DNA from: Sphingopyxis sp. DBS4
GTDB taxonomy: Bacteria; Pseudomonadota; Alphaproteobacteria; Sphingomonadales; Sphingomonadaceae
Direction of reading: 5' to 3'
DNA length: 64,000 bases
Assembly: GCF_024628865.1 (NCBI RefSeq)
Contig: NZ_CP102384.1
Location: 4,103,001-4,167,000 of the forward strand
Of this stretch, positions 1 to 64,000 are shown in pieces. The position numbers were made by a program, and so were the translations under genes. Numbering within the stretch: the first letter of the stretch is position 1; every line of letters begins with the position of its first letter. The notes beneath the pieces are model-generated. The model was not told the DNA's origin. It did no database searches and saw only the letters and a program-made list of their open reading frames with translations.

Positions 1-1
1 G

Positions 2-532
2 ATCCGCGGCGCGCGCGTTTTCGGCGGCCTCCACGCGTTTCCGAAGCCCGTGATTGCCGTGGTCGAGGGGGCAGCCATGGGCGGCGGCATGGGACTGGCC
101 GCATGCGCCGATATCGTTCTTGCAGGACCGGGCGCCAGCTTCGCCTTGTCCGAGGCCCGCCTCGGCCTTGTCGCAGCGCAGATTGCACCCTTTGTGGTCG
201 CCCGCCTCGGCCCGGCGATCACGCGCCGTCTCGCCTTGACCGGCAGCAGGTTCGATGCCGCCCAAGCGGCGAGCTTCGGCTTTATAGATGAATTGCTGGC
301 GGATCGAGCGGCGATAGATGCGCGGCTGGACGCCATTCTTGCCGAGATTCAAGCCTGCGCCCCCGGTGCCTTGGCGGCGACGAAAGCGCTGCTCAACGGC
401 TTGCCGGAATTCGACGTCGCCGCCTTTTCCCGGACCGCGGCCGAAGTGTTCGCCGACGCGGTGCTTGGCGAGGGGGCAGAGGGCATCGCAGCCTTCAAGG
501 AAAAGAGATCGCCGGCATGGGCCACGACATGA
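2..532 (+). CDS. Enoyl-CoA hydratase/isomerase, LiuC/AtuE-like (5' truncated by window edge)
   Basis: This crotonase-fold protein is open from the first bases, so its true start lies upstream of the window. The oxyanion-hole stretch AAMGGGMGLAACADIVLA is present. Where mitochondrial-type hydratases carry the first catalytic Glu (after the GGG) it has Gly. The second Glu is present in LSEARLGL. That pairing, followed by QIAPFVVARLG, is what I know from 3-methylglutaconyl-CoA hydratase (LiuC) and isohexenylglutaconyl-CoA hydratase (AtuE). It would hydrate the product of a biotin-dependent acyl-CoA carboxylase, and the carboxylase alpha subunit follows with a 16-bp overlap, the LiuC-LiuD gene order. 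The substrate cannot be fixed from the sequence. Confidence 0.85.
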   Translation: MRGARVFGGLHAFPKPVIAVVEGAAMGGGMGLAACADIVLAGPGASFALSEARLGLVAAQIAPFVVARLGPAITRRLALTGSRFDAAQAASFGFIDELLADRAAIDARLDAILAEIQACAPGALAATKALLNGLPEFDVAAFSRTAAEVFADAVLGEGAEGIAAFKEKRSPAWATT

Positions 533-2472
533 AGCCGTTTTCGAAGATCCTGATCGCCAATCGCGGCGAAATCGCGTGCCGCGTGATCCGCAGCGCCAAG
601 GCAAAGGGCTATGCGACAGTCGCTGTATACAGCGACGCCGACGCTGGCGCGCGGCACGTTCTGGAAGCCGATGAGGCCTTTCGGCTGGGCGGCGGGCCGC
701 TGCAGGAATCCTATCTTTCTGCCGAACGGGTCCTGGCGGCGGCGCGCGCGACCGGTGCCGACGCTCTCCATCCGGGATATGGCTTCTTCTCCGAGAATGC
801 CGACTTCGCCGAGCAATGCGCGGAGGCGGGGGTCACCTTCATCGGTCCGATGCCCGATTCCGTTCGCGTCATGGGCGACAAGGCGCGCTCGAAGCGGCGG
901 ATGATCGAAGCGGGTGTGCCTTGTGTGCCTGGCTATGAGGGCGATGATCAGGACGATGCGCTGTTCGTGCGCGAGGCCGAACGGATCGGCTATCCCGTGA
1001 TGGTCAAGGCGTCGGCGGGGGGCGGCGGACGCGGTATGCGCCTCGTCCACGATCCCAGCGATCTGCCGGCTGCGATCGTTTCGGCGCGGTCGGAAGCCAA
1101 AAATGCCTTTGGCGATGATCGGCTGCTCCTTGAGCGGGCCGTCGTCGATGCGCGTCATGTCGAAATCCAGGTATTCGGCGATAGCTTTGGGTCCGTCGTC
1201 CACCTGGGAGAGCGCGACTGCTCGGTCCAGCGCCGGCACCAAAAGGTCATCGAGGAAGCGCCATCGCCCGCCGTCGATGCGGATCTCCGGGCTCGAATGG
1301 GCGACGCGGCGGTGCGCGCCGCCGCCGCAATCGACTATGTCGGGGCGGGAACCGTCGAATTCCTGCTTGGCAAGGACGGCGCGTTCTACTTTCTTGAGAT
1401 GAACACCCGGCTTCAGGTCGAGCACCCCGTGACCGAATGCGTTACCGGGGTCGATCTGGTCGATCTTCAGATCGACGTGGCTGCCGGTCTGCCCTTGCCA
1501 TTCGCGCAGGACGATATTTCGATCTCCGGCCATGCGATCGAGGTGCGGCTCTATGCCGAAGACCCGCGCCAGGAGTTTCTGCCCCAAACAGGCGTTGCGT
1601 CGATTTGGCAGCCCGCAACCGGCGATGGCGTGCGCATTGATCACGGCCTGGTGACGGGTCAGGTCATCAGTCCATTCTATGACCCGATGATCGCGAAGAT
1701 CATCGCCACAGGGTCCAACCGCGACGAAGCGGTACGCCGGCTCATCCAGGCCGTTCGCGGTACACATCTGCTCGGGGTCGCGACCAACCGGGAGTTCTTG
1801 CTCGACGCGCTGTCGATCGACGAATTTCGCAAGGGCGACGCGACGACCGCCTTTATCGGCAAACATTATGCCAATGGCTTCCGGCCCGCCGAAGGCGATC
1901 CCGTAGCCGTGCTGCTTGCCGCCATCCTTGCTGCGGACAAGTCCGGGCAGGGTTGGTCATCGAACGCGGCGCAGGCCCATCAGATCAAGCTTGGGGCCGG
2001 TGACAGCGAAACCAGCGTGCGCGTGGCGCGGGCGGGACAGCGCTGGACGGCGCAAAGTGACGATGATGCGGTGTCGATCGCCATCATCGAACGCGGCGAT
2101 ACGCGTGTCCGGTTCGAAGTCGATGGGCTGATACGGCGTGCCGTATATCTGTGCGAGGGGAACGATATCGCGATCGATCTCGACGGGCGGGTCTATCGGT
2201 TCGAGGACATAAGCTATCGCGCCCCGTCGAGGTCCGACGCAGGCGGCGACGGCGTCATGCGCGCACCGATGACCGGCACGATTACGTCGGTACGCGTCGC
2301 CCAGGATCAGATCGTCGCACGCGGCGACGTGCTCGCCGTGCTTGAGGCGATGAAGATGGAACAGCAGATCATTGCGCCGATCGCAGGCAAGCTGACCACT
2401 GTTGCCGTTGCGCCAAGCCAGCAAGTTTCAGCGCGCGACATATTGTTCGTCATCGAGGCAGAGCAGGCATGA
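517..2472 (+). CDS. Acyl-CoA carboxylase alpha subunit (biotin carboxylase + BCCP)
   Basis: A 651-residue biotin carboxylase/biotin carboxyl carrier fusion of methylcrotonyl-, geranyl- or propionyl-CoA carboxylase type. The N-terminal half has the biotin carboxylase fold (SKILIANRGEIACRVIR), the ATP-grasp glycine-rich loop KASAGGGGRGMR and the EMNTRLQVEHPVTE signature. The C-terminal 70 residues are a biotinyl domain with the biotinylation site EAMKMEQ (Lys613). It would carboxylate its own biotin; a beta (carboxyltransferase) subunit must be supplied from elsewhere, probably upstream of the window. I chose the ATG at 517 because AAGGAAAAGAG lies about 10 bases ahead; a second ATG is 12 bases in. 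Translational coupling with the hydratase is likely. Confidence 0.93.
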   Translation: MGHDMKPFSKILIANRGEIACRVIRSAKAKGYATVAVYSDADAGARHVLEADEAFRLGGGPLQESYLSAERVLAAARATGADALHPGYGFFSENADFAEQCAEAGVTFIGPMPDSVRVMGDKARSKRRMIEAGVPCVPGYEGDDQDDALFVREAERIGYPVMVKASAGGGGRGMRLVHDPSDLPAAIVSARSEAKNAFGDDRLLLERAVVDARHVEIQVFGDSFGSVVHLGERDCSVQRRHQKVIEEAPSPAVDADLRARMGDAAVRAAAAIDYVGAGTVEFLLGKDGAFYFLEMNTRLQVEHPVTECVTGVDLVDLQIDVAAGLPLPFAQDDISISGHAIEVRLYAEDPRQEFLPQTGVASIWQPATGDGVRIDHGLVTGQVISPFYDPMIAKIIATGSNRDEAVRRLIQAVRGTHLLGVATNREFLLDALSIDEFRKGDATTAFIGKHYANGFRPAEGDPVAVLLAAILAADKSGQGWSSNAAQAHQIKLGAGDSETSVRVARAGQRWTAQSDDDAVSIAIIERGDTRVRFEVDGLIRRAVYLCEGNDIAIDLDGRVYRFEDISYRAPSRSDAGGDGVMRAPMTGTITSVRVAQDQIVARGDVLAVLEAMKMEQQIIAPIAGKLTTVAVAPSQQVSARDILFVIEAEQA

Positions 2473-4253
2473 CGCACAAAAGTATCAGCATCGGCGGCGC
2501 GTCCGGATTTTGGGGCGACAGTTCGATCGCCCTGCCGCAGCTGCTGGAGCACGACGGACTCGATTATATCTCGTTCGACTATCTGGCCGAAGTCACGATG
2601 TCGATCCTGGCCCGTGCCCGCGCGAAAGATCCGTCGCTGGGATATGCGACCGATTTCGTCAGCTTGATCGCGCGACACCTGCCGCGGATCGCCGAACGCA
2701 AGGTGAAGCTCATTGCCAATGCCGGGGGCGTCAACCCGGCCGCCTGTGCCGACGCCCTCCGCGAAAAGATCGCCGCCGCAGGTTTGCACCTGCGGGTGGG
2801 CGTGGTGACGGGCGACGATCTGATCGCGATGCAGCCCCAGCTTCAAAGCTGCAGCGAGATGTTTTCGGGAGCGGCCATGCCGGCGCGGCTGATGAGCCTG
2901 AATGCCTATTTGGGAGCTGCTCCCATCGCGGCGGCGCTCGGCGCTGGTGCCGACATCGTCGTGACGGGTCGCTGCGTCGACAGCGCGACCGTGCTCGGTG
3001 CCTGTATCCACGAGTTCGGCTGGTCATTGTCCGATTTCGACCGCCTGTCGGGCGGATCGCTCGCCGGGCACATCATCGAATGCGGAGCGCAGGCAACCGG
3101 CGGCCTCTTCACGGATTGGCAGGATGTCGGCGACTGGGCGAATATCGGCTATCCGATCGCGGTAATCGATGCGGATGGGGCGTTCGATGTCATCAAGCCG
3201 CAAGGAACCGGTGGCTTGGTCTCGCGGGGCACGGTGTGCGAGCAGCTGGTCTATGAGATTGGCGATCCCGCTGCCTATCTGCTTCCTGACGTCAGCTGTG
3301 ACTGGAGGTCGGTCGATATCCAGGAAATCGATGATGGCCGGGTGCGAGTCACCGGCGCTCGGGGCCACGCACCTACCGAAACCTACAAGGCGAGTGCGAC
3401 TTGGCAGGACGGCTACCGCGTGGGCGCCACTTGGACAATCATTGGCGAATCCGCTGCCGGGAAGGCGGCCAAGGTGGGCGAGGCGGTTGTATCGCGCGTT
3501 TCGTCGCTCCTGTCCGATGCCGGGTCAGCGCCGTTTAGCGAGACGTCGATCGAGATCATTGGTGCCGAATCGAGCTATGGTGCGAACAGTCGGGCGAGAG
3601 GCGCGCGCGAGGTGGTTCTCAAGATCGCCGCGAAGCACGCCGATCCCAAGGCGCTTGAATTGCTGGTCCGCGAATTCACGTCCGCTGGCACGTCCATGGC
3701 GCCCGGCTTCACCGGCATGGGCGGCAACCGCCCGAAGGTGATGCCGCTTGTCCGCCTCTTCTCCATCGCAGCGGACAAGGCGATGGTCGATGCCCAGATC
3801 AAGGTCGAAGTCGATGGGCAGCCGATCGCCATAGCGGAAAGCGCGCGGCCGCCAGCGGCGGACGCACCCACCGAGAGCGACGAGTCCACATTATCGGCGC
3901 CGGTTGCCGAGCCGGGATCGACCAAAGTTCCCCTGATCGACATCGCGTGGGGGCGCAGCGGCGACAAGGGCAATCACGCCAACATTGGCATCATCGCGCG
4001 GCGGCCTGAATTTCTCCCTTACATTCGCCAAGCGCTGCAGCCCGCCATCGTGGCCGACCTCTTCAAACATTATGCGCCCGCCGAAGTCCGGCGCTTCGAC
4101 CTGCCCGGCATTCATGCCCTCAATTTCATGCTCTACGACGTCCTCGGCGGGGGCGGCATCGCCTCGCTGCGCAACGACCCGCAGGGCAAGGGATATGCGC
4201 AAATCCTGCTTGGCGTGGAAATTGCCGTGCCGAGCGATCTCCTTCGCCCCTGA
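2469..4253 (+). CDS. AtuA family protein with fused C-terminal AtuA-like domain
   Basis: This 594-residue protein belongs to the acyclic terpene utilisation AtuA (DUF1446) family, whose biochemical role is unknown. The large domain covers about residues 1-450 (GGASGFWGDSS near the N-terminus, VTGRCVDSATV mid-protein). A small AtuA-associated domain of about 105 residues follows (from PLIDIAWGRSGDKGNHANIG to the end). In many organisms the two are separate genes; here they are joined by an Ala/Pro/Ser-rich linker. Its ATG overlaps the carboxylase stop as ATGA, so the two are translationally coupled. Its presence beside a LiuC/AtuE-like hydratase and a carboxylase points to branched or terpenoid acyl-CoA breakdown, as in the citronellol pathway, but does not prove it. 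Confidence 0.9.
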   Translation: MTHKSISIGGASGFWGDSSIALPQLLEHDGLDYISFDYLAEVTMSILARARAKDPSLGYATDFVSLIARHLPRIAERKVKLIANAGGVNPAACADALREKIAAAGLHLRVGVVTGDDLIAMQPQLQSCSEMFSGAAMPARLMSLNAYLGAAPIAAALGAGADIVVTGRCVDSATVLGACIHEFGWSLSDFDRLSGGSLAGHIIECGAQATGGLFTDWQDVGDWANIGYPIAVIDADGAFDVIKPQGTGGLVSRGTVCEQLVYEIGDPAAYLLPDVSCDWRSVDIQEIDDGRVRVTGARGHAPTETYKASATWQDGYRVGATWTIIGESAAGKAAKVGEAVVSRVSSLLSDAGSAPFSETSIEIIGAESSYGANSRARGAREVVLKIAAKHADPKALELLVREFTSAGTSMAPGFTGMGGNRPKVMPLVRLFSIAADKAMVDAQIKVEVDGQPIAIAESARPPAADAPTESDESTLSAPVAEPGSTKVPLIDIAWGRSGDKGNHANIGIIARRPEFLPYIRQALQPAIVADLFKHYAPAEVRRFDLPGIHALNFMLYDVLGGGGIASLRNDPQGKGYAQILLGVEIAVPSDLLRP

Positions 4254-4291
4254 GCCACCAGAACTACGTCACCATCTTACTGGAGTAAGCC

Positions 4292-4693
4292 ATGTCCATC
4301 GAAGAAAACAAAGCGCTTGTGCGGCAGTTCCTTGCCAAGTTCGCGGGCGGCGATGCCGACGGCCTGATCGACAGCCTGACCGACGACGCGACCTGGTGGA
4401 TCGGCGGCAAGCCCGATCAGCTTCCACAGGCCGGAATGAAGACCAAGGAGGGCATCAGTGCCGTCCTGCGCGGTATCGGCGCTAAAATCCCCGGCGGGAT
4501 CGACATGCGCATTCGCGGCATGATCGGCGAAGGCGACAAGGTCGCTGCCGAGGTCGAAGCGCATGGCGAGATCACCAACGGGCGCATCTACAACAATGAA
4601 TATCACTTTCTGTTCACGATCAGGGATGGCCGCATCGCGGCCGTCAAAGAATATAACGACACGCTTCATCTGAAGACAATTTTTGCAGCGTGA
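4292..4693 (+). CDS. SnoaL-like / NTF2-fold protein
   Basis: A 133-residue single-domain protein of the SnoaL-like NTF2 (ketosteroid-isomerase) superfamily. The pattern is typical: an N-terminal helix (ENKALVRQFLAKFAGGDADG), then DDATWWIGG, and a C-terminal strand pair ending in RDGRIAAVKEYNDT. The fold is shared by isomerases, epoxide hydrolases and non-catalytic binding proteins, so no reaction can be assigned. It lies 38 bases after atuA with ACTGGAGTAAGCC as ribosome-binding site and 63 bases before the mutase genes. It may act on an intermediate of the same pathway. Confidence 0.8.
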   Translation: MSIEENKALVRQFLAKFAGGDADGLIDSLTDDATWWIGGKPDQLPQAGMKTKEGISAVLRGIGAKIPGGIDMRIRGMIGEGDKVAAEVEAHGEITNGRIYNNEYHFLFTIRDGRIAAVKEYNDTLHLKTIFAA

Positions 4694-4756
4694 TGCCTTG
4701 CACGCCTGCGACGCGGTCGTCGCAGATCAGAAGCCTGAAAGGGAGCCTTCAGTCCG

Positions 4757-6433
4757 ATGACTAGCGCCGACACAAAGCCAGAAGACAGCCCCTATGCCCT
4801 TTGGCAACAGACGGTGTCGGCGCGTTACAAGGATCGCTCCTTCGTCGCGCGCAACCGGTCAGGCGTCGAGGTCGATCCCGTTTATGGTGGCCTAGACAGG
4901 CACGGCAAAGACGCCGAGATGCCCGGGCAATATCCCTATACGCGCGGCATCTACCCGATTCATTATCAGTTCCAACCCTGGATGGACCTCCAGATCATTG
5001 GCTTCGGCCTGCCCTCACAGACCCGCGAGCGGATGGATCTGCTGCTCGAGCAGGGCGGGTCGAAAGGCTATTTTGATCGCGAGGCCTATAATTTCATTTT
5101 CGATATGCCGACGTCGATGGGCTATGACCCCGACCACCCCGGGGTTCGCGGCAGCATCGGCGACTGCGGCATTTCGGTCTGCAAGGCGCGCGATTACGAA
5201 GTCCTGCTGGCTGGCAAGGATCTGGCGAAGACAACCGTATCGATGGTCCTCAACGCCGGGTCGCCGGCCATGCTCGGGCTTTATCTCGCGGCGGCCAAGC
5301 GCCGCGGTTTCGCGTTCGACAAGCTTGGCGGTAATCTCACCAACTACATCTGGGATTTCTTTGGTCATAGCGGCGGGACGAACTTCTCGCCGCGCGGCAG
5401 CTACCGGCTGATCGCCGATATCGCGTCCTATTGCGCCGAGCATGTGCCGCTCTGGAATCCGCTCACCATCAGCGAGCATAATATTTGCGAAGCTGGCGCT
5501 ACGAACGTCCAGGCCGTCGCCTATTCGATTGCCGCGATCATCGCGGTCAACGAAGAGTGCGTCAAACTTGGCATCGATCCCGACGCCGTCGTGCCGCGTT
5601 TCGGGTTCCACGTCCGCTACGGCGAGAATTTCTTCGAAGAGGTGGCGAAGACCCGCGCTTTGCGGCGGGTGTATGCGAAGGTGAACCGCGAGCGCTTCGG
5701 CTGCAAGAAGAACGCTTCGCTCCAGGCGCGCATTCATGCCCAGACCGCGGGCTCGCTGCTGACCGCCCAGCAGCCGCTGAACAATCTCGTCCGCAATGCT
5801 TATGGCGCGCTTGCGGCGGTCCTGTCGGGCGCCAACGGTATGACGATCAACGCTTATGACGAGGCGCTTGGTCTGCCGACTGAAGAAGCGGTGACGCTAT
5901 CGCTTCGAACCAGCCAGATCATTGCCGAGGAAACCGGCGCCGTCCATGTGTCGGATCCGTTTGGCGGTTCCTATTATGTGGAATCGCTGACCGACGAGAT
6001 CGAACGGCGGGTATTCGAAATCATCGCCGACATCGACGACCGGGGCGGACTGATCGCCTGCATCGAGTCAGGCTGGATCAAGCAGCAGGTTTCCGCCGCC
6101 GCATACCAGTGGCGCCAGGAGATCGAAAGCGGCGCGCGAACGATGGTGGGCGTCAACAAATATACCACCGACGAACCCGAGCAATTCGCGGTGTTCCAGC
6201 CCGATCCCGAAGCCGCGCGGCTGGCGATTGCCGATGTCGAGCGGCATCGCCTCGAGCGCGATGCCGCTCGCTGCGCGGCGGCGCTGGATAGTCTCCGCCG
6301 TGCGGCGGTCGAGGTCAATGAGGGCCGCGCGATCGGATCGGTGATGGCGAACCTTGTCGCCGCGGCAGAAGCCGACGCGACGCTCGGCGAGATGCAGGCC
6401 ATTCTTCACCAGGTCTTCGGGCGCAACAAATAG
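4757..6433 (+). CDS. B12-dependent acyl-CoA mutase large subunit with atypical active site
   Basis: A 558-residue TIM-barrel catalytic subunit of the methylmalonyl-CoA mutase family (YPYTRGIYPIHYQFQPW, SEHNICEAGAT, DPFGGSYYVE). The cobalamin domain is encoded separately, as in isobutyryl- and 2-hydroxyisobutyryl-CoA mutases. Aligned by eye with Propionibacterium methylmalonyl-CoA mutase, Tyr89 becomes Ile80, Arg82 becomes Gln73, Gln197 becomes Thr195 and Arg207 becomes Ser205. The catalytic His244, which I know as invariant in this family, becomes Asn242 with a His at 241. Ile at the Tyr89 position recalls 2-hydroxyisobutyryl-CoA mutase, but that enzyme's marker Asp is Ile114 here. The substrate is probably not methylmalonyl-CoA. 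The start is supported by AAGGGAG 15 bases upstream. Confidence 0.9.
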   Translation: MTSADTKPEDSPYALWQQTVSARYKDRSFVARNRSGVEVDPVYGGLDRHGKDAEMPGQYPYTRGIYPIHYQFQPWMDLQIIGFGLPSQTRERMDLLLEQGGSKGYFDREAYNFIFDMPTSMGYDPDHPGVRGSIGDCGISVCKARDYEVLLAGKDLAKTTVSMVLNAGSPAMLGLYLAAAKRRGFAFDKLGGNLTNYIWDFFGHSGGTNFSPRGSYRLIADIASYCAEHVPLWNPLTISEHNICEAGATNVQAVAYSIAAIIAVNEECVKLGIDPDAVVPRFGFHVRYGENFFEEVAKTRALRRVYAKVNRERFGCKKNASLQARIHAQTAGSLLTAQQPLNNLVRNAYGALAAVLSGANGMTINAYDEALGLPTEEAVTLSLRTSQIIAEETGAVHVSDPFGGSYYVESLTDEIERRVFEIIADIDDRGGLIACIESGWIKQQVSAAAYQWRQEIESGARTMVGVNKYTTDEPEQFAVFQPDPEAARLAIADVERHRLERDAARCAAALDSLRRAAVEVNEGRAIGSVMANLVAAAEADATLGEMQAILHQVFGRNK

Positions 6434-6445
6434 GAACTGATCGAC

Positions 6446-6862
6446 ATGCCAGATACTGCGCCAAAGCCGCGCGTCCTCCTGACCAAGAGCTTCATCGACA
6501 GCCACGATCGCGCCATCGCGACGATCGCGCTCGCCTTGCGCGACGCCGCGATGGAAGTGGTGCTGATCGACTATGAACAGCCCGAGGATGTGGTCACAGT
6601 CGCGCTTCAGGAGGATGTGGACATCATCGGACTGAGCTTCATGTCCGGCGGCCAGGTCGAGACGACGCAAAAGATCGTCGCCGAATTACAGCGCCGCGAT
6701 GTCCCCGACTTGCCGGTGGTGGTGGGCGGCGTAATTCGCCCGTTCGACGTCGCGCCGCTGGAGGAGGTCGGTGTGAAAGAGATTTTCCGCGGCGGCGCCC
6801 CGCTTGCGGATGTCGTCGCGACCTTCGATCGGCTCGCGCGCGCCTATCGGAGTCGCGTTTGA
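6446..6862 (+). CDS. B12-dependent acyl-CoA mutase small (cobalamin-binding) subunit
   Basis: A 138-residue cobalamin-binding domain. The signature DxHxxG appears as D18-S-H20-D-R-A23: the Asp and the axial-ligand His are kept, but the final Gly is Ala. The SxL element is S64-F-M66, and the phosphate-side GG pair is G94-G95 in VVVGGVI. It therefore looks able to bind cobalamin base-off/His-on. It follows the large subunit by 12 bases and forms an IcmA/IcmB-like two-gene enzyme. The mild changes in the motif match the divergent large subunit and suggest co-evolution, not decay. Confidence 0.9.
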   Translation: MPDTAPKPRVLLTKSFIDSHDRAIATIALALRDAAMEVVLIDYEQPEDVVTVALQEDVDIIGLSFMSGGQVETTQKIVAELQRRDVPDLPVVVGGVIRPFDVAPLEEVGVKEIFRGGAPLADVVATFDRLARAYRSRV

Positions 6863-7827
6863 CCGCCACGCGCGCAGGCCCTGACGCGGCGTCGCTGCTG
6901 ACGGCGGTCCGCGGCCGCGATTCGCTGGCCATTGCGCGCGCGATTACGGCGATCGAAAACCGCTCGGCTTTGGGAACGGAACTGGCGGTCGCGGTGCGCG
7001 GCCGCGCCAATTCGTGCCGAAGCCTCGGGGTGACGGGTCCGCCGGGCGCAGGCAAATCCTCGCTCATCAACGCGCTGCTGCCCGAATTGCTGCCGAGATA
7101 TCGCCGCGTCGCGATCCTGACGGTCGATCCCTCGAGCCCGATCAGCGGCGGCGCGGTCCTGGGCGACCGCGTTCGCATGGCTGCGCATAGTGCGAACCCG
7201 GACGTGTTCATCAGGTCGCTTGCCGCACGCGGCCATCTCGGCGGTGTGACGCGAACCACACGCTCAGTCATGGATCTGCTGGCGGCGGCAGAAATGGATC
7301 TCGTGATCGTCGAAACGGTCGGCACGGGGCAGTCCGAAGTCGAAGTGGCCGAGCTGACCGATGTGAAAATCGTGGTCTCTGCGCCCGGCCTTGGCGATGA
7401 GATGCAGGCCATCAAGGCGGGCGTATTGGAGATTGCCGACCTGCTGGTCGTCAACAAGGCGGACCTTCCGGACGCCGCGCGAACGACCGCGCATCTGAAA
7501 GCGATGCTCCACCATTCGGGCCCTGATGACCGCCGGTCCGTGCTCTCGGTTTCGACGCTGAGCCAGGATGGCCTCAAAGCGCTCGGCGACGCGGTTGAGG
7601 CCAAGTTCGCGGGGCTTCTTTCTGAACCGCCAAATCCCGCCGTGGGCCGCGCGATCTCGCGGTCGATGCTTGCGCGGGATGTGGCCGATGCCGCTGCAGC
7701 GCTGGTGAGCGGTTCCGACGATTCTCGTATCGCCGCGATCCTGGAAGACATGACGGCCGGCAAATTGTCGCGGCGCGAGGGCGCCGCCGCCGCCCTCGAA
7801 TTGCTCGCCGATCTCGACGCCCTTTAG
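6859..7827 (+). CDS. MeaB/ArgK-type GTPase, mutase chaperone
   Basis: A 322-residue G3E GTPase of the MeaB/ArgK group, which loads and protects B12-dependent acyl-CoA mutases. Motifs: P-loop GPPGAGKSSL, switch region DPSSPISGGAVLGDR, the ETVGTGQSE segment and base-recognition NKAD. The start is a TTG that overlaps the small-subunit stop (TTGA), so the protein is translationally coupled to the mutase. This coupling is good evidence that the mutase is an active, repaired enzyme despite its unusual active site. MeaB is expected to act in the cytoplasm in complex with the mutase. Confidence 0.92.
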   Translation: MTATRAGPDAASLLTAVRGRDSLAIARAITAIENRSALGTELAVAVRGRANSCRSLGVTGPPGAGKSSLINALLPELLPRYRRVAILTVDPSSPISGGAVLGDRVRMAAHSANPDVFIRSLAARGHLGGVTRTTRSVMDLLAAAEMDLVIVETVGTGQSEVEVAELTDVKIVVSAPGLGDEMQAIKAGVLEIADLLVVNKADLPDAARTTAHLKAMLHHSGPDDRRSVLSVSTLSQDGLKALGDAVEAKFAGLLSEPPNPAVGRAISRSMLARDVADAAAALVSGSDDSRIAAILEDMTAGKLSRREGAAAALELLADLDAL

Positions 7828-7843
7828 AAGCAAGGATCTTTAC

Positions 7844-8614
7844 GTGACCACTGACCTGTTTTCGCTTTCCGGGCGTGTTGCCCTTGTCACGGGCGCGTCG
7901 AGCGGCATCGGCCGGGGGCTCGCGCTGGGGCTGGCCGCGGCGGGCGCGCGCGTCGTTGCGGTTGCGCGCAGAGCGGATCGGCTCGACGGCCTCGTGCGTG
8001 AAATCGAGCAATCGGGAGGAAGCGCGCTGGCCGCGCAGGCGGACGTGACCGATGCCGAGAGCATCGAACGGGCGTTCGATGCTGCGGAGAATGCCTACGG
8101 AATTGTCAACGTCATCGTGAGCAATGCCGGCGTCACCGACGCGCGTAATTTCCTGAAGATCGATGCCGCGGCGCGCGACGCCGTCTTTGACACCAATCTT
8201 CGCGGCGTCTGGAACGTGGGTCAGGCCGCCGCTCGCAGACTGGTCGCCGCCAAGGCGGGCGGCTCGATCATCAATGTGGCATCCGTTCTGGGGCTCGGCG
8301 TCCAACCCGGCCTGGCAAGCTACTGTGCCTCGAAGGGTGCCGTCATCCAACTTACCCGTTCGATGGCGATTGACCTGACCAAGCATAATATTCGCGTCAA
8401 TGCCTTGGCTCCCGGCTGGTTCAAGACCGAGCTCAACGAGGAGTTCTTTGACAGCCCGACCGGCATCGAACGCATCGCGCAGATGCCGGCGCGCCGCCTC
8501 GGCAAGATTGAAGAGCTGGTCGGCCCCGTCGTTATGCTGGCGAGCGATGCGGGCTCTTTTATCAATGGCTCCGTCATCGCGGTCGACGGTGCGCTGAACG
8601 CACTGATTGCCTGA
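7844..8614 (+). CDS. SDR-family oxidoreductase (3-oxoacyl reductase / 3-hydroxyacyl dehydrogenase type)
   Basis: A 256-residue classical short-chain dehydrogenase. It has the nucleotide-binding TGASSGIG, the NAG structural motif (SNAGV), the catalytic Ser in NVASVLG and the YxxxK pair in SYCASKGAV. It begins at GTG 16 bases after the GTPase gene, so it is the last gene of the plus-strand operon seen here. It probably oxidises or reduces a hydroxyacyl-CoA made by the hydratase or mutase. Cofactor preference is not clear: an Arg after the first beta-alpha unit (VARRADR) would allow NADP. Confidence 0.88.
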   Translation: MTTDLFSLSGRVALVTGASSGIGRGLALGLAAAGARVVAVARRADRLDGLVREIEQSGGSALAAQADVTDAESIERAFDAAENAYGIVNVIVSNAGVTDARNFLKIDAAARDAVFDTNLRGVWNVGQAAARRLVAAKAGGSIINVASVLGLGVQPGLASYCASKGAVIQLTRSMAIDLTKHNIRVNALAPGWFKTELNEEFFDSPTGIERIAQMPARRLGKIEELVGPVVMLASDAGSFINGSVIAVDGALNALIA

Positions 8615-8743
8615 ATACAGGAGCGCGTTGGACCTCGATCTCCTGCGCGAGCGGCTTGAAGACCGCTTCATCACAGCGCCGCCGGCCATGTCGGCAAGGC
8701 GAGTCCAGCCATTGCGCCATAGCTCGCACCGAACAATTCGTGA

Positions 8744-11212
8744 TCAGGTCAGAATCCCCGCCTCGTGGAGCGCCTCTATCTTCGCCGCATCAAGCCCCAA
8801 GATTTCCGTCAGGACAAGATGGTTGTCGCGGCCATAACAGGGCGCGGATCGCGCATATTCGGCCGGCGTGCGTGCGAGATTGAAAGGCGACGCCTCGACG
8901 ACAGCGGTGCCCGAGAGCGAATGCGGGAGGTGCACCAGATGCTCACGCGCCACGATCTGCGGATCTGAGGCAAATTCTTCGATCGAAACCAGACGATGCG
9001 CAGGGATGCCGTTTTCCTGCAACAGCAACTCGATCGCCGCGACCTCCTGCCTCGCAGTCCACTGCTCGAGCCGACGTTCCAGAGCGTCCTCGTCGGCTTT
9101 CCTTCCCTGAAATGTTTTCCAGCCGGGCTCGTCGATTTGCAAGATCGCGGCAAGCCGTTCCCATTGCACATCTGACTGCACAGCGATTGCGATCCAACTA
9201 TCGTCGGCGTCGGTCCGGAAAACGCCGTGCGGTGCCATGGCGAGGTCGCGATTGCCCATCGGCCCCTGTACCTTGCCCGTAACCGATGTTTCTGCGATTT
9301 GGGCAGCAAGGAACTGGACGCCAGCTTCGGTCTGCGACACGTCTAGCCAGCATCCCCTACCGGTACGTCGACGATAGTCCAGCGCGGCTAACGTGGCGGG
9401 GATACCGAAGCGCGGCGCGACGAAATCCGTGTAAGGGCCATAGGGTCCGACCGGAGTCGCCCCTTCCATCCCCACGAGATTCTGGAAGCCAGCGATCGCT
9501 GCGCCATGGTTGCCGTAGCCCGAGTAGCTGGCGAACGGTCCTGATTGGCCGGTCAGTGACGTACTGACCATGACCAGACCCGGATTATCCTTCGCCAGCG
9601 CTTCATAAGACAGGCCCCAGCGCGCCATCTGCCCCGGCGTGAAGGATTCGACCAGAACATCGGCCCAGCGCGCCAGTGATCGCACGATGTCGCGTGCTTC
9701 CGGTTTGGACAGATCGAGCGACAGCCCGAGTTTTCCGGCGTTGCAGGTCTCATAAAGTGCGGACCGCTGCACATCATATTCGCCCGCTGGAAACGGACCC
9801 ATCAATCGCGCCGTCTCGACACGCTTCGCTGACTCAATCCGGATAACCGTCGCGCCATAGTCGGCGAGGTTGCGGCCGATAAGCGGCCCAGCCACGACCC
9901 AGGCCAGGTCGAGCACCTTGAGGCCGGCGAGGGGTTGAAGTGATGGCTCGGTCGCGCTTTCAGCCGGACGACGAACCGCCGACCATTGGTCGAGGATCTG
10001 ATCTCGGTCGGCATTCAGTCTCGGCGCGGCAGTGGGCCGCGCGAACCCGCCAGGGCAATCGCCGCCAAAGCCCCATGGCAGCGAATAGGCTCCTTCGGGA
10101 CCCGCGACCGTCGCGAGATAGCCTCGCGCCGCAAACTGTTCGCTTGCCAGAAGATCGGCGATGGTTTCGATCGGCGCGATGCGGATGCCACGGTCGAGCG
10201 CGATCTGCATGAGGTCCCTCTTGCGGAATCGCGCGAGGAAGGCCGACACATGGCGGCGAGCCTCCTCGAGCATTTCCCAGCTGATGTCGCTTTCGAGCCG
10301 TCCGTGTAGCGTCGTCCAGTCCCAGTCGTGAAAGATCTCCGGAAGTGCGGCTTCCTCGATCATCCATGCAAACAATTTGTTGGTCGACGGACCAGTCGCG
10401 GGTCCCATCGCCAGATGCATTTCCGCAAGCCCGTCGGCAATCGGCCACTTCGATCGCCGGGTCAGCGAGCCGCTCCCGCTAAGATCCATTGGCCCGCCTT
10501 TGCCGCCCGATAATGTGGATCCCGGTCGGGGTACGAAATTCTCGTGGCCGATCGACGCGGCGATAACAGCGCCCAACGTACACTGCGGAAGAGTCTGGAG
10601 GATGGCCAGATCGATGTGCTGACCTGTCCCGCTTCGGAGTCGCTCGGCCTGGCCCACCAAAGCGGCCCCGGCTGCGGTTGCTGCGCCGTGGAGATACGCT
10701 TGGGGTGCGCTAATCCGCAGCGGCCGTCCTTCGTTGTCGCGGGTGAGGAGCAACGGCCCGCCCGCTGCCCAGAGCGTCAGTTCGCTATCCAGCCAGTCCC
10801 TTTTGGGACCCGTCAAGCCATATGGCGTTATCGATACATGAACCAATCTTGGATTGAGCGCGGCGACCGCAGCGGGATCGAGCCAGTCCGGGCGACCATC
10901 GCAGGGAGCAGCGGACTCCAGCAGAATGTCGGCCGATCCCAGAAGCCGCGCCCACATGTCCGGATCAGTCTCCGGATCGCAGAGGATCGAACGCTTCCCC
11001 GAGGCATAGGCTGCCCAGTAGAAGGAGCTGTCTTCTGCGCTCCAATCGGAAGCGAAAGGGGGCTGACGCCGGCCATCGCTGCCTCCGATTGGTTCCATTT
11101 GAACGACATCGGCGCCAAGCTGCGCCAGCATATGCCCAGCCAGGAGACCCCTGTGATTGGTAACATCCAAAACCCGATAGGGCGAAAGGAAGCCGCTCGG
11201 GCCGTCGCTCAT
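8744..11212 (-). CDS. Tandem class III (CaiB/BaiF/Frc) CoA-transferase
   Basis: An 822-residue protein made of two head-to-tail CaiB/BaiF domains (about 1-395 and 410-822), twice the usual length. The C-terminal copy keeps the region around the catalytic Asp (YTDFVAPRFG, then RRTGRGCWLDVSQTEAG). In the N-terminal copy the aligned stretch (QAYLHGAATAAG, then RSGTGQHIDLA) has no Asp there. It would move CoA between a thioester and a free acid, perhaps activating the substrate of the facing operon, towards which it converges. The ATG at 11212 sits nine bases from AAGGAG; an in-frame ATG at 11218 is only three away. Bases 8615-8743 hold no convincing gene. Confidence 0.88.
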   Translation of the reverse strand: MSDGPSGFLSPYRVLDVTNHRGLLAGHMLAQLGADVVQMEPIGGSDGRRQPPFASDWSAEDSSFYWAAYASGKRSILCDPETDPDMWARLLGSADILLESAAPCDGRPDWLDPAAVAALNPRLVHVSITPYGLTGPKRDWLDSELTLWAAGGPLLLTRDNEGRPLRISAPQAYLHGAATAAGAALVGQAERLRSGTGQHIDLAILQTLPQCTLGAVIAASIGHENFVPRPGSTLSGGKGGPMDLSGSGSLTRRSKWPIADGLAEMHLAMGPATGPSTNKLFAWMIEEAALPEIFHDWDWTTLHGRLESDISWEMLEEARRHVSAFLARFRKRDLMQIALDRGIRIAPIETIADLLASEQFAARGYLATVAGPEGAYSLPWGFGGDCPGGFARPTAAPRLNADRDQILDQWSAVRRPAESATEPSLQPLAGLKVLDLAWVVAGPLIGRNLADYGATVIRIESAKRVETARLMGPFPAGEYDVQRSALYETCNAGKLGLSLDLSKPEARDIVRSLARWADVLVESFTPGQMARWGLSYEALAKDNPGLVMVSTSLTGQSGPFASYSGYGNHGAAIAGFQNLVGMEGATPVGPYGPYTDFVAPRFGIPATLAALDYRRRTGRGCWLDVSQTEAGVQFLAAQIAETSVTGKVQGPMGNRDLAMAPHGVFRTDADDSWIAIAVQSDVQWERLAAILQIDEPGWKTFQGRKADEDALERRLEQWTARQEVAAIELLLQENGIPAHRLVSIEEFASDPQIVAREHLVHLPHSLSGTAVVEASPFNLARTPAEYARSAPCYGRDNHLVLTEILGLDAAKIEALHEAGILT

Positions 11213-11412
11213 CCGCATCCACTCCTTGCGCAGGTATCACAGTGGCCCTGCGTCGTTTGACAGAAACGATATACGGCGACGCCTGCCTGAAGGTCAATAC
11301 TTGCTTGCGACAAGCCATTACCAGTTTTCAGATCGGGCATATAGGGCGATGCAGTCGCAACTATCGGTTGTCGGCTCCAACCCGTCTGGCCCGGCAGGTG
11401 TTGCCCCATGCT

Positions 11413-11634
11413 TTAGCGCCGGCGACGTTCGGTCGCGAAGCCGCGGTCGGTCGCTATAAAACGCTCGATCATAGGAACGGCTATCTTCTCGGGCGACATG
11501 GGCTTGGCGAGGCCTGTTGCCTTCGCATGCACTTCGGCATAGGCGACCAGCTCGCGGTGCAGGGCACCCGGCAATTCGATCGCGAGCTTCACGGGCTTGT
11601 CGTCGGCGATAGGTCCTAGTCTGAGTTTACTCAT
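11413..11634 (-). CDS. DUF2274 protein at the end of the trb operon
   Basis: A 73-residue basic protein of the DUF2274 family (KLRLGPIADDKPVKLAIELP near the start), commonly the last gene after trbI. The N-terminal half resembles a ribbon-helix-helix-like segment (LAIELPGALHRELVAYAEV), but no function is known. Its ATG overlaps the trbI stop by four bases, so it is expressed with the mating-pair genes. About 200 bases of non-coding DNA separate it from the CoA-transferase start, a likely edge between conjugation genes and metabolic genes. Confidence 0.8.
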   Translation of the reverse strand: MSKLRLGPIADDKPVKLAIELPGALHRELVAYAEVHAKATGLAKPMSPEKIAVPMIERFIATDRGFATERRRR

Positions 11635-12848
11635 CGCGCGCCTCCCTCGGGGTCGATGATCAGATCGCGGGTAACGAGGACGCGGAGCGCGTAACCGGGA
11701 CGAATGGTGAGAGTCGGGGGGAGGTTCATCTGGCGCTCGACGAGCCGCCGACCCGCTTGGTTGGCCGTATCCTGCGACCCGTCGCGAAGTGCCCGTAGAA
11801 GCGCGTCATCGCCGTCCGAGCCTAGTTCGGCGCCGATGCCGAGCAAGGTGGAGATCAGCGCGCCACCCAGGACCGATCCCCAATGATGATCGGTACGGTC
11901 GGCGAGGCCGGCCATGCCCCGCGCATCGACGCCCGGCTGGCGGTCGAGCCTGATCGATCGCCCTCCCGGCAGGATCAGCCGGTCCCAAGCGAGCAGCACG
12001 CGCTCCTGCCCTGCGGCGATCTCGCTGTCATATTCGCCGACAAGGCGCGCACCTTGCGGAATGAGCAGGATGCGCCCGGTCGGGCTGTCATAGACATTCT
12101 GGGTGACCTGTGCGGTCACCTGCCCGGGAAGGTCGGACCGGATTCCGGTGATCAGCGCCGCAGGGATGAGACTGCCGGCCTGAAGCACATAGGGCGAGGA
12201 AGCCTCGCGGAGGCGCTCGGCGCTTTCGAACGGCGCCGCTGGCCCGCCATCCAGAAAGGCGCGCCGCGCCGCTGCCGGGGTCTGTAGAGCCGTTTCGCCC
12301 GCGGGAGCGGGCAGGTCGAGCGCGCCGAGCGCCTCGGCGGCTGGACTGGTCGCGGCGCCGCGACCCAGAAAGAGCTGGCTCGCTGTCGCGGCTTGGCGCT
12401 CCTGCCGCGCCCGCTCGCGCGCCTCGTCGACGGGAGATCGACCGCCGGGCGGCGGAGGACCCATCGGTGGCACGGGGATGGCCTCGCCATTCTGCTGCGC
12501 GGCGACGATCGGGCGCCCGAGATCGCCGGGAAGCGGCGGCCCGAGTTTCGGGATCTTGCCATAATCGGCGGGCGCGCCCGTCACGACCTCGGCCTTGTTG
12601 GCCCCATCGACCGAATAAAGATTCTCAGGCGTCTTCGCTGCCCTTGGCTGCAAAGCGATGAGCAGCGCCCCGCCGATTGCGGTGCATCCAACGGCGCCGA
12701 TGATGGCCATCGTCTTGCGCGACAGGCGCATGACGCGCGGCGGCTCGCCGCGCAGCCGGAAGGCATCGGCATCATGGCCGGGGGTCAAACCCTCGTCATC
12801 GCCCGGCGCTTCGGCCTCCAGGGCCGTCCGATCGGCGGGGACCGTCAC
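11631..12848 (-). CDS. trbI: TrbI, VirB10-like conjugal transfer protein
   Basis: A 405-residue VirB10-family protein that bridges inner and outer membranes in the type IV secretion channel. It has a cytoplasmic N-terminus, one transmembrane segment (MAIIGAVGCTAIGGALLIAL), a Pro-rich periplasmic linker (PPMGPPPPGGR) and a C-terminal beta-barrel domain with YDSEIAAGQERVLLAWDR and the closing GYALRVLVTRD. The GTG start at 12848 overlaps the trbG stop (GTGA). A much longer reading frame extends upstream but only shadows trbG. Confidence 0.93.
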   Translation of the reverse strand: MTVPADRTALEAEAPGDDEGLTPGHDADAFRLRGEPPRVMRLSRKTMAIIGAVGCTAIGGALLIALQPRAAKTPENLYSVDGANKAEVVTGAPADYGKIPKLGPPLPGDLGRPIVAAQQNGEAIPVPPMGPPPPGGRSPVDEARERARQERQAATASQLFLGRGAATSPAAEALGALDLPAPAGETALQTPAAARRAFLDGGPAAPFESAERLREASSPYVLQAGSLIPAALITGIRSDLPGQVTAQVTQNVYDSPTGRILLIPQGARLVGEYDSEIAAGQERVLLAWDRLILPGGRSIRLDRQPGVDARGMAGLADRTDHHWGSVLGGALISTLLGIGAELGSDGDDALLRALRDGSQDTANQAGRRLVERQMNLPPTLTIRPGYALRVLVTRDLIIDPEGGAR

Positions 12849-13699
12849 GACCGCCCCCGGCGGCGCGCGATTTCGCGCTCGATCCGGACGACGCGCGCCT
12901 GCTTGCCGGCGCCGAGCCGAAGCTCGCCGCGCTCGAACAGGCGATCGACGATTATGTAGCGCCCCTGTACGCGGTAGTTGACCAACTCGGCTTCGTCCTT
13001 GGCGCCGAGCACGAACAGCGGCGGCATGTCGCCGGTGGCGATATCCTCGCCAAACTCGATGAAGAGCTGACGCCCGTCGTCGAAGGCGCGCACAGGCCGC
13101 CACGCCGTCTTGTCACCGCCGATCCGGTACCGAAAGTTGAGCGCCGCAAGATCGATCGCCCCTGCGACGGGTGCGAGGCGCGCCGCCTCGGCCTCCGCCG
13201 CCTGCAGCGCGATCAGCTCATCGGCCGGATAGGTCCAGGATACCGAGGCCATATAAGCCGCGGCGGTCGCGCGCAGCTCGACATGATAGGTTCTACGATC
13301 GGTGTTGATGACCATGTTGGTCATGATGTCCGACCGGGTGGGCTTCACGAGGATATGCACGCGCCGCCGCGCGCCGGCACCGCTCACCGTGTCGCCGATG
13401 ATCCAGCGCACGGTATCGCCCGAAGCGACCGGCCCCGGACCGACGAGCTGTTCGCCTTCTTGCAGGACGATGTCGGTGACTTGCCCCGGCGCGGCATAGA
13501 CCTGGAACAGCGCCCCTTCGGACCATGCATATTGCTGGATCGCGTTGCGATAGCCTTGGCGGTCGGGCTGAACGCGGGCCTCGGCATTGGCGCGGCCGAC
13601 GCGCTGGCGCGGGTCGCCGGAATCGCCCGCGGCGGCAGGCGCGGCGAGCAGGAAGAGCATGGCTCCGAGGGCGAGCGGGAGCGGCTGATATAGCGTCAT
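12845..13699 (-). CDS. trbG: TrbG, VirB9-like conjugal transfer protein
   Basis: A 284-residue VirB9-family periplasmic/outer-membrane core component. It starts with a clear signal peptide (MTLYQPLPLALGAMLFLLAA, cleavage near APAAAG). Further on are the family features FRYRIGGDKTAWRPVRAFDDG and VLGAKDEAELVNYRVQGRY. The start at 13699 is set by the signal peptide and by ATGA overlap with trbF. With TrbI it would form the outer core ring. Confidence 0.93.
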   Translation of the reverse strand: MTLYQPLPLALGAMLFLLAAPAAAGDSGDPRQRVGRANAEARVQPDRQGYRNAIQQYAWSEGALFQVYAAPGQVTDIVLQEGEQLVGPGPVASGDTVRWIIGDTVSGAGARRRVHILVKPTRSDIMTNMVINTDRRTYHVELRATAAAYMASVSWTYPADELIALQAAEAEAARLAPVAGAIDLAALNFRYRIGGDKTAWRPVRAFDDGRQLFIEFGEDIATGDMPPLFVLGAKDEAELVNYRVQGRYIIVDRLFERGELRLGAGKQARVVRIEREIARRRGRS

Positions 13700-14379
13700 T
13701 GGCTGAGTTCCTTCGACCAGTTGATAGCGGTGACAAAAAGCCCGAGCGGGTTCTTGCGCAGGGCGTCTGGGGTGCGTGGCGGCTGGATCGTGACGGTGAC
13801 GATCGCCGACCAGCGCGAGCGCTCGATCAGACTGCCGTCCTGATAGCGGCGCTCGCTCCATGCGATGCGGAAGCTGTCCTTGGACGCGCGGATGACGCTC
13901 GAGACATCGACCGCGACCTGGACCTTGCCGACCTCGGCAAAGGGATCGTTGGTGCGCGCATAATCGTTGAGCGCCTGCGCGCCACTGGCGCTCGCAAAGT
14001 CATAGGCGCTGAGCCAGTCGGCGCGCAGAACCACCGGATCGGCGGGGATCGATCGGACATGTTCGATGAAGCGCGCGAGGTGGAAAGCGATCTGCGGATC
14101 GGCCGGCCGATAGTCGCCATCGGCGGGGGCGACGGCGCGGGCTTCGCCAAGCCGGTCGACTTCCACCACCCAGGGCGTGATCGTTCCGCGCGAAGCCTGC
14201 CAGACGAGCCCGGCGGCGAGACCGCCCGACACGACCAGACACCCGAAGAAGGCGAGCCGCCAGTTTTTCGCCTGGACGCGCGCCGATCCGATGCGGTCGT
14301 CCCAGACCTGCGCGGCGCGCTGATAAGGGGTCACCGGTTCGGGGCTCTTGCCATAATGTTGGTGCGGTCGTCGGAACAT
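13696..14379 (-). CDS. trbF: TrbF, VirB8-like conjugal transfer protein
   Basis: A 227-residue VirB8-family assembly factor. A short cytoplasmic N-terminus is followed by one membrane segment (LAFFGCLVVSGGLAAGLVWQ) and a periplasmic NTF2-like domain with SLIERSRWSAIVTVTIQPP and the C-terminal NPLGLFVTAINWSKELSQ, typical of TrbF. AAGGA lies a few bases upstream of the ATG at 14379. It overlaps trbG by four bases. Confidence 0.93.
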   Translation of the reverse strand: MFRRPHQHYGKSPEPVTPYQRAAQVWDDRIGSARVQAKNWRLAFFGCLVVSGGLAAGLVWQASRGTITPWVVEVDRLGEARAVAPADGDYRPADPQIAFHLARFIEHVRSIPADPVVLRADWLSAYDFASASGAQALNDYARTNDPFAEVGKVQVAVDVSSVIRASKDSFRIAWSERRYQDGSLIERSRWSAIVTVTIQPPRTPDALRKNPLGLFVTAINWSKELSQ

Positions 14380-14383
14380 GGTC

Positions 14384-15661
14384 TCAATCCTTCTGGCTGA
14401 TGTCGGGGGATGAGCCGGCGCCATGGCTGTCGCCTTGCTTCAGTGTCTGCGCGCCGATCGTGGCGCCGGAGGTAATCGCCTGCCGCCGCTTCATCGCCGC
14501 GGCCCATGTCGGCGGTGCCGAAGCGTCGGCGCCGGGAGCAGGCGTCGCCTTCCCGGCCTGTCCCGCGGCAAAGTTCTGGCGGAGGCGCGCTGCGGCCTGG
14601 CGCAGCGGCGATCCAGCTCCGCTTGCCGCGTCGCGTGCCACATTGGCCATGCCCGCTCCGAAAGCGCGCATTCCGCTTTTTCCGGCCGCGCCGCGCGCAT
14701 AGGAGGCCGAGGCCGATCCGGCGGCCCGCGAGGCTCCCGCTGCTCCCTTCCCGGCCATCGACGCAGCGGCACCTGTCGCGAGCGTCGCCCCCGCCGCGCC
14801 TGCGGCAATCGTCGCACCGGCGGCGAGCGTGGTGCCGGCAGCGGCGCCTGCTCCCAGCTGCGGACCGCCAGCGACGATGCCATTGGCAACACTCGGTCCA
14901 AAGATGCCAAGTCCGAGCAGGGTCAGCGCCCCGAGTGCGATTGCCATCACTTCGCGGATATCGGGCTCGGTGCCGAGTCCGCCCTGCATGAAGCGCTCGA
15001 AAAGGGTGACGCCGATCCCGGTGATCATAGCAAGGACGAGCAATTTGATGCCCGAGGAGATGACATGGCCGAGTACCCGCTCGGCCATGAAGGCGGTGCG
15101 ATTGAAGAAAGCGAAGGGCAGCAGGACGAAGCCTGCGAGCGTCACCAATTTGAATTCCAAAATGGTGACGAAGACCTGCACTGCGAGAATGAAGAAGGCG
15201 AGCACGACGATCACCCAGGCGATCAGCAGGATGAGGATCTGGACGAAGTTGGTGAAGAGCCCGACCGGGCCGACAAGGTCGGCGGTCGCATCGAGCAAGG
15301 GCTCGGCGGCGTCGAGACCGGTCGCGGCGATCATGCCGGGGCGCATGAAGTCGCCGATCGCGAGTCCGCCGCCGCTCGCCTTCAGCCCAAGCCCTGCGAA
15401 GCTTTCGAGCAGGATGACGCTGAGCGCCTGGAAATTGCCGATGATGAAGGCGAAGACGCCGATGTAGAGCGTCTTCTTGACGAGGCGCTGGAGGACATCC
15501 TCGTCGGTCCCCCAGGCCCAGAAGAGCGCGGCGATCGTCACATCGATCACGATCAAGGTCGAGGACAGAAAGCCGACCTCGCCGCCGAGCAGCCCGAAGC
15601 CGCTGTCGATGTAGGTCGAGAAGACCGAAAGGAAATTGTCGATGACGCCAGTGTCGTTCAT
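14384..15661 (-). CDS. trbL: TrbL, VirB6-like polytopic membrane protein
   Basis: A 425-residue inner-membrane channel protein. It has about six hydrophobic segments between residues 20 and 270 (for example TLYIGVFAFIIGNFQALSVI and LLIAWVIVVLAFFILAVQVF). A long Ala/Gly-rich low-complexity cytoplasmic tail follows from about residue 280 to 425. This tail is usual for TrbL and is the most variable part of the family. It lies between trbK and trbF, overlapping trbK by four bases. Confidence 0.92.
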   Translation of the reverse strand: MNDTGVIDNFLSVFSTYIDSGFGLLGGEVGFLSSTLIVIDVTIAALFWAWGTDEDVLQRLVKKTLYIGVFAFIIGNFQALSVILLESFAGLGLKASGGGLAIGDFMRPGMIAATGLDAAEPLLDATADLVGPVGLFTNFVQILILLIAWVIVVLAFFILAVQVFVTILEFKLVTLAGFVLLPFAFFNRTAFMAERVLGHVISSGIKLLVLAMITGIGVTLFERFMQGGLGTEPDIREVMAIALGALTLLGLGIFGPSVANGIVAGGPQLGAGAAAGTTLAAGATIAAGAAGATLATGAAASMAGKGAAGASRAAGSASASYARGAAGKSGMRAFGAGMANVARDAASGAGSPLRQAAARLRQNFAAGQAGKATPAPGADASAPPTWAAAMKRRQAITSGATIGAQTLKQGDSHGAGSSPDISQKD

Positions 15662-15909
15662 TGCTCAGGCCTTCCGGAACGAAAGAAATGGCGCCGCTTC
15701 GCCTCCCAGGCCGCCTCGCATGTCGCGTCGGGTTCGGTGACGATGCGGCAGCGACGGAGCGTGTCGCCGAAGTCGGGGGGTGCGTCCGCTCCGGAGATCG
15801 GGGGAGCGGACGCACGGGGCGCGGGCGGATCCTGCGCGGCGATGAGGGCAAGGGCCAGCGCAAGGCCCAGGACGATTGCCGCCATCACGAGCCCGCCCGC
15901 CCGGCCCAT
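15658..15909 (-). CDS. TrbK-alt putative entry-exclusion protein
   Basis: An 83-residue protein with one N-terminal transmembrane segment (VMAAIVLGLALALALIAAQ) and a periplasmic tail with two Cys (LRRCRIVTEPDATCEAAWEA). The Cys pair and the position between trbJ and trbL match the TrbK-alt family, which is thought to block redundant uptake of the same element. The start at 15909 precedes the membrane segment and lies just after the trbJ stop. Confidence 0.85.
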   Translation of the reverse strand: MGRAGGLVMAAIVLGLALALALIAAQDPPAPRASAPPISGADAPPDFGDTLRRCRIVTEPDATCEAAWEAKRRHFFRSGRPEQ

Positions 15910-15910
15910 C

Positions 15911-16627
15911 TCAATTGCCCTTGCGGAAGCGGCGGAAGCGTTCGCGCCCTTCGGCTTCGGCGGCAGCCGCGCGCGCCGCTGCAAGCATTTCGGCGCGGCC
16001 CTGCGCGCTCATCACCGCGGCGAGGTCGGTGATCTGTTGCGACTGGATCGCGAGCAGCTGATTACCCGCCTGCGCCGCCTGCAGTGCGCCGGTCGCCGAC
16101 TGGCTTGCGCCGACGATCGTCGCGATCGACGTGCGGGTGCCGCCCATGTTCGAGACGATGCCGGCCTGCACCTTCATCGCGTCCTCGAAGGCGCCAACGC
16201 TGTCCTTCCAGCGCGCCTCGGCATTGGCGACCATATCGGCGGCCGGCCCCGAGAAGGCAGTGCCCTTGTAGCGCTGCTCGAAGCCTTTGCGGATGTCGGT
16301 CACGTCATAGGCAATGCCCTCGGCTTCCTTGAGCAGTTGACGGGTCTGGTCGACCTGCGCCTGCAGCTCGCTAAGCGTCGAGACCGGCAGGCTCTGGAGA
16401 TTGCGCGCCTCGTTGAGCAGGGACGTCGCCTGGTTCTGCAGCTGCTTGATCTGGTTGTTGATCTGCTCGAGCGTGCGCGCGGCGGTCAGGATATTCTGCG
16501 AATAATTGCGCGGATCGTGGACGATGCCGCCAAGCTGCGCGCTGGCGGGGGACGTCAGCATCGGCCCGGCCGCGACCGGCAGAACGAGCGCCGAAGCGAG
16601 GGCGAAGCGGACGAGATTCTTCTTCAT
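15911..16627 (-). CDS. trbJ: TrbJ, VirB5-like pilus-associated protein
   Basis: A 238-residue secreted protein with a signal peptide (MKKNLVRFALASALVLPVAA, cleavage after SPASA). A long alpha-helical body follows, rich in Gln, Leu and Ala (LEQINNQIKQLQNQATSLL), predicted coiled coil. TrbJ proteins are needed for mating-pair formation and can act in entry exclusion. The ATG at 16627 overlaps the trbE stop (ATGA), and the signal peptide confirms it over a longer frame. Confidence 0.92.
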   Translation of the reverse strand: MKKNLVRFALASALVLPVAAGPMLTSPASAQLGGIVHDPRNYSQNILTAARTLEQINNQIKQLQNQATSLLNEARNLQSLPVSTLSELQAQVDQTRQLLKEAEGIAYDVTDIRKGFEQRYKGTAFSGPAADMVANAEARWKDSVGAFEDAMKVQAGIVSNMGGTRTSIATIVGASQSATGALQAAQAGNQLLAIQSQQITDLAAVMSAQGRAEMLAAARAAAAEAEGRERFRRFRKGN

Positions 16628-19065
16628 TGGGGGGACTCCTGATTGGGGACGGCGATGGTGGGGAGCAGCTCGGCCGCCCATTCGAGCTTGCGGTGGGAGA
16701 GCCAGGCTGCGGCGAAGCCGGCGCGGCCGTGCGCAGCGAACAGCTCGCCGATGCGCGTCTGATCGGTCTTCGATGAGGCGGCGGTGAAGGCGAGAGCGAC
16801 TTCGCCGAGCCCGAGGTCGAAAAGGCGGTTCCCGCGTCGCGACTGGCAATAATAGTCGCGCTTCGGGGTCGCCCGGCTCAAAATCTCGACCTGCCGGTCA
16901 TTGAGGCCGAAGCGCTCGTAGATGCGCGCGATCTGCGGTTCGAGCGCACGCTCGTTGGGCAGGAAGATGCGCGTCGGGCAGCTTTCGATAATCGCGGGCG
17001 CGATGCTGGAGGTTTCGATGTCCGCGAGGCTCTGGGTTGCGAAGATCACGCTCGCATTCTTCTTGCGCAGCGTCTTCAGCCATTCGCGCAGCTGCGCCGC
17101 AAAAGCGGGACTGTCGAGGACGAGCCAGCCCTCGTCGATGATGATGAGCGTCGGCGCGCCGTCGAGCCGCCCCGCGATGCGGTGAAACAGATAGGAGAGG
17201 ACCGCGCCTGCCGAGGCCGCGCCGACAAGCCCTTCGGTTTCGAAGACCTGCACGCGTGCCTCGCCGAGCCTTTCCTCGTCGGCGTCGAGCAGCCGGCCCC
17301 ATGGGCCGCCAACCAGATAAGGCGCAAGCGCCTGCTTGAGTTCGATCGACTGCAGCAGCACAGCCAGCCCGGTGAGCGTGCGCTCACCGACCGGCGCCGT
17401 CGCGAGCGACGTCAGCGCCGACCAGATATGCTCTTTCGCGGCCGGATCGATATCGACCCCTTCGCCCACAAGCATCGCGGCGAGCCATTCGGCGGCCCAG
17501 CTGCGTTCGGCCGCCTCGTCGATCCGCGCGAGCGGCTGGAGCGCCACCCCGCCTTCGCCGTCGTGCAAGGCGCCGCCGAGGTCCTGCCAGTCGCCGCCCA
17601 TGGCGAGCGCCGCGGCCCGGATCGAGCCGCCGAAATCGAAAGCGAAGATTTGCGCGCCGGCGTAGCGCCGGAATTGCATCGCCATGGCGGCGAGCAGCAC
17701 CGACTTTCCGGCGCCGGTCGGGCCGACGACGAGGCAATGTCCAACGTCACCGACATGCAGCGAAAGACGGAACGGGGTCGAGCCTTCGGTCTTGCCGTAC
17801 AGCAAGGGGGCGTCACCGAAATGCTCGTCCCGTTCCGCCCCCGCCCACACCGCCGAGAGGGGGATCAGGTGGGCGAGATTGAGGGTGGAAATGGGGGGCT
17901 GGCGGACATTGGCATAGACATGGCCGGGAAGGCTTCCGAGCCACGCCTCGATCGCGTTCATGCCCTCGATCGTGCAGGTGAAGTCGCGACCCTGGATCAC
18001 CTTCTCAACGAGCCGGAGCTTCTCCGCCGCGAGCGCCGGGTCGGCATCCCAGACCGTGACCGTCGCGGTCACATAGGCGATCCCCGCATGATCGGCGCCG
18101 AGTTCCTGAAGCGCGACGTCGGCGTCGGCCGCCTTGTTCGAGGCGTCACTGTCCATCAGCACCGACTGCTCGTTGGTCATCACCTCCTTCAGGATCGCCG
18201 CGATCGACTTGCGCTTGGCGAACCATTGCCGCCGGATCCTGGTCAGCAGCTTGGTCGCGTCGGTCTTGTCGAGCATGATCGCGCGCGTCGACCAGCGGTA
18301 GGCGAAGGCGAGCCGGTTGAGATCGTCGAGCAGCCCCGGCCACGTCGAGGAGGGAAAGCCGGTGATCGTCAGCGTTCGCAGATGCTGGCGGCCGAGCCGC
18401 GGCTCAAGCCCGCCGGCGAGCGGCTCGTCGGTCAGCAGGGCATCGAGATAGACGGGGGTTTCGGGAACACGCACCCGCTGCCGCTTGGTCGAGACGGTGG
18501 CGTGCAGATAGGTGAGCGTTCCGGCATCATCCAGCCATTCGGCTTCAGGCATGAAGCCTTCGACGAGATGGAGCAGGCGGTTCGTCCGGTCGGTGAAACT
18601 CGCGACATGTTCGCGCGAATCGACGCCCGAACGCGCCATGCCCTCATAAAGCCAGCCTTCCGCGCGCGAGGCATCCTCCGCCGGCGGCATCCACAGAAGG
18701 GTCAGATAATAGCGGCTCTCGAAATGCGCCCCTTCCTCCCGGAACTGCTCGCGGCGCTCCATATCGACCAGCGCCGAGGCCGGATCGGGAAACTCCGATT
18801 GCGGATAGTCGCTCGCGGGCACGCGCTGCGCTTCGACGAACACCGCCCACCCCGACCCCAGGCGCCGCAGCGCATTGTTGAGCCGCGCGGTGACGGCGAC
18901 CAGTTCGGCGGGCGTGGCGCTGTCGAGGTCGGGGCCGCGAAAGCGCGCCGTGCGCTGCAGCGAGCCATCCTTGTTCAGCACCACGCCCTCGCCCACGAGC
19001 GCGACCCAAGGGAGAAAATCGGCGAGGCGGGCAGATTTCGAGCGATATTCGGCAAGGTTCATCAT
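16624..19065 (-). CDS. trbE: TrbE, VirB4-like transfer ATPase
   Basis: An 813-residue VirB4-family ATPase that energises pilus assembly and substrate transfer at the inner membrane. It starts MMNLAEYRSKSARLADFLPW (either Met possible: the trbD stop forms ATGATGA). The C-terminal ATPase has Walker A GPTGAGKSVLL, Walker B LIIIDEGWLVL and the ATQSLADIETS stretch. It is the largest gene of the trb operon and is tightly coupled to its neighbours. Confidence 0.95.
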   Translation of the reverse strand: MMNLAEYRSKSARLADFLPWVALVGEGVVLNKDGSLQRTARFRGPDLDSATPAELVAVTARLNNALRRLGSGWAVFVEAQRVPASDYPQSEFPDPASALVDMERREQFREEGAHFESRYYLTLLWMPPAEDASRAEGWLYEGMARSGVDSREHVASFTDRTNRLLHLVEGFMPEAEWLDDAGTLTYLHATVSTKRQRVRVPETPVYLDALLTDEPLAGGLEPRLGRQHLRTLTITGFPSSTWPGLLDDLNRLAFAYRWSTRAIMLDKTDATKLLTRIRRQWFAKRKSIAAILKEVMTNEQSVLMDSDASNKAADADVALQELGADHAGIAYVTATVTVWDADPALAAEKLRLVEKVIQGRDFTCTIEGMNAIEAWLGSLPGHVYANVRQPPISTLNLAHLIPLSAVWAGAERDEHFGDAPLLYGKTEGSTPFRLSLHVGDVGHCLVVGPTGAGKSVLLAAMAMQFRRYAGAQIFAFDFGGSIRAAALAMGGDWQDLGGALHDGEGGVALQPLARIDEAAERSWAAEWLAAMLVGEGVDIDPAAKEHIWSALTSLATAPVGERTLTGLAVLLQSIELKQALAPYLVGGPWGRLLDADEERLGEARVQVFETEGLVGAASAGAVLSYLFHRIAGRLDGAPTLIIIDEGWLVLDSPAFAAQLREWLKTLRKKNASVIFATQSLADIETSSIAPAIIESCPTRIFLPNERALEPQIARIYERFGLNDRQVEILSRATPKRDYYCQSRRGNRLFDLGLGEVALAFTAASSKTDQTRIGELFAAHGRAGFAAAWLSHRKLEWAAELLPTIAVPNQESPQ

Positions 19066-19322
19066 GGCCGCATCCAGACAGGATATTTGAGGTGGCGCCG
19101 GGCGACGTCGACAAACTGGGGATCGCGGCGCGCGGCCCAGACCGAGAGCGCATGGCCGATCGCCCAGATCGCGAGGCCCGCGATCCACAGGCGAAGCCCG
19201 AGGCCGATCGCGCCGGCGAGCGTGCCATTGACGATGGCAAGCGATCGCGGCGCTCCGCCGAGCAGGATCGGCTCGGCGAGCGCGCGATGCACCGGCGCGA
19301 AGAAGCCCGGGACCTCCTCCAT
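19062..19322 (-). CDS. trbD: TrbD, VirB3-like membrane protein
   Basis: An 86-residue inner-membrane protein with two hydrophobic segments (SLAIVNGTLAGAIGLGL and LWIAGLAIWAIGHALSVW) and the VHRALAEPILLGGAPR motif near the N-terminus that is typical of TrbD/VirB3. The ATG at 19322 overlaps the trbC stop. It probably works with the TrbE ATPase, the next gene. Confidence 0.92.
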   Translation of the reverse strand: MEEVPGFFAPVHRALAEPILLGGAPRSLAIVNGTLAGAIGLGLRLWIAGLAIWAIGHALSVWAARRDPQFVDVARRHLKYPVWMRP

Positions 19323-19654
19323 CAGACCAGCGCCCCGCCGCCGAAGGAGAAGAAGGACAGGAAAAAGCTCGACGCCGCGAAGGCGATCGACAGGCCGAAC
19401 ACGATCTGCACGAGGCGCCGGAAGCCGCCCGAGGTGTCGCCGAACGCGAGGCTGAGCCCGGTGACGATGATGATGATCACCGCCACGATCTTGGCTACCG
19501 GCCCCTCGATACTCTCGAGGATCGATTGCAGCGGCGCTTCCCATGGCATCGACGAGCCGCCGGCGCGCGCGGGCGCGGAGACGGCGAGCGCGACGAAAAG
19601 CGCGGTCGAACAAAGCATGGCGCGGTGCGCGACATGCCGGCAGGCATGGATCAT
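19322..19654 (-). CDS. trbC: TrbC, VirB2-like pilin
   Basis: A 110-residue prepilin. A signal sequence (STALFVALAVSAPARAGG) is followed by two long hydrophobic helices (VAKIVAVIIIIVTGLSLAFG and IAFAASSFFLSFFSFGGGAL). Mature TrbC pilins are processed and circularised by the TraF peptidase, and a traF gene is present at 29999-30589. The start overlaps the trbB stop by four bases. Confidence 0.92.
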   Translation of the reverse strand: MIHACRHVAHRAMLCSTALFVALAVSAPARAGGSSMPWEAPLQSILESIEGPVAKIVAVIIIIVTGLSLAFGDTSGGFRRLVQIVFGLSIAFAASSFFLSFFSFGGGALV

Positions 19655-20634
19655 CGGGTTTCTCCTTCGGGGGTGATGAGCTGGGCAACGCGATAGTCGC
19701 CGGTTGCGGGGTCGAGCCCCTCGACGCGCGCGAGTTGGGCAAGCCGGCGGCCGGTGCCGTCGCGGACCAGCACGGCGATGAGATCGATGGTCTCGGCGAG
19801 GAGCGCACGCGGGACCGAGATCACCGCTTCCTGGATCAGCTGCTCCATGCGGCGGAGCGCGCCGACCGCGCTGCCGGCATGGATCGTACCGATGCCGCCC
19901 GGATGGCCCGTACCCCAGGCCTTGAGCAGGTCGAGCGCCTCGGCGCCGCGGACTTCGCCGATCGGAATGCGGTCGGGGCGCAGCCGCAGAGACGAGCGCA
20001 CCAGGTCCGAGAGCGAAGCGACGCCATCCTTGGTCCGCATCGCGACGAGGTTCGGCGCCGCGCATTGCAGCTCGCGGGTATCTTCGATCAGGACGACGCG
20101 GTCCGTCGTCTTGGCGACCTCGGCCAGCAGGGCGTTGGTAAGCGTGGTCTTGCCCGTCCCGGTGCCGCCGGCGACGAGGATGTTCAGCCGGTCGGCGACC
20201 CCGCGGCGAAGGACCTCGGCCGCATCCGCGGCCATGATCCCGGCCGCGACATAATCGCCGAGAGAGAAGACGGCGACGGCGGGCTTGCGGATCGCAAAGG
20301 TCGGGGCGGCAACCACGGGAGGCAGCAGGCCCTCGAAGCGTTCGCCGCTTTCGGGAAGCTCGGCCGAGACGCGTGGCGCGCCGGCATGCACCTCGGCGCC
20401 GACATGATGGGCGACGAGCCGGATGATCCGTTCGCCGTCGGCGGCGGACAGCGAAATGCCGCTGTCGGCGATGCCGTGGCCGAGGCGGTCGACCCAAAGG
20501 CGACCGTCGGGATTGAGCATGACCTCGATGACGCGGGGGTCCGCGAGCCACTCGGCGATGGCGCCGCCGAGCGCGGTGCGCAGCATCCGGGCGCCGCGGC
20601 CCTGTGCTGCCAGCCGGATCGGTTCTGCGCCCAT
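19651..20634 (-). CDS. trbB: TrbB, VirB11-like transfer ATPase
   Basis: A 327-residue hexameric traffic ATPase and the first gene of the minus-strand trb operon. It has Walker [12 protein letters not shown], an Asp-box ([11 protein letters not shown]) and the family's [19 protein letters not shown] and [16 protein letters not shown] stretches. The start follows AGAAGAACGGGGAC. The 220 bases upstream separate it from a divergent LuxR-type regulator and should carry the operon promoter. Confidence 0.94.
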
Positions 20635-20854
20635 AAATGTCCCCGTTCTTCTGTCCGGGGCACCTGCGCCCGGCTCGACGGGGATGAGTAAGAGACGCAG
20701 AAAAGGTCCCGTTTCAACAGGGATTTGCGTGCGTCAAACAACAGGAAAGAAAGACAGGCGTTAGGAAAGCCGCTTCTCTTCAATTCGGAACGAACTCGCC
20801 GCGACTCACCCCGTTGTGACTTGCACTCGGCGGCTTTGTGACAAGAGTGGGACC

Positions 20855-21373
20855 ATGGATGATTCGGGGTCGCACCCAATTGACGAGGAAGATCGCTGGA
20901 GCCGCCTGACCGAGAAGCAGCGCGCCTGCCTCGACCTGCTCATCGAACACAAGACCTCGAAAGAGATTGCCCGGTTGCTCGATATTTCGAAGCACACCGT
21001 CGACCAGCGGCTCACCACGGCGCGCGATGTCCTCGGCGCGGCTGATCGAAACGAGACTGCTGTGATCTATCGCCGGCTGAAGCAAACATACGACCGAATG
21101 ACATACGACGCGGTGGGTGTTCCCTTGGCGCCGGCATTGGTGCGATCCGAATTCCCAGACGGAAGCCCGCCCAACCTGATGGAATTGCACGACAGTTCCG
21201 AAATGCGGGGCAGGCTATCGAGCAATCGCTCTCCGTTCGGGGATTTGTTGAGGCCCGACCATAGTTCGGCTGCACGTATCGGGATCACGTTGACGGTGGT
21301 CGGCGTCATCGTCCTGATAGGGCTTGGCGGACTGTCTATCGGGCAGACGCTTACCGAGCTGCTTACTCGCTGA
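20855..21373 (+). CDS. LuxR/GerE-type HTH regulator with C-terminal membrane anchor
   Basis: A 172-residue protein. The N-terminal region has a GerE-type helix-turn-helix (LTEKQRACLDLLIEHKTSKE, then IARLLDISKHTVDQRL). The last 30 residues form one transmembrane segment (ITLTVVGVIVLIGLGGLSIG). I chose ATG 20855 because the domain starts just after it; an in-frame start 39 bases earlier is possible. It is divergent from trbB with a shared 220-base spacer, so it is a good candidate regulator of conjugation genes. A membrane-tethered LuxR-type DNA-binding protein is unusual. Confidence 0.8.
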   Translation: MDDSGSHPIDEEDRWSRLTEKQRACLDLLIEHKTSKEIARLLDISKHTVDQRLTTARDVLGAADRNETAVIYRRLKQTYDRMTYDAVGVPLAPALVRSEFPDGSPPNLMELHDSSEMRGRLSSNRSPFGDLLRPDHSSAARIGITLTVVGVIVLIGLGGLSIGQTLTELLTR

Positions 21374-21432
21374 CCCCTTCCATTGTCGCTGAACAGGCCG
21401 GAGCGGATGCCGCCTCCGGAACAGGAGAAGTC

Positions 21433-21765
21433 ATGTCCAACGAACTCGCACCCACCGCCGTACGTCTTCAGCAAGATGTAACCGCAGCTGAAACCAGCGT
21501 TGACGATACGCTAATCACGATTTCCACTCTCATGAGCAGCGTCGTTGCCGCTCGGCGCGACACACCGGGCGTTCCGGTCGTCAAGGGTCATGCCACCATC
21601 CGCCGGCTGGCGACGGCTCAGCTCGCGCTCGTGGACCTCAGCGGCGACATCCACCGCGTCCATGGCGATCTCGTCGACATCGGCCGGGAAACCGCGGGCT
21701 ATGACCTTCACGAATGCCCGAAGACCGGCCGCTCGAATGTCGTACCGCTTACCGCGGCCGCCTGA
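21433..21765 (+). CDS. Hypothetical protein of the conjugation region
   Basis: A 110-residue soluble, mostly helical protein with no motif I can assign. It has a good ribosome-binding site (ACAGGAGAAGTC before the ATG) and normal codon use. It follows the LuxR-type gene by 59 bases on the same strand, so it probably shares its transcript. The C-terminal tail contains Cys (HECPKTGRSN). A role in transfer control or immunity is only a guess. Confidence 0.65.
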   Translation: MSNELAPTAVRLQQDVTAAETSVDDTLITISTLMSSVVAARRDTPGVPVVKGHATIRRLATAQLALVDLSGDIHRVHGDLVDIGRETAGYDLHECPKTGRSNVVPLTAAA

Positions 21766-21806
21766 GCTCGTTTGACCGAGAGCCATGAGCATGGAAAAGG
21801 ATGAGG

Positions 21807-22280
21807 ATGCGCATTGCGGCATTCCTGATCTTCATGCTCGTGGCAATCGTCTACGCCCTGCGAAGGGGTGGCGGACCGGAACGGGCGATGGCGTTGATCG
21901 CGGCGATGATGATCGCGTCAGACCAAGCGCTCCACCTGCTCATACCGCCAGAATATGCGAGCCTGGACGTCGGCCATCTCGCGATAGATCTCTTCGGGGC
22001 GAGTTCCACGATGTTCCTCGCGTTGATAGCCTATCGGTTCTGGCCGATGATTGCGGCGGCCCTCCATATTCTCCCTCTACTTGCCCATCTCAGTCGCACC
22101 TTCGACTTTGCACTTCATCCTGCTGCATATCTGATCATGCAGGTGACCACCTCTTGGCTGGTCCCTCCACTGCTCATCGCCGCAACCTGGCGGCATCAAC
22201 TTCGGGTCAAACGGAACGGCAGCGATCGGTCTTGGCGCGGCTCGTCAGTGCCGTCGAACCGGAAAATTGCGAGCGGATAG
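21807..22280 (+). CDS. Small polytopic membrane protein
   Basis: A 157-residue protein with four or five hydrophobic stretches (IAAFLIFMLVAIVYAL, AMALIAAMMIASDQALHLLI, FLALIAYRFWPMIAAALHIL, YLIMQVTTSWLVPPLLIA). No family recognised. The ATG at 21807 is preferred to that at 21801 because the AAAAGG ribosome-binding site touches the latter. Its 3' end overlaps the start of the RadC-like gene by about 49 bases in another frame, so expression of the two is probably coupled. Confidence 0.65.
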   Translation: MRIAAFLIFMLVAIVYALRRGGGPERAMALIAAMMIASDQALHLLIPPEYASLDVGHLAIDLFGASSTMFLALIAYRFWPMIAAALHILPLLAHLSRTFDFALHPAAYLIMQVTTSWLVPPLLIAATWRHQLRVKRNGSDRSWRGSSVPSNRKIASG

Positions 22281-23218
22281 CCGCAACGCTTCTCGAGGAA
22301 TTCCAGAGCATAGGCCGCATCTGGTCTGCGGCGCCTGAAGCGCTTCGCCGCGTACTTGGGGATGCCTCGCCGGTCATATCGTTGATCATCGGTGCGCGGG
22401 ATGCCGCGCTCGAGACCATGGCCGGCGACCTGCGCGGAATCGCGATCGACCCGTTTAGCCTCGAACTTCGGCGCTATCTCATCGCGTCGATGGGTTCGCT
22501 TGCCGACGAAACGCTACGGGTGCTTTTCCTCGACAGTTCCCGGCGGCTGATAGCGGACGAGCGACTGCAGAATGGCGGCCTGAGCCAAGTGGCGGTCCAC
22601 CCGAGGACGATATTCCGCCGCGCTCTCGAGCATAATGCGGCGGGACTTATCCTTGCCCACAACCATCCAAGCGGCGACCCCACGCCGAGCGAGGACGATA
22701 TTCTAGTGACCCGGCGCCTCGACCAAATTTCCCGGTCGCTCGACATCGAGATCGTCGATCATATCATCGTGACCTCGGCCTATGCGCATCACATCATCAG
22801 CCGCGATGCCATGGCGGGACAGGTGCCCACCTCGATGTCCTACACACTCCGATCCCCGGAACCTCCGCAAGGCACCGGGGACACGGACCTCGCGCTCGCG
22901 AACGCTGAGGCGCTCGTTCGCCGCCGCTTCCTGCGGCAACAACTCGTCGGCGCACCGGAACTTTTCGGCGATCCCGCCTGGGAGATGCTCGTCGATCTCT
23001 TTATTCACGAGTGCAAGGGCAAGGATCTCTCGATCAGTTCACTTTGCGTAGCGGTCAGCATCCCAATGAGCAGCGCGCTACGCCTGGCGCAAAAGCTCTG
23101 CGACGCGGGAATCTTGCGACGCATCGCCGATCCTATCGACGGGCGGCGCAGCATCATCAAATTGGAGCCGGTCATTTCCCACCGGCTCCTCGCCTATTTT
23201 TCCCAAGGCGTGGAATAG
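22232..23218 (+). CDS. RadC-like JAB/MPN protein fused to a winged-helix domain
   Basis: About 328 residues. The N-terminal helical part resembles the RadC helix-hairpin region (AVEPENCERIAATLLEEFQS). The centre is a JAB/MPN domain with the metal-binding motif HNHPSGDPTPSEDD (H-x-H-x7-S-x2-D). The last 90 residues look like a MarR-type winged helix (LCVAVSIPMSSALRLAQKLC, GRRSIIKL). RadC-like genes are common on mobile elements and their role is unsettled. No ATG fits; TTG 22232 is my best start, inside the end of the preceding gene, so the N-terminus is uncertain. The RadC plus DNA-binding fusion is unusual. Confidence 0.78.
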   Translation: MARLVSAVEPENCERIAATLLEEFQSIGRIWSAAPEALRRVLGDASPVISLIIGARDAALETMAGDLRGIAIDPFSLELRRYLIASMGSLADETLRVLFLDSSRRLIADERLQNGGLSQVAVHPRTIFRRALEHNAAGLILAHNHPSGDPTPSEDDILVTRRLDQISRSLDIEIVDHIIVTSAYAHHIISRDAMAGQVPTSMSYTLRSPEPPQGTGDTDLALANAEALVRRRFLRQQLVGAPELFGDPAWEMLVDLFIHECKGKDLSISSLCVAVSIPMSSALRLAQKLCDAGILRRIADPIDGRRSIIKLEPVISHRLLAYFSQGVE

Positions 23219-23294
23219 GCTACGGCTTGGAGATACCGATACGGCCCTCAACAAATGATAGGCAGATCGGCCAGCAGGCTTGGGGTTATGGAGC

Positions 23295-24572
23295 ATGCCA
23301 ATTACCCGCTCGAAGAAATATGTCTCGGACGAGGCTTTGCGCGCGCTCTTTCGCGAGATCGAAGAAAACACCGAGCTTACAGAGGGCGGCCTCAGCTACA
23401 CGAGACTGGACTTCGATGAGTTGTTTGAAATCCTCCCCGACGCCTTTTCGGTAACACCCGCGATTAGCCGCTCCGAGGCCATCTCGTTATTCGGAAAAGC
23501 GCTGCGACAATGCCGCCACCTGGGGCCTCTGACCGCAGAAGCGATGGTCGAGCGCGCGAACCACATCCACCGCGAGAACTTGGCGGTCCGCGAGCGGAAG
23601 TTCACGATGTGGACGAAGTTTCGGGCGAAGGATATGGCCGGCAGGCCAGGATTTCGGCTCACTTGGCAGGGCATAACCATTCGCACTGCCACCCAATTGC
23701 CGGCGTGGCTTCGCCTCGACGATTATCTTTTGAATGGTGTGGGACGCATCAATCCGTGGGAGCCGCGGAATTTCGGTTACATCATCCTCTCTTGCGACGA
23801 GCGGGACGAAGACAGGGCCGTCGACCGGATGATGGACGCACTGCAACTCGTCCAGGGACTCATAAATCTCCGCGAGACATATGGACGCATGACTTGGTGG
23901 GGTGGGAGAAACTGGACCGAAGGGAGCCTCTGGCTCGGGCCAAACCAATTCTTGTTCGAGCGGCGATCCTTCCGGGGCGATGACCGCATCTGGTACAATC
24001 CGGACTATGATGAGGATGCGTGGAAGCGCTACCCGCCTGCCATGTCCCGAATTCTCGAAGTCGTGCCTTATGTTCGGCATGCGCTCAAAGCTCTTTCCAA
24101 TCATCCGTTTCGGGACGTCCTTACCCGGTCAATCATGCTGATGCAGGATGGGTTCTCCTCGCGCGATAGCAGCCACAGGCTGCTCCGCTATTGGTCGTCC
24201 TTGGAACAGCTGTACGTCGAGGCAGATGCCAAGGGTCGATCGAACGAAAAAGTCCTTGAACGTGTTCTCTTCGCTGAGCCGGACGCAGCCCTATCAAAAT
24301 GGAAGCTCGAACATATCGCCCGCTTGCGAAACGACTATGTGCATGCCGGCGGGCCCGGCGACGACCTCCACCATCTCTGCCAGTTTCTCCGCTTGCTCCT
24401 CAGCCGGCACTTAAATCACTGGATATTTCAGGGGGGCGATCTCGCAAATCACGCTGCGTTGCTTGCCTACCTCAAACTGCCCGCCCAGCGCAGCAAGCTC
24501 GTCGAGCAGAAAGCCCTGATCGATCGACGGATCGCCTTCATCGACAGTCAGAAGCCAAACAAGAGCAAATAG
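23295..24572 (+). CDS. ApeA-like HEPN-domain protein, putative RNase/defence effector
   Basis: A 425-residue protein. The N-terminal 250 residues match nothing I know. The C-terminal part has the ApeA-type HEPN pattern: a helix with HRLLRYWSSLEQLYVEADAK, then LEHIARLRNDYVHAG, where RNDYVH is the HEPN R-x4-H catalytic motif. Such proteins cut RNA in anti-phage or toxin systems. It ends exactly one base before the convergent CopG-like gene. It sits as cargo between the trb operon and traG. ATG 23295 is preferred to an upstream in-frame TTG at 23280. Confidence 0.72.
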   Translation: MPITRSKKYVSDEALRALFREIEENTELTEGGLSYTRLDFDELFEILPDAFSVTPAISRSEAISLFGKALRQCRHLGPLTAEAMVERANHIHRENLAVRERKFTMWTKFRAKDMAGRPGFRLTWQGITIRTATQLPAWLRLDDYLLNGVGRINPWEPRNFGYIILSCDERDEDRAVDRMMDALQLVQGLINLRETYGRMTWWGGRNWTEGSLWLGPNQFLFERRSFRGDDRIWYNPDYDEDAWKRYPPAMSRILEVVPYVRHALKALSNHPFRDVLTRSIMLMQDGFSSRDSSHRLLRYWSSLEQLYVEADAKGRSNEKVLERVLFAEPDAALSKWKLEHIARLRNDYVHAGGPGDDLHHLCQFLRLLLSRHLNHWIFQGGDLANHAALLAYLKLPAQRSKLVEQKALIDRRIAFIDSQKPNKSK

Positions 24573-24989
24573 TCACTCGCTTTTGACATCCTCCGACAAT
24601 TCGCCCCGGAGTCTAGGCCCGCATTCCATCCGGCGCGCAAGCGCGGTGACAAAAGCCTCCCACCGCCGCTTCCCCGTCGCCTGAGCAGCCCCAAGAGCAT
24701 CATCCGGCAATGGGGCGCTGTTGGTAAGCCAGTGGCGAACGAGCAATGCCAATGTCTCGCCGACCAGCTCGCCCTGCCATTCGATCCGATCGAGCTGGCG
24801 GCCCATCCGGTCGAGCCGCCTCGTCACCATTGCCTCAAGGCGCTCGTCATGGTCGGGGGTCAGAAGCGACGCCAGCGCCGCCTCGACGATCTCGGTCCGC
24901 GTCAGCCGCCGTTGCTGGGCGCGCTCGGCAACGAGGCGGACGAGCTCGGCGTCGAGCCGGAAGGTCTGTTTGACATGGCCGTGCTTCAC
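24573..24989 (-). CDS. CopG-like ribbon-helix-helix protein downstream of traG
   Basis: A 138-residue protein with an N-terminal ribbon-helix-helix motif (KQTFRLDAELVRLVAERAQQ, then LTRTEIVEAALASLL) and a helical C-terminus. Genes of this type follow traG in many sphingomonad and rhizobial transfer regions, where they may bind oriT or repress tra genes. The ATG overlaps the traG stop by four bases, so it is translated with the coupling protein. Confidence 0.8.
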   Translation of the reverse strand: MKHGHVKQTFRLDAELVRLVAERAQQRRLTRTEIVEAALASLLTPDHDERLEAMVTRRLDRMGRQLDRIEWQGELVGETLALLVRHWLTNSAPLPDDALGAAQATGKRRWEAFVTALARRMECGPRLRGELSEDVKSE

Positions 24990-26959
24990 AGGTCGATTCC
25001 GTCACCCGGATCGAGCGAAGCGGTTCGCGCGTTGCGGGCCATGCGCCGATCCGCTGCCGCGCGCAGGCGGGCGGCGTCGCCCTGGGTGTCGTCTTCGCCG
25101 AAATCGAATTCGCCAAGCGCCGGCGGGGGTGGCGGCGCGATATCCTCATGCAGCGGAAGTTCGGGTTCCTGCCGGATCCCGCCATTGGCCGAATCCTCTT
25201 CCGGATCGGCAACTGCCGCTGGCTCGCCTTTCTCACCCGATGCCTGCATCGCTGTCCAGTCGTCGGCCCGAACCACCCCGCCATAATCCGGCTTTGGCGG
25301 TGGCAATATCCGCCGCGCGAGACGGGGGTCGGCATAATAGCGCGCCTTTTGCCCGCGGATGGGTGGCAGCCCCGAGGCCATCACGATCTCGTCGCCGGGC
25401 GGGAGCTGCATGACCTCGCCGGGCGTGAGCAGCGCACGGGCGGTCTCGGTGCGCGAAACCATCAAATGGCCAAGCCAAGGTGACAGGCGGTGACCCGCGT
25501 AATTCTTCATCGCCCGCTGCTCGGTCGCCGTGCCGAGCGCGTCGGAAATGCGCTTGGCCGTACGCTCGTCGTTCGTCGCGAAACTCACCCGCACATGGCA
25601 ATTGTCGAGAATGGCATTGTTGAGGCCATAGGCCTTCTCGATCTGGTTGAGCGACTGGGCAATCAGAAAGGCCTTGATCCCATAGCCTGCCATAAAGGCG
25701 AGCGCGCTCTCGAAAAAATCGAGCCGCCCGAGCGCCGGAAACTCGTCGAGCATGAGAAGCAGGCGGCGCGGCCGTGCTGCGGGATTGAGCTCTTCGGTGA
25801 GGCGACGACCGATCTGGTTCAAGATCAAGCGCATCAGCGGCTTGGTCCGGCTGATGTCGCCGGGCGGGACGACGAGGTAGAGCGACACGGGTGCGCCGCC
25901 CTCCATCAGGTCGGCGATCCGCCACTGCGAGCTCCCCGTGACCTTCGCGATCACCGGATCGCGATAGAGGCCGAGGAAGGACATGGCGGTCGAGAGCACG
26001 CCCGACCGTTCATTCTCGCTCTTGTTCAAGAGCTCCTGCGCCGCCGCGGCCACGACGGGATGCACCCGGTCGCCGAGATGCTTCGCCTGCTTCATCCGGT
26101 AGAGGGTGGCTTCGATCGGGCGGCGCGGATCGGACAGGAAGGCCGCCACACCGGAGAGCGTCTTGTCCTCCTCAGCATAGAGGACGTGCAGGATCGCGCC
26201 GACGAGCAACGCGTGGCTGGTCTTTTCCCAATGGTTGCGCTTCTCGAGGCTCCCTTCGGGGTCGACGAGCACGTCCGCGACATTTTGCACGTCGCGCACT
26301 TCCCACTCGCCGCGCCGCACTTCGAGTAGGGGATTATAGGCAGCCGACTTGGCGTTGGTCGGATCGAAGAGCAGGACGCGGCCGTGGAGAGCGCGAAAAC
26401 CGGCGGTCAGCTGCCAATTCTCGCCCTTGATGTCGTGGACGATGCAACTCCCCGGCCAGGTCAGTAACGTCGGCACGACCAGCCCCACCCCCTTGCCCGA
26501 ACGTGTGGGCGCGAAGCAGAGGACATGCTCGGCGCCATCATGCCGCAGATACTGGCGCGCGAAGCGGCCGAGGATCACGCCGTCGGGACCGAGCATCCCG
26601 GCGCTTCTGATCTCCCGCTCATTCGCCCAGCGCGCCGAGCCATAGGTCTCGGCGCGGCGACGCTCGCGGGCCCGCCAGACCGACATTGCGATCGCGACGA
26701 TAATCGACAGGAAGCCGCCCGATGCGGCGATTGCCGCGCCGCGGTAAAAGATCGGCGGGGCATAAGCATCATAGGCGAACCACCACCAGAAGAAGGCGGG
26801 CGGCGGATAGACGGGATAGCCGTCGATCCGGAACCATGGCGCGCCGAGCGCCGGCTGGAAGCCGAGCGCTCCCGCCGTCCATTGCGTCGCGGTCCACACC
26901 GCGGCGGTGACGATGGTGAGGACGATGACGATCTGCCCCCAGAGTATCCGGTCGTTCAT
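24986..26959 (-). CDS. traG: TraG/VirD4-type coupling protein
   Basis: A 657-residue type IV coupling protein that delivers the relaxosome to the secretion channel. It has N-terminal membrane segments (IVIVLTIVTAAVWTATQW and a second near residue 80), Walker A APTRSGKGVGLV, the HDIKGENWQLTAGFRA segment typical of TraG, and Walker B LLLMLDEFPALGRL. The C-terminal tail is acidic and Pro-rich. It lies 15 bases downstream of the relaxase gene and is presumably co-transcribed with it. Confidence 0.95.
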   Translation of the reverse strand: MNDRILWGQIVIVLTIVTAAVWTATQWTAGALGFQPALGAPWFRIDGYPVYPPPAFFWWWFAYDAYAPPIFYRGAAIAASGGFLSIIVAIAMSVWRARERRRAETYGSARWANEREIRSAGMLGPDGVILGRFARQYLRHDGAEHVLCFAPTRSGKGVGLVVPTLLTWPGSCIVHDIKGENWQLTAGFRALHGRVLLFDPTNAKSAAYNPLLEVRRGEWEVRDVQNVADVLVDPEGSLEKRNHWEKTSHALLVGAILHVLYAEEDKTLSGVAAFLSDPRRPIEATLYRMKQAKHLGDRVHPVVAAAAQELLNKSENERSGVLSTAMSFLGLYRDPVIAKVTGSSQWRIADLMEGGAPVSLYLVVPPGDISRTKPLMRLILNQIGRRLTEELNPAARPRRLLLMLDEFPALGRLDFFESALAFMAGYGIKAFLIAQSLNQIEKAYGLNNAILDNCHVRVSFATNDERTAKRISDALGTATEQRAMKNYAGHRLSPWLGHLMVSRTETARALLTPGEVMQLPPGDEIVMASGLPPIRGQKARYYADPRLARRILPPPKPDYGGVVRADDWTAMQASGEKGEPAAVADPEEDSANGGIRQEPELPLHEDIAPPPPPALGEFDFGEDDTQGDAARLRAAADRRMARNARTASLDPGDGIDL

Positions 26960-26974
26960 TGCTTGCTTCCTTCC

Positions 26975-28717
26975 TCAGATGCCGATCCCGCGGCCAAGCC
27001 CCAGCGCCCAGTCGATCCCGCCCGCCCCCGTCATGGTGCCGGTGACTTGCTTGCCGAGGTGACGCTCGAGGGCGGGGCGCCAAGGCACGAGCTGAAAGCC
27101 GAGGCCATCGTCGATCATCGCGAAGCGCCCCGAGGCGAGCGTAACCCGCTCGCGGTAGATGCCCCTCATCCGCTCGCCGGGCGCCGATGGCTGGTGCGTG
27201 AGCCCGGTCCGCGCTGCGATCGCCTCGCTCGCGCTCTCCAGATCACGGCGACGGAGGGTCTCGATCAGTCCGGACTCGAGACTCAGTCGCCCGCCTTGCC
27301 GTCGTGCGAGCCCTTGCCCTTCGAGAAAGGCTGCACGCTCGGTCAGCGCATCCTGGAGCTCGCGGCCGAAGCCTGCGTTCGCCACTGGATCGCGCGCGAG
27401 CAATTGCCGGTCGAGCCATGTCGCCCCGCGCGCCGTCACCTGGTCGGCAAGCGGAAGATCCGAGCGAAGCGCGAGCGACAGCCGCTGCGCACCATCGCGA
27501 CCGTCCCAGTGCCGCAGCTCGACGATTGCACCGGGCGCGGCATCGCCTGTCCATTCGAGATCGGCGAAGCGCAGATGATGCGTGCGACCATCGGTTCCGT
27601 CGACGATAGCGAAGGCCGAGCCCGCAAGTTCGTCATCGAGACCCCGCGCCACGAGCCGCCCCACGATCGGGGTAACGCCCTGACCATCGTGGATCGCGAG
27701 CGCAGAGGCATCAAATGCCAATCCTTGGGCCCGCATCTCGCGATGCATTGTCTTGATGATGTCGCCGCGTTCGCCGATCTGGCGAAGCGTCGCTTCGGCG
27801 CCGGGATCGATAAGGAAGAGGCCGGGTCCCAGCTTCGTCGCAAGCCCCATCGTCTCGAGCCGCGCCGCGCGGCCGCGCAAATGTCGATCTGCATTCGCCG
27901 CCGCACCGTCAGGCCTGAGGTCGACGACCCCGGTCTCGCGTCCGCGCGCGACCAGTTCGACGTCGAGGCCGGTCCAGCGCTCGGCATCGACCTCGCGCCC
28001 CTGAGCCTTTTCGATCTGCTGCTCGGTGCGCGGACCAAGCTCGAGCGTGACGATCTCCGCCGCGCGTCCGCGGATGCCTTCGGCGACATAGGTCCGATCG
28101 ATGACAAGGTCGGAGCCGTCGTCGGTGACCCCGCGCACGAGGATATGGATGTGGGGATTGTCGGTGTTCCAATGATCGACCGCGACCCAGTCGAGCGATG
28201 AATCGAGATCGCGCGCCATCTGCTTCATCAGATCGCGCGTGAAGCGCCTGAGGTCCTCCAGCTCGGCGGCATCTTCGGGGCTGACGATGAGCCGGAAGTG
28301 GTGCCGGTCGTCGCCGCAGCGCTCGGCGAAGGCGTTCCGATCAGCCGCGTCGCCGTCCGCGTCGAACATCGATGCGTCGCGGCCGTCGCGGGTCACACCA
28401 TCGCGCTCGAGATAGGCGATGTGGCGTCCTAGCGGCGCCGAACGAAACTGCGCGCCCTTGTGCCGGACGATCCGCGCCATCACTGTCACCCGCCGCTGCG
28501 CCGGGCCGCGTCGCATGGCCGCGAGTGCATGCCGGCCGCGGCCATAGCGCCCGGTGCCGCCACGCCGCGCGAGGCCCGGGCGTGAGCGGGTAAAGCCCGA
28601 GCGCGCGGCGGCGCGCTTGACCTGCGCGGCGAGCCGCTTGCCCCGCTGGCCCGAACCCGCCCCGGCGTCGCGCCCCCGTCCCGGCCGAACGCGAAAATCC
28701 TGGTCGTCGTTGCTCAT
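26975..28717 (-). CDS. Relaxase/mobilisation nuclease (DUF3363 type)
   Basis: A 580-residue relaxase. A highly basic N-terminus (RPGRGRDAGAGSGQRGKRL) is followed by the relaxase fold with the metal-binding His motif NPHIHILVRG and a candidate nucleophile Tyr in GRHIAYLERDG. The C-terminal DUF3363 region runs to the end. It should nick oriT and pilot the strand into the recipient. ATG 28717 was preferred to an upstream TTG. An inverted repeat 53 bases upstream may belong to oriT or to autoregulation. Confidence 0.9.
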   Translation of the reverse strand: MSNDDQDFRVRPGRGRDAGAGSGQRGKRLAAQVKRAAARSGFTRSRPGLARRGGTGRYGRGRHALAAMRRGPAQRRVTVMARIVRHKGAQFRSAPLGRHIAYLERDGVTRDGRDASMFDADGDAADRNAFAERCGDDRHHFRLIVSPEDAAELEDLRRFTRDLMKQMARDLDSSLDWVAVDHWNTDNPHIHILVRGVTDDGSDLVIDRTYVAEGIRGRAAEIVTLELGPRTEQQIEKAQGREVDAERWTGLDVELVARGRETGVVDLRPDGAAANADRHLRGRAARLETMGLATKLGPGLFLIDPGAEATLRQIGERGDIIKTMHREMRAQGLAFDASALAIHDGQGVTPIVGRLVARGLDDELAGSAFAIVDGTDGRTHHLRFADLEWTGDAAPGAIVELRHWDGRDGAQRLSLALRSDLPLADQVTARGATWLDRQLLARDPVANAGFGRELQDALTERAAFLEGQGLARRQGGRLSLESGLIETLRRRDLESASEAIAARTGLTHQPSAPGERMRGIYRERVTLASGRFAMIDDGLGFQLVPWRPALERHLGKQVTGTMTGAGGIDWALGLGRGIGI

Positions 28718-28769
28718 GACGGCATTGCCAGATTGCAAGCCATTGAGACTATGAGATAAAGCTGCTGAG

Positions 28770-28799
28770 CATATGGCCGCACCCGGCCGGTGCCATATG
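28770..28799. repeat. Inverted repeat upstream of the relaxase gene; candidate oriT/operator
   Basis: Perfect 8-base arms CATATGGC (28770-28777) and GCCATATG (28792-28799) around a 14-base GC-rich centre that can form a short extra ACC/GGT stem. It lies in the 223-base gap between the relaxase start and the lytic transglycosylase stop, the usual place for an oriT. About 50 bases further, TATCTTGCC resembles the MOBP nic core (TATCCTGC) loosely. Function is inferred from position only. Confidence 0.4.
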
Positions 28800-28940
28800 G
28801 AAAAGCGACATCAAACCAACCACATACCGCCAGCGAGCTGGCAGGTCTTTTATCTTGCCCTCGCTCCCTTCTCCTCCAGCCGCACCAGCTGCGCCCGAAA
28901 CAAGATCGAGCGGCATGGGCCTCAAATTCGGACAAGAGCC

Positions 28941-29666
28941 TCATCGGTCGCTGCCGGAACGCGGGACGAAGAGAGGCGAGAGGGAACGTTCAGTCGGCGG
29001 CGAAGCTGCCGCCGCGACGGGCTCGCCCTGCAACGCCGGTGCAGCGAAGCTGTCCGGATCGCCACTGTCGGCCTGTCCCGCGAAAAGCGCAGAACTGCGC
29101 CAGCCAGCGCGCTCGCGATGCGGCGCGGAAGCGAGGGGAGCGATGCTCGATGCGCCGATCGTCGGCGCGATGGCTGCAACATAGGCGATCGTTTCGGCGG
29201 GGAGGCCGCGCCGTCCCGCTGCATAGGAATCGGCACGCCCGGGTCCCGCGTTATAGGCAGCGAGCATCAGGCGGACGTCGCCATAGCGGTCCCACATCGC
29301 GCGCAGATAGGCCGCGCCGCCCAGAATGTTCGCACGCGCGTCGAAGGGATTGTTGCCGAGACGGTGGCGCGCGGTGAGCATGGCCCAGGTCGCGGGCATG
29401 ATCTGCATTACGCCCATCGCTCCGGCATGCGACACAGCGCGGGCGTTGCCGCGGCTTTCAACATGCATCACGCGCCAGATCCAGACTTCCGGAATGCCGA
29501 AGCGTAGCGAGGCTTCCGCGACATGGGTCGCATATGGATGCGCCGCGCCTGGCGCAGCCGGCGCCGCGCGCGCATCCCCGACCACGAAGCAAAGCGGCGC
29601 AAGGAAGACCAAAGCGGCGGCGATGCGCGCGGCGCGGACGCGCGCCGAGCGAGCCGGACGCGTCAC
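28941..29666 (-). CDS. Lytic transglycosylase, VirB1-like (SLT domain)
   Basis: A 241-residue exported muramidase-like enzyme. After a signal sequence (residues 10-35, ending ARAAPA) comes an SLT domain with the catalytic Glu70 in MHVESRGNARAVS, then GVMQIMPATWA and LAAYNAGPGRADSYA. It would open peptidoglycan for the mating channel. It starts three bases after the DUF736 gene stop, in the same minus-strand operon. The C-terminal 70 residues are low-complexity and probably disordered. Confidence 0.92.
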   Translation of the reverse strand: MTRPARSARVRAARIAAALVFLAPLCFVVGDARAAPAAPGAAHPYATHVAEASLRFGIPEVWIWRVMHVESRGNARAVSHAGAMGVMQIMPATWAMLTARHRLGNNPFDARANILGGAAYLRAMWDRYGDVRLMLAAYNAGPGRADSYAAGRRGLPAETIAYVAAIAPTIGASSIAPLASAPHRERAGWRSSALFAGQADSGDPDSFAAPALQGEPVAAAASPPTERSLSPLFVPRSGSDR

Positions 29667-29669
29667 GGC

Positions 29670-30002
29670 TCAGGCCTTGTCGCGCGGCACCGGCCGCGAC
29701 CAGAGGAGATGATATTCGTCCTCATTCTGCGTCGAGCGCAGCAGGTTCGCGCTTATCGGCGCGCCGAGCGCCGGGTCGTCGATCTGCAGCGCGATATAGG
29801 AGCCGGCGCGCTCGCCGCGCCGCTCCCAGCCCGCTCCGATCTCGATCCCGGTGTCGGCTTCGACGAGCAGGACGCGCCACGCGGGCGCGTTCTCGGCGGC
29901 GGATGGCTGCGCCGGGACGATCGCGATCATGGCATCGAGGAGGAGCGTGCGAATTTGGCCCGCAAAGCCGTCGTCTGCGGATTGGAAGTTGCCGATGATC
30001 AT
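29670..30002 (-). CDS. DUF736 protein, copy 1 (within the tra operon)
   Basis: A 110-residue DUF736 protein: MIIGNFQSADDGFAGQIRTL at the start, then IGAGWERRGERAGSYIALQIDDP and the closing YHLLWSRP. DUF736 proteins are small, of unknown function, and accompany conjugative elements in Alphaproteobacteria. This is the only one of four copies here embedded in the transfer operon (ATGA overlap with traF). Unlike the others it has no private promoter region or terminator hairpin. Confidence 0.88.
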   Translation of the reverse strand: MIIGNFQSADDGFAGQIRTLLLDAMIAIVPAQPSAAENAPAWRVLLVEADTGIEIGAGWERRGERAGSYIALQIDDPALGAPISANLLRSTQNEDEYHLLWSRPVPRDKA

Positions 30003-30589
30003 GACGTGGGTTCCTTTTCGTCGGGGGTGGAAGCGGAAGAGAGGGAGGTCGGGCGCCAGCGCAGCGGCGCGCCCGGTGCATCGCGTGTGAGCAGCGGATG
30101 CGCGGTGCCGATCACCGAGGCGGCGGGCAGCGGACCAAAATAGCGACCGTCGAAACTGTCGGGCGCGGTACCGAGAAGAAAGAGCTCGCCGCCCTGGAGC
30201 CGGCGACAGCCGAGCCAGCGCGGCAGCGGCCGGCCCAGCCGGTCGCGATCGCGCGCGCGTGCCACGCCGGCGCCGTCGATCGTCAGGAAGTCGCCGCTGC
30301 GGCAGACAAGCGCGCCCTCGGCTGCGGCAACGCGCTTCAGCAAGGGCACGCCGCGCGGCAGATAGCCGCGGGCCGCGAGCAGCGAAGCGACATCTTTGGG
30401 CGGCTCGGCAAGCACGATGTCGCCGGCCACCGGGTGGCGGCCGACATCGACGCGGTAGAAGCCAAGCGGCATGCTCGCGCTCGCATTCCAGACGAGCCTG
30501 GGCTGCGGCGCGAGCGCAGCGACCGCGCCGAACAGCCCGGCGAACAGCGCGCCTGAGACAAGCGTCGCGTGAAGCCAGCGCCGCGTCAT
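29999..30589 (-). CDS. traF: TraF, S26-family conjugation signal peptidase
   Basis: A 196-residue S26 peptidase that matures the TrbC pilin. One N-terminal membrane segment (ATLVSGALFAGLFGAVAALA) is followed by the catalytic Ser39 in SASMPLGFY and the general-base Lys85 in VPLLKRVAAAEG. The ATG at 30589 overlaps the DUF2840 stop. Size and motifs match TraF rather than LepB. Confidence 0.92.
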   Translation of the reverse strand: MTRRWLHATLVSGALFAGLFGAVAALAPQPRLVWNASASMPLGFYRVDVGRHPVAGDIVLAEPPKDVASLLAARGYLPRGVPLLKRVAAAEGALVCRSGDFLTIDGAGVARARDRDRLGRPLPRWLGCRRLQGGELFLLGTAPDSFDGRYFGPLPAASVIGTAHPLLTRDAPGAPLRWRPTSLSSASTPDEKEPTS

Positions 30590-31128
30590 GACTCGATCGC
30601 TTTGCGGCGTAGCCATGCGTCGTGCCGGTCGCGGCCATAGGCCCGAAACGGCAAGCCCGCGGCAAGCTGGCTGCCGATGTGGCGCCAATGATCGGGCGCG
30701 ACATCGCACGGATCGACGCCGCTGGCTTCAATCGCATCGATCGCTTTCAGAACCTGCTCGACCTTCGGCCAGCCGTCGACCCGCAGCAGCAGTTCGCCGC
30801 CCGGACGTACAAAGGGGTAAGTAGCGTAAGGCGACCCCGGCTCGACCGCCGCGACGATGGCAATGCTCGAATGGATCGTGCCGAAGTCGTTCGACGTCCA
30901 GCGGACGAAGGCGAATATCGCACCGGGCCGGAAGGAAGAAATGCGGGTTCGGCGATCGACGACCTGGTCGGCGGCGACGCGGCCAAAGCGAATCCACTGC
31001 TCGAGGCGACGCTCGATCCAGGTCAGCTCAACGTCGGTCAAGCCGCTGGCCGCCGACGGCGCGCCGACCGCCACGGCGCTGTCAGGCGTATCCCGATAGC
31101 GCGGCTGCGAAGCAGCGAACGCGCGCAT
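30586..31128 (-). CDS. DUF2840 protein
   Basis: A 180-residue DUF2840 protein with the conserved core LTDVELTWIERRLEQWIRFG, then FRPGAIFAFVRWTSNDFGT and a C-terminal DPCDVAPDHWRHIGSQLAAG. Function unknown; it consistently lies between traF and an AlpA-like regulator in this class of element. ATGA overlaps on both sides show a tightly coupled operon. Confidence 0.87.
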   Translation of the reverse strand: MRAFAASQPRYRDTPDSAVAVGAPSAASGLTDVELTWIERRLEQWIRFGRVAADQVVDRRTRISSFRPGAIFAFVRWTSNDFGTIHSSIAIVAAVEPGSPYATYPFVRPGGELLLRVDGWPKVEQVLKAIDAIEASGVDPCDVAPDHWRHIGSQLAAGLPFRAYGRDRHDAWLRRKAIES

Positions 31129-31379
31129 CAGCGGCGCACCGGGCGTGCCGGATGGATGAAGCCATTGCCCGGGTCCGATGTCGAAGTCTTGCGGCCGAGA
31201 TCGGCCCAAGCGTCGAGATCGGCAATCGCATAGACGATGCGGCCGCCGAGCTTGTGATAGCGGGGCCCCGTTCCGTAGCAACGATGCTTTTCGAGGGTGG
31301 TCGGCGAGAGGCCGAGATGAACGGCGGCTTCGGGCGTCTTGAGATAGCGCGGGACAATGGGTGCGGCATTATAGGACAA
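31128..31379 (-). CDS. AlpA/MerR-like helix-turn-helix protein
   Basis: An 83-residue DNA-binding protein of the helix-turn-helix type 17 (excisionase/AlpA-like) family: PRYLKTPEAAVHLGLSPTTL, then HRCYGTGPRYHKLGGRIVY and DLDAWADLGR. The start is a TTG at 31379, decided by AGGAG seven bases upstream. It heads the DUF2840-traF-DUF736-lytic transglycosylase operon and is a good candidate for its regulator. Confidence 0.85.
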   Translation of the reverse strand: MSYNAAPIVPRYLKTPEAAVHLGLSPTTLEKHRCYGTGPRYHKLGGRIVYAIADLDAWADLGRKTSTSDPGNGFIHPARPVRR

Positions 31380-31497
31380 GGGAAGGCTCCTGGCATGTGC
31401 CGAAGACCGTGGCGGGCTGCGGCAGCGAGGAGACGAGAATGGAAAAGCAGGGACCCGTTTCGGAACGGACAAAGCGCCGATGCTCGGAATGTCCCGA

Positions 31498-32106
31498 TCA
31501 GCTGCCGAGGAGCGCCCTGTAGCCGCCGTCGCGCATCGCGATCGCGGCGCGCTGCCAGCGAGCGATTCGCCGACGCTCGCTCGACCCGTCCCATTCGGCA
31601 GCGGAGAAGGTTCGGGCGCCCTCGAAGATCAGCGTCGCCGCGATGTCGCGCGGGGCGGCGCCTTCGGCCATCGCGTCGAGAAGGCGAAGCCATTGGACGA
31701 GGCGCCAATGTTCGGTCGCGCCGGGACGGCCGGCGCCGCCGGGACGGTGGCGAGACCGTCCGGCGAGCGCGCGCTGCACCGCCGAGGCGAGAGCGAGGCG
31801 CAGGTCTATGTGCCGATCCGCCGGGCTCGCATAGGCGAGCGGCTCATTGGCGATGCAGCGCCGGACCCAGAGACGGTAGCGCCGACCGCCGCCGAGGAGG
31901 ACAAGATGCCAATCGTCGGGCGCCAGCAGCTCCGCGGCGACGTCCGCGGCATCGACAAGATCGGCGAGCCGCGCCGCGGCAAAGCCGGCGGCGGCGGGTT
32001 CGGCTATCGCGACAAGCGCGCACGCCTGCGGCCGCCACAAGGCGGGCGCGGCGTCTGCGGGCAAGTCGGGGTCAGGGGCGAAAGACCAACCCCCAGCGGT
32101 CGGCAA
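31498..32106 (-). CDS. DUF2285 protein
   Basis: About 202 residues of the DUF2285 family, recognised by WRPQACALVAIAEP near the N-terminus, DLRLALASAVQRALAGR mid-protein and the C-terminal ARWQRAAIAMRDGGYRALL. It is usually paired with a DUF6499 gene, as here. The start is uncertain: TTG 32106 lies where homology begins and overlaps the DUF6499 gene by 35 bases. Both are predicted DNA-binding or regulatory proteins of the element. Confidence 0.78.
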   Translation of the reverse strand: MPTAGGWSFAPDPDLPADAAPALWRPQACALVAIAEPAAAGFAAARLADLVDAADVAAELLAPDDWHLVLLGGGRRYRLWVRRCIANEPLAYASPADRHIDLRLALASAVQRALAGRSRHRPGGAGRPGATEHWRLVQWLRLLDAMAEGAAPRDIAATLIFEGARTFSAAEWDGSSERRRIARWQRAAIAMRDGGYRALLGS

Positions 32107-32275
32107 GCTCTGCGAGCCGGCCTCCCCGACTGCGGCGGGGAAGCGATTTCGCTTCCGCATAGGCTGCACGATAGCGGGGACTTCGGCGCAGGAACTCCTG
32201 CGCGAAATCCGCGCGATCATATAGTTCGAATATCTTCGGAAAATATGGCGACTGCCATCCAGCTGCCTGATCCAT
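32072..32275 (-). CDS. DUF6499 protein, putative transcriptional regulator
   Basis: A 67-residue protein of the DUF6499 family (YDRADFAQEFLRRSPRYRAA, ending LADRWGLVFRP). This family often occurs as the N-terminal half of DUF2285 fusions. Here the two are separate, overlapping frames. GGAGG lies five bases ahead of the ATG. It is the first gene of this minus-strand unit. Confidence 0.8.
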   Translation of the reverse strand: MDQAAGWQSPYFPKIFELYDRADFAQEFLRRSPRYRAAYAEAKSLPRRSRGGRLAELADRWGLVFRP

Positions 32276-32425
32276 TCGCGCCTCCGACCCGTTTGAGGAG
32301 AATAAACCGCGGAATTTCAGCCGGTTTCATGTTCGAGCGGCGACATGGTTACCAGCGCACAAGGGACGTTGCTTACCGCAAAACCGCATCGATCCCGCAC
32401 GCTATCGCGCTCAATCTGGATGTAA

Positions 32426-32451
32426 CATCGCCCGGCCGGAGCCGGGCGATG
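32426..32451 (-). terminator. Hairpin terminator after DUF736 copy 2
   Basis: A perfect 11-base stem, CATCGCCCGGC with GCCGGGCGATG, and a CGGA loop, beginning 11 bases past the stop of the DUF736 gene at 32462. No U-tract follows. It also isolates the DUF6499/DUF2285 unit from upstream transcription. Confidence 0.7.
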
Positions 32452-32461
32452 GGATGCGGGA

Positions 32462-32779
32462 TCAATTGTCGCCGCGGCGGGGCTGACGGGTCCAGACCAG
32501 GTCATATTCGCCCTCTTCGCCCGAGAAGAGCTGGGCGAAGATCGGGGCGACGAAGCTCGGGTCGTCGAGCTTGACCGAAAGATAGGAGCGTTTGTCCTGG
32601 CTCGTCTTCTGCCAGGCCGCACCGACCTCGGCGTCGCCGACGAGGACGCGGTGGCTCGGCGCATTGCCGCTGGCGTTTGTCTCGGGGACGATGCGGACCG
32701 ATTTGGCCTGCACCGAAAGGGTGATGATCTGGCCGCGATACTCTCCCGAAACCAGTTTGAAGCTGCCGATCTTGCTCAT
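32462..32779 (-). CDS. DUF736 protein, copy 2 (stand-alone)
   Basis: A 105-residue DUF736 protein: SKIGSFKLVSGEYRGQIITL at the start, VGAAWQKTSQDKRSYLSVKL in the middle and the closing EYDLVWTRQP. It is a single-gene unit with its own hairpin terminator. Its long leader contains an element shared with copy 4. Stand-alone DUF736 genes with conserved leaders suggest strong, regulated expression. Function unknown. Confidence 0.87.
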   Translation of the reverse strand: MSKIGSFKLVSGEYRGQIITLSVQAKSVRIVPETNASGNAPSHRVLVGDAEVGAAWQKTSQDKRSYLSVKLDDPSFVAPIFAQLFSGEEGEYDLVWTRQPRRGDN

Positions 32780-32864
32780 GACGATATCCTTTTCTGCATC
32801 TCGGGCCGCACCAGCGCGGCCTCGATGCGCATCGGCAGCCGGCAAGGGATCGCGCGGCAGCCCT

Positions 32865-32890
32865 TGGGCCCGGAGCAAAGCGGAGGACGG
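32865..32890 (-). promoter_or_regulatory. Leader element shared with DUF736 copy 4
   Basis: In plus-strand orientation the stretch reads TGGGCC followed by AGCAAAGCGGAGGACGG. The same block, with few changes (AGCAGAGCGGAGGATGG), occurs at 53891-53915 ahead of DUF736 copy 4. In each case it lies 77-86 bases before the start codon. Shared spacing suggests a regulatory or leader-RNA element. The 322-base gap 32780-33101 holds nothing else that I can identify. Confidence 0.5.
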
Positions 32891-33101
32891 CGGCGGCAAG
32901 AGTTTCTTGTCTCGCGAGGAACGGCGGCACGCCGGGGGAAGAAAGTCGCGATCGCCGCCGTTGCGGCTAGCGATCCAGCGTCAGCGGCTTGCCGGCAGAT
33001 CGCGCAAATTGAAGAGGCCGGGCTGGTGCGGCGCTGCGGGAAGGAAGATCAATTGCGAACGGCGGCTTCTGGAAACGGGCGATGAAGCCATGACCTCGTG
33101 C

Positions 33102-33530
33102 TTATGATACGGCCCTGATCGCATCGGGCGCCGGGCAATCGTCGTTCGGCGTTCCGAGACTCCGCCATGCGGCGACCGCGGCTGTCAGAGCCCCGAGAAA
33201 ACCGAGCCACTCGAGCGCGGGGCTATCGGCAAGGGCAAGACCGCCGAGGCCTTTTGCAGCCTGATATCCGGCAAAGCCTGCCGGAAGGGCAAAGGCGAGC
33301 ACGACGAGGCCGCGATAGAATGGCGGGAGCATCGCGCAGAGTAAGCGTCCCGTCACGAGGATGAAAATAGCCAGAAGCAGCCCCGCGACGATCGCGGTGA
33401 TATGGCCATAGCCCAGACCCAGCATCCACAAGCCGGCGCCGATGCCGGCGTAGAGCGGCAGCGCGATCGAGGCGAGCCGGAACATGAGGATGATGAGATA
33501 GAGACCGGCCGCGGTCCCGAGGATGATCAT
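33102..33530 (-). CDS. Polytopic membrane protein, unknown
   Basis: A 142-residue protein with four hydrophobic segments (LGTAAGLYLIILMFRLASI, ALPLYAGIGAGLWMLGLG, AIVAGLLLAIFILVTGRLL, GLVVLAFALPAGFAGYQAA). No family recognised. ATG 33530 begins at the first membrane segment; an in-frame extension to 33641 lacks homology signs. It stands alone on the minus strand. Confidence 0.6.
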   Translation of the reverse strand: MIILGTAAGLYLIILMFRLASIALPLYAGIGAGLWMLGLGYGHITAIVAGLLLAIFILVTGRLLCAMLPPFYRGLVVLAFALPAGFAGYQAAKGLGGLALADSPALEWLGFLGALTAAVAAWRSLGTPNDDCPAPDAIRAVS

Positions 33531-33665
33531 AAAGGTCACAAGCGTCCTCCGGTCGGACGCGCTCTCCACCACCACCACAGCGCAATCTGCTCCGCAGACA
33601 TAGCAAAAAGGCCCCGAAGGCGGAACCGGAAGTGGAACCACCTTGGGGCGAAATCTCGCAGCGGA

Positions 33666-33830
33666 TCAGCGATTGAACGGGTCATATTCGCAAACGATAC
33701 AGGCGGGGTCGCCGTCGAATTCGTCGAGAGGCATGACCGCGAAGCCCTGTGAGGTTTCGATCAGGACGATGATGACCATCATCGTGCGGGCGAGGCTCCA
33801 GCCGAGCGATTGGGCGGTGGAAAGCGGCAT
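33666..33830 (-). CDS. Small hypothetical protein with a Cys pair
   Basis: A 54-residue protein with one hydrophobic helix (LARTMMVIIVLIETSQGFAV) and a C-terminal CIVC motif (ACIVCEYDPF). AGGAG lies seven bases ahead of the ATG at 33830, which supports real translation. About 110 bases upstream is a CCCC-N3-GGGGTTGAC element like the one ahead of DUF736 copy 3. Function unknown. Confidence 0.55.
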   Translation of the reverse strand: MPLSTAQSLGWSLARTMMVIIVLIETSQGFAVMPLDEFDGDPACIVCEYDPFNR

Positions 33831-33937
33831 ATCGAGGCTCCTGTCCTGGAGCGGGTCCATTCCCGCTCGACAGTCGCCCCGACGGACGGGGACAGGCCGC
33901 AGTCACCGCGGCGCAGCCGCGGCCCAAGCTCGCGCAG

Positions 33938-33956
33938 GGACCCCATAGGGGTTGAC
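33938..33956 (-). promoter_or_regulatory. CCCC-N3-GGGGTTGAC palindromic element, copy A
   Basis: Plus-strand ACCCCATAGGGGTTGACTG: a short inverted repeat joined to TTGAC. It is matched at 37746-37765 (AACCCCCGCAGGGGGTTGAC). Each copy lies about 90-110 bases upstream of a small minus-strand gene. It may be an operator or leader hairpin common to genes of the element. The rest of 33831-34063 shows nothing recognisable. Confidence 0.4.
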
Positions 33957-34063
33957 TGTAGGAGGCCGGGCCTCGGCCAAGGGAATAGCGGCAATCGAGA
34001 GCGGGCCGACCCGCGTTGGATAGGCTGGCTAGCGCTCTCCAGCTCGCCTTTGCAGGAGCCGCC

Positions 34064-35080
34064 TCAAACAGTCTTTAGTGATGGCACAAGCTTCGATCGA
34101 ATTTGGACGAGCGTAGTCACCTGGCGCGCCATGAAGGATCGCACGAGGCCGGCGAGGCGCTCGTTGATCTTGTCTTCGCCGCCGTAAAAGAGCTTGCGGT
34201 TCTTGAAGCGCTCGAATTGTCCATTTATCCGGTCGGGCATCAGGAGGAAGCGCTCGATGGCTTTCCCGTCCTTTATGATTTCATAGGCCTTGGGCATGTC
34301 GTCCAACAGGCCATCATGGATGAGTAGATTTCGGATAAGTTCGATCTCCGACACTTCATCGCACGCCTCGAACAGCGTCCCCGCCTTGTCCAGCCTCAGC
34401 CGTTTGCGATCGCCGAAAAGGAAATTGGTGCATCGCAGTTTCGGATAGGATTTGAACTCCGAGTGCAGCTCTTCGACCTCGCGAGCTAATTTGGCGAGAT
34501 AGTCGAGGAGGCTATGCAGTCTGATGAAGAGGAAGCCGAGTGTCGAGTTCAGCATCGTGACTTGGGGAGACGTGCTCCAGCGCACCCCATCTTCCTGCTC
34601 GATCCCGGGCGTGAAGAAGGGTTCGAGGTTGAGGATGCGATAGAACTCTCCGGTCAGCTGACTGACCTCTTTCGTACATTCCTGGATCGCCGAAACAAGC
34701 ATTCGCGTGTCGTAAAGATAGAGGAACTTGTAGAGGTCGGGCATGTCGGCGAACATCGTCAGGAATTGCTCGAAATCGTCGCGACTTACTTTGGCTTCGG
34801 AATTCAAGCCCGCCTGAGCCAGGAAACTGGGCACGAACGGCAGCCGCGCATAATAGGTCTCGAGGCCGCCGAATATTCGGTCGGCAAGGTCGTCATGAAG
34901 CCGAACACATTGTTCTTCGATTGCATATAGGCCGTCATCGACCGCCGGACGCCAACCGCCCATGGGCTCTTGGAAGAAACATTCACCTTGCAGTCCGTCG
35001 GAGAATCGTCCCGGCACTCCATTGATCTTGAGGATCGGCGCGTCGGGCGCGGGCCATTCCGATGTTACCGGGTTCGCCAT
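34064..35080 (-). CDS. HEPN-like protein paired with a LOG-domain protein
   Basis: A 338-residue, mostly helical soluble protein. Two long helices (LHSLLDYLAKLAREVEELHS) lead to ELIRNLLIHDGLLDD, where R250-x4-H255 fits the HEPN ribonuclease signature in the usual helical setting. The N-terminal 130 residues are unassigned. The ATG lies two bases after the stop of the LOG gene, so the pair is one translational unit. I infer a nucleotide sensor plus RNase effector. Base composition is poorer in GC than the flanks, which fits horizontal cargo. Confidence 0.68.
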   Translation of the reverse strand: MANPVTSEWPAPDAPILKINGVPGRFSDGLQGECFFQEPMGGWRPAVDDGLYAIEEQCVRLHDDLADRIFGGLETYYARLPFVPSFLAQAGLNSEAKVSRDDFEQFLTMFADMPDLYKFLYLYDTRMLVSAIQECTKEVSQLTGEFYRILNLEPFFTPGIEQEDGVRWSTSPQVTMLNSTLGFLFIRLHSLLDYLAKLAREVEELHSEFKSYPKLRCTNFLFGDRKRLRLDKAGTLFEACDEVSEIELIRNLLIHDGLLDDMPKAYEIIKDGKAIERFLLMPDRINGQFERFKNRKLFYGGEDKINERLAGLVRSFMARQVTTLVQIRSKLVPSLKTV

Positions 35081-35082
35081 GG

Positions 35083-36369
35083 TCAAGTTGTCGTGTTTCC
35101 TAGATGCACGTCGGCCTTCGTGACGTTCGGCTTGGCTGCGGCATCGACGAGGAATGTCACGGCCGCTTTCGGCGACCGCGTGACGAACACCGACGTTTGA
35201 AATTTCTTCTCCGTGGCCAGTTGCTTCATCAGCGGCATCAAAGGCTTTCGCTTGTCTACTGGCACGTCGGTCGGCCAATATTGATCGCCGCAGGGGCGGT
35301 CCCAGTATCCGCCTGCATTATAGAAGACCATGGGCGTCGGAGACTGCCCCTCACCGAGATAGTAATTTTGCGTCGCGTCTTGGAATATCTCCTGAACGGT
35401 CCCCCCATTTCCTTCGAAGAAGATGATGCCCTTGTTCGCTAGCGTCACGAGGCCGTCTTCGCGAAGGCTGTTGAAGAACATCTTCGCGTGATAGCCCGCA
35501 AACAAATTGGGCGGTTCATGCCCGTATAGCCAAGTTGGTATGCCAAGGCTGAACTTGGACGCGGGTGGGTCGTCCGTCCAGCTCCCCAGGATTTTGGCTC
35601 GGACCGCCATCGCCGTGGAGCGCCATTCCTTGCTCTCAAAATCCTGGTGCGTCAGCATGGCTTTGACCGCCGCAACTACCTTCGCGTCTTCACCGGCAAG
35701 GAGAGCGCCAAGATTGCCGGCTTCCATCACGCCTGGGCCCCCGCCGGTCAGGATTAGAAACCCCGCCTCGGTCAGCCGTTTCGCGATCTCTACACACTCC
35801 CAATAGACGTCCTGCTTCGCCGCCTCGACGTCTGCACTGCTTTGCTCGCGTCTGAAGTCGTGCCCTCCCATGATCGCAACGACTTTCTTGCCTTGCAAAT
35901 ATTTGAGCAGCGCTTGCTCTTGCACTGTGTCGTGCATCCGAGCCGCCATTACCTGAACGGGGGTCAGGGTTCTGGGAACATTCTTCTTCTTGTTGAAGAA
36001 ATCAAAGCCCTGCCAGTCTGGCGTTCCATCCCAACCGGGCTGCCCGTTTTGTCCCGGAACCGGGTCCCATTTGGATCCGTCATCCTCCATCCCGTCGTAG
36101 AGATCGGCGACGGTATAAATTCCCGGCGCAAAGGCAGGCAGCTTGGACGGGAGCGCGGGCAGTTCCGTCACCAACGCGGCATTTTCGGCACCTATCTTTG
36201 CATACAGGACTGGCCCGATGCCGCACCCCATGAAGGCGGAGCCCGCGACTGAGACTTTGGCGAACTCGGCGTCCAGCGCCGTCAGGTCGACACTCTGCAA
36301 GGTTGCCGGTTCCGTCGCGCCGCCGCGGAGCCAGATCTTGGCGTCCTCGATGCTGTCTATGAATATCAT
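35083..36369 (-). CDS. LOG/SLOG-family Rossmann nucleotide-binding protein
   Basis: A 428-residue protein. Residues about 160-400 form a LOG-like fold: VVAIMGGHDFRR (163-174), LTGGGPGVMEAGN (207-219) and EGNGGTVQE (319-327). The last corresponds to the PGGxGTxxE motif of cytokinin-activating LOG enzymes, with the Pro and second Gly replaced, so catalysis may differ. The N-terminal 150 residues match nothing I know. SLOG domains bind or process nucleotides and NAD-like ligands in conflict systems. GGAGG sits eight bases ahead of ATG 36369. It is the first gene of a two-gene unit with the HEPN gene. Confidence 0.8.
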   Translation of the reverse strand: MIFIDSIEDAKIWLRGGATEPATLQSVDLTALDAEFAKVSVAGSAFMGCGIGPVLYAKIGAENAALVTELPALPSKLPAFAPGIYTVADLYDGMEDDGSKWDPVPGQNGQPGWDGTPDWQGFDFFNKKKNVPRTLTPVQVMAARMHDTVQEQALLKYLQGKKVVAIMGGHDFRREQSSADVEAAKQDVYWECVEIAKRLTEAGFLILTGGGPGVMEAGNLGALLAGEDAKVVAAVKAMLTHQDFESKEWRSTAMAVRAKILGSWTDDPPASKFSLGIPTWLYGHEPPNLFAGYHAKMFFNSLREDGLVTLANKGIIFFEGNGGTVQEIFQDATQNYYLGEGQSPTPMVFYNAGGYWDRPCGDQYWPTDVPVDKRKPLMPLMKQLATEKKFQTSVFVTRSPKAAVTFLVDAAAKPNVTKADVHLGNTTT

Positions 36370-36548
36370 GCCCTCGTCCTCCCCATCGCTCAGGCTATCC
36401 GACCTCGCGCAGAATCCGGAGTCCTTTCGCACCCGAATTGGGATCGATCTCGTTCCAAAGGCAAGTGCCTCGAATGGACCCGCCCGCGCTCGGGTGATAT
36501 TCGTAGAAGGGATCGACAGATGCCAGTGCCGGGGAAGAAGAGGAATTT

Positions 36549-37286
36549 ATGAAGCCGTCAGCCAAGCGCCGTGTCGAGCAGGCCGTCCGAACGATCATGC
36601 AAGCTGATGGTGATCATTGCTCGCTCTGCCGCGCGCCGCTGCAGCATAACACGCGAACCTTTGGTGGCGTAACCAAGGACGGCACACCGCGACTGGTGGG
36701 TGAATGCTGCAAGGTGAAGATGCACGAGATCATCCTCATGGGCGTCTTTGTAACGCGAGATGCGGGTGATCAACCTTGGGGGAAACCGACTGGAAAGAGT
36801 CACCCTCCAGCCGACGTCGAAGGCGCCGTCACCGCAATGCAAGGCTTCTTCAGCCAACGCGACGAAGAGATTGGAGCTTTGTCCAAGCGGGGCGGAATCA
36901 AGGGCGCACCCGCCGGGATCTATCGTGAGGAGACCTTTTGGAAGGAGGACGATGCCGCGTGGTTCGAGAAGCATCCTCAACGTTCTCATAGGCTACGCTC
37001 GCTCATCGGCGATGAGGCCGAGCAGTGCGGTTTCAACGCGCTCGGACAAATGCCGCCACGCCATGAAATTCAGGTTGTTGTGCGACAGGTCCAGCCTGGC
37101 GCCCGTATTCGCACCCCGTTCGGGCGCAATCTCGCCATGCCGATTCCCGACGAAGAAGCCGTCATTCATGCGCTTTTTGACGTTCTTCAGGCCGGTCCGC
37201 AGTCCGGTAATCGCGTCATTCCTGCAACGACTTTGCTCCCCTTAATCGCTGCGTATTCCGGCCGCGGGAGCCGGCCGGCAAACTAG
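36549..37286 (+). CDS. Hypothetical protein with CxxC/CC cluster
   Basis: A 245-residue protein, divergent from the LOG gene. Near the N-terminus HCSLCRAPL and GECCKVKM give a four-Cys set (CxxC...CC) that could hold zinc. The rest is featureless, with KHPQRSHRLRSLIGDEAEQC mid-protein. No family recognised. The codon pattern is coherent throughout, and it ends at a strong shared terminator hairpin, so it is probably a real gene. Confidence 0.65.
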   Translation: MKPSAKRRVEQAVRTIMQADGDHCSLCRAPLQHNTRTFGGVTKDGTPRLVGECCKVKMHEIILMGVFVTRDAGDQPWGKPTGKSHPPADVEGAVTAMQGFFSQRDEEIGALSKRGGIKGAPAGIYREETFWKEDDAAWFEKHPQRSHRLRSLIGDEAEQCGFNALGQMPPRHEIQVVVRQVQPGARIRTPFGRNLAMPIPDEEAVIHALFDVLQAGPQSGNRVIPATTLLPLIAAYSGRGSRPAN

Positions 37287-37301
37287 GCGCTCTATGCAGT
37301 T

Positions 37302-37327
37302 GCCGACCTCTCCGGAGAGAGGTCGGC
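37302..37327. terminator. Bidirectional hairpin terminator
   Basis: Perfect 10-base arms GCCGACCTCT and AGAGGTCGGC with loop CCGGAG, between convergent genes ending at 37286 (plus) and 37338 (minus). It suits both. Confidence 0.75.
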
Positions 37328-37337
37328 GTGCCGCTGA

Positions 37338-37655
37338 TTAGCTCGGCGGATTCCATATCAGCACCTTCTTCGACGGATCGTCGCCCGGCGCGTTTGCGAC
37401 GTTGCAGAAGATCTGGCCGAGTTCGGGGGCCGACAGCGAGACCGAGATATATTCGGCGCCGGCCTGCGACGTCTTCACCCAGCCAGCGCCGAGTTCGAAG
37501 CCGTTCTTGCGGCTGATGACGCGATAGTCGGGTTCGCTGTCCTTCGTCTTGCGGCCGTTCGGGACGATCGCGATCGGCGCGGTGACCATCAGGGTTGCGA
37601 GATTGCCTTCGAGGCTGCCGTCGTCCCTGACGGTGAGATTTGCGATGCTTGCCAT
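37338..37655 (-). CDS. DUF736 protein, copy 3 (stand-alone)
   Basis: A 105-residue DUF736 protein: ANLTVRDDGSLEGNLATLMV at the start, ELGAGWVKTSQAGAEYISVS mid-protein and KKVLIWNPP at the end. It is a single-gene unit with a hairpin terminator and a 230-base upstream region that carries a CCCC-N3-GGGG element. Copies 3 and 4 share the WNP ending and the PDYRV segment, so they are closer to each other than to copy 1. Confidence 0.87.
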   Translation of the reverse strand: MASIANLTVRDDGSLEGNLATLMVTAPIAIVPNGRKTKDSEPDYRVISRKNGFELGAGWVKTSQAGAEYISVSLSAPELGQIFCNVANAPGDDPSKKVLIWNPPS

Positions 37656-37745
37656 TTGAAGTCTCCTTGGATGCTCGGGAACCATCCCCGATGGCGCCAG
37701 AAGGAGGGGCCGGTCACCGCCGTCACCGAGCGGTACGCGAGGGCG

Positions 37746-37765
37746 AACCCCCGCAGGGGGTTGAC
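37746..37765 (-). promoter_or_regulatory. CCCC-N3-GGGGTTGAC palindromic element, copy B
   Basis: Plus-strand AACCCCCGCAGGGGGTTGAC, 91-110 bases upstream of DUF736 copy 3. It matches copy A at 33938-33956 in both the inverted repeat and the adjoining TTGAC. Function is inferred from repetition and position only. Confidence 0.4.
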
Positions 37766-37889
37766 GGCAAAGGTGATCCGAGACCCGCAGAAAGCGACAG
37801 GAGGGGAGGTCCCCAGCAGGCAGCAGCCTGGCCATCAGCAGATCCCAAGGCTGACCGGCCGCACCGGTGCAGTGGGCAGGTTCCGGATC

Positions 37890-38579
37890 TCAGAGATCGT
37901 CGGGCGGAACGCCCAAGGCAGCAGAAAGCGTTTCGTTGGTGTCGGAAATGCCGGTCCAGAATTCGACGAAGCGGCTGTCCGTCGGGCTCCCGCGGACGCC
38001 TATTCGCGCCACGATGAGGAGGCACCAGCGAAGTGCCTCGCGGCAGAATTCGCGATCCTCGAACAGCTTCTGCGGATTATCGAAGACGCCTGCGATTATC
38101 ATGCCCTGCATCGCGATGGAGGATGGTGCGTATTTCGGGTGCACGAGATTGGAACGTAGATTGTAGAGTTCACGGATCTTGGCGCAGAGCTTCTTCGAGC
38201 CCGGCAGAGGCTCGCCCCATATCAGTCTCGGGAGATGCGCCAGCTTATGCTCGATCGTCTTCTCGTTCGTCGCGAGATCGACTGCCGCCTCGGACCCGAT
38301 CTGCAATCCCGCAACATGAAAATAGACATTGAGAAAGGCTTCGGTTCCGACGAGGCTCATGAGGAAGGCCTGCAGACCGTGGCTGCGGTTGTCGGAGCTA
38401 TAGAAGTCCGGATCATCCTCCGCCTTCATTGCGGCCAGTTCGCGGATCGCAATCTCGAAATAGGTTCGCGCCACCGAATTTGGGGATTCAAGGCTGACGC
38501 CGCCCTCATAGGGCTTTCCATCCTTGTAAATGGCATGAATGCTGCCGTCTTCGTTGAAGTCGAATTCGAAATGCGACAC
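37890..38579 (-). CDS. HEPN-like hypothetical protein
   Basis: A 229-residue helical protein. IEHKLAHLPRLIWGEPLPGS is followed by IRELYNLRSNLVHPKYAPS, where RSNLVH is an R-x4-H HEPN motif in its usual context. It starts at GTG 38579, chosen because AGGAGG lies five bases ahead; upstream in-frame ATGs run into the decayed dnaE2. It stands alone, 40 bases after the dnaE2 remnant, with no visible antitoxin. It may be an RNase effector or an inactive relative. Confidence 0.65.
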   Translation of the reverse strand: MSHFEFDFNEDGSIHAIYKDGKPYEGGVSLESPNSVARTYFEIAIRELAAMKAEDDPDFYSSDNRSHGLQAFLMSLVGTEAFLNVYFHVAGLQIGSEAAVDLATNEKTIEHKLAHLPRLIWGEPLPGSKKLCAKIRELYNLRSNLVHPKYAPSSIAMQGMIIAGVFDNPQKLFEDREFCREALRWCLLIVARIGVRGSPTDSRFVEFWTGISDTNETLSAALGVPPDDL

Positions 38580-38619
38580 CTGATCCTCCTCGGCATGTCT
38601 GTATTTGTTACTCGATGGC

Positions 38620-40837
38620 TTAGTGAAAATCATGGCTGCGGATGCGCAGCGGAGCGTCACGCGAATCCGGTCCGCCGCCATTTCGCGCTCCGTCTCCGCG
38701 CCCGGGCGCCACCGAGAAGTCACTGCGTCCAATAGAGCGCAGCATCGCATCATGATCGATGATCCGGTCGCAAATGATGTGAATGACCTCGCCTTCCTTC
38801 TGGAGCCGTCCGCGCATCGCGATCATCGACGCCGACATCACGGGGCGCCTGTAAATGTCGAACCGGTCGGGCCAGAGAATGCCGTTGGCGATCCCGGTCT
38901 CGTCCTCGATCGTGACGAAGAGCACGCCTTTCGCCGAACCGGGCCGTTGCCGGACAAGGATCACACCAGCGACCTCGATATTCCGTCCATCGCGAATATG
39001 CGGGAGGTCCGCGCAGCGAACGATCCCCATCCCATCGAGCTCATCCCGCAAAAAACTCAGCGGATGCGCGCGCAGCGACAGCTGCAGCGTGCGATAATCC
39101 TCCACTACTTCGCGTCCCTCGGTCATCGACCGCAGCGCCGTCTCCGGTTCGAGCCCCTCAGGCGAGAAACCCGCCTCGCGCGCGTCGGCGGCTGCGAACA
39201 GCGGCAGCGGCGCTTCACCGAGGCCGCGAACCTTCCAAAGGCCTTGCCGCCGGTCCTCGGACAGGCAGGCAAAGCCGTCCGCCTCAGCGATCCGCTCGAT
39301 CGCAGCGCGTGGCACGCCGGCGCGGCGCCAGACATCCTCAACGCAATCATAAGGCACGTCACCTCTCGCCCCGACGATCGCGGCGCCATGAATATTGGCA
39401 AGCGAGCGAACCTGGCGAAAGCCAAGGCGCACCGCGAGATAGCCGCCATCGGCCTCCTCCAGCGTGCAGTCCCAATGGCTGTCGTTAATCGAGACGGGGC
39501 GCACCTCGACGCCATGCTTCTGCGCATCGCGCACGATCTGCGCGGGCGCGTAAAAGCCCATCGGCTGCGCGTTGAGGAGCGCCGCGCAGAAGACGTCGGG
39601 ATGATGATGCTTCATCCAACAGCTCGCATAGGCGATCTTGGCAAAGCTCGCCGCGTGGCTCTCGGGAAAGCCATAGGAGCCGAAGCCCTCGATCTGCTTG
39701 AAGGTGCGCTCGGCGAAATCCTTGGGATAGCCGCGCTCAACCATGCCGCCGACAAGCTTGTCGTAGAAATGCGAAACGCCGCCGGTGAGCTTGAAGGTCG
39801 CCATGGCGCGGCGCAGCTGATCAGCCTCGGCGGGCGTGAAGCCCGCGCCGACGATCGCGACCTTCATCGCCTGTTCTTGGAACAGCGGAACGCCTAATGT
39901 CTTTTCGAGCACGGCGCGGAGCTCGGGCTTGGGATATTCGGGCTTTTCCTTGCCCTCGCGGCGGCGAAGATAGGGATGGACCATATCGCCCTGGATCGGC
40001 CCGGGGCGCACGATCGCGACCTCGATCACAAGATCGTAGAAACATTTGGGCTTGATCCGCGGCAGCATCGACATTTGCGCGCGGCTCTCGATCTGGAAGA
40101 CACCCAACGTGTCGGCCTTCTGGATCATGCCGAAAACGGCGGGATCATCATCCTGCAGGTCGGCCATGCCGACATCGACGCCCTTATGCTCGCGCAGCAG
40201 ATTGAAGGCGCGGTTCATGCAACCGAGCATGCCGAGACCAAGCACGTCGACCTTCATGAATTTCAGGACGTCGATATCGTCCTTGTCCCATTCGATGATC
40301 TGCCGGTCTTCCATGCGCGCGGGCTCGATCGGCACAAGATCGTCCAATCGCTCCTCGGTCAGCACGAACCCGCCGGGATGCTGCGAGAGGTGACGCGGAA
40401 TCCCGATCAGCTGTCGTGCAAGGTCGAGCGTCAAGCGTAGGCGGTAATCGTCGGCATTGAGATTTAGCTCGGCAATCCGCTCTTCGGGGATAGAGGACCC
40501 GCTCGGGACCAAGGCCAGCCTGCTCGAGTCCCGGAGCATAAAGATCGAAACGGGTGAGCGCCCAGAGCGCCGAAACCCCCGGCGCCGCCGCAAAGCGCGC
40601 GGCGATCCCGGCAGCGAACAGCGTGGCCGCAGCATCGTCACTCCAGCTCGCCGAAGCGCCCGCGACCTCGTGGAGGCCCGCGCTGTCGAGGCCATTGCCG
40701 CTCAGCAAATGGTCAAGCGGCGCGACGCCGAAGGGCAGCGCCGGACCGCGCGTTTCGCGCACGCGCGCGATCGCTTCGCGCAGCGCGTCAAGCTCGGCGG
40801 CCGATGGCCGGACAGAAGAAGAGGGCGTCATTTGCAT
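38620..40837 (-). pseudogene. imuA'-'dnaE2 deletion fusion (decayed SOS mutasome cassette)
   Basis: The first ~340 bases encode the N-terminus of ImuA ([36 protein letters not shown]). Near 40490-40500 homology jumps, in a different frame, to the middle of error-prone polymerase DnaE2 ([20 protein letters not shown]), which then runs intact to its C-terminus ([28 protein letters not shown]). The rest of imuA, all of imuB and the DnaE2 N-terminus are gone, including the PHP domain and the catalytic PDxDxDF aspartates. A LexA box still precedes imuA. A single large deletion in an imuA-imuB-dnaE2 operon explains this. Polymerase activity is not expected. Confidence 0.88.
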
Positions 40838-40855
40838 GGGGCAACATCACTCAAT

Positions 40856-40870
40856 GTTCCCCTTATGTTC
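40856..40870 (-). promoter_or_regulatory. LexA (SOS) box upstream of the imuA remnant
   Basis: GTTC (40856-40859), seven bases, GTTC (40867-40870): the alphaproteobacterial LexA operator GTTC-N7-GTTC. It lies 19-33 bases upstream of the imuA' start codon, the usual place. It is nearly identical in its spacer to the box at 41994. Confidence 0.8.
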
Positions 40871-40924
40871 TGACGAGTCCGGCCATTCGTCAAGCGAGTC
40901 GCCGGAAACCGCTGAAATGCGGGC

Positions 40925-41344
40925 CTATTCGAGGCGATCGAGGGTCCGGGAATCGCGCTGTCCGCCAAACCAGCGATCGAGCGCCGCGCCGAAAAGCGCG
41001 TTTCCGCTCGCCGACTCGAAGAGCGTGAGCGACGAGCAAAGCTTCAAGGCGTCGACATTGCCGAACACGGCAACGGGATCGCTGCTCGGCAAGTCCTGAA
41101 GCGCGCTCACGCATTCGGCGTAACGCGGTCCGAGTAACGGATGTGCGAGATAGGCTTCAGCCTCCGCAAGGCCGGCTATCGCAAAGCGCTGGGCCATCGC
41201 GCTGCGCCCGAGGCCCGCGAGCTGCGGGAAAATATACCACATCCAGTGCGATCGCTTCGCCCCGCGCCGAATTTCGCCAATGGCGCGCGGATAGACCTGA
41301 TCCTGCGCAGCCACAAACCGCTCGAGTCCGTCGGTTTCGTTCAC
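40925..41344 (-). CDS. DUF1810 family protein
   Basis: A 139-residue DUF1810 protein: LERFVAAQDQVYPRAIGEIR, then the hallmark KRSHWMWYIFPQLAGLG and SAMAQRFAIAGLAEAEAYL. Function unknown, sometimes linked to nucleotide or ADP-ribose chemistry. It starts at GTG 41344 overlapping the SRAP stop (GTGA), so it belongs to the same SOS-controlled transcript. A long upstream extension of the frame only shadows SRAP. Confidence 0.87.
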   Translation of the reverse strand: MNETDGLERFVAAQDQVYPRAIGEIRRGAKRSHWMWYIFPQLAGLGRSAMAQRFAIAGLAEAEAYLAHPLLGPRYAECVSALQDLPSSDPVAVFGNVDALKLCSSLTLFESASGNALFGAALDRWFGGQRDSRTLDRLE

Positions 41345-41958
41345 AGCGCGAGCGCGCCCTGCGCCGGCGGCTTCCCATAGACCTGGGTCACCTCGAGACT
41401 GCCTTCGGGAAGCCATTTGAGGATGTCTTCGGCCGGAACGCGTGGATCGAGCCAAGCCGCCCACTGGTCGCGGGCGAGCGGAATGATCTGGCGGTGATGA
41501 TAGGGCGCGATATCGGGACCGGCTTCCATCGTCAGCAGACTGAAGGCCTCGCCGACATGGCTGTCGCGCCAGACGCCAGCCATGCAGAACCAGCGATGGT
41601 CCTTCATCGTGAAAAGCCATTTGTCCAAACGCTTCTGCGTCGTGTCGGTGGGATCGGTAAACTCGTAGAAGCCGTCGCACAGGACGAGGCAGCGCTGCAT
41701 GCCAAGGTCGCGGCGTTCCGAACGGACATTGTAGACCGGCTTGCCCCCTTGCCCCGGCCAGCTCCAACGCCGGTTGACAAGCGAACCGGTCGCGGCTCCG
41801 TCACTGCTCTTCACGATCGGCGCGGTGTCGGTGATCCGCACATCCTCGCGCGCCGGCACGTTCGGCGCGCCTTCGGGCATGTCGATCTTGATCTGGAGGT
41901 TGTCGAAATCCTCGGCGATCGAAGCGATGTCGATTTCGAGCCGATAGTCATTGCACAT
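41341..41958 (-). CDS. SRAP-family protein (YedK/HMCES type), DNA abasic-site crosslinker
   Basis: A 205-residue SRAP protein. After Met removal the catalytic Cys2 would be N-terminal (MCNDYRLEID). Other family features are NVRSERRD, CLVLCDGFYEFTD and the His in APYHHRQIIPL. SRAP proteins form a thiazolidine crosslink to abasic sites in single-stranded DNA. The gene is divergent from a second SRAP-like gene, with a LexA box 36 bases upstream, which fits SOS induction. Confidence 0.92.
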   Translation of the reverse strand: MCNDYRLEIDIASIAEDFDNLQIKIDMPEGAPNVPAREDVRITDTAPIVKSSDGAATGSLVNRRWSWPGQGGKPVYNVRSERRDLGMQRCLVLCDGFYEFTDPTDTTQKRLDKWLFTMKDHRWFCMAGVWRDSHVGEAFSLLTMEAGPDIAPYHHRQIIPLARDQWAAWLDPRVPAEDILKWLPEGSLEVTQVYGKPPAQGALAL

Positions 41959-41993
41959 GCGCGGTGGTCCCCTGGCCCTTGCGACTCATCTTC

Positions 41994-42008
41994 GTTCCCA
42001 TTATGTTC
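41994..42008. promoter_or_regulatory. LexA (SOS) box between divergent SRAP genes
   Basis: GTTC (41994-41997), seven bases (CCATTAT), GTTC (42005-42008): a perfect alphaproteobacterial LexA operator in the 55-base spacer between the two SRAP-type genes. It probably controls both directions. It ends only five bases before the downstream ATG, so that transcript may be leaderless or use a later start. Confidence 0.82.
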
Positions 42009-42013
42009 CACAT

Positions 42014-42526
42014 ATGGGTATCGCGCCAACCCCTTTCGATCCCGACGCCCCGAGCGGAGGCGTAGAAGCGCTCGTGCGGCGCAATCCCGACAATATGGCC
42101 GAGATCGAAATGGTCAAAGCGGTTTGGGGCTCCGACCCGCGGTTCAGCGACGGGATCAACTATCGTTTCGTGCGCACCGAGGGCCGTGCCTTCCCGGCGC
42201 GGCGCTGCCTGATCCCCGCGTCCGAGTTCCGGATGGGAACCGGCGATCACCGCTACCGGGTGACGCTCGACAGCGGCAATTTCTTCTATCTCGCCGCAGT
42301 CTGGGATTCGCCGCTCGCCGACTGGCCGCTGTCCTACCGTATTCTGACCATCCCGGCGGGCGCCGACGTTATTCCCTATCAGTCGCGCCACGGCGTCATC
42401 ATCCAGCGCCGCGACGTCCAGCACTGGCTCGACGGCACATTGCCCAATGAGGAACTGTTCGCCGAGCCTCCACGGCACACGCTCTTCGTCGAGCCGCTGC
42501 GCAAGCAGGCCAAACTTCCGCTGTGA
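42014..42526 (+). CDS. Divergent SRAP-family paralogue without N-terminal Cys
   Basis: A 170-residue SRAP-like protein: INYRFVRTEGRAFPARRCLI, PASEFRMGTGDHRY, LAAVWDSP, ADVIPYQSRHGVIIQRRDV. It starts MGIAPTPFDPD and so lacks the catalytic Cys2. The His in SRHGVI is kept. Either it has another role or a different residue attacks the abasic site. It is co-oriented and coupled with the AlkB-like gene and faces the canonical SRAP gene across a LexA box. Confidence 0.82.
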   Translation: MGIAPTPFDPDAPSGGVEALVRRNPDNMAEIEMVKAVWGSDPRFSDGINYRFVRTEGRAFPARRCLIPASEFRMGTGDHRYRVTLDSGNFFYLAAVWDSPLADWPLSYRILTIPAGADVIPYQSRHGVIIQRRDVQHWLDGTLPNEELFAEPPRHTLFVEPLRKQAKLPL

Positions 42527-43116
42527 CGCAGCACGCCGCAGATCGGGCACCGCGGCCCGCGCCCCAACCAGACCTCTTCGGTCCCGCCCTCCTTCCCGGG
42601 CTCGCTTATGGCGAGGCGATCATCACGGCAGGCGAAGAGGCAGAGCTGATTGCGCAGATCGAAGGCGCGAAGCTGACGCCGTTCCAGTTTCAGCAATGGG
42701 AAGGGAAGAGGCTGACGCGCTCGTTCGGCTGGACCTATGATTTCCAGACCGGGCGCTTCGCGCCGGGCGACCCGATGCCGTCCTGGCTCGATCCAGTGCG
42801 TGCCCGCGCCGCCGCCTTCGCCGGTATCGAGCCGGACGCGCTCGAGCAGACGCTCCTGATCGAATATGGGCTCGGTGCGGGAATCGGCTGGCACAAGGAC
42901 CGGCCGGTCTTCGAGCATGTCATCGGGCTATCGCTCGGCACCCCTGCGACGATGCGGTTCCGGCGCCGGACCGAAACCGGCTTCGAACGGGCAACCGCCG
43001 CGCTCGCGCCGCGGTCGATCTATCATATGCGCGGCGAGGTTCGCGACGACTGGGAGCATAGCATAGCGCCGATGCCGGAGCCGCGTTGGTCGATCACCTT
43101 TCGCAGCCTCCGCTGA
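42523..43116 (+). CDS. AlkB-like 2-oxoglutarate/Fe(II) dioxygenase
   Basis: A 197-residue AlkB-homologue. The iron-binding HxD is in IGWHKDRPVF, the distal His in DDWEHSIAP, and the 2-oxoglutarate-binding Arg in RWSITFRSLR. It would repair alkylated bases by oxidative dealkylation. It starts at GTG 42523 overlapping the SRAP-like stop (GTGA), so it is in the same likely SOS-induced unit. The Pro-rich N-terminus (about 25 residues) has no assigned role. Confidence 0.9.
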   Translation: MTQHAADRAPRPAPQPDLFGPALLPGLAYGEAIITAGEEAELIAQIEGAKLTPFQFQQWEGKRLTRSFGWTYDFQTGRFAPGDPMPSWLDPVRARAAAFAGIEPDALEQTLLIEYGLGAGIGWHKDRPVFEHVIGLSLGTPATMRFRRRTETGFERATAALAPRSIYHMRGEVRDDWEHSIAPMPEPRWSITFRSLR

Positions 43117-43195
43117 TACCCGAATGGACGCATCGGCCCGCCGCAAATCGCGCACGGCAATTGAAGTCGCGGGACGATCCTCGCACAAGGCACCG

Positions 43196-44089
43196 ATGCT
43201 CCATCGACTTGCCGCACCGCTCGCCCTCCTCCTCGCCGCTTGTGTGCCGCAAGCTGCGTCGGTTCAGACAGCGCCGGAGCGCCCGCTCAAGATCGCGAGC
43301 TGGAACCTCGAGTTCCTAGCCGAGAAGGACGGTGTCGGCTGCGAACCCCGCAGCGAGCAAGATTATGCCGCGATGCGCCGGATCGTCGACGGCCTCGATG
43401 CCGATATTATCGCCTTCCAGGAAGCCGAGACCGTGGCGGCCGCCAGCCGGGTCTTCGATCCGGCACGCTACACCATCGTCATGGAAGAGCGAGCCGGTGC
43501 GCCGAGCGGCACCTGCGGCGGTAAATATCCCGAGCAACAGGTAATCCGGCAGGCGGTCGGCTTCGCGATCCGCAAGGATATTGCCTTTGATCGTCATCCC
43601 GACGTCGCGTCGCTGATGCGCGGCAACGCCCAGCTTCGCTCGGGCGTCGACATCACGCTCCGTCCGAAAGGCAATGCGGCGATCCGGCTGCTTGGCGTAC
43701 ATCTCAAGTCGGGATGCTTCGCGGGGAGCGAAGCGAAAGCCTGCCCGGTGCTGCTGGATCAGATACCGGCGCTTGAGGCGTGGATAGATACGGCGGCCAA
43801 CGGGCCCGACCGGTTTGCCGTGCTCGGCGACTGGAACCGGCGATTGGGGCTAGCGGGCGACGCGGTTTGGCGGGACATCGACGATGCCGAGCCCGCCAAC
43901 GCCGACCTCCATCTCGCGGATGAGGGCAAGGCACCGGCTTGCGATCCGCGCTACGACAGCTTCATCGACCATATCGTGCTCGACCGGCGCGCATCCGCCG
44001 CGCTGATCGGCTTCTCCGAAGCACTCTACGCGCCGGGCGAGAAACATTATTCAGATCACTGCCCTGTCGCGGTCACGCTCAGGCATTGA
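43196..44089 (+). CDS. Endonuclease/exonuclease/phosphatase-family lipoprotein
   Basis: A 297-residue EEP-superfamily protein with a lipobox signal (LLLAAC near residue 15), so probably membrane-anchored. The catalytic set is visible: SWNLEFL, FQEAE, LLGVHLKSGCF, VLGDWNRR and YSDHCPVAVTLR. The substrate may be nucleic acid or phospholipid and cannot be told. An in-frame ATG at 43124 exists, but the lipoprotein signal supports 43196. It follows the AlkB-like gene by 80 bases. Confidence 0.85.
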   Translation: MLHRLAAPLALLLAACVPQAASVQTAPERPLKIASWNLEFLAEKDGVGCEPRSEQDYAAMRRIVDGLDADIIAFQEAETVAAASRVFDPARYTIVMEERAGAPSGTCGGKYPEQQVIRQAVGFAIRKDIAFDRHPDVASLMRGNAQLRSGVDITLRPKGNAAIRLLGVHLKSGCFAGSEAKACPVLLDQIPALEAWIDTAANGPDRFAVLGDWNRRLGLAGDAVWRDIDDAEPANADLHLADEGKAPACDPRYDSFIDHIVLDRRASAALIGFSEALYAPGEKHYSDHCPVAVTLRH

Positions 44090-44109
44090 TCACCGGGCGA
44101 GCGAAGTTC

Positions 44110-44559
44110 TCAGCGCCAGATGTGATAGGCATTCTCGACACTCGCCCCCTCGCCCGTGGATAGGCGAAGGAAGAGTGCGTGCGAGTAGCCTAGCTGATAT
44201 TTTATCCGGTCCAGCTTTTCGAGATCCTGCTCATCCTTCATACCGTTGGTCGACTTCTTCATCTCGATCACGAGAAGGTTATCATCGTCCGTCCCGGGAC
44301 GGTGAACAATAATATCGGGATAGACGAACTTCAAGGTCGGTTTTCCCTGGGCATCGGGCATCTCAATACCCTTTGGCTCGACCCCGTGACGATTATACTC
44401 CGCATGGACGCTGTGGTCTGGGAAGGCCGGCGAGAGCAGAGCCGCCAAGCGAGCACTCAACATGCGCTCTGCGACGTCAAACTGGATGGCTTGCGCGTCC
44501 TGTTCGTATAGCGTCGCGACGGCAGCGTTGACGATGGCCTCTATCTCGTCCTGATTCAC
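44110..44559 (-). CDS. PD-(D/E)XK nuclease-like protein
   Basis: About 149 residues. Numbering from an upstream in-frame ATG at 44595, it has E43, then YPDIIVHRP (P93-D94) and LLVIEMKKS (E111-x-K113), the PD-(D/E)XK nuclease core. A helix with QDLEKLDRIKYQLGYSHALF follows. I chose GTG 44559 because GGAG lies seven bases ahead. It is divergent from the Xre/RES toxin-antitoxin pair with an 86-base shared promoter region. No methyltransferase is adjacent, so a plain restriction system is unlikely. Confidence 0.7.
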   Translation of the reverse strand: MNQDEIEAIVNAAVATLYEQDAQAIQFDVAERMLSARLAALLSPAFPDHSVHAEYNRHGVEPKGIEMPDAQGKPTLKFVYPDIIVHRPGTDDDNLLVIEMKKSTNGMKDEQDLEKLDRIKYQLGYSHALFLRLSTGEGASVENAYHIWR

Positions 44560-44598
44560 ACAATTCTCCGTACTGCAAATTCCATTTAGATACATTTC

Positions 44599-44629
44599 TT
44601 GACAAATGTTCCTATTAGAAACATATAGT
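44599..44629 (+). promoter_or_regulatory. Promoter with palindromic operator ahead of the xre/res pair
   Basis: TTGACA (44599-44604) and CATATA/TATAGT (44622-44629) with 17-19 base spacing fit a -35/-10 pair. Between them lies a 19-base near-palindrome (44606-44624) with arms ATGTTCCTA and TAGAAACAT, eight of nine positions matched. It is probably the binding site through which the Xre antitoxin represses its own operon, and perhaps the divergent nuclease gene. Confidence 0.6.
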
Positions 44630-44645
44630 CATCATTGGAGGCTAT

Positions 44646-45026
44646 ATGGCTACCGTCGCAAAAGCTATCGATCGCAAGGAACTCACGGGTCCCGCGCTTC
44701 GCACCTTCTTCAATATCGCCGAGGCTTGGGACCTCAGCGAAGTCGAACAGATGAAGCTGCTCGGACTCGACAGCCGCTCGACCTTCCACAACTGGAAGCG
44801 AGGCGAGGTCGCGGCGCTCAGCAAGGATGCGCTCGAACGCATATCCTATGTCATGGGCATCTACAAAGGCCTCCAGATTCTCGTCCCGAAGACCGCCGAC
44901 GAATGGGTGCGAAAGCCCAACGCAGCTGGCCTGTTCGGCGGCAAGCCCGCGATCGATCGCATGGCCTCGGGCAATGTCGCCGATCTTTATGTGGTGCGCC
45001 AATATATCGACGGCCAGCGCGGCTGA
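44646..45026 (+). CDS. Xre/MbcA/ParS-type antitoxin (DUF2384)
   Basis: A 126-residue antitoxin. The N-terminal half is an Xre-like helix-turn-helix region (WDLSEVEQMKLLGLDSRSTF, HNWKRGE). The C-terminal half is the MbcA/ParS toxin-binding domain (AAGLFGGKPAIDRMASGNVA, VRQYID). GGAGG precedes the ATG. The RES toxin gene follows after four bases, the standard order of a RES-Xre type II system. Confidence 0.9.
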   Translation: MATVAKAIDRKELTGPALRTFFNIAEAWDLSEVEQMKLLGLDSRSTFHNWKRGEVAALSKDALERISYVMGIYKGLQILVPKTADEWVRKPNAAGLFGGKPAIDRMASGNVADLYVVRQYIDGQRG

Positions 45027-45030
45027 TCCC

Positions 45031-45714
45031 TTGGACATTCCCGTTACCCCCACGAGCTGGGCGCCCTGCTATCGCATCATCCCGAGCCGCTTCCCGCCTG
45101 TCGGCCTGTTCGACAAGGTGGCCGATCCGGCCGACCTCGAGGCGGTCTTCCTGATCGAGGCGATGACCAACGATCGTCTCCGCGACGAGGCGGGCGACCT
45201 CGCGCTCGTGCCGCCCGAGGACCGGGTATCGGGACCCGGCACGACGCCAATCATGGCGGCCTTCACACATCTCAACACGCAAGGGAGCCGCTTTTCGGAT
45301 GGCAGCTTCGGCGTCTTTTATGCGGGCCTCACGATCGAGACCGCGATCGACGAGACCAAGCATCACCGCATCAAATTCCTCGCCGCGACCGACGAGCCGG
45401 CGCAGGAGATCGACATGCGCGTCTATGCCGCCGACTTGACGGCGAACCTCCACGACATCCGCGGCCATGCGGAAAGCCACGCGCATCTCTACGATCCGGA
45501 CACCTATGTCCATTCGCAGGGACTCGCGACCGAGCTGCGCGAGGCCGGGTCCGATGGCATCCTCTACCGGAGCGTCCGCCACCAAGGCGGCGAATGCGCC
45601 GCCGCCTTCCGGCCTCGCCTTCTCGCCAACTGCCGCCAGGAGCGGCACCTTTGCTATGTCTGGGACGGCGAGACGATCGGCACGATCTATGAGAAGAAAA
45701 ATTTCGAAGGCTGA
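45031..45714 (+). CDS. RES-domain toxin (NAD+ phosphorylase type)
   Basis: A 227-residue RES toxin. The expected residues are seen: Arg in CYRIIPSRFPP, Tyr in FGVFYAGLT, Glu in IETAIDETKHH and the C-terminal catalytic Ser region around ILYRSVRHQGG. Family members deplete NAD+. The start is TTG 45031, four bases after the antitoxin stop, which keeps toxin translation low and coupled. A longer overlapping frame is only a shadow of the antitoxin. Confidence 0.88.
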   Translation: MDIPVTPTSWAPCYRIIPSRFPPVGLFDKVADPADLEAVFLIEAMTNDRLRDEAGDLALVPPEDRVSGPGTTPIMAAFTHLNTQGSRFSDGSFGVFYAGLTIETAIDETKHHRIKFLAATDEPAQEIDMRVYAADLTANLHDIRGHAESHAHLYDPDTYVHSQGLATELREAGSDGILYRSVRHQGGECAAAFRPRLLANCRQERHLCYVWDGETIGTIYEKKNFEG

Positions 45715-45813
45715 GCAACAGCACGCAACCAATCCGCGATCCCGGACGTATCACTTACCTGTCCAGACGAAAGAATGGCAGAATTTGATCGCATCTTCGG
45801 GTGCAATCTAGGG

Positions 45814-45843
45814 AAGCCCCGCTGCAGCGATGTAGCGGGGCTT
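45814..45843 (+). terminator. Hairpin terminator after the RES gene
   Basis: Perfect 10-base arms AAGCCCCGCT and AGCGGGGCTT around a 10-base loop, 100 bases past the RES stop. A second GC-rich hairpin (GCGGGGCGGC at 45918-45927 with GCCGCCCCGC at 45953-45962) lies beyond it. The 413-base gap 45715-46127 holds no gene that I can support. Confidence 0.6.
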
Positions 45844-46127
45844 ACCACATCCACTTCCTGCACATCGAAGTCGCCGGCCCGAAGGGCCCGAACAAACGCA
45901 CTCTTGGCGATCCCGCAGCGGGGCGGCGTGCGATGCGCGCCAGTGCCTAGCCGCCGCCCCGCCAGGACAGCGAGCCGAGTGTGCCGCGCGGCCCCACATC
46001 AGCGCGACCCCTGACCGAGCCTGCGAGGTCAGTGCGCGCTCATCAAATGCCGCGCTCCATCAAGTGCCTGATCGCTCACAACAATGTCGCCATCGATAAT
46101 TTGAGCGCGTCACGCTAGGTTGGCCTC

Positions 46128-47006
46128 ATGAGAATTGTCATCGACAGCAACAGAATGCAAAGCGACGAACTGAGAGCATTTCTCTCTCTTTCACCTGACA
46201 ATCAGGCCGTTCTCACGGATTATGCAGCGATGGAGGCGTTTCAAGGCAATAGTCTTGTATCAATACAGGCGTCTTGGTCAGTCATCCGAGATTTTCCGCA
46301 CCAAGTACTAGCTTTGAAGGGAACCAGGGCTGCTGGACTTGTAGATCCTCGGGCTCCAGGAATCGGAAAAAGGTTTGTGTCGCGAACCGAGACGAAATCG
46401 ATAGCGGACTTCAGCCGGCTCTTGGACCTGGCAGCCGCCGGCAACCTGTCGGTCCAAAAACAGCTACTGCAGAGAGGCCAGTGGGCGGATGATCACATGA
46501 AATCCATGCTGGCAAAAGCGAGCGATATGAATATCTCGATATCGGAATTCAGCGCGTTCTTCACGCAAGCTGAGTTGAAACGCATGCGAACGAATGAAGC
46601 ATGGAAACCGGAGACAGGTGCAAAATTTCTTGATCTCGTCGAATATTTGACCGCGAACTCTTTCGGTGCTCATCCGGACAGGCCGAGGTGGCCGCACGAC
46701 AAGCACATCGTCAACCATTTCCTGTATCGCCATACCCTAACCTACCTCGTTTACATGCTAAGGCTGATCCAACGGGGGGCGGTAACTCGGAAGGCAAGGC
46801 TTGCACGAAACGACGCTGTGGACGTGATATTTGCCACATACGCTACGTACTACAATGGCCTTATGACCATGGATGATGAAGCAGGAGCGATCCATCATAC
46901 AGCGCGCGGGATTTTGAGCCAGGTCGGAGCGCGAATGCCCGAGGACTACATGGAGAGCTATGTCTATGAGCTTGCCCGACACCTTGAAGGCAAGCCATCC
47001 ACGTAA
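46128..47006 (+). CDS. PIN-like domain protein, putative ribonuclease
   Basis: A 292-residue protein. It opens MRIVIDSN (D6), with E36 in TDYAAMEAFQG and a C-terminal cluster ARNDAVDVIFATYATYYNGL, then MTMDDEAG (D229, D232, D249/250). This order of acidic residues fits a PIN-like nuclease with a long helical insertion. The match is by eye and is not certain. Its GC content is clearly below that of the flanks. No partner gene is adjacent. Confidence 0.58.
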   Translation: MRIVIDSNRMQSDELRAFLSLSPDNQAVLTDYAAMEAFQGNSLVSIQASWSVIRDFPHQVLALKGTRAAGLVDPRAPGIGKRFVSRTETKSIADFSRLLDLAAAGNLSVQKQLLQRGQWADDHMKSMLAKASDMNISISEFSAFFTQAELKRMRTNEAWKPETGAKFLDLVEYLTANSFGAHPDRPRWPHDKHIVNHFLYRHTLTYLVYMLRLIQRGAVTRKARLARNDAVDVIFATYATYYNGLMTMDDEAGAIHHTARGILSQVGARMPEDYMESYVYELARHLEGKPST

Positions 47007-47023
47007 GCACTTAATCCATCGCC

Positions 47024-47293
47024 CTAAAATAAGTCGCTATGCGAACCGATACGAACAAGGGTGAGTTCGTCGGTTGTTCTACGGTAGATCAGCAATAGGT
47101 CCGGCCGTAGGTGGCAGTCTCGAAAGCCCTTCCAGTTTCCAGACAAAGCATGATCATGATGGTTCGACGAGAGGGGCGCGCCGCTTGCGAGTTGCTCAAC
47201 GACCGCCGAGAGGATCCCGTCAATAGCAGGGTCGGCCTTCAGCACGCGCTTGTAGTCGCGCTTGAACCGGCCAGTAATGGCGATCGCGCGCAT
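47024..47293 (-). CDS. YafQ/RelE-family mRNA interferase toxin
   Basis: An 89-residue toxin: TGRFKRDYKRVLKADPAIDG, LSGNWKGFRDCHLRPDLLLI and YRRTTDELTLVRIGSHSDLF, the YafQ pattern with its catalytic His/Asp set. It cuts mRNA on the ribosome in known cases. Normally dinJ lies directly upstream. Here it is instead coupled (ATGA) to an unrelated 202-residue gene, and the only DinJ-like gene is 1 kb away on the other strand. Confidence 0.85.
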   Translation of the reverse strand: MRAIAITGRFKRDYKRVLKADPAIDGILSAVVEQLASGAPLSSNHHDHALSGNWKGFRDCHLRPDLLLIYRRTTDELTLVRIGSHSDLF

Positions 47294-47901
47294 CACGCAT
47301 CTCCCGTTCCAGTCTGAGCGCCGGATGTAGGCGGAGGCGGAGGCGGGACAGTAACAATCGGCGGCACATAGTCGGGCGGACACGGGTTCCACTCGACAAG
47401 CATGTCGTTGACGCCGAGCTCTAGCGCGGTTTCGACCAGCGCTGCATAGCTTCCCTGCGTTAGACCCGGGGTGCGGATCGCATGATGCCAGCGCAAGATG
47501 AAGTGCGGATTCCAAATGATGGCGTTGCCCATCGGTCCAGACTTGCCCGGCTTAAGATCAATGAACTTGAGCTCTTGTAGCTTCTTCATGCGCGTCGCCC
47601 ATGTGTGTTCGCCACGTTGCCCACCAAATCCTGACGCGTGCGCCAGCTCCGCGGGCTGGTTGAGCACCGCAAAACTATTATCCCAAGTGTGACACCATAG
47701 GGTCAGGTACGTAGAAGAGACTGGCGCTCCCTTCGTCATCTCGTCCATGATTTTCAGGATGAGCGGCATGGTCTTGGGGATTGTAGTAAACCCCTTGTGC
47801 CGTGTTCGATGCCAGAGCCAGCTTTCCTTGTCTGGCCAATGGAGCTCGCGAAGCGCCAGCTGCTTCTTCGCGATTGCCCCTGCTTCTCTCGTCGTCGCCA
47901 T
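47293..47901 (-). CDS. Putative winged-helix DNA-binding protein coupled to the yafQ-like toxin
   Basis: A 202-residue protein. GFTTIPKTMPLILKIMDEMT, then GGQRGEHTWATRMKKLQELK and FIDLKPGKSG look like a winged-helix domain of the plasmid or element regulator type. The tail is poly-Pro (VPPPPPPTSG). Its stop overlaps the toxin ATG. The AT-rich upstream region full of inverted repeats could be its own binding site. It may be a replication-type or regulatory protein, or may stand in for the antitoxin. Confidence 0.6.
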   Translation of the reverse strand: MATTREAGAIAKKQLALRELHWPDKESWLWHRTRHKGFTTIPKTMPLILKIMDEMTKGAPVSSTYLTLWCHTWDNSFAVLNQPAELAHASGFGGQRGEHTWATRMKKLQELKFIDLKPGKSGPMGNAIIWNPHFILRWHHAIRTPGLTQGSYAALVETALELGVNDMLVEWNPCPPDYVPPIVTVPPPPPPTSGAQTGTGDA

Positions 47902-48041
47902 AAACTACTCCGTCGCTGCATCTCTTTGCCAGCGCCGTTATCGCAAATAATATGCCTATTTTTCAACGATTTAGGTAAATCAGGGTAAGATGTAAGTTTC
48001 CGAGTCGTTGCAATTAGACCGATAGAATATGCCTCATACAA

Positions 48042-48076
48042 TGCATCTTAGCAACTAAGATGCAACATCTGTTGCA
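48042..48076. repeat. Cluster of perfect inverted repeats in an AT-rich intergenic region
   Basis: TGCATCTTAG (48042-48051) and CTAAGATGCA (48055-48064) form 10-base arms about a CAA centre. Overlapping it, TGCAAC (48061-48066) and GTTGCA (48071-48076) form a second pair. They lie in the 375-base gap 47902-48276 between divergent genes, a gap far poorer in GC than the window average. A run of CCTGT-containing repeats follows at about 48131-48180. It could be an operator array or an origin-like site. Confidence 0.6.
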
Positions 48077-48240
48077 AGCAATCCATATTTTTTCGCCTTA
48101 TTTCAAATATATACAAGTTTTATTGCTGTTCTCATATGTGCTCCTGTTCTGCCCTGTCCTGCTTGTGCTCACCTGTGCTGCTGGGAGAGCGCGAGAGGGG
48201 TGCATCCATTGACGGTCTGGCAATAAGGTCACATCTAAAG

Positions 48241-48253
48241 TTGTAGCTACAAT
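48241..48253 (+). promoter_or_regulatory. Palindromic operator/-10 ahead of the DinJ-like gene
   Basis: TTGTAGCTACAA (48241-48252) is a perfect 12-base palindrome overlapping the likely -10 box TACAAT (48248-48253), 24 bases ahead of the antitoxin start. This arrangement is typical for autorepression by RelB/DinJ antitoxins. Confidence 0.6.
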
Positions 48254-48276
48254 GTAGCCCCAGCAGGATTTTGCAA

Positions 48277-48543
48277 GTGCCAGCCAGTGAGATCGTACGC
48301 GCGCGAATTGACGCGACGCTGAAGAACAGGGCCACCCTTGTTCTTGAAGATATGGGCCTGACAGTGTCGGATGCTATTCGCCTGATGCTCGTCCGAATCG
48401 TTGCAGACGAAGCCTTACCGTTCGAGATTCGCACGCCCAACGCAGAGACCGAGGCGGCGTTGCGAGAAGCTCGAGCCGGAAAAGTCGAGCGGTTCACCTC
48501 CGTGACGGCTGCCTTGGCAGCTGCCAAAAAAGATACTGAATAG
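48277..48543 (+). CDS. DinJ/RelB-family antitoxin
   Basis: An 88-residue ribbon-helix-helix antitoxin: EIVRARIDATLKNRATLVLE, DMGLTVSDAIRLMLVRIVAD and PFEIRTPNAETEAALREARA, the DinJ layout with a toxin-wrapping C-terminus. GTG 48277 is chosen because AGGA is eight bases ahead; an in-frame TTG six bases upstream is too close to it. The downstream neighbour is the convergent NERD-STAND gene, so no toxin follows. The likely partner is the YafQ-like toxin at 47024-47293. Confidence 0.82.
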   Translation: MPASEIVRARIDATLKNRATLVLEDMGLTVSDAIRLMLVRIVADEALPFEIRTPNAETEAALREARAGKVERFTSVTAALAAAKKDTE

Positions 48544-48545
48544 CG

Positions 48546-51500
48546 TCAGATGGTCCGCGTCTCGAGCCTGCGAGCGCTAGCAAGGGCTGCTTCGCCGAGC
48601 TGCGCATCGTCCATCCACAATCTTAGCAACGATATGTCGGTCGATTTGCCAACCGAACCGAGCAAGGAGAGAGCAAATCTACGATGGTCGCGTAGCGTTT
48701 CCTCGGCTCCCTTCTCATTATAGATGTGAAAGTAGCTCTCGGGCCGATACTCCGCTTGCAGTGCTTCGAGTGCTAAACTCCGCATTTGCGATGGGAAATA
48801 ATCGATGAAGTCGACCTTCGCCCGGGTTCGAAACATTGGGACATCTGAGATTGTGCGGAATACCGGATCGACTGCCGCGCCGCCACCAGTAGATGCAAAG
48901 GCTGCCCAGAGCTTTTCTAGCTCCTCTCGCGATCTCGCGGGTTCTTGGTTCAAGGCATAAATGATTGGCCCTATGCGCCTCCAGGCAAGCTCCGAAATCG
49001 TTATTGCCTCCGGAGATGCAGTCGGAGGAAGCGGTAGATTGGAACGTGCCAACTTCGCACAGGCTGCGGCGAAAAGAGCCACAGAAGACTGAACCGAGAT
49101 CGACGGCGTAACTGGCGCAACCACATATCGCTCGACAATTGGTATCCAAGCTTCCGCAAGAGGCTCGGGAAGTTCCCTCATAGCGAAATCGAGCGACATC
49201 GTGTCATGATCGGCGCTGGAAAGCGCGCGGATCAGGACCGCCCCCCGAACTTCGTCGGTCAGCCGTTCGTAGAAGGCCTCGCAATAGGGCTCAGGGTCAG
49301 GATGATCCCAAGTACTGTAATAGGCCGACATTGCCCTTTTGCTGATGGCGTCATTGATTGGCTGCTCGGCAATCCAAACGTATTCCTCGACGATCGCATC
49401 CACGTCGAGGCCGAAATCGACCGCATCGATGGCCTTAAGCGCATCGAACACGAAAGTATTCTGGAGCGCGTTTTCACCGAGGTAGCTGTGCAGAAGCTCG
49501 GCGACTTCTGCCTTGAGGTCGGGTTCGAAATGGCGCCCGTTAAAATAGACCATATCGGTCGTGAGCAGGCGCAAATGGTAAACCCGGCTCTCCCAACAAT
49601 GACTTAGCAACTCTACCATTCGTGTCGGAAGCTTGGGCATTTGGCGCCAGCACCCTCGCATCATCGCGAGAAGGATGAGAAGCTGAGTAGGCCCTTTCCC
49701 TTCGAAGCTATCAAGTTCGTCGGCCAGATGCCCCGGAAGATCGACCGGCTCCAAGTCGCCAAATCGATTTTGGCAACCTGTGACGAGCGATCTCACCAGA
49801 GAAAGTTCCGACGCAGAGCACCACGCCCCATGGATCGTCAGGTAAGCAAGATGATTGAAGTATCGAATATCGGGATATTCTAATCGCAGCCGCGCTACTT
49901 CGTTCCCGATTTGATGATCGACCGCCTGAGCGAATTCCAAGATTGCGTTCAACAACCCTTCCTCCGCAGCAACGGGAAGTGCGTGCCAAAGCCTATTCTC
50001 ATGATCTGCGAGCCCCAACTCGCCGTCGAACTCCGCCTTGAGGTACTGATATCGCTCAGTTTCAGGTTGCTCTGGCAGTGAGAAAACGAGCGATCGAATA
50101 TGGGTCGCGACTCGATCCAGCAATTCCTGGCACCGCACAAGTGTCTGGCGCCGAAGCTCTCTACCGCCCCGGCCTCGCAATGCACCGGGCAGTAGCCGCG
50201 GGGCAGCCTCTGACGAGAGTAGCGCTGCCTGTACGGCGCGCCCAGCACCGCCAAGGACGAATTCGCGCAATTCGGCGTGGTAGGGCCGAAGTACCTCAGT
50301 AATCAAAGCGTCTTCGCTCGTTGCACTATGGATAAGGTCGGCCGCAGCGAAAAAGTCGGTGAACAGGTCGTGGCGGAATCGAGTCTGGCCGCCTTCGGTT
50401 GAGAGAAGCTTCCCGTCAGTCAGCACCGCTTCAACGACGTCATGGTCGCAGTCGTGACATGCCTGCCTCAAGATTCGACGCGCAGAGGCGGTCGCTATCA
50501 TCGGCCGAAGTTCGGCGCGGATCGCGGTCGCCAGTGCCGCCAACCCAGCGTGGAGGGCCGCTTGCTTCTCCCTCGGAAGGAGGTTGCGCGTGAAGAGGTC
50601 ATAGAGCCGATAACGACCGTCAGCATACCCCGTCTCCGACAATATGCCGGCAAGGACCGCTGCATCCTGCGAAGTGGCCACGAGATCGAGAGCCTCTCTT
50701 TCGGCAGCGTCGAGCGGGCGACCAAGATGAGCCGCGACCAGCGCTTCGGCGCGCTCGCGGTCTGGCACGAGTAGTTTCAGGCGAGGTCCGTCCAGAAGCG
50801 GCGGGAGTTCTACGTCCGACTGCCCCGACAGCAAGACGAGTGCGTCATATCGTAGCCGGAATGCTTGGAGTACGGAAACTAGCCGCGGCAGGAGAGCCGG
50901 GCTGCATTCGTTGAGGGCGTCGACGAGTAGGACAATGTCCGCGCCGGCCGCCCGGGCCGCTGAAAAGAGTGAGCCGGGAGAGACGGGCGTCCCGACCGCA
51001 ACGGACTTACGCAGCAAAGGCGCAAGATCGCCTTCGAATTCGCGAGCCCGGATAGTCACTGGGACGCGACCAGCGTTTGCAGCCGATGCAGCAAGCTTGG
51101 CGAACAAGCGCGTCTTCCCTACCCCTGAGGGCCCCATGAGCAGGGGCTGGCGACCATCCTTGATTAAAACCTCAATTTCGGGCTGATCTTCCTCGTGGTC
51201 GACTTCGAACGTCGGCGGATGAAATGGGCCGTCGATCGCCGCAGACAGCTCAATCAATCGAGCTTGATAATCAGCGATCAGGGTGGAAGAGCTGCTAGGC
51301 GACACTTCACTTTCTGGTCGCAACCCAAGCTCCTCGGCAAACTCACGCCAGCGGTCTAGCGGAAGAGTTCGAGAACAGCGCGAAGCGATCAGCCGTTCGA
51401 ATACGCTCCATCCGCCAATCGACGCTTTGTGGTCGGACGCAGGAATACGCGAGCCATGGGGCGGCTCGGGAAATATACACAGCATGCCGGAAGCGGCCGT

Positions 51501-51902
51501 GCGAGCATCGGCCCCATCCGCCAGAAAGGTCGCCAGCGCATCGGTGACTGCGAAACGGTTGTTGACTGTCTGATCATAGGGTGAGCGACTGCCCAGCTGA
51601 CGTAGCGAACCATCCGCTTGCGTGCTGAACCAAGGTCCGTTCGGTTTGCCCTGAACGGGCAACCTATAACCCTTAAGCTCCACTACCACAGCATGATCAG
51701 CGGTCACGACGACGAAGTCGATCTGGCGACGACGAGACCCGACATGAAAATTGGCAAGCACCACGACCGGTGTTTGGGTCAGCTCGAACTCTCGCCGCAA
51801 GCGTGCCAGAAACTTTCGCTCAGTCGGATCTTCGATCGGACTTCCCAAATATACTCCGATGCGCGTTCCAGCCTCTCCCATTGGGCTAGCATAGGTGGTC
51901 AC
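48546..51902 (-). CDS. NERD nuclease-STAND NTPase with helical-repeat C-terminus, NLR-like defence candidate
   Basis: A 1118-residue protein in three parts. Residues ~25-170 are a NERD (PD-(D/E)XK-type) domain: D62 in RQIDFVVV and E75-L-K77 in VVVELKGY. Residues ~245-500 are a STAND-type NTPase with P-loop GPSGVGKT (257-264) and Walker B DIVLLVDALNE (322-332). Residues ~500-1118 are all helical without a clear motif, like the sensor repeats of Avs-type proteins. I infer abortive-infection immunity: sensor, switch and nuclease. It is the last gene of a three-gene minus operon and starts at GTG 51902 with a weak ribosome-binding site. Confidence 0.85.
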   Translation of the reverse strand: MTTYASPMGEAGTRIGVYLGSPIEDPTERKFLARLRREFELTQTPVVVLANFHVGSRRRQIDFVVVTADHAVVVELKGYRLPVQGKPNGPWFSTQADGSLRQLGSRSPYDQTVNNRFAVTDALATFLADGADARTAASGMLCIFPEPPHGSRIPASDHKASIGGWSVFERLIASRCSRTLPLDRWREFAEELGLRPESEVSPSSSSTLIADYQARLIELSAAIDGPFHPPTFEVDHEEDQPEIEVLIKDGRQPLLMGPSGVGKTRLFAKLAASAANAGRVPVTIRAREFEGDLAPLLRKSVAVGTPVSPGSLFSAARAAGADIVLLVDALNECSPALLPRLVSVLQAFRLRYDALVLLSGQSDVELPPLLDGPRLKLLVPDRERAEALVAAHLGRPLDAAEREALDLVATSQDAAVLAGILSETGYADGRYRLYDLFTRNLLPREKQAALHAGLAALATAIRAELRPMIATASARRILRQACHDCDHDVVEAVLTDGKLLSTEGGQTRFRHDLFTDFFAAADLIHSATSEDALITEVLRPYHAELREFVLGGAGRAVQAALLSSEAAPRLLPGALRGRGGRELRRQTLVRCQELLDRVATHIRSLVFSLPEQPETERYQYLKAEFDGELGLADHENRLWHALPVAAEEGLLNAILEFAQAVDHQIGNEVARLRLEYPDIRYFNHLAYLTIHGAWCSASELSLVRSLVTGCQNRFGDLEPVDLPGHLADELDSFEGKGPTQLLILLAMMRGCWRQMPKLPTRMVELLSHCWESRVYHLRLLTTDMVYFNGRHFEPDLKAEVAELLHSYLGENALQNTFVFDALKAIDAVDFGLDVDAIVEEYVWIAEQPINDAISKRAMSAYYSTWDHPDPEPYCEAFYERLTDEVRGAVLIRALSSADHDTMSLDFAMRELPEPLAEAWIPIVERYVVAPVTPSISVQSSVALFAAACAKLARSNLPLPPTASPEAITISELAWRRIGPIIYALNQEPARSREELEKLWAAFASTGGGAAVDPVFRTISDVPMFRTRAKVDFIDYFPSQMRSLALEALQAEYRPESYFHIYNEKGAEETLRDHRRFALSLLGSVGKSTDISLLRLWMDDAQLGEAALASARRLETRTI

Positions 51903-51941
51903 CGCAATACGGGAAAGACAACTTCAACATGACGGCTAGCT

Positions 51942-52481
51942 CTAGCTCCTTCGAATGCCGAAAAGATTGGCGCGCCATTGCTCAATACAAGGAAGGAGGC
52001 GCGAAAGCTCAAGCGGCTGCCCTTCAAGCAGGACTGCGAGCAAATTCGAGCATGTATAATCCTCCCACGGTGTGAAAGATTCAATCTGCTGAAGGGTCCT
52101 CAAGGCGGCCCCCTTCAAAACAGAACCATCCGACCTATTAATAACCTCGACCCATTCCTCCATATGCTTCCAATAGTTCGCCCCTGCATTGATCGCAGCC
52201 ACGAATGACAACCCGTCCCGTAGCATCGGGGGAACGTCGAGGGCATCGACCATGCCGAAACCGAGACCAGACCGGGCTGCCGTCAGGTAGCGCTGAATCG
52301 CCACCAAGCCGTGGCCAATAAAATACTCGGCGGCGTCAAAATGACCGGACGATTCTGCATCGGACGATGCTGCTATGGCCGAGTTCAGCCGTATCAGCTC
52401 GACATCCAGGACCATCAAATGCCTTGACAGAAGATCAAATTCTAAATCGGCGTACGCGTCGCCAACCTTGAGTATTGGCAT
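51942..52481 (-). CDS. Hypothetical protein in the MNT-HEPN/NERD-STAND operon
   Basis: A 179-residue soluble, mostly helical protein. LSRHLMVLDVELIRLNSAIA near the N-terminus and AINAGANYWKHMEEWVEVIN mid-protein are the most distinctive parts. No family recognised. Its ATG lies two bases after the MNT-HEPN stop, and its own stop is 40 bases before the STAND gene, so it belongs to the same transcript. It could be an adaptor, antitoxin or sensor. Confidence 0.7.
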   Translation of the reverse strand: MPILKVGDAYADLEFDLLSRHLMVLDVELIRLNSAIAASSDAESSGHFDAAEYFIGHGLVAIQRYLTAARSGLGFGMVDALDVPPMLRDGLSFVAAINAGANYWKHMEEWVEVINRSDGSVLKGAALRTLQQIESFTPWEDYTCSNLLAVLLEGQPLELSRLLPCIEQWRANLFGIRRS

Positions 52482-52483
52482 AG

Positions 52484-53413
52484 CTACCCCGCGTCCCGAG
52501 CGGTGCCCTCAAGTTGAGAGATGCGCTCACTGCAGAGCGTCTTTACAATTTCGGCCAGCACTTCGACGCGTGCACCAAGCCACTCGAGTTCTTCGTCAGA
52601 AACGCGATAGTGCTTCGAATATCGAGCCTTGATGTATGCCTCCTTCAGTTTCTCAAAGTGTGACCGGTCCGACTTACTGTCGCGGGGCCACACATCGACA
52701 AGGCGGTCATCAATTCGTTCGGCATTAGTCCTTAGGAACGCGAGATTGTGGACATGCGGGGAATAGAACGAGCAGACCAGCAACGCGCAGTTGTAGTAGC
52801 GCTCTGTCGCCTGATGAAGTTGAAAAGCGGCGTTGTTCAATCGTCCCCTTTCAAGATTGAAACGGAAATTGTCGAAAAACTCGCCTCCGCTCGGAAACCA
52901 TTCCTCGAAATATTCCCTCGCCATCTCGAGCGCCGCATGCGGCGTCTTCGGCTGCGGCTCGGGCAGCTCGTCGTCGACAGCCTGGTAGATCGCGATCCCA
53001 TCGCGCGCCACGTCCATGAAGAAGTAGCGCCCCTGCGATAGCCCGGCATTCACCTCGCTAACGCTGTGCACAATGAAGTTCACCGGTGTGCGCAACGTCT
53101 TCGTCACCGACAGCTCACGGATCAACCGGTCGTCAAGCTTCGCCCAATATTCGACGCGATCGGTCAGCCTGTCGTCGTTGACGATGATCAGAAGGTCGAA
53201 GTCCGACTGGTAGCCCTTCGCGGTATGCGGCTCGTCGACCCAGCCACCACGCGCATAGCTGCCGTAGAGAATGATTTTCGAAATCCGTCCCTTGCGCTTC
53301 CAGTCCTGCGTGGCGAGCGCGAGCGCGTCCTCGAACTCTTCGAATATGATCTGGACGATCCGCTCGAGTTCACGCTGCTTGTGGGGTGGAAGATGATCGA
53401 AGCTGCTGCGCAT
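52484..53413 (-). CDS. Fused nucleotidyltransferase (MNT)-HEPN protein
   Basis: A 309-residue fusion. The N-terminal half is a minimal nucleotidyltransferase with GSYARGG (51-57) and the metal-binding aspartates D71/D73 in SDFDLLIIV. The C-terminal half is a HEPN domain (NNAAFQLHQATERYYNCALL, and KARYSKHY near residue 268). In two-gene MNT/HEPN systems the transferase AMPylates and silences the HEPN RNase; here both are in one chain. It is the first gene of the operon leading to the NERD-STAND protein. Confidence 0.87.
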   Translation of the reverse strand: MRSSFDHLPPHKQRELERIVQIIFEEFEDALALATQDWKRKGRISKIILYGSYARGGWVDEPHTAKGYQSDFDLLIIVNDDRLTDRVEYWAKLDDRLIRELSVTKTLRTPVNFIVHSVSEVNAGLSQGRYFFMDVARDGIAIYQAVDDELPEPQPKTPHAALEMAREYFEEWFPSGGEFFDNFRFNLERGRLNNAAFQLHQATERYYNCALLVCSFYSPHVHNLAFLRTNAERIDDRLVDVWPRDSKSDRSHFEKLKEAYIKARYSKHYRVSDEELEWLGARVEVLAEIVKTLCSERISQLEGTARDAG

Positions 53414-53440
53414 TGCGTGTCACCCTATCAAGGTGCGGAG

Positions 53441-53478
53441 TCCCTTGCACCCGGAGAATGAACCGGGGGCAAAGGACC
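53441..53478 (-). terminator. Hairpin terminator after DUF736 copy 4
   Basis: 15-base arms, GTCCCTTGCACCCGG and CCGGGGGCAAAGGAC, with two mismatches and an 8-base loop, starting 13 bases past the DUF736 stop and ahead of the MNT-HEPN gene. Confidence 0.65.
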
Positions 53479-53490
53479 CCGCCATCTCGG

Positions 53491-53814
53491 TCAATCGGCG
53501 GGATTCCATAACAGGGCATAGACATCCGGATTGTCCTGTCCCGCCGCGCGGCCGAGGTTCGCGTAGATGCGCCGCGGCCCGAACTCGGGCGCCTCGAGGG
53601 TGAGCGAGACGTAGAGCTTGCCCGATGCTTCGCTCCGCCGAAGCCAGCCGGCGCCACATTCAACCCCGTCAGACCAGACGCGATAGTCCGGCTGCACATC
53701 GCCGTTCTTCGAGGGGTTGCGGCGGATTTCGATGGGAACGCGGATGGTGATCGTCGTGAGCTGGCCGACATAGCCCTTTTCCACCGTTCCGCTGACAAGA
53801 CCGATTGCTCCCAT
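53491..53814 (-). CDS. DUF736 protein, copy 4 (stand-alone)
   Basis: A 107-residue DUF736 protein: IGLVSGTVEKGYVGQLTTIT, VECGAGWLRRSEASGKLYVS and the closing DVYALLWNP. It is a single-gene unit with its own terminator and a leader element shared with copy 2. It directly precedes the MNT-HEPN/NERD-STAND operon, which may be read through from it. Confidence 0.87.
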   Translation of the reverse strand: MGAIGLVSGTVEKGYVGQLTTITIRVPIEIRRNPSKNGDVQPDYRVWSDGVECGAGWLRRSEASGKLYVSLTLEAPEFGPRRIYANLGRAAGQDNPDVYALLWNPAD

Positions 53815-53890
53815 GATTCATCTCCAGAACTGGCGGGGCAATTCCCGCGCCGCACGTCGGGGCATGACGCTCCAGGCTGGTGCGCACCCA

Positions 53891-53915
53891 TGGGCCGAAG
53901 CAGAGCGGAGGATGG
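53891..53915 (-). promoter_or_regulatory. Leader element shared with DUF736 copy 2
   Basis: Plus-strand TGGGCC followed by AGCAGAGCGGAGGATGG, matching 32865-32890. It is followed by GGGCGAAGCCC, which can form a small hairpin on the gene strand. It starts 77 bases upstream of the gene. The remaining part of 53815-54171 (357 bases) shows no gene. Confidence 0.5.
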
Positions 53916-54171
53916 GCGAAGCCCATTGCGCGCCCGCCGCGTCGTGCCAAGACCAAGGCAAGGCGAATTGCCGCGCTGTCTTCGAGTTATGTTCGCGACG
54001 AAGATTGGTGCGGCCGAGGTTGCGAAGCGACGGTTCGACACCCAGATGTGAAAATCGGCGCGCGCGATCGGCTAAAAGCAAGTTCTGGCTCGCGATATCA
54101 TGGAGAGGGCGATGGCAGACGTTTTTCGGGTGGTTCGCCGATACGATCGCTGGCGAGGCTGAGAGCAGCCA

Positions 54172-54939
54172 TTGTCGTTAGAGCACCATCTCGACCTCGT
54201 CCCTCTTGCAGCGGACCTCAGGGCCGCCGGCGGGCACAAGCCTCTCGTGGCGTCAGTCGACCGGGCAGCGGCCATCGGATCGATCCGCGATGATCTCCGC
54301 AACGCTGCAGCTTCACTAAGAATCATCAGGCAAATGCAAGAGGCCGAAAGCGATCGGCCGGAGATCGTTGGCGGCAATGACGATGACGCGACGATTTTTG
54401 GCGCGCTCTTCACCAACGCAATCATATTATATGCCCGGGCCACGTTCACAAGCGGCGCTCGTCCCGCGTTGCTGGGCGAGGAGGGCCTTTCAGCAGACGA
54501 CAAGGCCACTCATGATGAGGTCAAGACGCTGCGGAATTCCGTGTTCGCGCACTATGGGCGAGGCGAGGAAACCGAGGACGGACCGATTGTCCGCGACGCA
54601 GTTGTGCGTAGCTTCAATCGCAATCAGTATCGCTACGGGGTCTACACAACGCGCGCGCTCCACAAAGTCGGCTTGGGGGCCAGAATGGAAGCGCTCATTG
54701 TTGCTCGCCTGGCGCAGATAGAAGCAAAGCTACAGAAACTCCTCGACGACGTGGAGACGCGGCTGAATGATGCCGCTTCGACCGATGCGGCTCTTGGACG
54801 TTCGCTGCCCCAATACGAATTTGATGCTGACAAGTTCTGCGCCAGCCGCGGAGCTGCTGATCACATGCGCACACGGATGAGCTCCGGTGAGTTGGAGGAT
54901 ACGGATTACACGACGGCAGTCCCAAAGCCAGCAACCTAG
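54172..54939 (+). CDS. HEPN-like hypothetical protein
   Basis: A 255-residue helical protein. FGALFTNAIILYARATFTSG is followed by HDEVKTLRNSVFAHYGRGEE, in which RNSVFAH is an R-x5-H motif of HEPN type. A helical arm (RLAQIEAKLQKLLDDVETRL) comes later. The start is uncertain: TTG 54172 is the first codon of the open frame with a GAGAG ahead. It stands alone on the plus strand, between DUF736 copy 4 and the lasso locus. Confidence 0.6.
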   Translation: MSLEHHLDLVPLAADLRAAGGHKPLVASVDRAAAIGSIRDDLRNAAASLRIIRQMQEAESDRPEIVGGNDDDATIFGALFTNAIILYARATFTSGARPALLGEEGLSADDKATHDEVKTLRNSVFAHYGRGEETEDGPIVRDAVVRSFNRNQYRYGVYTTRALHKVGLGARMEALIVARLAQIEAKLQKLLDDVETRLNDAASTDAALGRSLPQYEFDADKFCASRGAADHMRTRMSSGELEDTDYTTAVPKPAT

Positions 54940-55219
54940 GATCGACCGCAATAGACTGACTCAATCTGGATGTATCTCGCGTCGGCAGGCTTGCCCTGCC
55001 GTAACGTCGGACTATGCTGGTGAGGCATCGGGCTGACAGGCGCGCGATGCCGAGTTGTAAGAAGCTCGTTCGGAAAGCCTTGTGAAATTCCCATCCTTGC
55101 CGGGTGGCCGTTGCGTATGTCCAAGCCCTCGGGCCAAAGGCGGCGGCACATATTTCCGAATATGTTCTTACCGCCCGGCTTTGGCACGCCGCCTCCGCCC
55201 GACCGGAAGGCGATCGGGG

Positions 55220-55801
55220 ATGGATTTCGACGACGAGCAGCAACGCGGGCAGGGTCTCGGCAGCGGCGAGGCTGTGCCTCCGGCCGACTGGACGGGCTTT
55301 GGCGGCGCCAGCGGAATGGAGGCGCTCTATGCCGAGCATCGGGGCGAGCTCACCCGCTATCTCCGCCGTCGCGCACCCCGCCAGGATGTCGGCGATCTCG
55401 TCCAGGAATGCTTTCGCCGGCTCGCCGACAAGGACAGCTTCGCCCGCGCCCTGATCGCGCAGCCGGGCGCCTATCTCGTGCGCACCGCGCGCAATCTTCT
55501 CACCGATCGCGCGCGCACCGACGATGTGCGGCTGCAGGCGCATCATCACAGCTTCGAGGATGACGACATCGCCGGCCCCGACCCCCATGCCGCGCTCGAA
55601 GCCCGCGAAGCCCTGCGCCGCGTCGAGCGGGCGATTGCCCGATTAAAGCCCCAAACTGGTTCCATCTTCATAATGCATCGCTTCGACGGCCTGAGCTATG
55701 ACGAGATCGCTGAAGCGAAAGGAATCACGGTGAAGGGCGTCGAATGGCATATCGCGCAGGCGATGATCGCGATCCGCAAGGCACGGGCCGACCATAAGTG
55801 A
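55220..55801 (+). CDS. ECF (FecI-like) sigma factor of the lasso locus
   Basis: A 193-residue extracytoplasmic-function sigma factor. Region 2 covers YAEHRGELTRYLRRRAPRQD and VGDLVQECFRRLADK. Region 4 has HRFDGLSYDEIAEAKGITVK. It is partnered by the FecR gene that overlaps its stop, and both precede a TonB receptor with a signalling domain. This is a cell-surface signalling set that would switch on the receptor and isopeptidase when the ligand is bound. The start was placed at MDFDDEQQ; the upstream in-frame extension has no sigma homology. Bases 54940-55219 hold the likely promoter but no gene. Confidence 0.9.
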   Translation: MDFDDEQQRGQGLGSGEAVPPADWTGFGGASGMEALYAEHRGELTRYLRRRAPRQDVGDLVQECFRRLADKDSFARALIAQPGAYLVRTARNLLTDRARTDDVRLQAHHHSFEDDDIAGPDPHAALEAREALRRVERAIARLKPQTGSIFIMHRFDGLSYDEIAEAKGITVKGVEWHIAQAMIAIRKARADHK

Positions 55802-56754
55802 GCGACCGCGACACCGAGGCCGCGTACTGGTTCGCGCGTATGCGCGCGCCCGACGCCGACGCCGACAAGGCGGAATTTGACGCCTGGCTCGCCGACCCCG
55901 AAAATGCCGCCGAATATGCCCGAGCCGAAGACAATTGGCTGCTGGTCGGCGGCGTCGCGCCCGAGCATCTCGCCGCACACCGCGCAGCATCAGCCAAGCC
56001 TGCGCGCTCATCCGCCCAATGGGCGCTTGCCGCGGCGCTGGTCCTCGCGCTCTCGCTCGGCTTCGCATGGATATTCCTCGGCAATCGCAGCAGCGAGCCG
56101 ATCGTCGCCGAGAATGCGACCGGCGAAGTGGTGCTCGAAGATGGAACGCGCGTCGCCCTGATGGATGGCGCGAAGATCGATCCCAAGTTCAGCCCCGCCG
56201 AGCGGCGCGTCATTCTGACCGGTGGTCGGGCCCGTTTCACCGTCGCGCATGATGAGGCCCGCCCCTTCCGGGTCGAGGCCGCAGGGAGCGAGACGACCGC
56301 GCTAGGCACGATTTTCGAGATCGACCTCACCGGCGGCGAGCCGCTCATCCATCTGGTCGAAGGGTCGGTCGAGATCAGAGCGACGACAAAGCAGCGCGCG
56401 CCGCTCCGCCTCCGTCCCGGTCAGCGAGCCGCGGTCACGGTCGACGGACCGAAGCTGGTCGAGATAGCCGCGACGAGCGAGCCGGTGGCCCTCGTTAGCC
56501 CGATCGGCGCGACGGACAATGCCAGTCTGCTGATCGCCGACAATCTGCCGCTCGGCGCGGTTATCGACCGCGCGAACCGGGTCAATCCCGCCAGGATCGA
56601 ACTGGCGGACCCTGCCAGCGGCACACGTCTCGTGAGTGGAAAGTTCGAGGTCGCCGATGCGGGCTCGCTTGCGCGCAAGCTTGGCGTCGCGCTCGACCTG
56701 GACGTAGAAGAACGCGGCAGCACCTACATTCTGAAGCCGAAAATAAAAAACTAG
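55798..56754 (+). CDS. FecR-family anti-sigma/signal transducer
   Basis: A 318-residue inner-membrane protein. The N-terminal DUF4880-type domain (KAEFDAWLADPENAAEYARA) should bind the sigma factor. One membrane segment follows (WALAAALVLALSLGFAWIFL), then a periplasmic FecR domain (TGEVVLEDGTRVALMDGAKI) and a C-terminal STN-like region. It starts at GTG 55798 overlapping the sigma stop (GTGA). It would relay binding at the TonB receptor to the sigma factor. Confidence 0.92.
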   Translation: MSDRDTEAAYWFARMRAPDADADKAEFDAWLADPENAAEYARAEDNWLLVGGVAPEHLAAHRAASAKPARSSAQWALAAALVLALSLGFAWIFLGNRSSEPIVAENATGEVVLEDGTRVALMDGAKIDPKFSPAERRVILTGGRARFTVAHDEARPFRVEAAGSETTALGTIFEIDLTGGEPLIHLVEGSVEIRATTKQRAPLRLRPGQRAAVTVDGPKLVEIAATSEPVALVSPIGATDNASLLIADNLPLGAVIDRANRVNPARIELADPASGTRLVSGKFEVADAGSLARKLGVALDLDVEERGSTYILKPKIKN

Positions 56755-56817
56755 GGGAATTTCCAGCCTCAACGTCTTGCCCCCTCAGACGGCCATGCAG
56801 GCCGCTGGGAGGGAAAT

Positions 56818-59769
56818 ATGCAAAAGACGTTACTCGCCGCAATATTGGCATCGGGCTGCGCCATCGCGGCGCTCGCTTCGGCACCCGCACATGCACAAGT
56901 CGAACAGCGAAGCTTCGAAATCGCCGCGCAGCCGCTCGGCGATGCGCTGCGCAAATATAGCGACGTCTCGGGCCGCCACATTCTTTATTCGGCCGACCTC
57001 GTCCAGGGGAAGCGCTCGAAGGCCGTTCGCGGGCGGATGTCGAGCGACGCCGCGCTGACGCGTCTGCTTGCTGGCAGCGGCCTCAACGTCGAGCTCGTCG
57101 ATGGCACGCTGGTGCTCCGCGCGGGAAACGGCGATGCGGCGGAGGACCTCAGCTCGACTGACGAGACGCCGGAAACCGCCGCTGGAGACGCCATCGTTGT
57201 CACAGGCTCGCGTATTCGCGGTGCTGGCCCGGTTGGTTCGCCCGTTCTGACCCTCGACCGCGAGGCAATCGAAAAAAGCGGCTATGGCACCGTCCAACAG
57301 TTGCTCCAGTCGCTGCCGCAGAATTTCGGCGGCGGGCCGACCGAGACAACGCTTGGCGCGACCACTCGAAATGGCGCGGGAAGCGATGCGACCTACGGCA
57401 GCAGCATCAACCTCCGCGGACTCGGTGCCTCGTCGACCCTTGTCCTGATCGATGGCGCGCGACCGGCGCTCGGCGGCATCGGCGGGGTCTTTGCCGACAT
57501 TTCGCTCATTCCGATGAGCGCAGTCGAGCGTATCGAGGTGCTGACCGATGGCGCATCGGCCATCTACGGTGCCGACGCGGTCGGCGGCGTCGTGAACGTC
57601 CGCCTCCGCAATCGCTTCGAAGGTGCCGAGACCATCCTACGCGCCGGTACAGCAGACGGCGACATGACCGAGGTCCAGTTCGGCCAGCTCTTCGGGAAAA
57701 GCTGGGGCGGCGCACATCTGACGCTGGCCTATCAGTTCTCGCAGCGCGGGGCCCTCCACGCCGCCAAACGCGATTTCGCGCGCGAGGATCTCCGTCCCTT
57801 CGGTGGCCCCGATTTCCGTTCGACCTTTGCCGTGCCGGGAACGATCACCGCGGCCAACGGCCAAGTGTTCGGAATTCCCGCGGGACAGGATGGGCGCAAT
57901 CTCGATGCGGCTGACCTCCTTCCCGGCGTCCAGAACCGCCGCGACGCACGCGCGGAAAGCGGGTTGCTGCCGCGCCAGCGCACGCATAGCCTTTATGCCG
58001 CGGGAGAATTCGACCTCAGCGACAGCCTGACCTTCCGCGCCAATGTCCTCCTGGCCGAGCGGCGCTATCGCAAGGTCGGGATCGGCGACTTCCTCCAGTC
58101 GGCCACCGTCCCGGTCACCAATCCCTTTTATGTCGATCCCATCGGCACCAACCAGCCGGTGACGGTCGCATACAGCTTCGTTAACGACCTCGGGCCGCAG
58201 CTCGACGTCGGACGCGTGCGCGGGATCACCGCCAACGCCGGCCTCGAACAGGCGTTCGGCGCGTGGCGCGTCCAGTTCGGCGGCACCTATGGGCGGCAGA
58301 AGGGCAAGGCCGACACGATCAACGCGACCAATCGCGCGCGGCTGCGTGCCGCGCTCGCCGACACCAACCCGGCGACCGCCTTCAATATCTTCGGCAACGG
58401 GAGCGCGAACAACCCAGCGACGATCGCCGCCATTCGTGGAAGCTATTCGACGCTTGACGATTTCGAAAGCTGGTCGGCGGCGCTGCGCGGCGACGGCCCG
58501 CTCTTCCGCCTTCCGGGTGGCGAGGTCCGGCTCGCGATCGGCGCCGAGTATCGCCGCGAACGCTACAGCTATGAGACGACGAACGATATCAGCTTTGCGA
58601 CGCCGCTGACCGAGCCACTCGCCGGCCTCCCCGGCCCGCGCCACGTCAAATCGGCCTATGCCGAGCTACTGGTTCCGATCTTCGGGGCGGACAATGGCGT
58701 CCTCGGCATCCGCAAGCTCGATCTCTCGCTCGCGGGACGGATCGAGGATTATAATCAGTTCGGGCGAACCACAAATCCGAAGCTCGGCGTCCGGTGGGAA
58801 GTGTTCGATGGCATCGCGCTGCGCGGCTCCTACGGCACCTCGTTTCGTGCTCCCGCCTTCGACGAGCTGATCGGTCCCGCTGTGTCACTCTACACGACGT
58901 TCGTGTCGCCCGACCCGGCATCGCCGACCGGCACCTCCAACGTGCTCGCACTCTTCGGCTATGCGCCGGGGATCGGGCCGGAAGAAGCCACCACATGGAC
59001 CGCGGGCTTCGATATCGCTCCGCCGTCGCTGCCGGGCGTGAAGGCGTCGCTCACCTATTATGATGTCGACTATAAGAACCGCATCGGCACGGCGAGCGAG
59101 GATTTCCTGCGCTTCCTCTCCAATCGCGACGTATTCGGCGGCGTCATCATCGACAATCCGTCGCTGGCGCTCGTGCAGAGCTATTTCAGCGCGCCGACGT
59201 TCAGTAACCCGTTCGGGCTCGCCCCAACCGATATCGTCGCGATCCTCGACGGACAGATCCGCAACCTGTCGGCGGTGCGCCAGCGCGGGCTCGATTTCGA
59301 TGTCGGCTATGCGCCCGAGTTCGCAGGCGGCATTCTCGATCTCGGCATCGCGGGAAGCCATATCTTCTCGATCGATCGGCAGCTGACGCCGGGTGCGCCC
59401 GCGACCGACGTCGTCGGCAATTATGGCAGCCCGGCGAAATGGCGTCTGCGGGGAAGGCTCGGCTGGTCGTCGGACGGCGGCTTTTCGGCCAACGCCTTCG
59501 TCAACTATATCGATGGCTACACCAACCAGGTGGTGGTGCCGGTCGAGCAGGTATCGTCGTGGACGACGGTCGACCTCACGCTATCGCAGCGGATCGGCGG
59601 CAACGAAGGGGGGCGCGGGCTCAATCTCGCGCTCAGCATCGTGAACCTGTTCGATCGCGACCCGCCCTATATCACCAACCGCAGCAACACGTCTGCGCTC
59701 GGGTACGACCCGGAGAAGGCAAACCCGCTGGGGCGGATGATCTCGCTCCAGGCGACCGTGCGATGGTAG
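56818..59769 (+). CDS. TonB-dependent receptor with STN signalling domain
   Basis: A 983-residue outer-membrane receptor. A signal peptide (AAILASGCAIAALASAPAHA) is followed by an STN domain (residues ~30-85, FEIAAQPLGDALRKYSDVSG), a TonB-box-like DAIVVTGSRIRG, the plug (SSTLVLIDGARPALGGIGGV, YGADAVGGVVNVRLR) and a long beta-barrel ending in an aromatic residue (QATVRW). The STN domain contacts FecR. In this context the ligand is probably the lasso peptide or an iron complex. Confidence 0.93.
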   Translation: MQKTLLAAILASGCAIAALASAPAHAQVEQRSFEIAAQPLGDALRKYSDVSGRHILYSADLVQGKRSKAVRGRMSSDAALTRLLAGSGLNVELVDGTLVLRAGNGDAAEDLSSTDETPETAAGDAIVVTGSRIRGAGPVGSPVLTLDREAIEKSGYGTVQQLLQSLPQNFGGGPTETTLGATTRNGAGSDATYGSSINLRGLGASSTLVLIDGARPALGGIGGVFADISLIPMSAVERIEVLTDGASAIYGADAVGGVVNVRLRNRFEGAETILRAGTADGDMTEVQFGQLFGKSWGGAHLTLAYQFSQRGALHAAKRDFAREDLRPFGGPDFRSTFAVPGTITAANGQVFGIPAGQDGRNLDAADLLPGVQNRRDARAESGLLPRQRTHSLYAAGEFDLSDSLTFRANVLLAERRYRKVGIGDFLQSATVPVTNPFYVDPIGTNQPVTVAYSFVNDLGPQLDVGRVRGITANAGLEQAFGAWRVQFGGTYGRQKGKADTINATNRARLRAALADTNPATAFNIFGNGSANNPATIAAIRGSYSTLDDFESWSAALRGDGPLFRLPGGEVRLAIGAEYRRERYSYETTNDISFATPLTEPLAGLPGPRHVKSAYAELLVPIFGADNGVLGIRKLDLSLAGRIEDYNQFGRTTNPKLGVRWEVFDGIALRGSYGTSFRAPAFDELIGPAVSLYTTFVSPDPASPTGTSNVLALFGYAPGIGPEEATTWTAGFDIAPPSLPGVKASLTYYDVDYKNRIGTASEDFLRFLSNRDVFGGVIIDNPSLALVQSYFSAPTFSNPFGLAPTDIVAILDGQIRNLSAVRQRGLDFDVGYAPEFAGGILDLGIAGSHIFSIDRQLTPGAPATDVVGNYGSPAKWRLRGRLGWSSDGGFSANAFVNYIDGYTNQVVVPVEQVSSWTTVDLTLSQRIGGNEGGRGLNLALSIVNLFDRDPPYITNRSNTSALGYDPEKANPLGRMISLQATVRW

Positions 59770-61736
59770 CACGCGCCGCATTGGTAATCGTTCTGCTGGC
59801 CGCGGCATCGCCCGCGGCCAGCCAGATGACGCCGAGAGACATTGCCGAGACCGCCGACATTTCGGGGCTGTCGGCTTCGCCCGACGGCCGCTGGCTCTCC
59901 TACCGGATCGAACGTCCGTCGGTGGCGACCAACCGGATCGACGTGGAATGGTATATTGTCGCCAGCGACGGCGGCACGCCCCCGCGCGCGCTCGGACGCC
60001 TCGGAACAGCCCTATGGAATGACGTCGGCACGGTTCTCCCCGGCGAGGCCCTCTGGATGCCGGACAGCCGGGCGCTGATCGTCCGGGCGCTGATCGACGG
60101 CCGCGTTGCGCTGTGGCGCAGCGGTATCGACGGGTCGGGCTTTGCACCGCTTGTCGAGCGCGAGGGCGACATCGAGCATTTCGCCATCGCGCCCGACGGC
60201 GCGCTGATCTTCAGCGAAGGCCCGGCGCGCGACGCAATTGCCCGTGCTGAGGATCGCGAGCGCGAGACTGGTATCCTCGTCGATGGAAAGACCGATCTCG
60301 CGCAGCCGCTGTTCCGCGGCGCGATGATCAATGGGCGCACTAGCACCCAGCGCTTCTCCGGCGCTTGGTTCGACCGCGTGCCGCTCCTGTCCGATGCCCC
60401 TCGCACCATCACCCGGCGCGACTTGCAAACGGGAACGGAGGAGCGCGCGTCGGCCGACGAAGGAAAATTGCTCGAAGTGCCGCCCGAACCGGAGCCCTCG
60501 TCCGAGCTCGACGGGCTCCTGCGGGACTTCGACGCATGCAGCAATCCCGTCGGATGCCCCGGCCTCGAATGGCGCTTGGCTGCCCAAACTACGCTCACCG
60601 ACGGTCGCATCGCTCTCACCCTGCGCGACCGTGCGTTCCGGGAAAGGCTGATGATCTGGTCGCCGAAGGCGAGCGCCATAGCCCCACTGGCCTCCTCGAC
60701 GGGCCTGCTGTCGGGTGGTCGCGACGAATCCAGCCCCTGTGCCGCAACGCCAGTCGCCCTTTTCTGCGTCGAGGCCGCCGCGGACATTCCGCCCCGTCTC
60801 GTCCGCATCGCCTTCGACGGCACCAAGACCGTCATCGACTCCCCCAATCCAGATCCTGACCGCGATGGGCTCCTTGCCGAAACGATCGCATGGCAGGTGA
60901 GCGGCAGCCGTGCGTCGGGCGTATTCATCCGCCCGAAGATCCCCGGGCGGCTGCCGCTCTTCGTCACTTATTATCGCTGTCCGGGCTGGCTTCGAGGGGG
61001 CCTCGGCGACGAATGGCCGCTCCGCGCGCTCGCGGCGAACGGCATCGCCGCGCTCTGCATCAACACGGTGGCTTCAAGGAAGTCCGCGCGTGAGAGCTAC
61101 GACCTCGCGCTGGATGCGGTGAAGGGCGCGATCGCCATGCTGTCGAAGCGCGGTGACATCGATCCGGATCGAGTCGGCATGGGCGGCCTCAGCTTCGGCA
61201 GCGAAGTGACGATGTGGACGGCGCGGTACAGCGATCTCCTGAAGGCCGTCTCGATCGCGTCGGTCCAGATGGAGCCTGCCTATTACTGGTTCAACGCCCG
61301 GCCCGGACGCGAGATGTTCGCCGACAATCTACGCGCCTATTGGAAGCTCGGGCGCCCCGACGAAAACCCTGCAGCGTGGCGCAGTCTGTCGACCGCCCTC
61401 AACATCGATCATATCCATGCGCCGGTCCTGATGCAGCTTCCCGAGCATGAAGCGCGACAAGCGGTCGAGCTACAAAGCAGGCTCGCCAGCGCCCGCATGG
61501 GCGAGATGCACATCTTTCCGCTCGCGCCCCATATCAAGGTCGAACCACGTCAGAAGCTCGCGGCCTATCAGCGCAATCTCGACTGGTTCCGCTACTGGCT
61601 CACCGGCCAGATCGATCCGGACCCGGCCAAGGCCGACCAATATCAGCGCTGGTCGAAGCTCGGCCGACCGGAAGGCAGGGCTTCAATCGACCGCACCCAG
61701 CGTTCGGCGTCGGCGATTTCGAGCAACCGGAAATAA
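59763..61736 (+). CDS. Lasso-peptide isopeptidase (S9 prolyl-oligopeptidase-like, AtxE type)
   Basis: A 657-residue serine hydrolase with a signal peptide (ALVIVLLAAASPAASQ). It has a beta-propeller N-terminal half (ISGLSASPDGRWLSYRIERP) and an alpha/beta-hydrolase C-terminal half with nucleophile motif GGLSFGSEV and a late His in LAPHIKVEPRQ. The short acidic stretch LMQLPEHEAR occupies the place of the triad acid. Family members open the lasso isopeptide bond so that the linear peptide can be degraded. The ATG overlaps the receptor stop by seven bases. The 3' end overlaps the convergent C gene by 94 bases. Confidence 0.88.
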   Translation: MVARAALVIVLLAAASPAASQMTPRDIAETADISGLSASPDGRWLSYRIERPSVATNRIDVEWYIVASDGGTPPRALGRLGTALWNDVGTVLPGEALWMPDSRALIVRALIDGRVALWRSGIDGSGFAPLVEREGDIEHFAIAPDGALIFSEGPARDAIARAEDRERETGILVDGKTDLAQPLFRGAMINGRTSTQRFSGAWFDRVPLLSDAPRTITRRDLQTGTEERASADEGKLLEVPPEPEPSSELDGLLRDFDACSNPVGCPGLEWRLAAQTTLTDGRIALTLRDRAFRERLMIWSPKASAIAPLASSTGLLSGGRDESSPCAATPVALFCVEAAADIPPRLVRIAFDGTKTVIDSPNPDPDRDGLLAETIAWQVSGSRASGVFIRPKIPGRLPLFVTYYRCPGWLRGGLGDEWPLRALAANGIAALCINTVASRKSARESYDLALDAVKGAIAMLSKRGDIDPDRVGMGGLSFGSEVTMWTARYSDLLKAVSIASVQMEPAYYWFNARPGREMFADNLRAYWKLGRPDENPAAWRSLSTALNIDHIHAPVLMQLPEHEARQAVELQSRLASARMGEMHIFPLAPHIKVEPRQKLAAYQRNLDWFRYWLTGQIDPDPAKADQYQRWSKLGRPEGRASIDRTQRSASAISSNRK

Positions 61737-63334
61737 TCGAAATTGCCGTCGAGATTGTCGCGGGCGAAATAAGCCTCAATCGAAGCGCGATCGAGCAATC
61801 CCTGCTCGGCGAGGCGCCCGCCCAATATGAGATCGCGGAGCGCGGGCCGCTGCGCCAGAAAGGCGGCGACGCAGAGGGATTCGATCCGACCCTTCCCGCG
61901 CCGCCAGACGATCTCGGGCGGCAGGTGCGGCGCAAAGGCGGCGCGCGCCACGGCGCGATCACGGCCGCCTGCGACCCAGGTCCAGCTCGGGATCCGCAGG
62001 CAAAATTCGACGACCGGCTGTGACAGTAATGGCGCGATGGCGTCGCGATCATACCAGCGCTCGGGCCGATCCAGGAAATCGAGAATGCGCCGGATGGCCT
62101 CGACATGGTTGCGCTTGGCTTGCGATACGGCGGTCGGGCCCACGTCCCAAGGATGGGCGAAAGGGATTGCCGGCACGGCGTCGACCGCGAGGAAAGTCGT
62201 ATCGCGTTCCCAGCGACGCCTCGGTCCCTTGCGCCACGCGCGCCACGATAGCCGGGCCGCATCCCAGAGCGACGCATTGGACGCGCGGGCCACGTCGCGC
62301 ATGGTTCTGAACATTCGCCCGCCCAATCCGAAGTGCGATGCCGCATCGAGGATCGGAGCGACCGTGCTGTCGAAGGCGAAGACATTGTCGCCACCGATCC
62401 CGCCAAACACCGAGACCTCGCGATCGCCAACCGCAACTTCGAAGGCCCGGTCGATCCCGCCGAGGACGGCATAGGCGCCGGGCCTGAAGTGGAGATGCGC
62501 TGGCGGTCTCACCAGGTCGACCGTGCGGTCGTCATGTTCGGCCTCGATCAGTTCGATCGAGCAGCGCTCCGCCACGGCGCGGGCATAGTGCCGCTCGTCG
62601 CCATCGGCGTCCGGCGTCGCGAAAGTGACCGCAGCGCTATTGGCGTCAGCCGCCGATAGCGCTGCCGCAACGATCGAGGAATCAAGACCGCCCGAAAGCT
62701 CGATCATGATATCCGGTCGCGCCCCGACCCAGGCGGCAACCGCCGCCTGGAGGGTGTGCTGAAGGACCGGCGCCAACTCGGCAACCGGCAACGGATCGCG
62801 ATCGGCGACGAAGGGCCATGGCGACCATGTCTGCTCGACCCGGGCCGAAGCGCCATCCCAAAGCAGGCGCGATCCGGGCAGCAGCTCCGAGACGCCGACG
62901 AGACCTGTCCGTTCGGTGCGAAGATTCCGGTATGCGAGCCCGTGTGCGACGAAACCCCAGTCAATCTGGATCGCACGACAAAGCCCCATTAGCAATTTCA
63001 GATGCGATGCGAGCAACACGCCGGCCTGATGCGGCACCCAATAGAGCGGCCGCCCCGTGAGCGGCGCGCGCTCGGCGCCGCTAAGTGACGCGCCCCGGTA
63101 AAAGGCGAGAAAGTCGCCCCAACCATCGCCCGGCGCGCGTAGCGGCTTCCCGGAATGCGGGAAAATGTCCCCAATTATGATCGAGCCGTCCGCAAGACGG
63201 CTTTGCTGGACGTCTTCCCCAGCCCACAGCTCGAGGCCCGGAAATGTGTCGATGCGATGCAAGCCCTCGTGGGACCCCGCGTCAGCAAGCCCGGTCGCGC
63301 CCATGCCGGCGAAGGCGAGGACGCCCTGCCTCAT
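61643..63334 (-). CDS. Lasso macrolactam synthetase (asparagine-synthetase-like, protein C)
   Basis: A 563-residue asparagine-synthase homologue. A degenerate glutaminase-like N-terminal half lacks the catalytic Cys2 (it starts MRQGVLAFAG). The synthetase half carries the ATP-binding SGGLDSS (214-220) and a C-terminal WRRGKGRIES. It would adenylate the acidic side chain of the precursor and close the macrolactam ring. It overlaps gene B by four bases (ATGA), and its 3' end lies within the isopeptidase gene on the other strand. Confidence 0.9.
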   Translation of the reverse strand: MRQGVLAFAGMGATGLADAGSHEGLHRIDTFPGLELWAGEDVQQSRLADGSIIIGDIFPHSGKPLRAPGDGWGDFLAFYRGASLSGAERAPLTGRPLYWVPHQAGVLLASHLKLLMGLCRAIQIDWGFVAHGLAYRNLRTERTGLVGVSELLPGSRLLWDGASARVEQTWSPWPFVADRDPLPVAELAPVLQHTLQAAVAAWVGARPDIMIELSGGLDSSIVAAALSAADANSAAVTFATPDADGDERHYARAVAERCSIELIEAEHDDRTVDLVRPPAHLHFRPGAYAVLGGIDRAFEVAVGDREVSVFGGIGGDNVFAFDSTVAPILDAASHFGLGGRMFRTMRDVARASNASLWDAARLSWRAWRKGPRRRWERDTTFLAVDAVPAIPFAHPWDVGPTAVSQAKRNHVEAIRRILDFLDRPERWYDRDAIAPLLSQPVVEFCLRIPSWTWVAGGRDRAVARAAFAPHLPPEIVWRRGKGRIESLCVAAFLAQRPALRDLILGGRLAEQGLLDRASIEAYFARDNLDGNFDYFRLLEIADAERWVRSIEALPSGRPSFDQR

Positions 63335-63984
63335 CCGACTGTCAGGATCGGTGTGAAGTTGCGCGCTTCAGCCGCTGTGCCGGTGAGGACCGTATCGGAA
63401 GACTGCAACCAGCTATGGGCTGCGAAGGGATTTGTGCGAACACCGAAAACGAGGGTGGCCGCCAATCCGCGCCCCAGCAGGATCCGGTCCAGCGCCAGAG
63501 CGTCGACCAGGCAGCGAGGCGAGATCGGGACGATCCAGCGGCTCGCCGCATAGCGTGCGGCAACCGCTACAATTTCCCCTTCTCGTTTCGCGCCTCCGAT
63601 GCGCTGCTTGGCCACGGCAAGACTGGCGACCGTGGCGCCGATCCTGTTGGGGCGCATCGCGCGGCGTGCCCAATAGAGGCTGCGCGCAGCTGTGACGCCT
63701 CCGGCCATGCTGAAGCCATCGTCACGCGCCGACAAATCGCTCGTCGGAATTGCGACGCTCGCGGGGTCGAGACCCCCTCGGCCGTCCGAGTGCGCGAGAA
63801 GACCTGTGCGCACCAAACCGGTCATTGCATCGCTGTCGTTGAACGCGCCCGACCGCAGGCGCTCGAATGCTGCACGATCGTCGCCGCGCAACGCGAAATA
63901 GCGGTCGCGTGCGAGATCGAGGAAGACGAGCTCGCCGCCCACCTCGCAATAGCCTATTCCCGGCGCCAGCATCCAGCTCATCAT
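63331..63984 (-). CDS. Lasso leader peptidase (RRE + transglutaminase-like, protein B)
   Basis: A 217-residue fused B protein. The N-terminal ~80 residues are a PqqD-like recognition element that binds the leader peptide (LVFLDLARDRYFALRGDDRA). The C-terminal domain is a transglutaminase-like Cys protease: Cys158 in SPRCLVDALALDR and His190 in NPFAAHSWLQ, spaced by 32 as in McjB. At the position of the McjB Asp (12 further on) I see Gly202, so the third triad member may be elsewhere. It starts at ATG 63984 or 63981. Confidence 0.87.
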   Translation of the reverse strand: MMSWMLAPGIGYCEVGGELVFLDLARDRYFALRGDDRAAFERLRSGAFNDSDAMTGLVRTGLLAHSDGRGGLDPASVAIPTSDLSARDDGFSMAGGVTAARSLYWARRAMRPNRIGATVASLAVAKQRIGGAKREGEIVAVAARYAASRWIVPISPRCLVDALALDRILLGRGLAATLVFGVRTNPFAAHSWLQSSDTVLTGTAAEARNFTPILTVG

Positions 63985-64000
63985 AGTTCCCGGATGCGGG
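63981..64000 (-). CDS. 3' end of a further lasso-locus gene (mostly outside window)
   Basis: On the minus strand a frame ends in codons for RIREL and TGA (63983-63981), overlapping the B start as ATGATGA. This is the pattern of a coupled upstream gene, which in this locus could be the precursor (A), a kinase or another tailoring gene. Only five codons are visible, so it could be chance. Confidence 0.3.

What the first reader, a model, noticed from the sequence alone, without database searches (positions are those of the whole stretch)
48546..53413. Three-gene operon: MNT-HEPN, unknown 179-residue protein, NERD-STAND protein
The genes are on one strand with gaps of 2 and 39 bases. The large protein joins a NERD (PD-(D/E)XK-type) domain, a STAND NTPase and about 600 residues of helical repeats, which resembles NLR/Avs immune receptors. 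A fused AMPylating-transferase/HEPN RNase precedes it. Two independent nuclease effectors in one operon, with an unknown linker protein, is not a defence system that I recognise.
Basis: partly seen in the sequence, partly recalled or inferred. Interest (0 to 1): 0.85.

Follow-up and report, generated by a model that had tools for sequence, protein, structure and literature searches.

The report
NLR-like nuclease gene in variable island
Three neighbouring bacterial genes that look like one new defence operon are most likely separate mobile genes brought together at a variable chromosomal site, of which one is a probable stand-alone immune-receptor-like nuclease.

Summary
Genes, strands, coordinates, gaps (2 and 39 bases) and the NERD, P-loop/STAND and nucleotidyltransferase-HEPN assignments are right; one three-gene system is not supported. 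In 296 genomes of the order (own included) MNT-HEPN occurs in 70, NERD-STAND in 2, the 179-residue protein (P0002) in 1. At tblastn E 1e-3 none of 40 other MNT-HEPN loci, 11 other NERD-STAND loci or 21 other P0002-type loci shows either of the other two genes (2 of the 40 are cut by contig ends). In genus relatives homology runs through DUF736 and MNT-HEPN and stops within a base of the MNT-HEPN stop codon or before it; in one it resumes 6.6 kb further on. P0002 and NERD-STAND have the lowest GC3 of 58 window genes of 100 aa or more, so they look like acquired cargo. P0002 is an orphan family, found in integron-like arrays or overlapping an AbiV-like gene, with a weakly HEPN-like predicted fold. 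NERD-STAND shares its Walker A to B region with Avs2, and relatives sit beside retron, Gabija, CBASS or type I restriction genes. Best reading: a stand-alone NLR/Avs-like receptor with a NERD effector, without a full-length model in the libraries searched.

The parts
48546..51902 (-). NERD-STAND gene: N-terminal NERD nuclease domain, STAND-type P-loop NTPase, long C-terminal region; ATG start at 51881 is an alternative to the GTG
   Evidence: GC3 0.610
51942..52481 (-). 179-aa protein P0002 of an orphan family with invariant E-Y-x2-G-x-G and A-N-x-W-K-H-x2-E-W motifs; predicted helical bundle, weakly HEPN-like
   Evidence: GC3 0.609, lowest of 58 genes of 100 aa or more
52484..53413 (-). single-chain minimal nucleotidyltransferase-HEPN protein, one of at least seven copies in this genome; resident gene of the site
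53491..53814 (-). DUF736 gene that forms the conserved pair with this MNT-HEPN gene
   Evidence: Pfam DUF736 E 1.1e-21; within 800 bases upstream in 8 of 41 MNT-HEPN loci, window included
45911..52483 (.). stretch without blastn homology in the syntenic locus L049 (1.3 kb of other DNA there); inferred acquired cargo that holds P0002 and the NERD-STAND gene

Best explanation
A variable chromosomal site in what is probably a sphingomonad (inferred from where relatives are found, not from a taxonomy call). A resident DUF736/MNT-HEPN pair is followed, immediately after its stop codon, by an acquired segment with an orphan, possibly HEPN-like protein (P0002) and a NERD-STAND gene. Shown: the genes, their motifs, the break in synteny, the different base composition, and the independent distribution. 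Inferred: the NERD-STAND protein is a stand-alone antiphage receptor of NLR/Avs type. Its C-terminal part would bind an invader cue, ATP binding would drive assembly through the STAND module, and clustered NERD PD-(D/E)XK domains would cut DNA, leading to abortive infection or clearance. The MNT-HEPN is inferred to be a self-contained one-chain relative of type VII toxin-antitoxin modules, and P0002 a divergent HEPN protein of unknown target. They may be co-transcribed here, but they are not a conserved system.
For: Distribution: MNT-HEPN in 70 of 296 order genomes (E 1e-10) and 395 plasmid records, NERD-STAND in 2 of 296 (E 1e-10) and 8 plasmid records, P0002 in 1 of 296 (E 0.001) and 3 plasmid records; the order counts include the own genome. 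Neighbourhoods at tblastn E 1e-3: 0 of 40 other MNT-HEPN loci, 0 of 11 NERD-STAND loci and 0 of 21 P0002-type loci show either of the other two genes. Synteny: similarity to genus relatives ends at +930, +929 and +918 (last base of the stop codon is +929) and resumes at +7503 in L049. Composition: P0002 and NERD-STAND have the two lowest GC3 values of 58 genes of 100 aa or more (0.609, 0.610; mean 0.76, SD 0.063), MNT-HEPN 0.722, DUF736 0.766. Receptor reading: NERD D55/E68/K70 and Walker A invariant in eight aligned proteins, the window's included; NERD Pfam in 8 of 8 and NACHT in 4 of 8 of them; hhalign to an Avs2 protein over 97 columns from Walker A to a D-A-[LI]-N-E Walker B (prob 82%, E 1.1e-5); profile match to NLRC4 over 241-354 (E 9.7e-6). 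Relatives lie beside type XI retron RTs, a type I restriction set, GajA, and a CBASS cyclase with NucC, and an AbiJ_NTD4 gene.
Against: Two-base and 39-base gaps on one strand make co-transcription likely, so some functional coupling in this strain cannot be excluded. P0002 and NERD-STAND share the same odd composition and may have arrived together. No relative with more than 36% identity to the NERD-STAND protein was found, so a young lineage-specific pairing would be missed. The order sample was 296 genomes drawn from a larger group. In one search six distinct sequences (ArsA-type, Rix7) rank above NLRC4 and 202 reach E 0.1, so that match is little more than a P-loop match. The neighbours that I scanned for defence families were picked by their annotation, no background rate was computed, and some scanned neighbours had no hit (2 of 9; 1 of 6, L115 aside). 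No defence activity has been shown for this family in anything read here.
Confidence: 0.72

Rival explanations
1. A two-gene system: P0002 is an accessory (regulator, cofactor or second effector) of the NERD-STAND receptor and both were acquired together; the MNT-HEPN is a bystander.
For: Adjacent, same strand, 39-60 bases apart, nearly identical GC3. Other NERD-STAND genes have small neighbours: AbiJ_NTD4 12 bases upstream in Xanthomonas L008, and related small proteins just downstream in L085 and L108.
Against: No P0002 relative at E 1e-3 in 11 other NERD-STAND loci and no NERD-STAND in 21 P0002-type loci. P0002-type genes occur inside integron-like arrays (4 of 5 tested).
Confidence: 0.15
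2. A genuine three-gene defence system specific to this lineage, with two nuclease effectors under one promoter.
For: Operon-like spacing; all three look like conflict-type genes.
Against: Independent distribution and a synteny break exactly behind the MNT-HEPN gene. In one search, 5 of 5 syntenic or partly syntenic loci with at least 4.8 kb of downstream sequence (L049, L109-L112) have other cargo there; the sixth, L046, ends after 218 bases. MNT-HEPN and DUF736 have ordinary composition for the window, the other two do not.
Confidence: 0.05
3. P0002 acts with the adjacent HEPN protein (MNT-HEPN here, AbiV-like in Sphingobium) as a toxin-antitoxin or heteromeric HEPN partner, and the NERD-STAND gene is unrelated.
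For: P0002-type genes overlap the end of an AbiV-like gene in 5 of 21 loci; the best fold rows are HEPN/MNT toxin-antitoxin entries.
Against: The 5 loci are one nearly identical island. 0 of 40 other MNT-HEPN loci have P0002, and an AbiV-like gene without P0002 follows MNT-HEPN in L059. The other 16 P0002-type loci have neither an MNT-HEPN nor this AbiV-like protein; their neighbours were not scanned against HEPN families.
Confidence: 0.06
4. The NERD-STAND protein is not a defence receptor but a STAND regulator with a degraded or non-nucleolytic NERD domain.
For: No functional data; two relatives (L107, L108) lie among what look like ordinary chromosomal genes (by eye).
Against: Invariant PD-(D/E)XK residues in eight aligned proteins, plasmid carriage and defence neighbours.
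Confidence: 0.1

Closest known systems
Avs (AVAST) STAND receptors, Avs2 in PADLOC
   Same: Large P-loop STAND NTPase behind an N-terminal nuclease-type domain; aligned stretch from Walker A to a D-A-[LI]-N-E Walker B.
   Different: Similarity stops at that stretch (97 columns; PADLOC Avs2 E 3.2e-4 over 86 residues of a 1504-position model); 1111 aa against models of mostly about 1500 positions; NERD effector; sensor region not alignable.
DS-8 (NCBIfam NF053861)
   Same: Single-protein NACHT-type system; the NTPase region matches in 5 of 8 aligned proteins, best E 1.7e-6.
   Different: DS-8 carries a metallophosphatase effector (passages of PMC13092281), here NERD; 14.3 bits against a cut-off of 790.
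Type VII MntA/HepT (MNT-HEPN) toxin-antitoxin modules and PF05168 HEPN-T fused to MNT
   Same: Nucleotidyltransferase motif G51-S52...D71-x-D73 and PF05168 HEPN domain; 128 bits to PDB 4nqf over residues 158-307.
   Different: One chain instead of two genes; R264-x3-H268 instead of Rx4-6H; HEPN domains fused to MNT typically lack RNase residues (PMC3710099, passages).
AbiV and integron-cassette HEPN families
   Same: P0002-type genes are found next to an AbiV-like gene and in integron-like arrays.
   Different: P0002 has no Pfam match above cut-off, two relatives have none, and the family profile's best PDB chain has E 0.53.
PglW and PDC-M16A NERD proteins
   Same: N-terminal NERD domain (PglW: passages of PMC12839542).
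   Different: PglW follows NERD with kinase domains (same passages). The PADLOC PDC-M16A match covers NERD alone (residues 23-117).

Membership tests
Avs (AVAST) family | STAND NTPase with Walker A and Walker B of Avs type | tested here: met
   hhalign of A1 with one Avs2 protein (L115, PADLOC Avs2 E 0): 97 columns, prob 82%, E 1.1e-5
Avs (AVAST) family | full-length match to an Avs model | tested here: not met
   best PADLOC Avs2 match E 3.2e-4, 86 residues of 1504 positions; 1 of 8 aligned proteins matched PDLC02164 at E 0.01; no match of this model in the own genome at E 1e-30
Avs (AVAST) family | N-terminal nuclease effector with catalytic residues | tested here: met
   NERD Pfam 8 of 8, D55, E68, K70 invariant; activity not tested
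Avs (AVAST) family | C-terminal repeat sensor that binds a conserved phage protein | not testable with these tools
   single-sequence model failed (pLDDT 38.1); binding needs the bench
NERD domain | Pfam NERD above the curated cut-off | tested here: met
   36.3 bits against 22.1
DS-8 | NCBIfam equivalog cut-off and metallophosphatase domain | tested here: not met
   14.3 bits against 790, residues 244-357 only; no phosphatase family in Pfam
Type VII MNT-HEPN toxin-antitoxin | nucleotidyltransferase signature GS...DxD | tested here: met
   NTP_transf_2 and Polbeta above cut-off; G51, S52, D71 in 41 of 41, D73 in 40 of 41
Type VII MNT-HEPN toxin-antitoxin | antitoxin and toxin as separate adjacent genes | tested here: not met
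   one 309-aa chain holds both domains; NCBIfam MntA 15.1 bits against 60
Type VII MNT-HEPN toxin-antitoxin | HEPN RNase motif Rx4-6H | tested here: not met
   R264-x3-H268, both in 41 of 41; H222, also 41 of 41, is a possible alternative histidine; criterion from PMC3710099
HEPN superfamily (P0002) | HEPN helical-bundle fold | tested here: inconclusive
HEPN superfamily (P0002) | Rx4-6H motif | tested here: not met
   invariant N102-x-W-K-H106 and E52 but no arginine in that place in 16 aligned proteins
A conserved three-gene system | co-occurrence of the three genes in other genomes | tested here: not met
   0 of 40, 0 of 11 and 0 of 21 other loci at tblastn E 1e-3

The most novel reading that the evidence does not exclude
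The NERD-STAND proteins are an undescribed class of bacterial NLR-like antiphage receptor with a NERD nuclease effector, spread by plasmids and islands from Alphaproteobacteria to Xanthomonas and Mycobacterium. Here it recruits a divergent HEPN protein (P0002), so that phage sensing releases both DNA and RNA cleavage.
Probability: 0.12. Interest if true: 0.75.

Novelty: new variant of a known kind. Interest (0 to 1): 0.38.

Why it matters
The trio itself is probably an accident of gene shuffling. It still exposes a family of NERD-STAND receptors for which the PADLOC, NCBIfam and Pfam copies searched gave no full-length model, so that defence annotation with them would probably miss it. It also exposes an orphan, apparently mobile protein family (P0002) that may be a divergent HEPN. 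Both can be tested with one gene each. The case shows that operon-like spacing at a variable site can imitate a multi-gene defence system, and that a synteny comparison with genus relatives can tell.

Tried and rejected
A conserved trio was the first hypothesis and was rejected on distribution, synteny and composition.

A viral source: no NERD-STAND relative in viral contigs, by alignment or by single protein; one P0002 relative there.

Solved structures: P0001 alone gave two Clp matches at E above 0.01. The A1 profile found 202 sequences at E 0.1, mostly generic P-loop proteins among the 60 shown; NLRC4 is the seventh row. The A3 profile's best was E 0.53.

P0002 fold: Foldseek alone gave nothing useful. 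Folds that are not in the VIA-align list are not excluded.

P0002 as relative of the small protein downstream of the L085 NERD-STAND gene: no match (hhalign prob 0.4%). In one search, run at E 1, relatives of P0002 gave only scattered short matches at E 0.19 or worse in NERD-STAND loci, which I take for chance.

More NERD-STAND: phylum 2 of 398, both already known; class 3 of 385; the counts include the own genome. In these searches the limit was E 1e-30 and the first look scored 2 candidates per genome, so weaker relatives were not sought.

Papers: searches found no paper that, in the passages seen, describes a NERD-STAND receptor; searches for AbiV/HEPN and DUF736/HEPN were (of the papers listed only PMC3710099 was opened). 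I saw passages only, of PMC13092281, PMC12839542, PMC3710099, PMC10853773, PMC12409351, PMC10952713 and PMC10910872. PMC10853773 and PMC12839542 describe NERD fused to kinase-bearing DndF and PglW; PMC10952713 lists NERD for Mokosh type I and Nhi-like. Most subscription papers are not in the library, so absence there is weak.

Rows dropped or short: the 40 other MNT-HEPN loci were the six other own-genome copies and 34 high-scoring others of the matches listed, not all. Of these, L046 and L054 reach 218 and 985 bases past the gene and L049 4.9 kb; the others at least 6 kb. L050 and L051 look identical over the genes printed. A1 holds the window protein and 7 of 11 other loci (without L007, L107, L108, L114). 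A3 holds P0002 and 15 of 21 other loci. Of the 21 P0002-type loci, L089 and L091 have under 300 bases upstream, L100 contains a masked run of N, and locus lengths are 4.5 to 16.5 kb. The counts of 58 window genes come from a gene caller of my own; the 88-aa RelB gene, left out by the 100-aa limit, has GC3 0.602, lower still.

Integron claim: the repeat test was run on five loci; four gave such repeats, the L006 stretch did not. That these are attC sites is my reading from recalled features.


Full report
Observation. The window lies in a 4.9 Mb genome (G000:C1:4103001-4167000). The large protein has NERD and AAA_5 above Pfam's cut-offs, the 309-aa protein has NTP_transf_2, Polbeta and HEPN, and the 179-aa protein has no family above cut-off. 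A DUF736 gene (53491-53814) precedes the MNT-HEPN gene on the same strand, 77 bases away. In PADLOC and NCBIfam the large protein matches only pieces, among them NERD of PDC-M16A and the P-loop region of Avs2 and DS-8.

Are the three genes one system? In 296 genomes of the order, the own included, MNT-HEPN occurs in 70, the NERD-STAND protein in 2 and the 179-aa protein P0002 in 1; this genome has at least seven MNT-HEPN copies. In plasmids the numbers are 395, 8 and 3 records. I took 40 other MNT-HEPN loci and searched them with the window proteins: at E 1e-3 none shows P0002 or NERD-STAND, one (L059) has an AbiV-like gene 0.6-0.7 kb downstream. Two of the 40 (L046, L054) end within 1 kb of the gene. 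None of 11 other NERD-STAND loci has P0002 or MNT-HEPN (for ten, for L114). None of 21 P0002-type loci has NERD-STAND, MNT-HEPN or DUF736.

Where does the resident DNA end? Genus relatives share, in part or whole, the side with sigma-factor, FecR and TonB-receptor genes (named by eye), DUF736 and MNT-HEPN. The alignments stop at +930 (L046), +929 (L047) and +918 (L049), the last base of the MNT-HEPN stop codon being +929, and at +808 to +905 in L048 and L050-L052. What follows differs among the loci, apart from near-identical pairs and some shared genes in L050-L052. In L049 similarity resumes at window +7503 (about position 45910), with a RES gene (Pfam), its Xre-like neighbour (by eye) and beyond. 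Copies of the RES region also occur elsewhere in L064 and L067. DUF736 lies within 800 bases upstream in 8 of 41 MNT-HEPN loci, the window included.

Composition agrees. Of 58 genes of at least 100 aa called in the window by my own caller, P0002 and the NERD-STAND gene have the lowest GC3 (0.609 and 0.610; mean 0.76, SD 0.063). MNT-HEPN has 0.722 and DUF736 0.766. The picture is a resident DUF736/MNT-HEPN pair with acquired cargo behind it. Co-transcription is still likely from the spacing, but it would be a local accident.

The NERD-STAND protein. Seven relatives, 20-36% identical to it, align with it over most of their length. Invariant in all eight are N44, R52, Q53, D55, E68 and K70 in NERD; S252, G253, G255, K256 and D321 in the NTPase; and F502 and H504 further on. 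All 8 have the NERD domain by Pfam, 4 match NACHT. A profile of the eight aligns with an Avs2 protein from Walker A to a D-A-[LI]-N-E Walker B and with NLRC4 over a similar span, although six sequences rank above NLRC4 and many generic P-loop proteins score nearly as well. That F-x-H is a STAND winged-helix signature is recalled, not a call. Neighbours of relatives: type XI retron RTs in L085 and L007, type I restriction genes in L085, GajA in L080, a CBASS cyclase and NucC in L082, AbiJ_NTD4 in L008, a weak caspase match in L084 and a weak LmuA match in L081. I chose which neighbours to scan; no PADLOC hit came for one neighbour each in L085, L081 and L108. L107 and L108 seem to lie among ordinary chromosomal genes (by eye). 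Of L083 only one neighbour was scanned, with Pfam (DUF6035); neighbours in L107 and L114 were not scanned. No background rate was computed.

MNT-HEPN. In 41 proteins G51, S52, D71, H222, R264 and H268 are in 41 and D73 in 40. The HEPN survey says that HEPN domains fused to MNT typically lack RNase residues. 'AMPylating' and 'RNase' are therefore possible, not shown.

Verdict. The three-gene system is not supported. The lasting finding is a NERD-STAND family that, by inference, works as a stand-alone NLR/Avs-type receptor but fails full-length Avs membership, plus an orphan family that may be a divergent HEPN. I found no description of such a receptor in the papers searched (passages), which is weak evidence of novelty.

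Noticed in passing
L085:6041-7540 (-) and L007:3327-4871 (+): Type XI retron-type reverse transcriptase genes (PADLOC RT-Protease_XI, E 8.8e-170 and 4.7e-143) lie beside the two NERD-STAND relatives closest to the window's, in different relative orientation; an IS3 transposase gene stands between in L007.
   Followed up: partly
L085:11377-11928 (+) and L108:9452-10096 (+): Related small proteins (29% over 91 aa, E 6e-9) directly downstream of two NERD-STAND genes (73 and 130 bases); possible partner, none seen behind the gene in the window.
   Followed up: partly
G000, seven places, and 395 plasmid records: The MNT-HEPN family is abundant, with Rhizobium, Sinorhizobium, Agrobacterium and Sphingobium leading among plasmids, and variable genes behind it; several loci show a short sigma-region-4-like ORF just upstream (by eye).
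   Followed up: partly
window 48271-48543 (+) and 47024-47293 (-): An orphan RelB antitoxin gene (Pfam RelB E 8.1e-20) ends 2 bases from the NERD-STAND stop codon; a RelE/YafQ-like ORF (by eye, no call) lies 1 kb away on the other strand.
   Followed up: no
window 44110-45714: A RES-domain gene (Pfam E 5.6e-36) behind a small ORF that looks like its Xre antitoxin (by eye), and a solitary protein with a PD-(D/E)XK-like stretch (by eye, no Pfam match); all three have relatives in L049.
   Followed up: no
L093, L096, L099, L102: P0002-type genes inside arrays of roughly 50-300 base repeats that look like integron cassettes.
   Followed up: partly
L059: An AbiV-like gene 0.6-0.7 kb downstream of an MNT-HEPN copy, without P0002.
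   Followed up: no
L007:6082-8904: The Phaeobacter NERD-STAND relative is annotated without the NERD domain (none); the match starts at residue 144, just behind an IS3 transposase gene.
   Followed up: no
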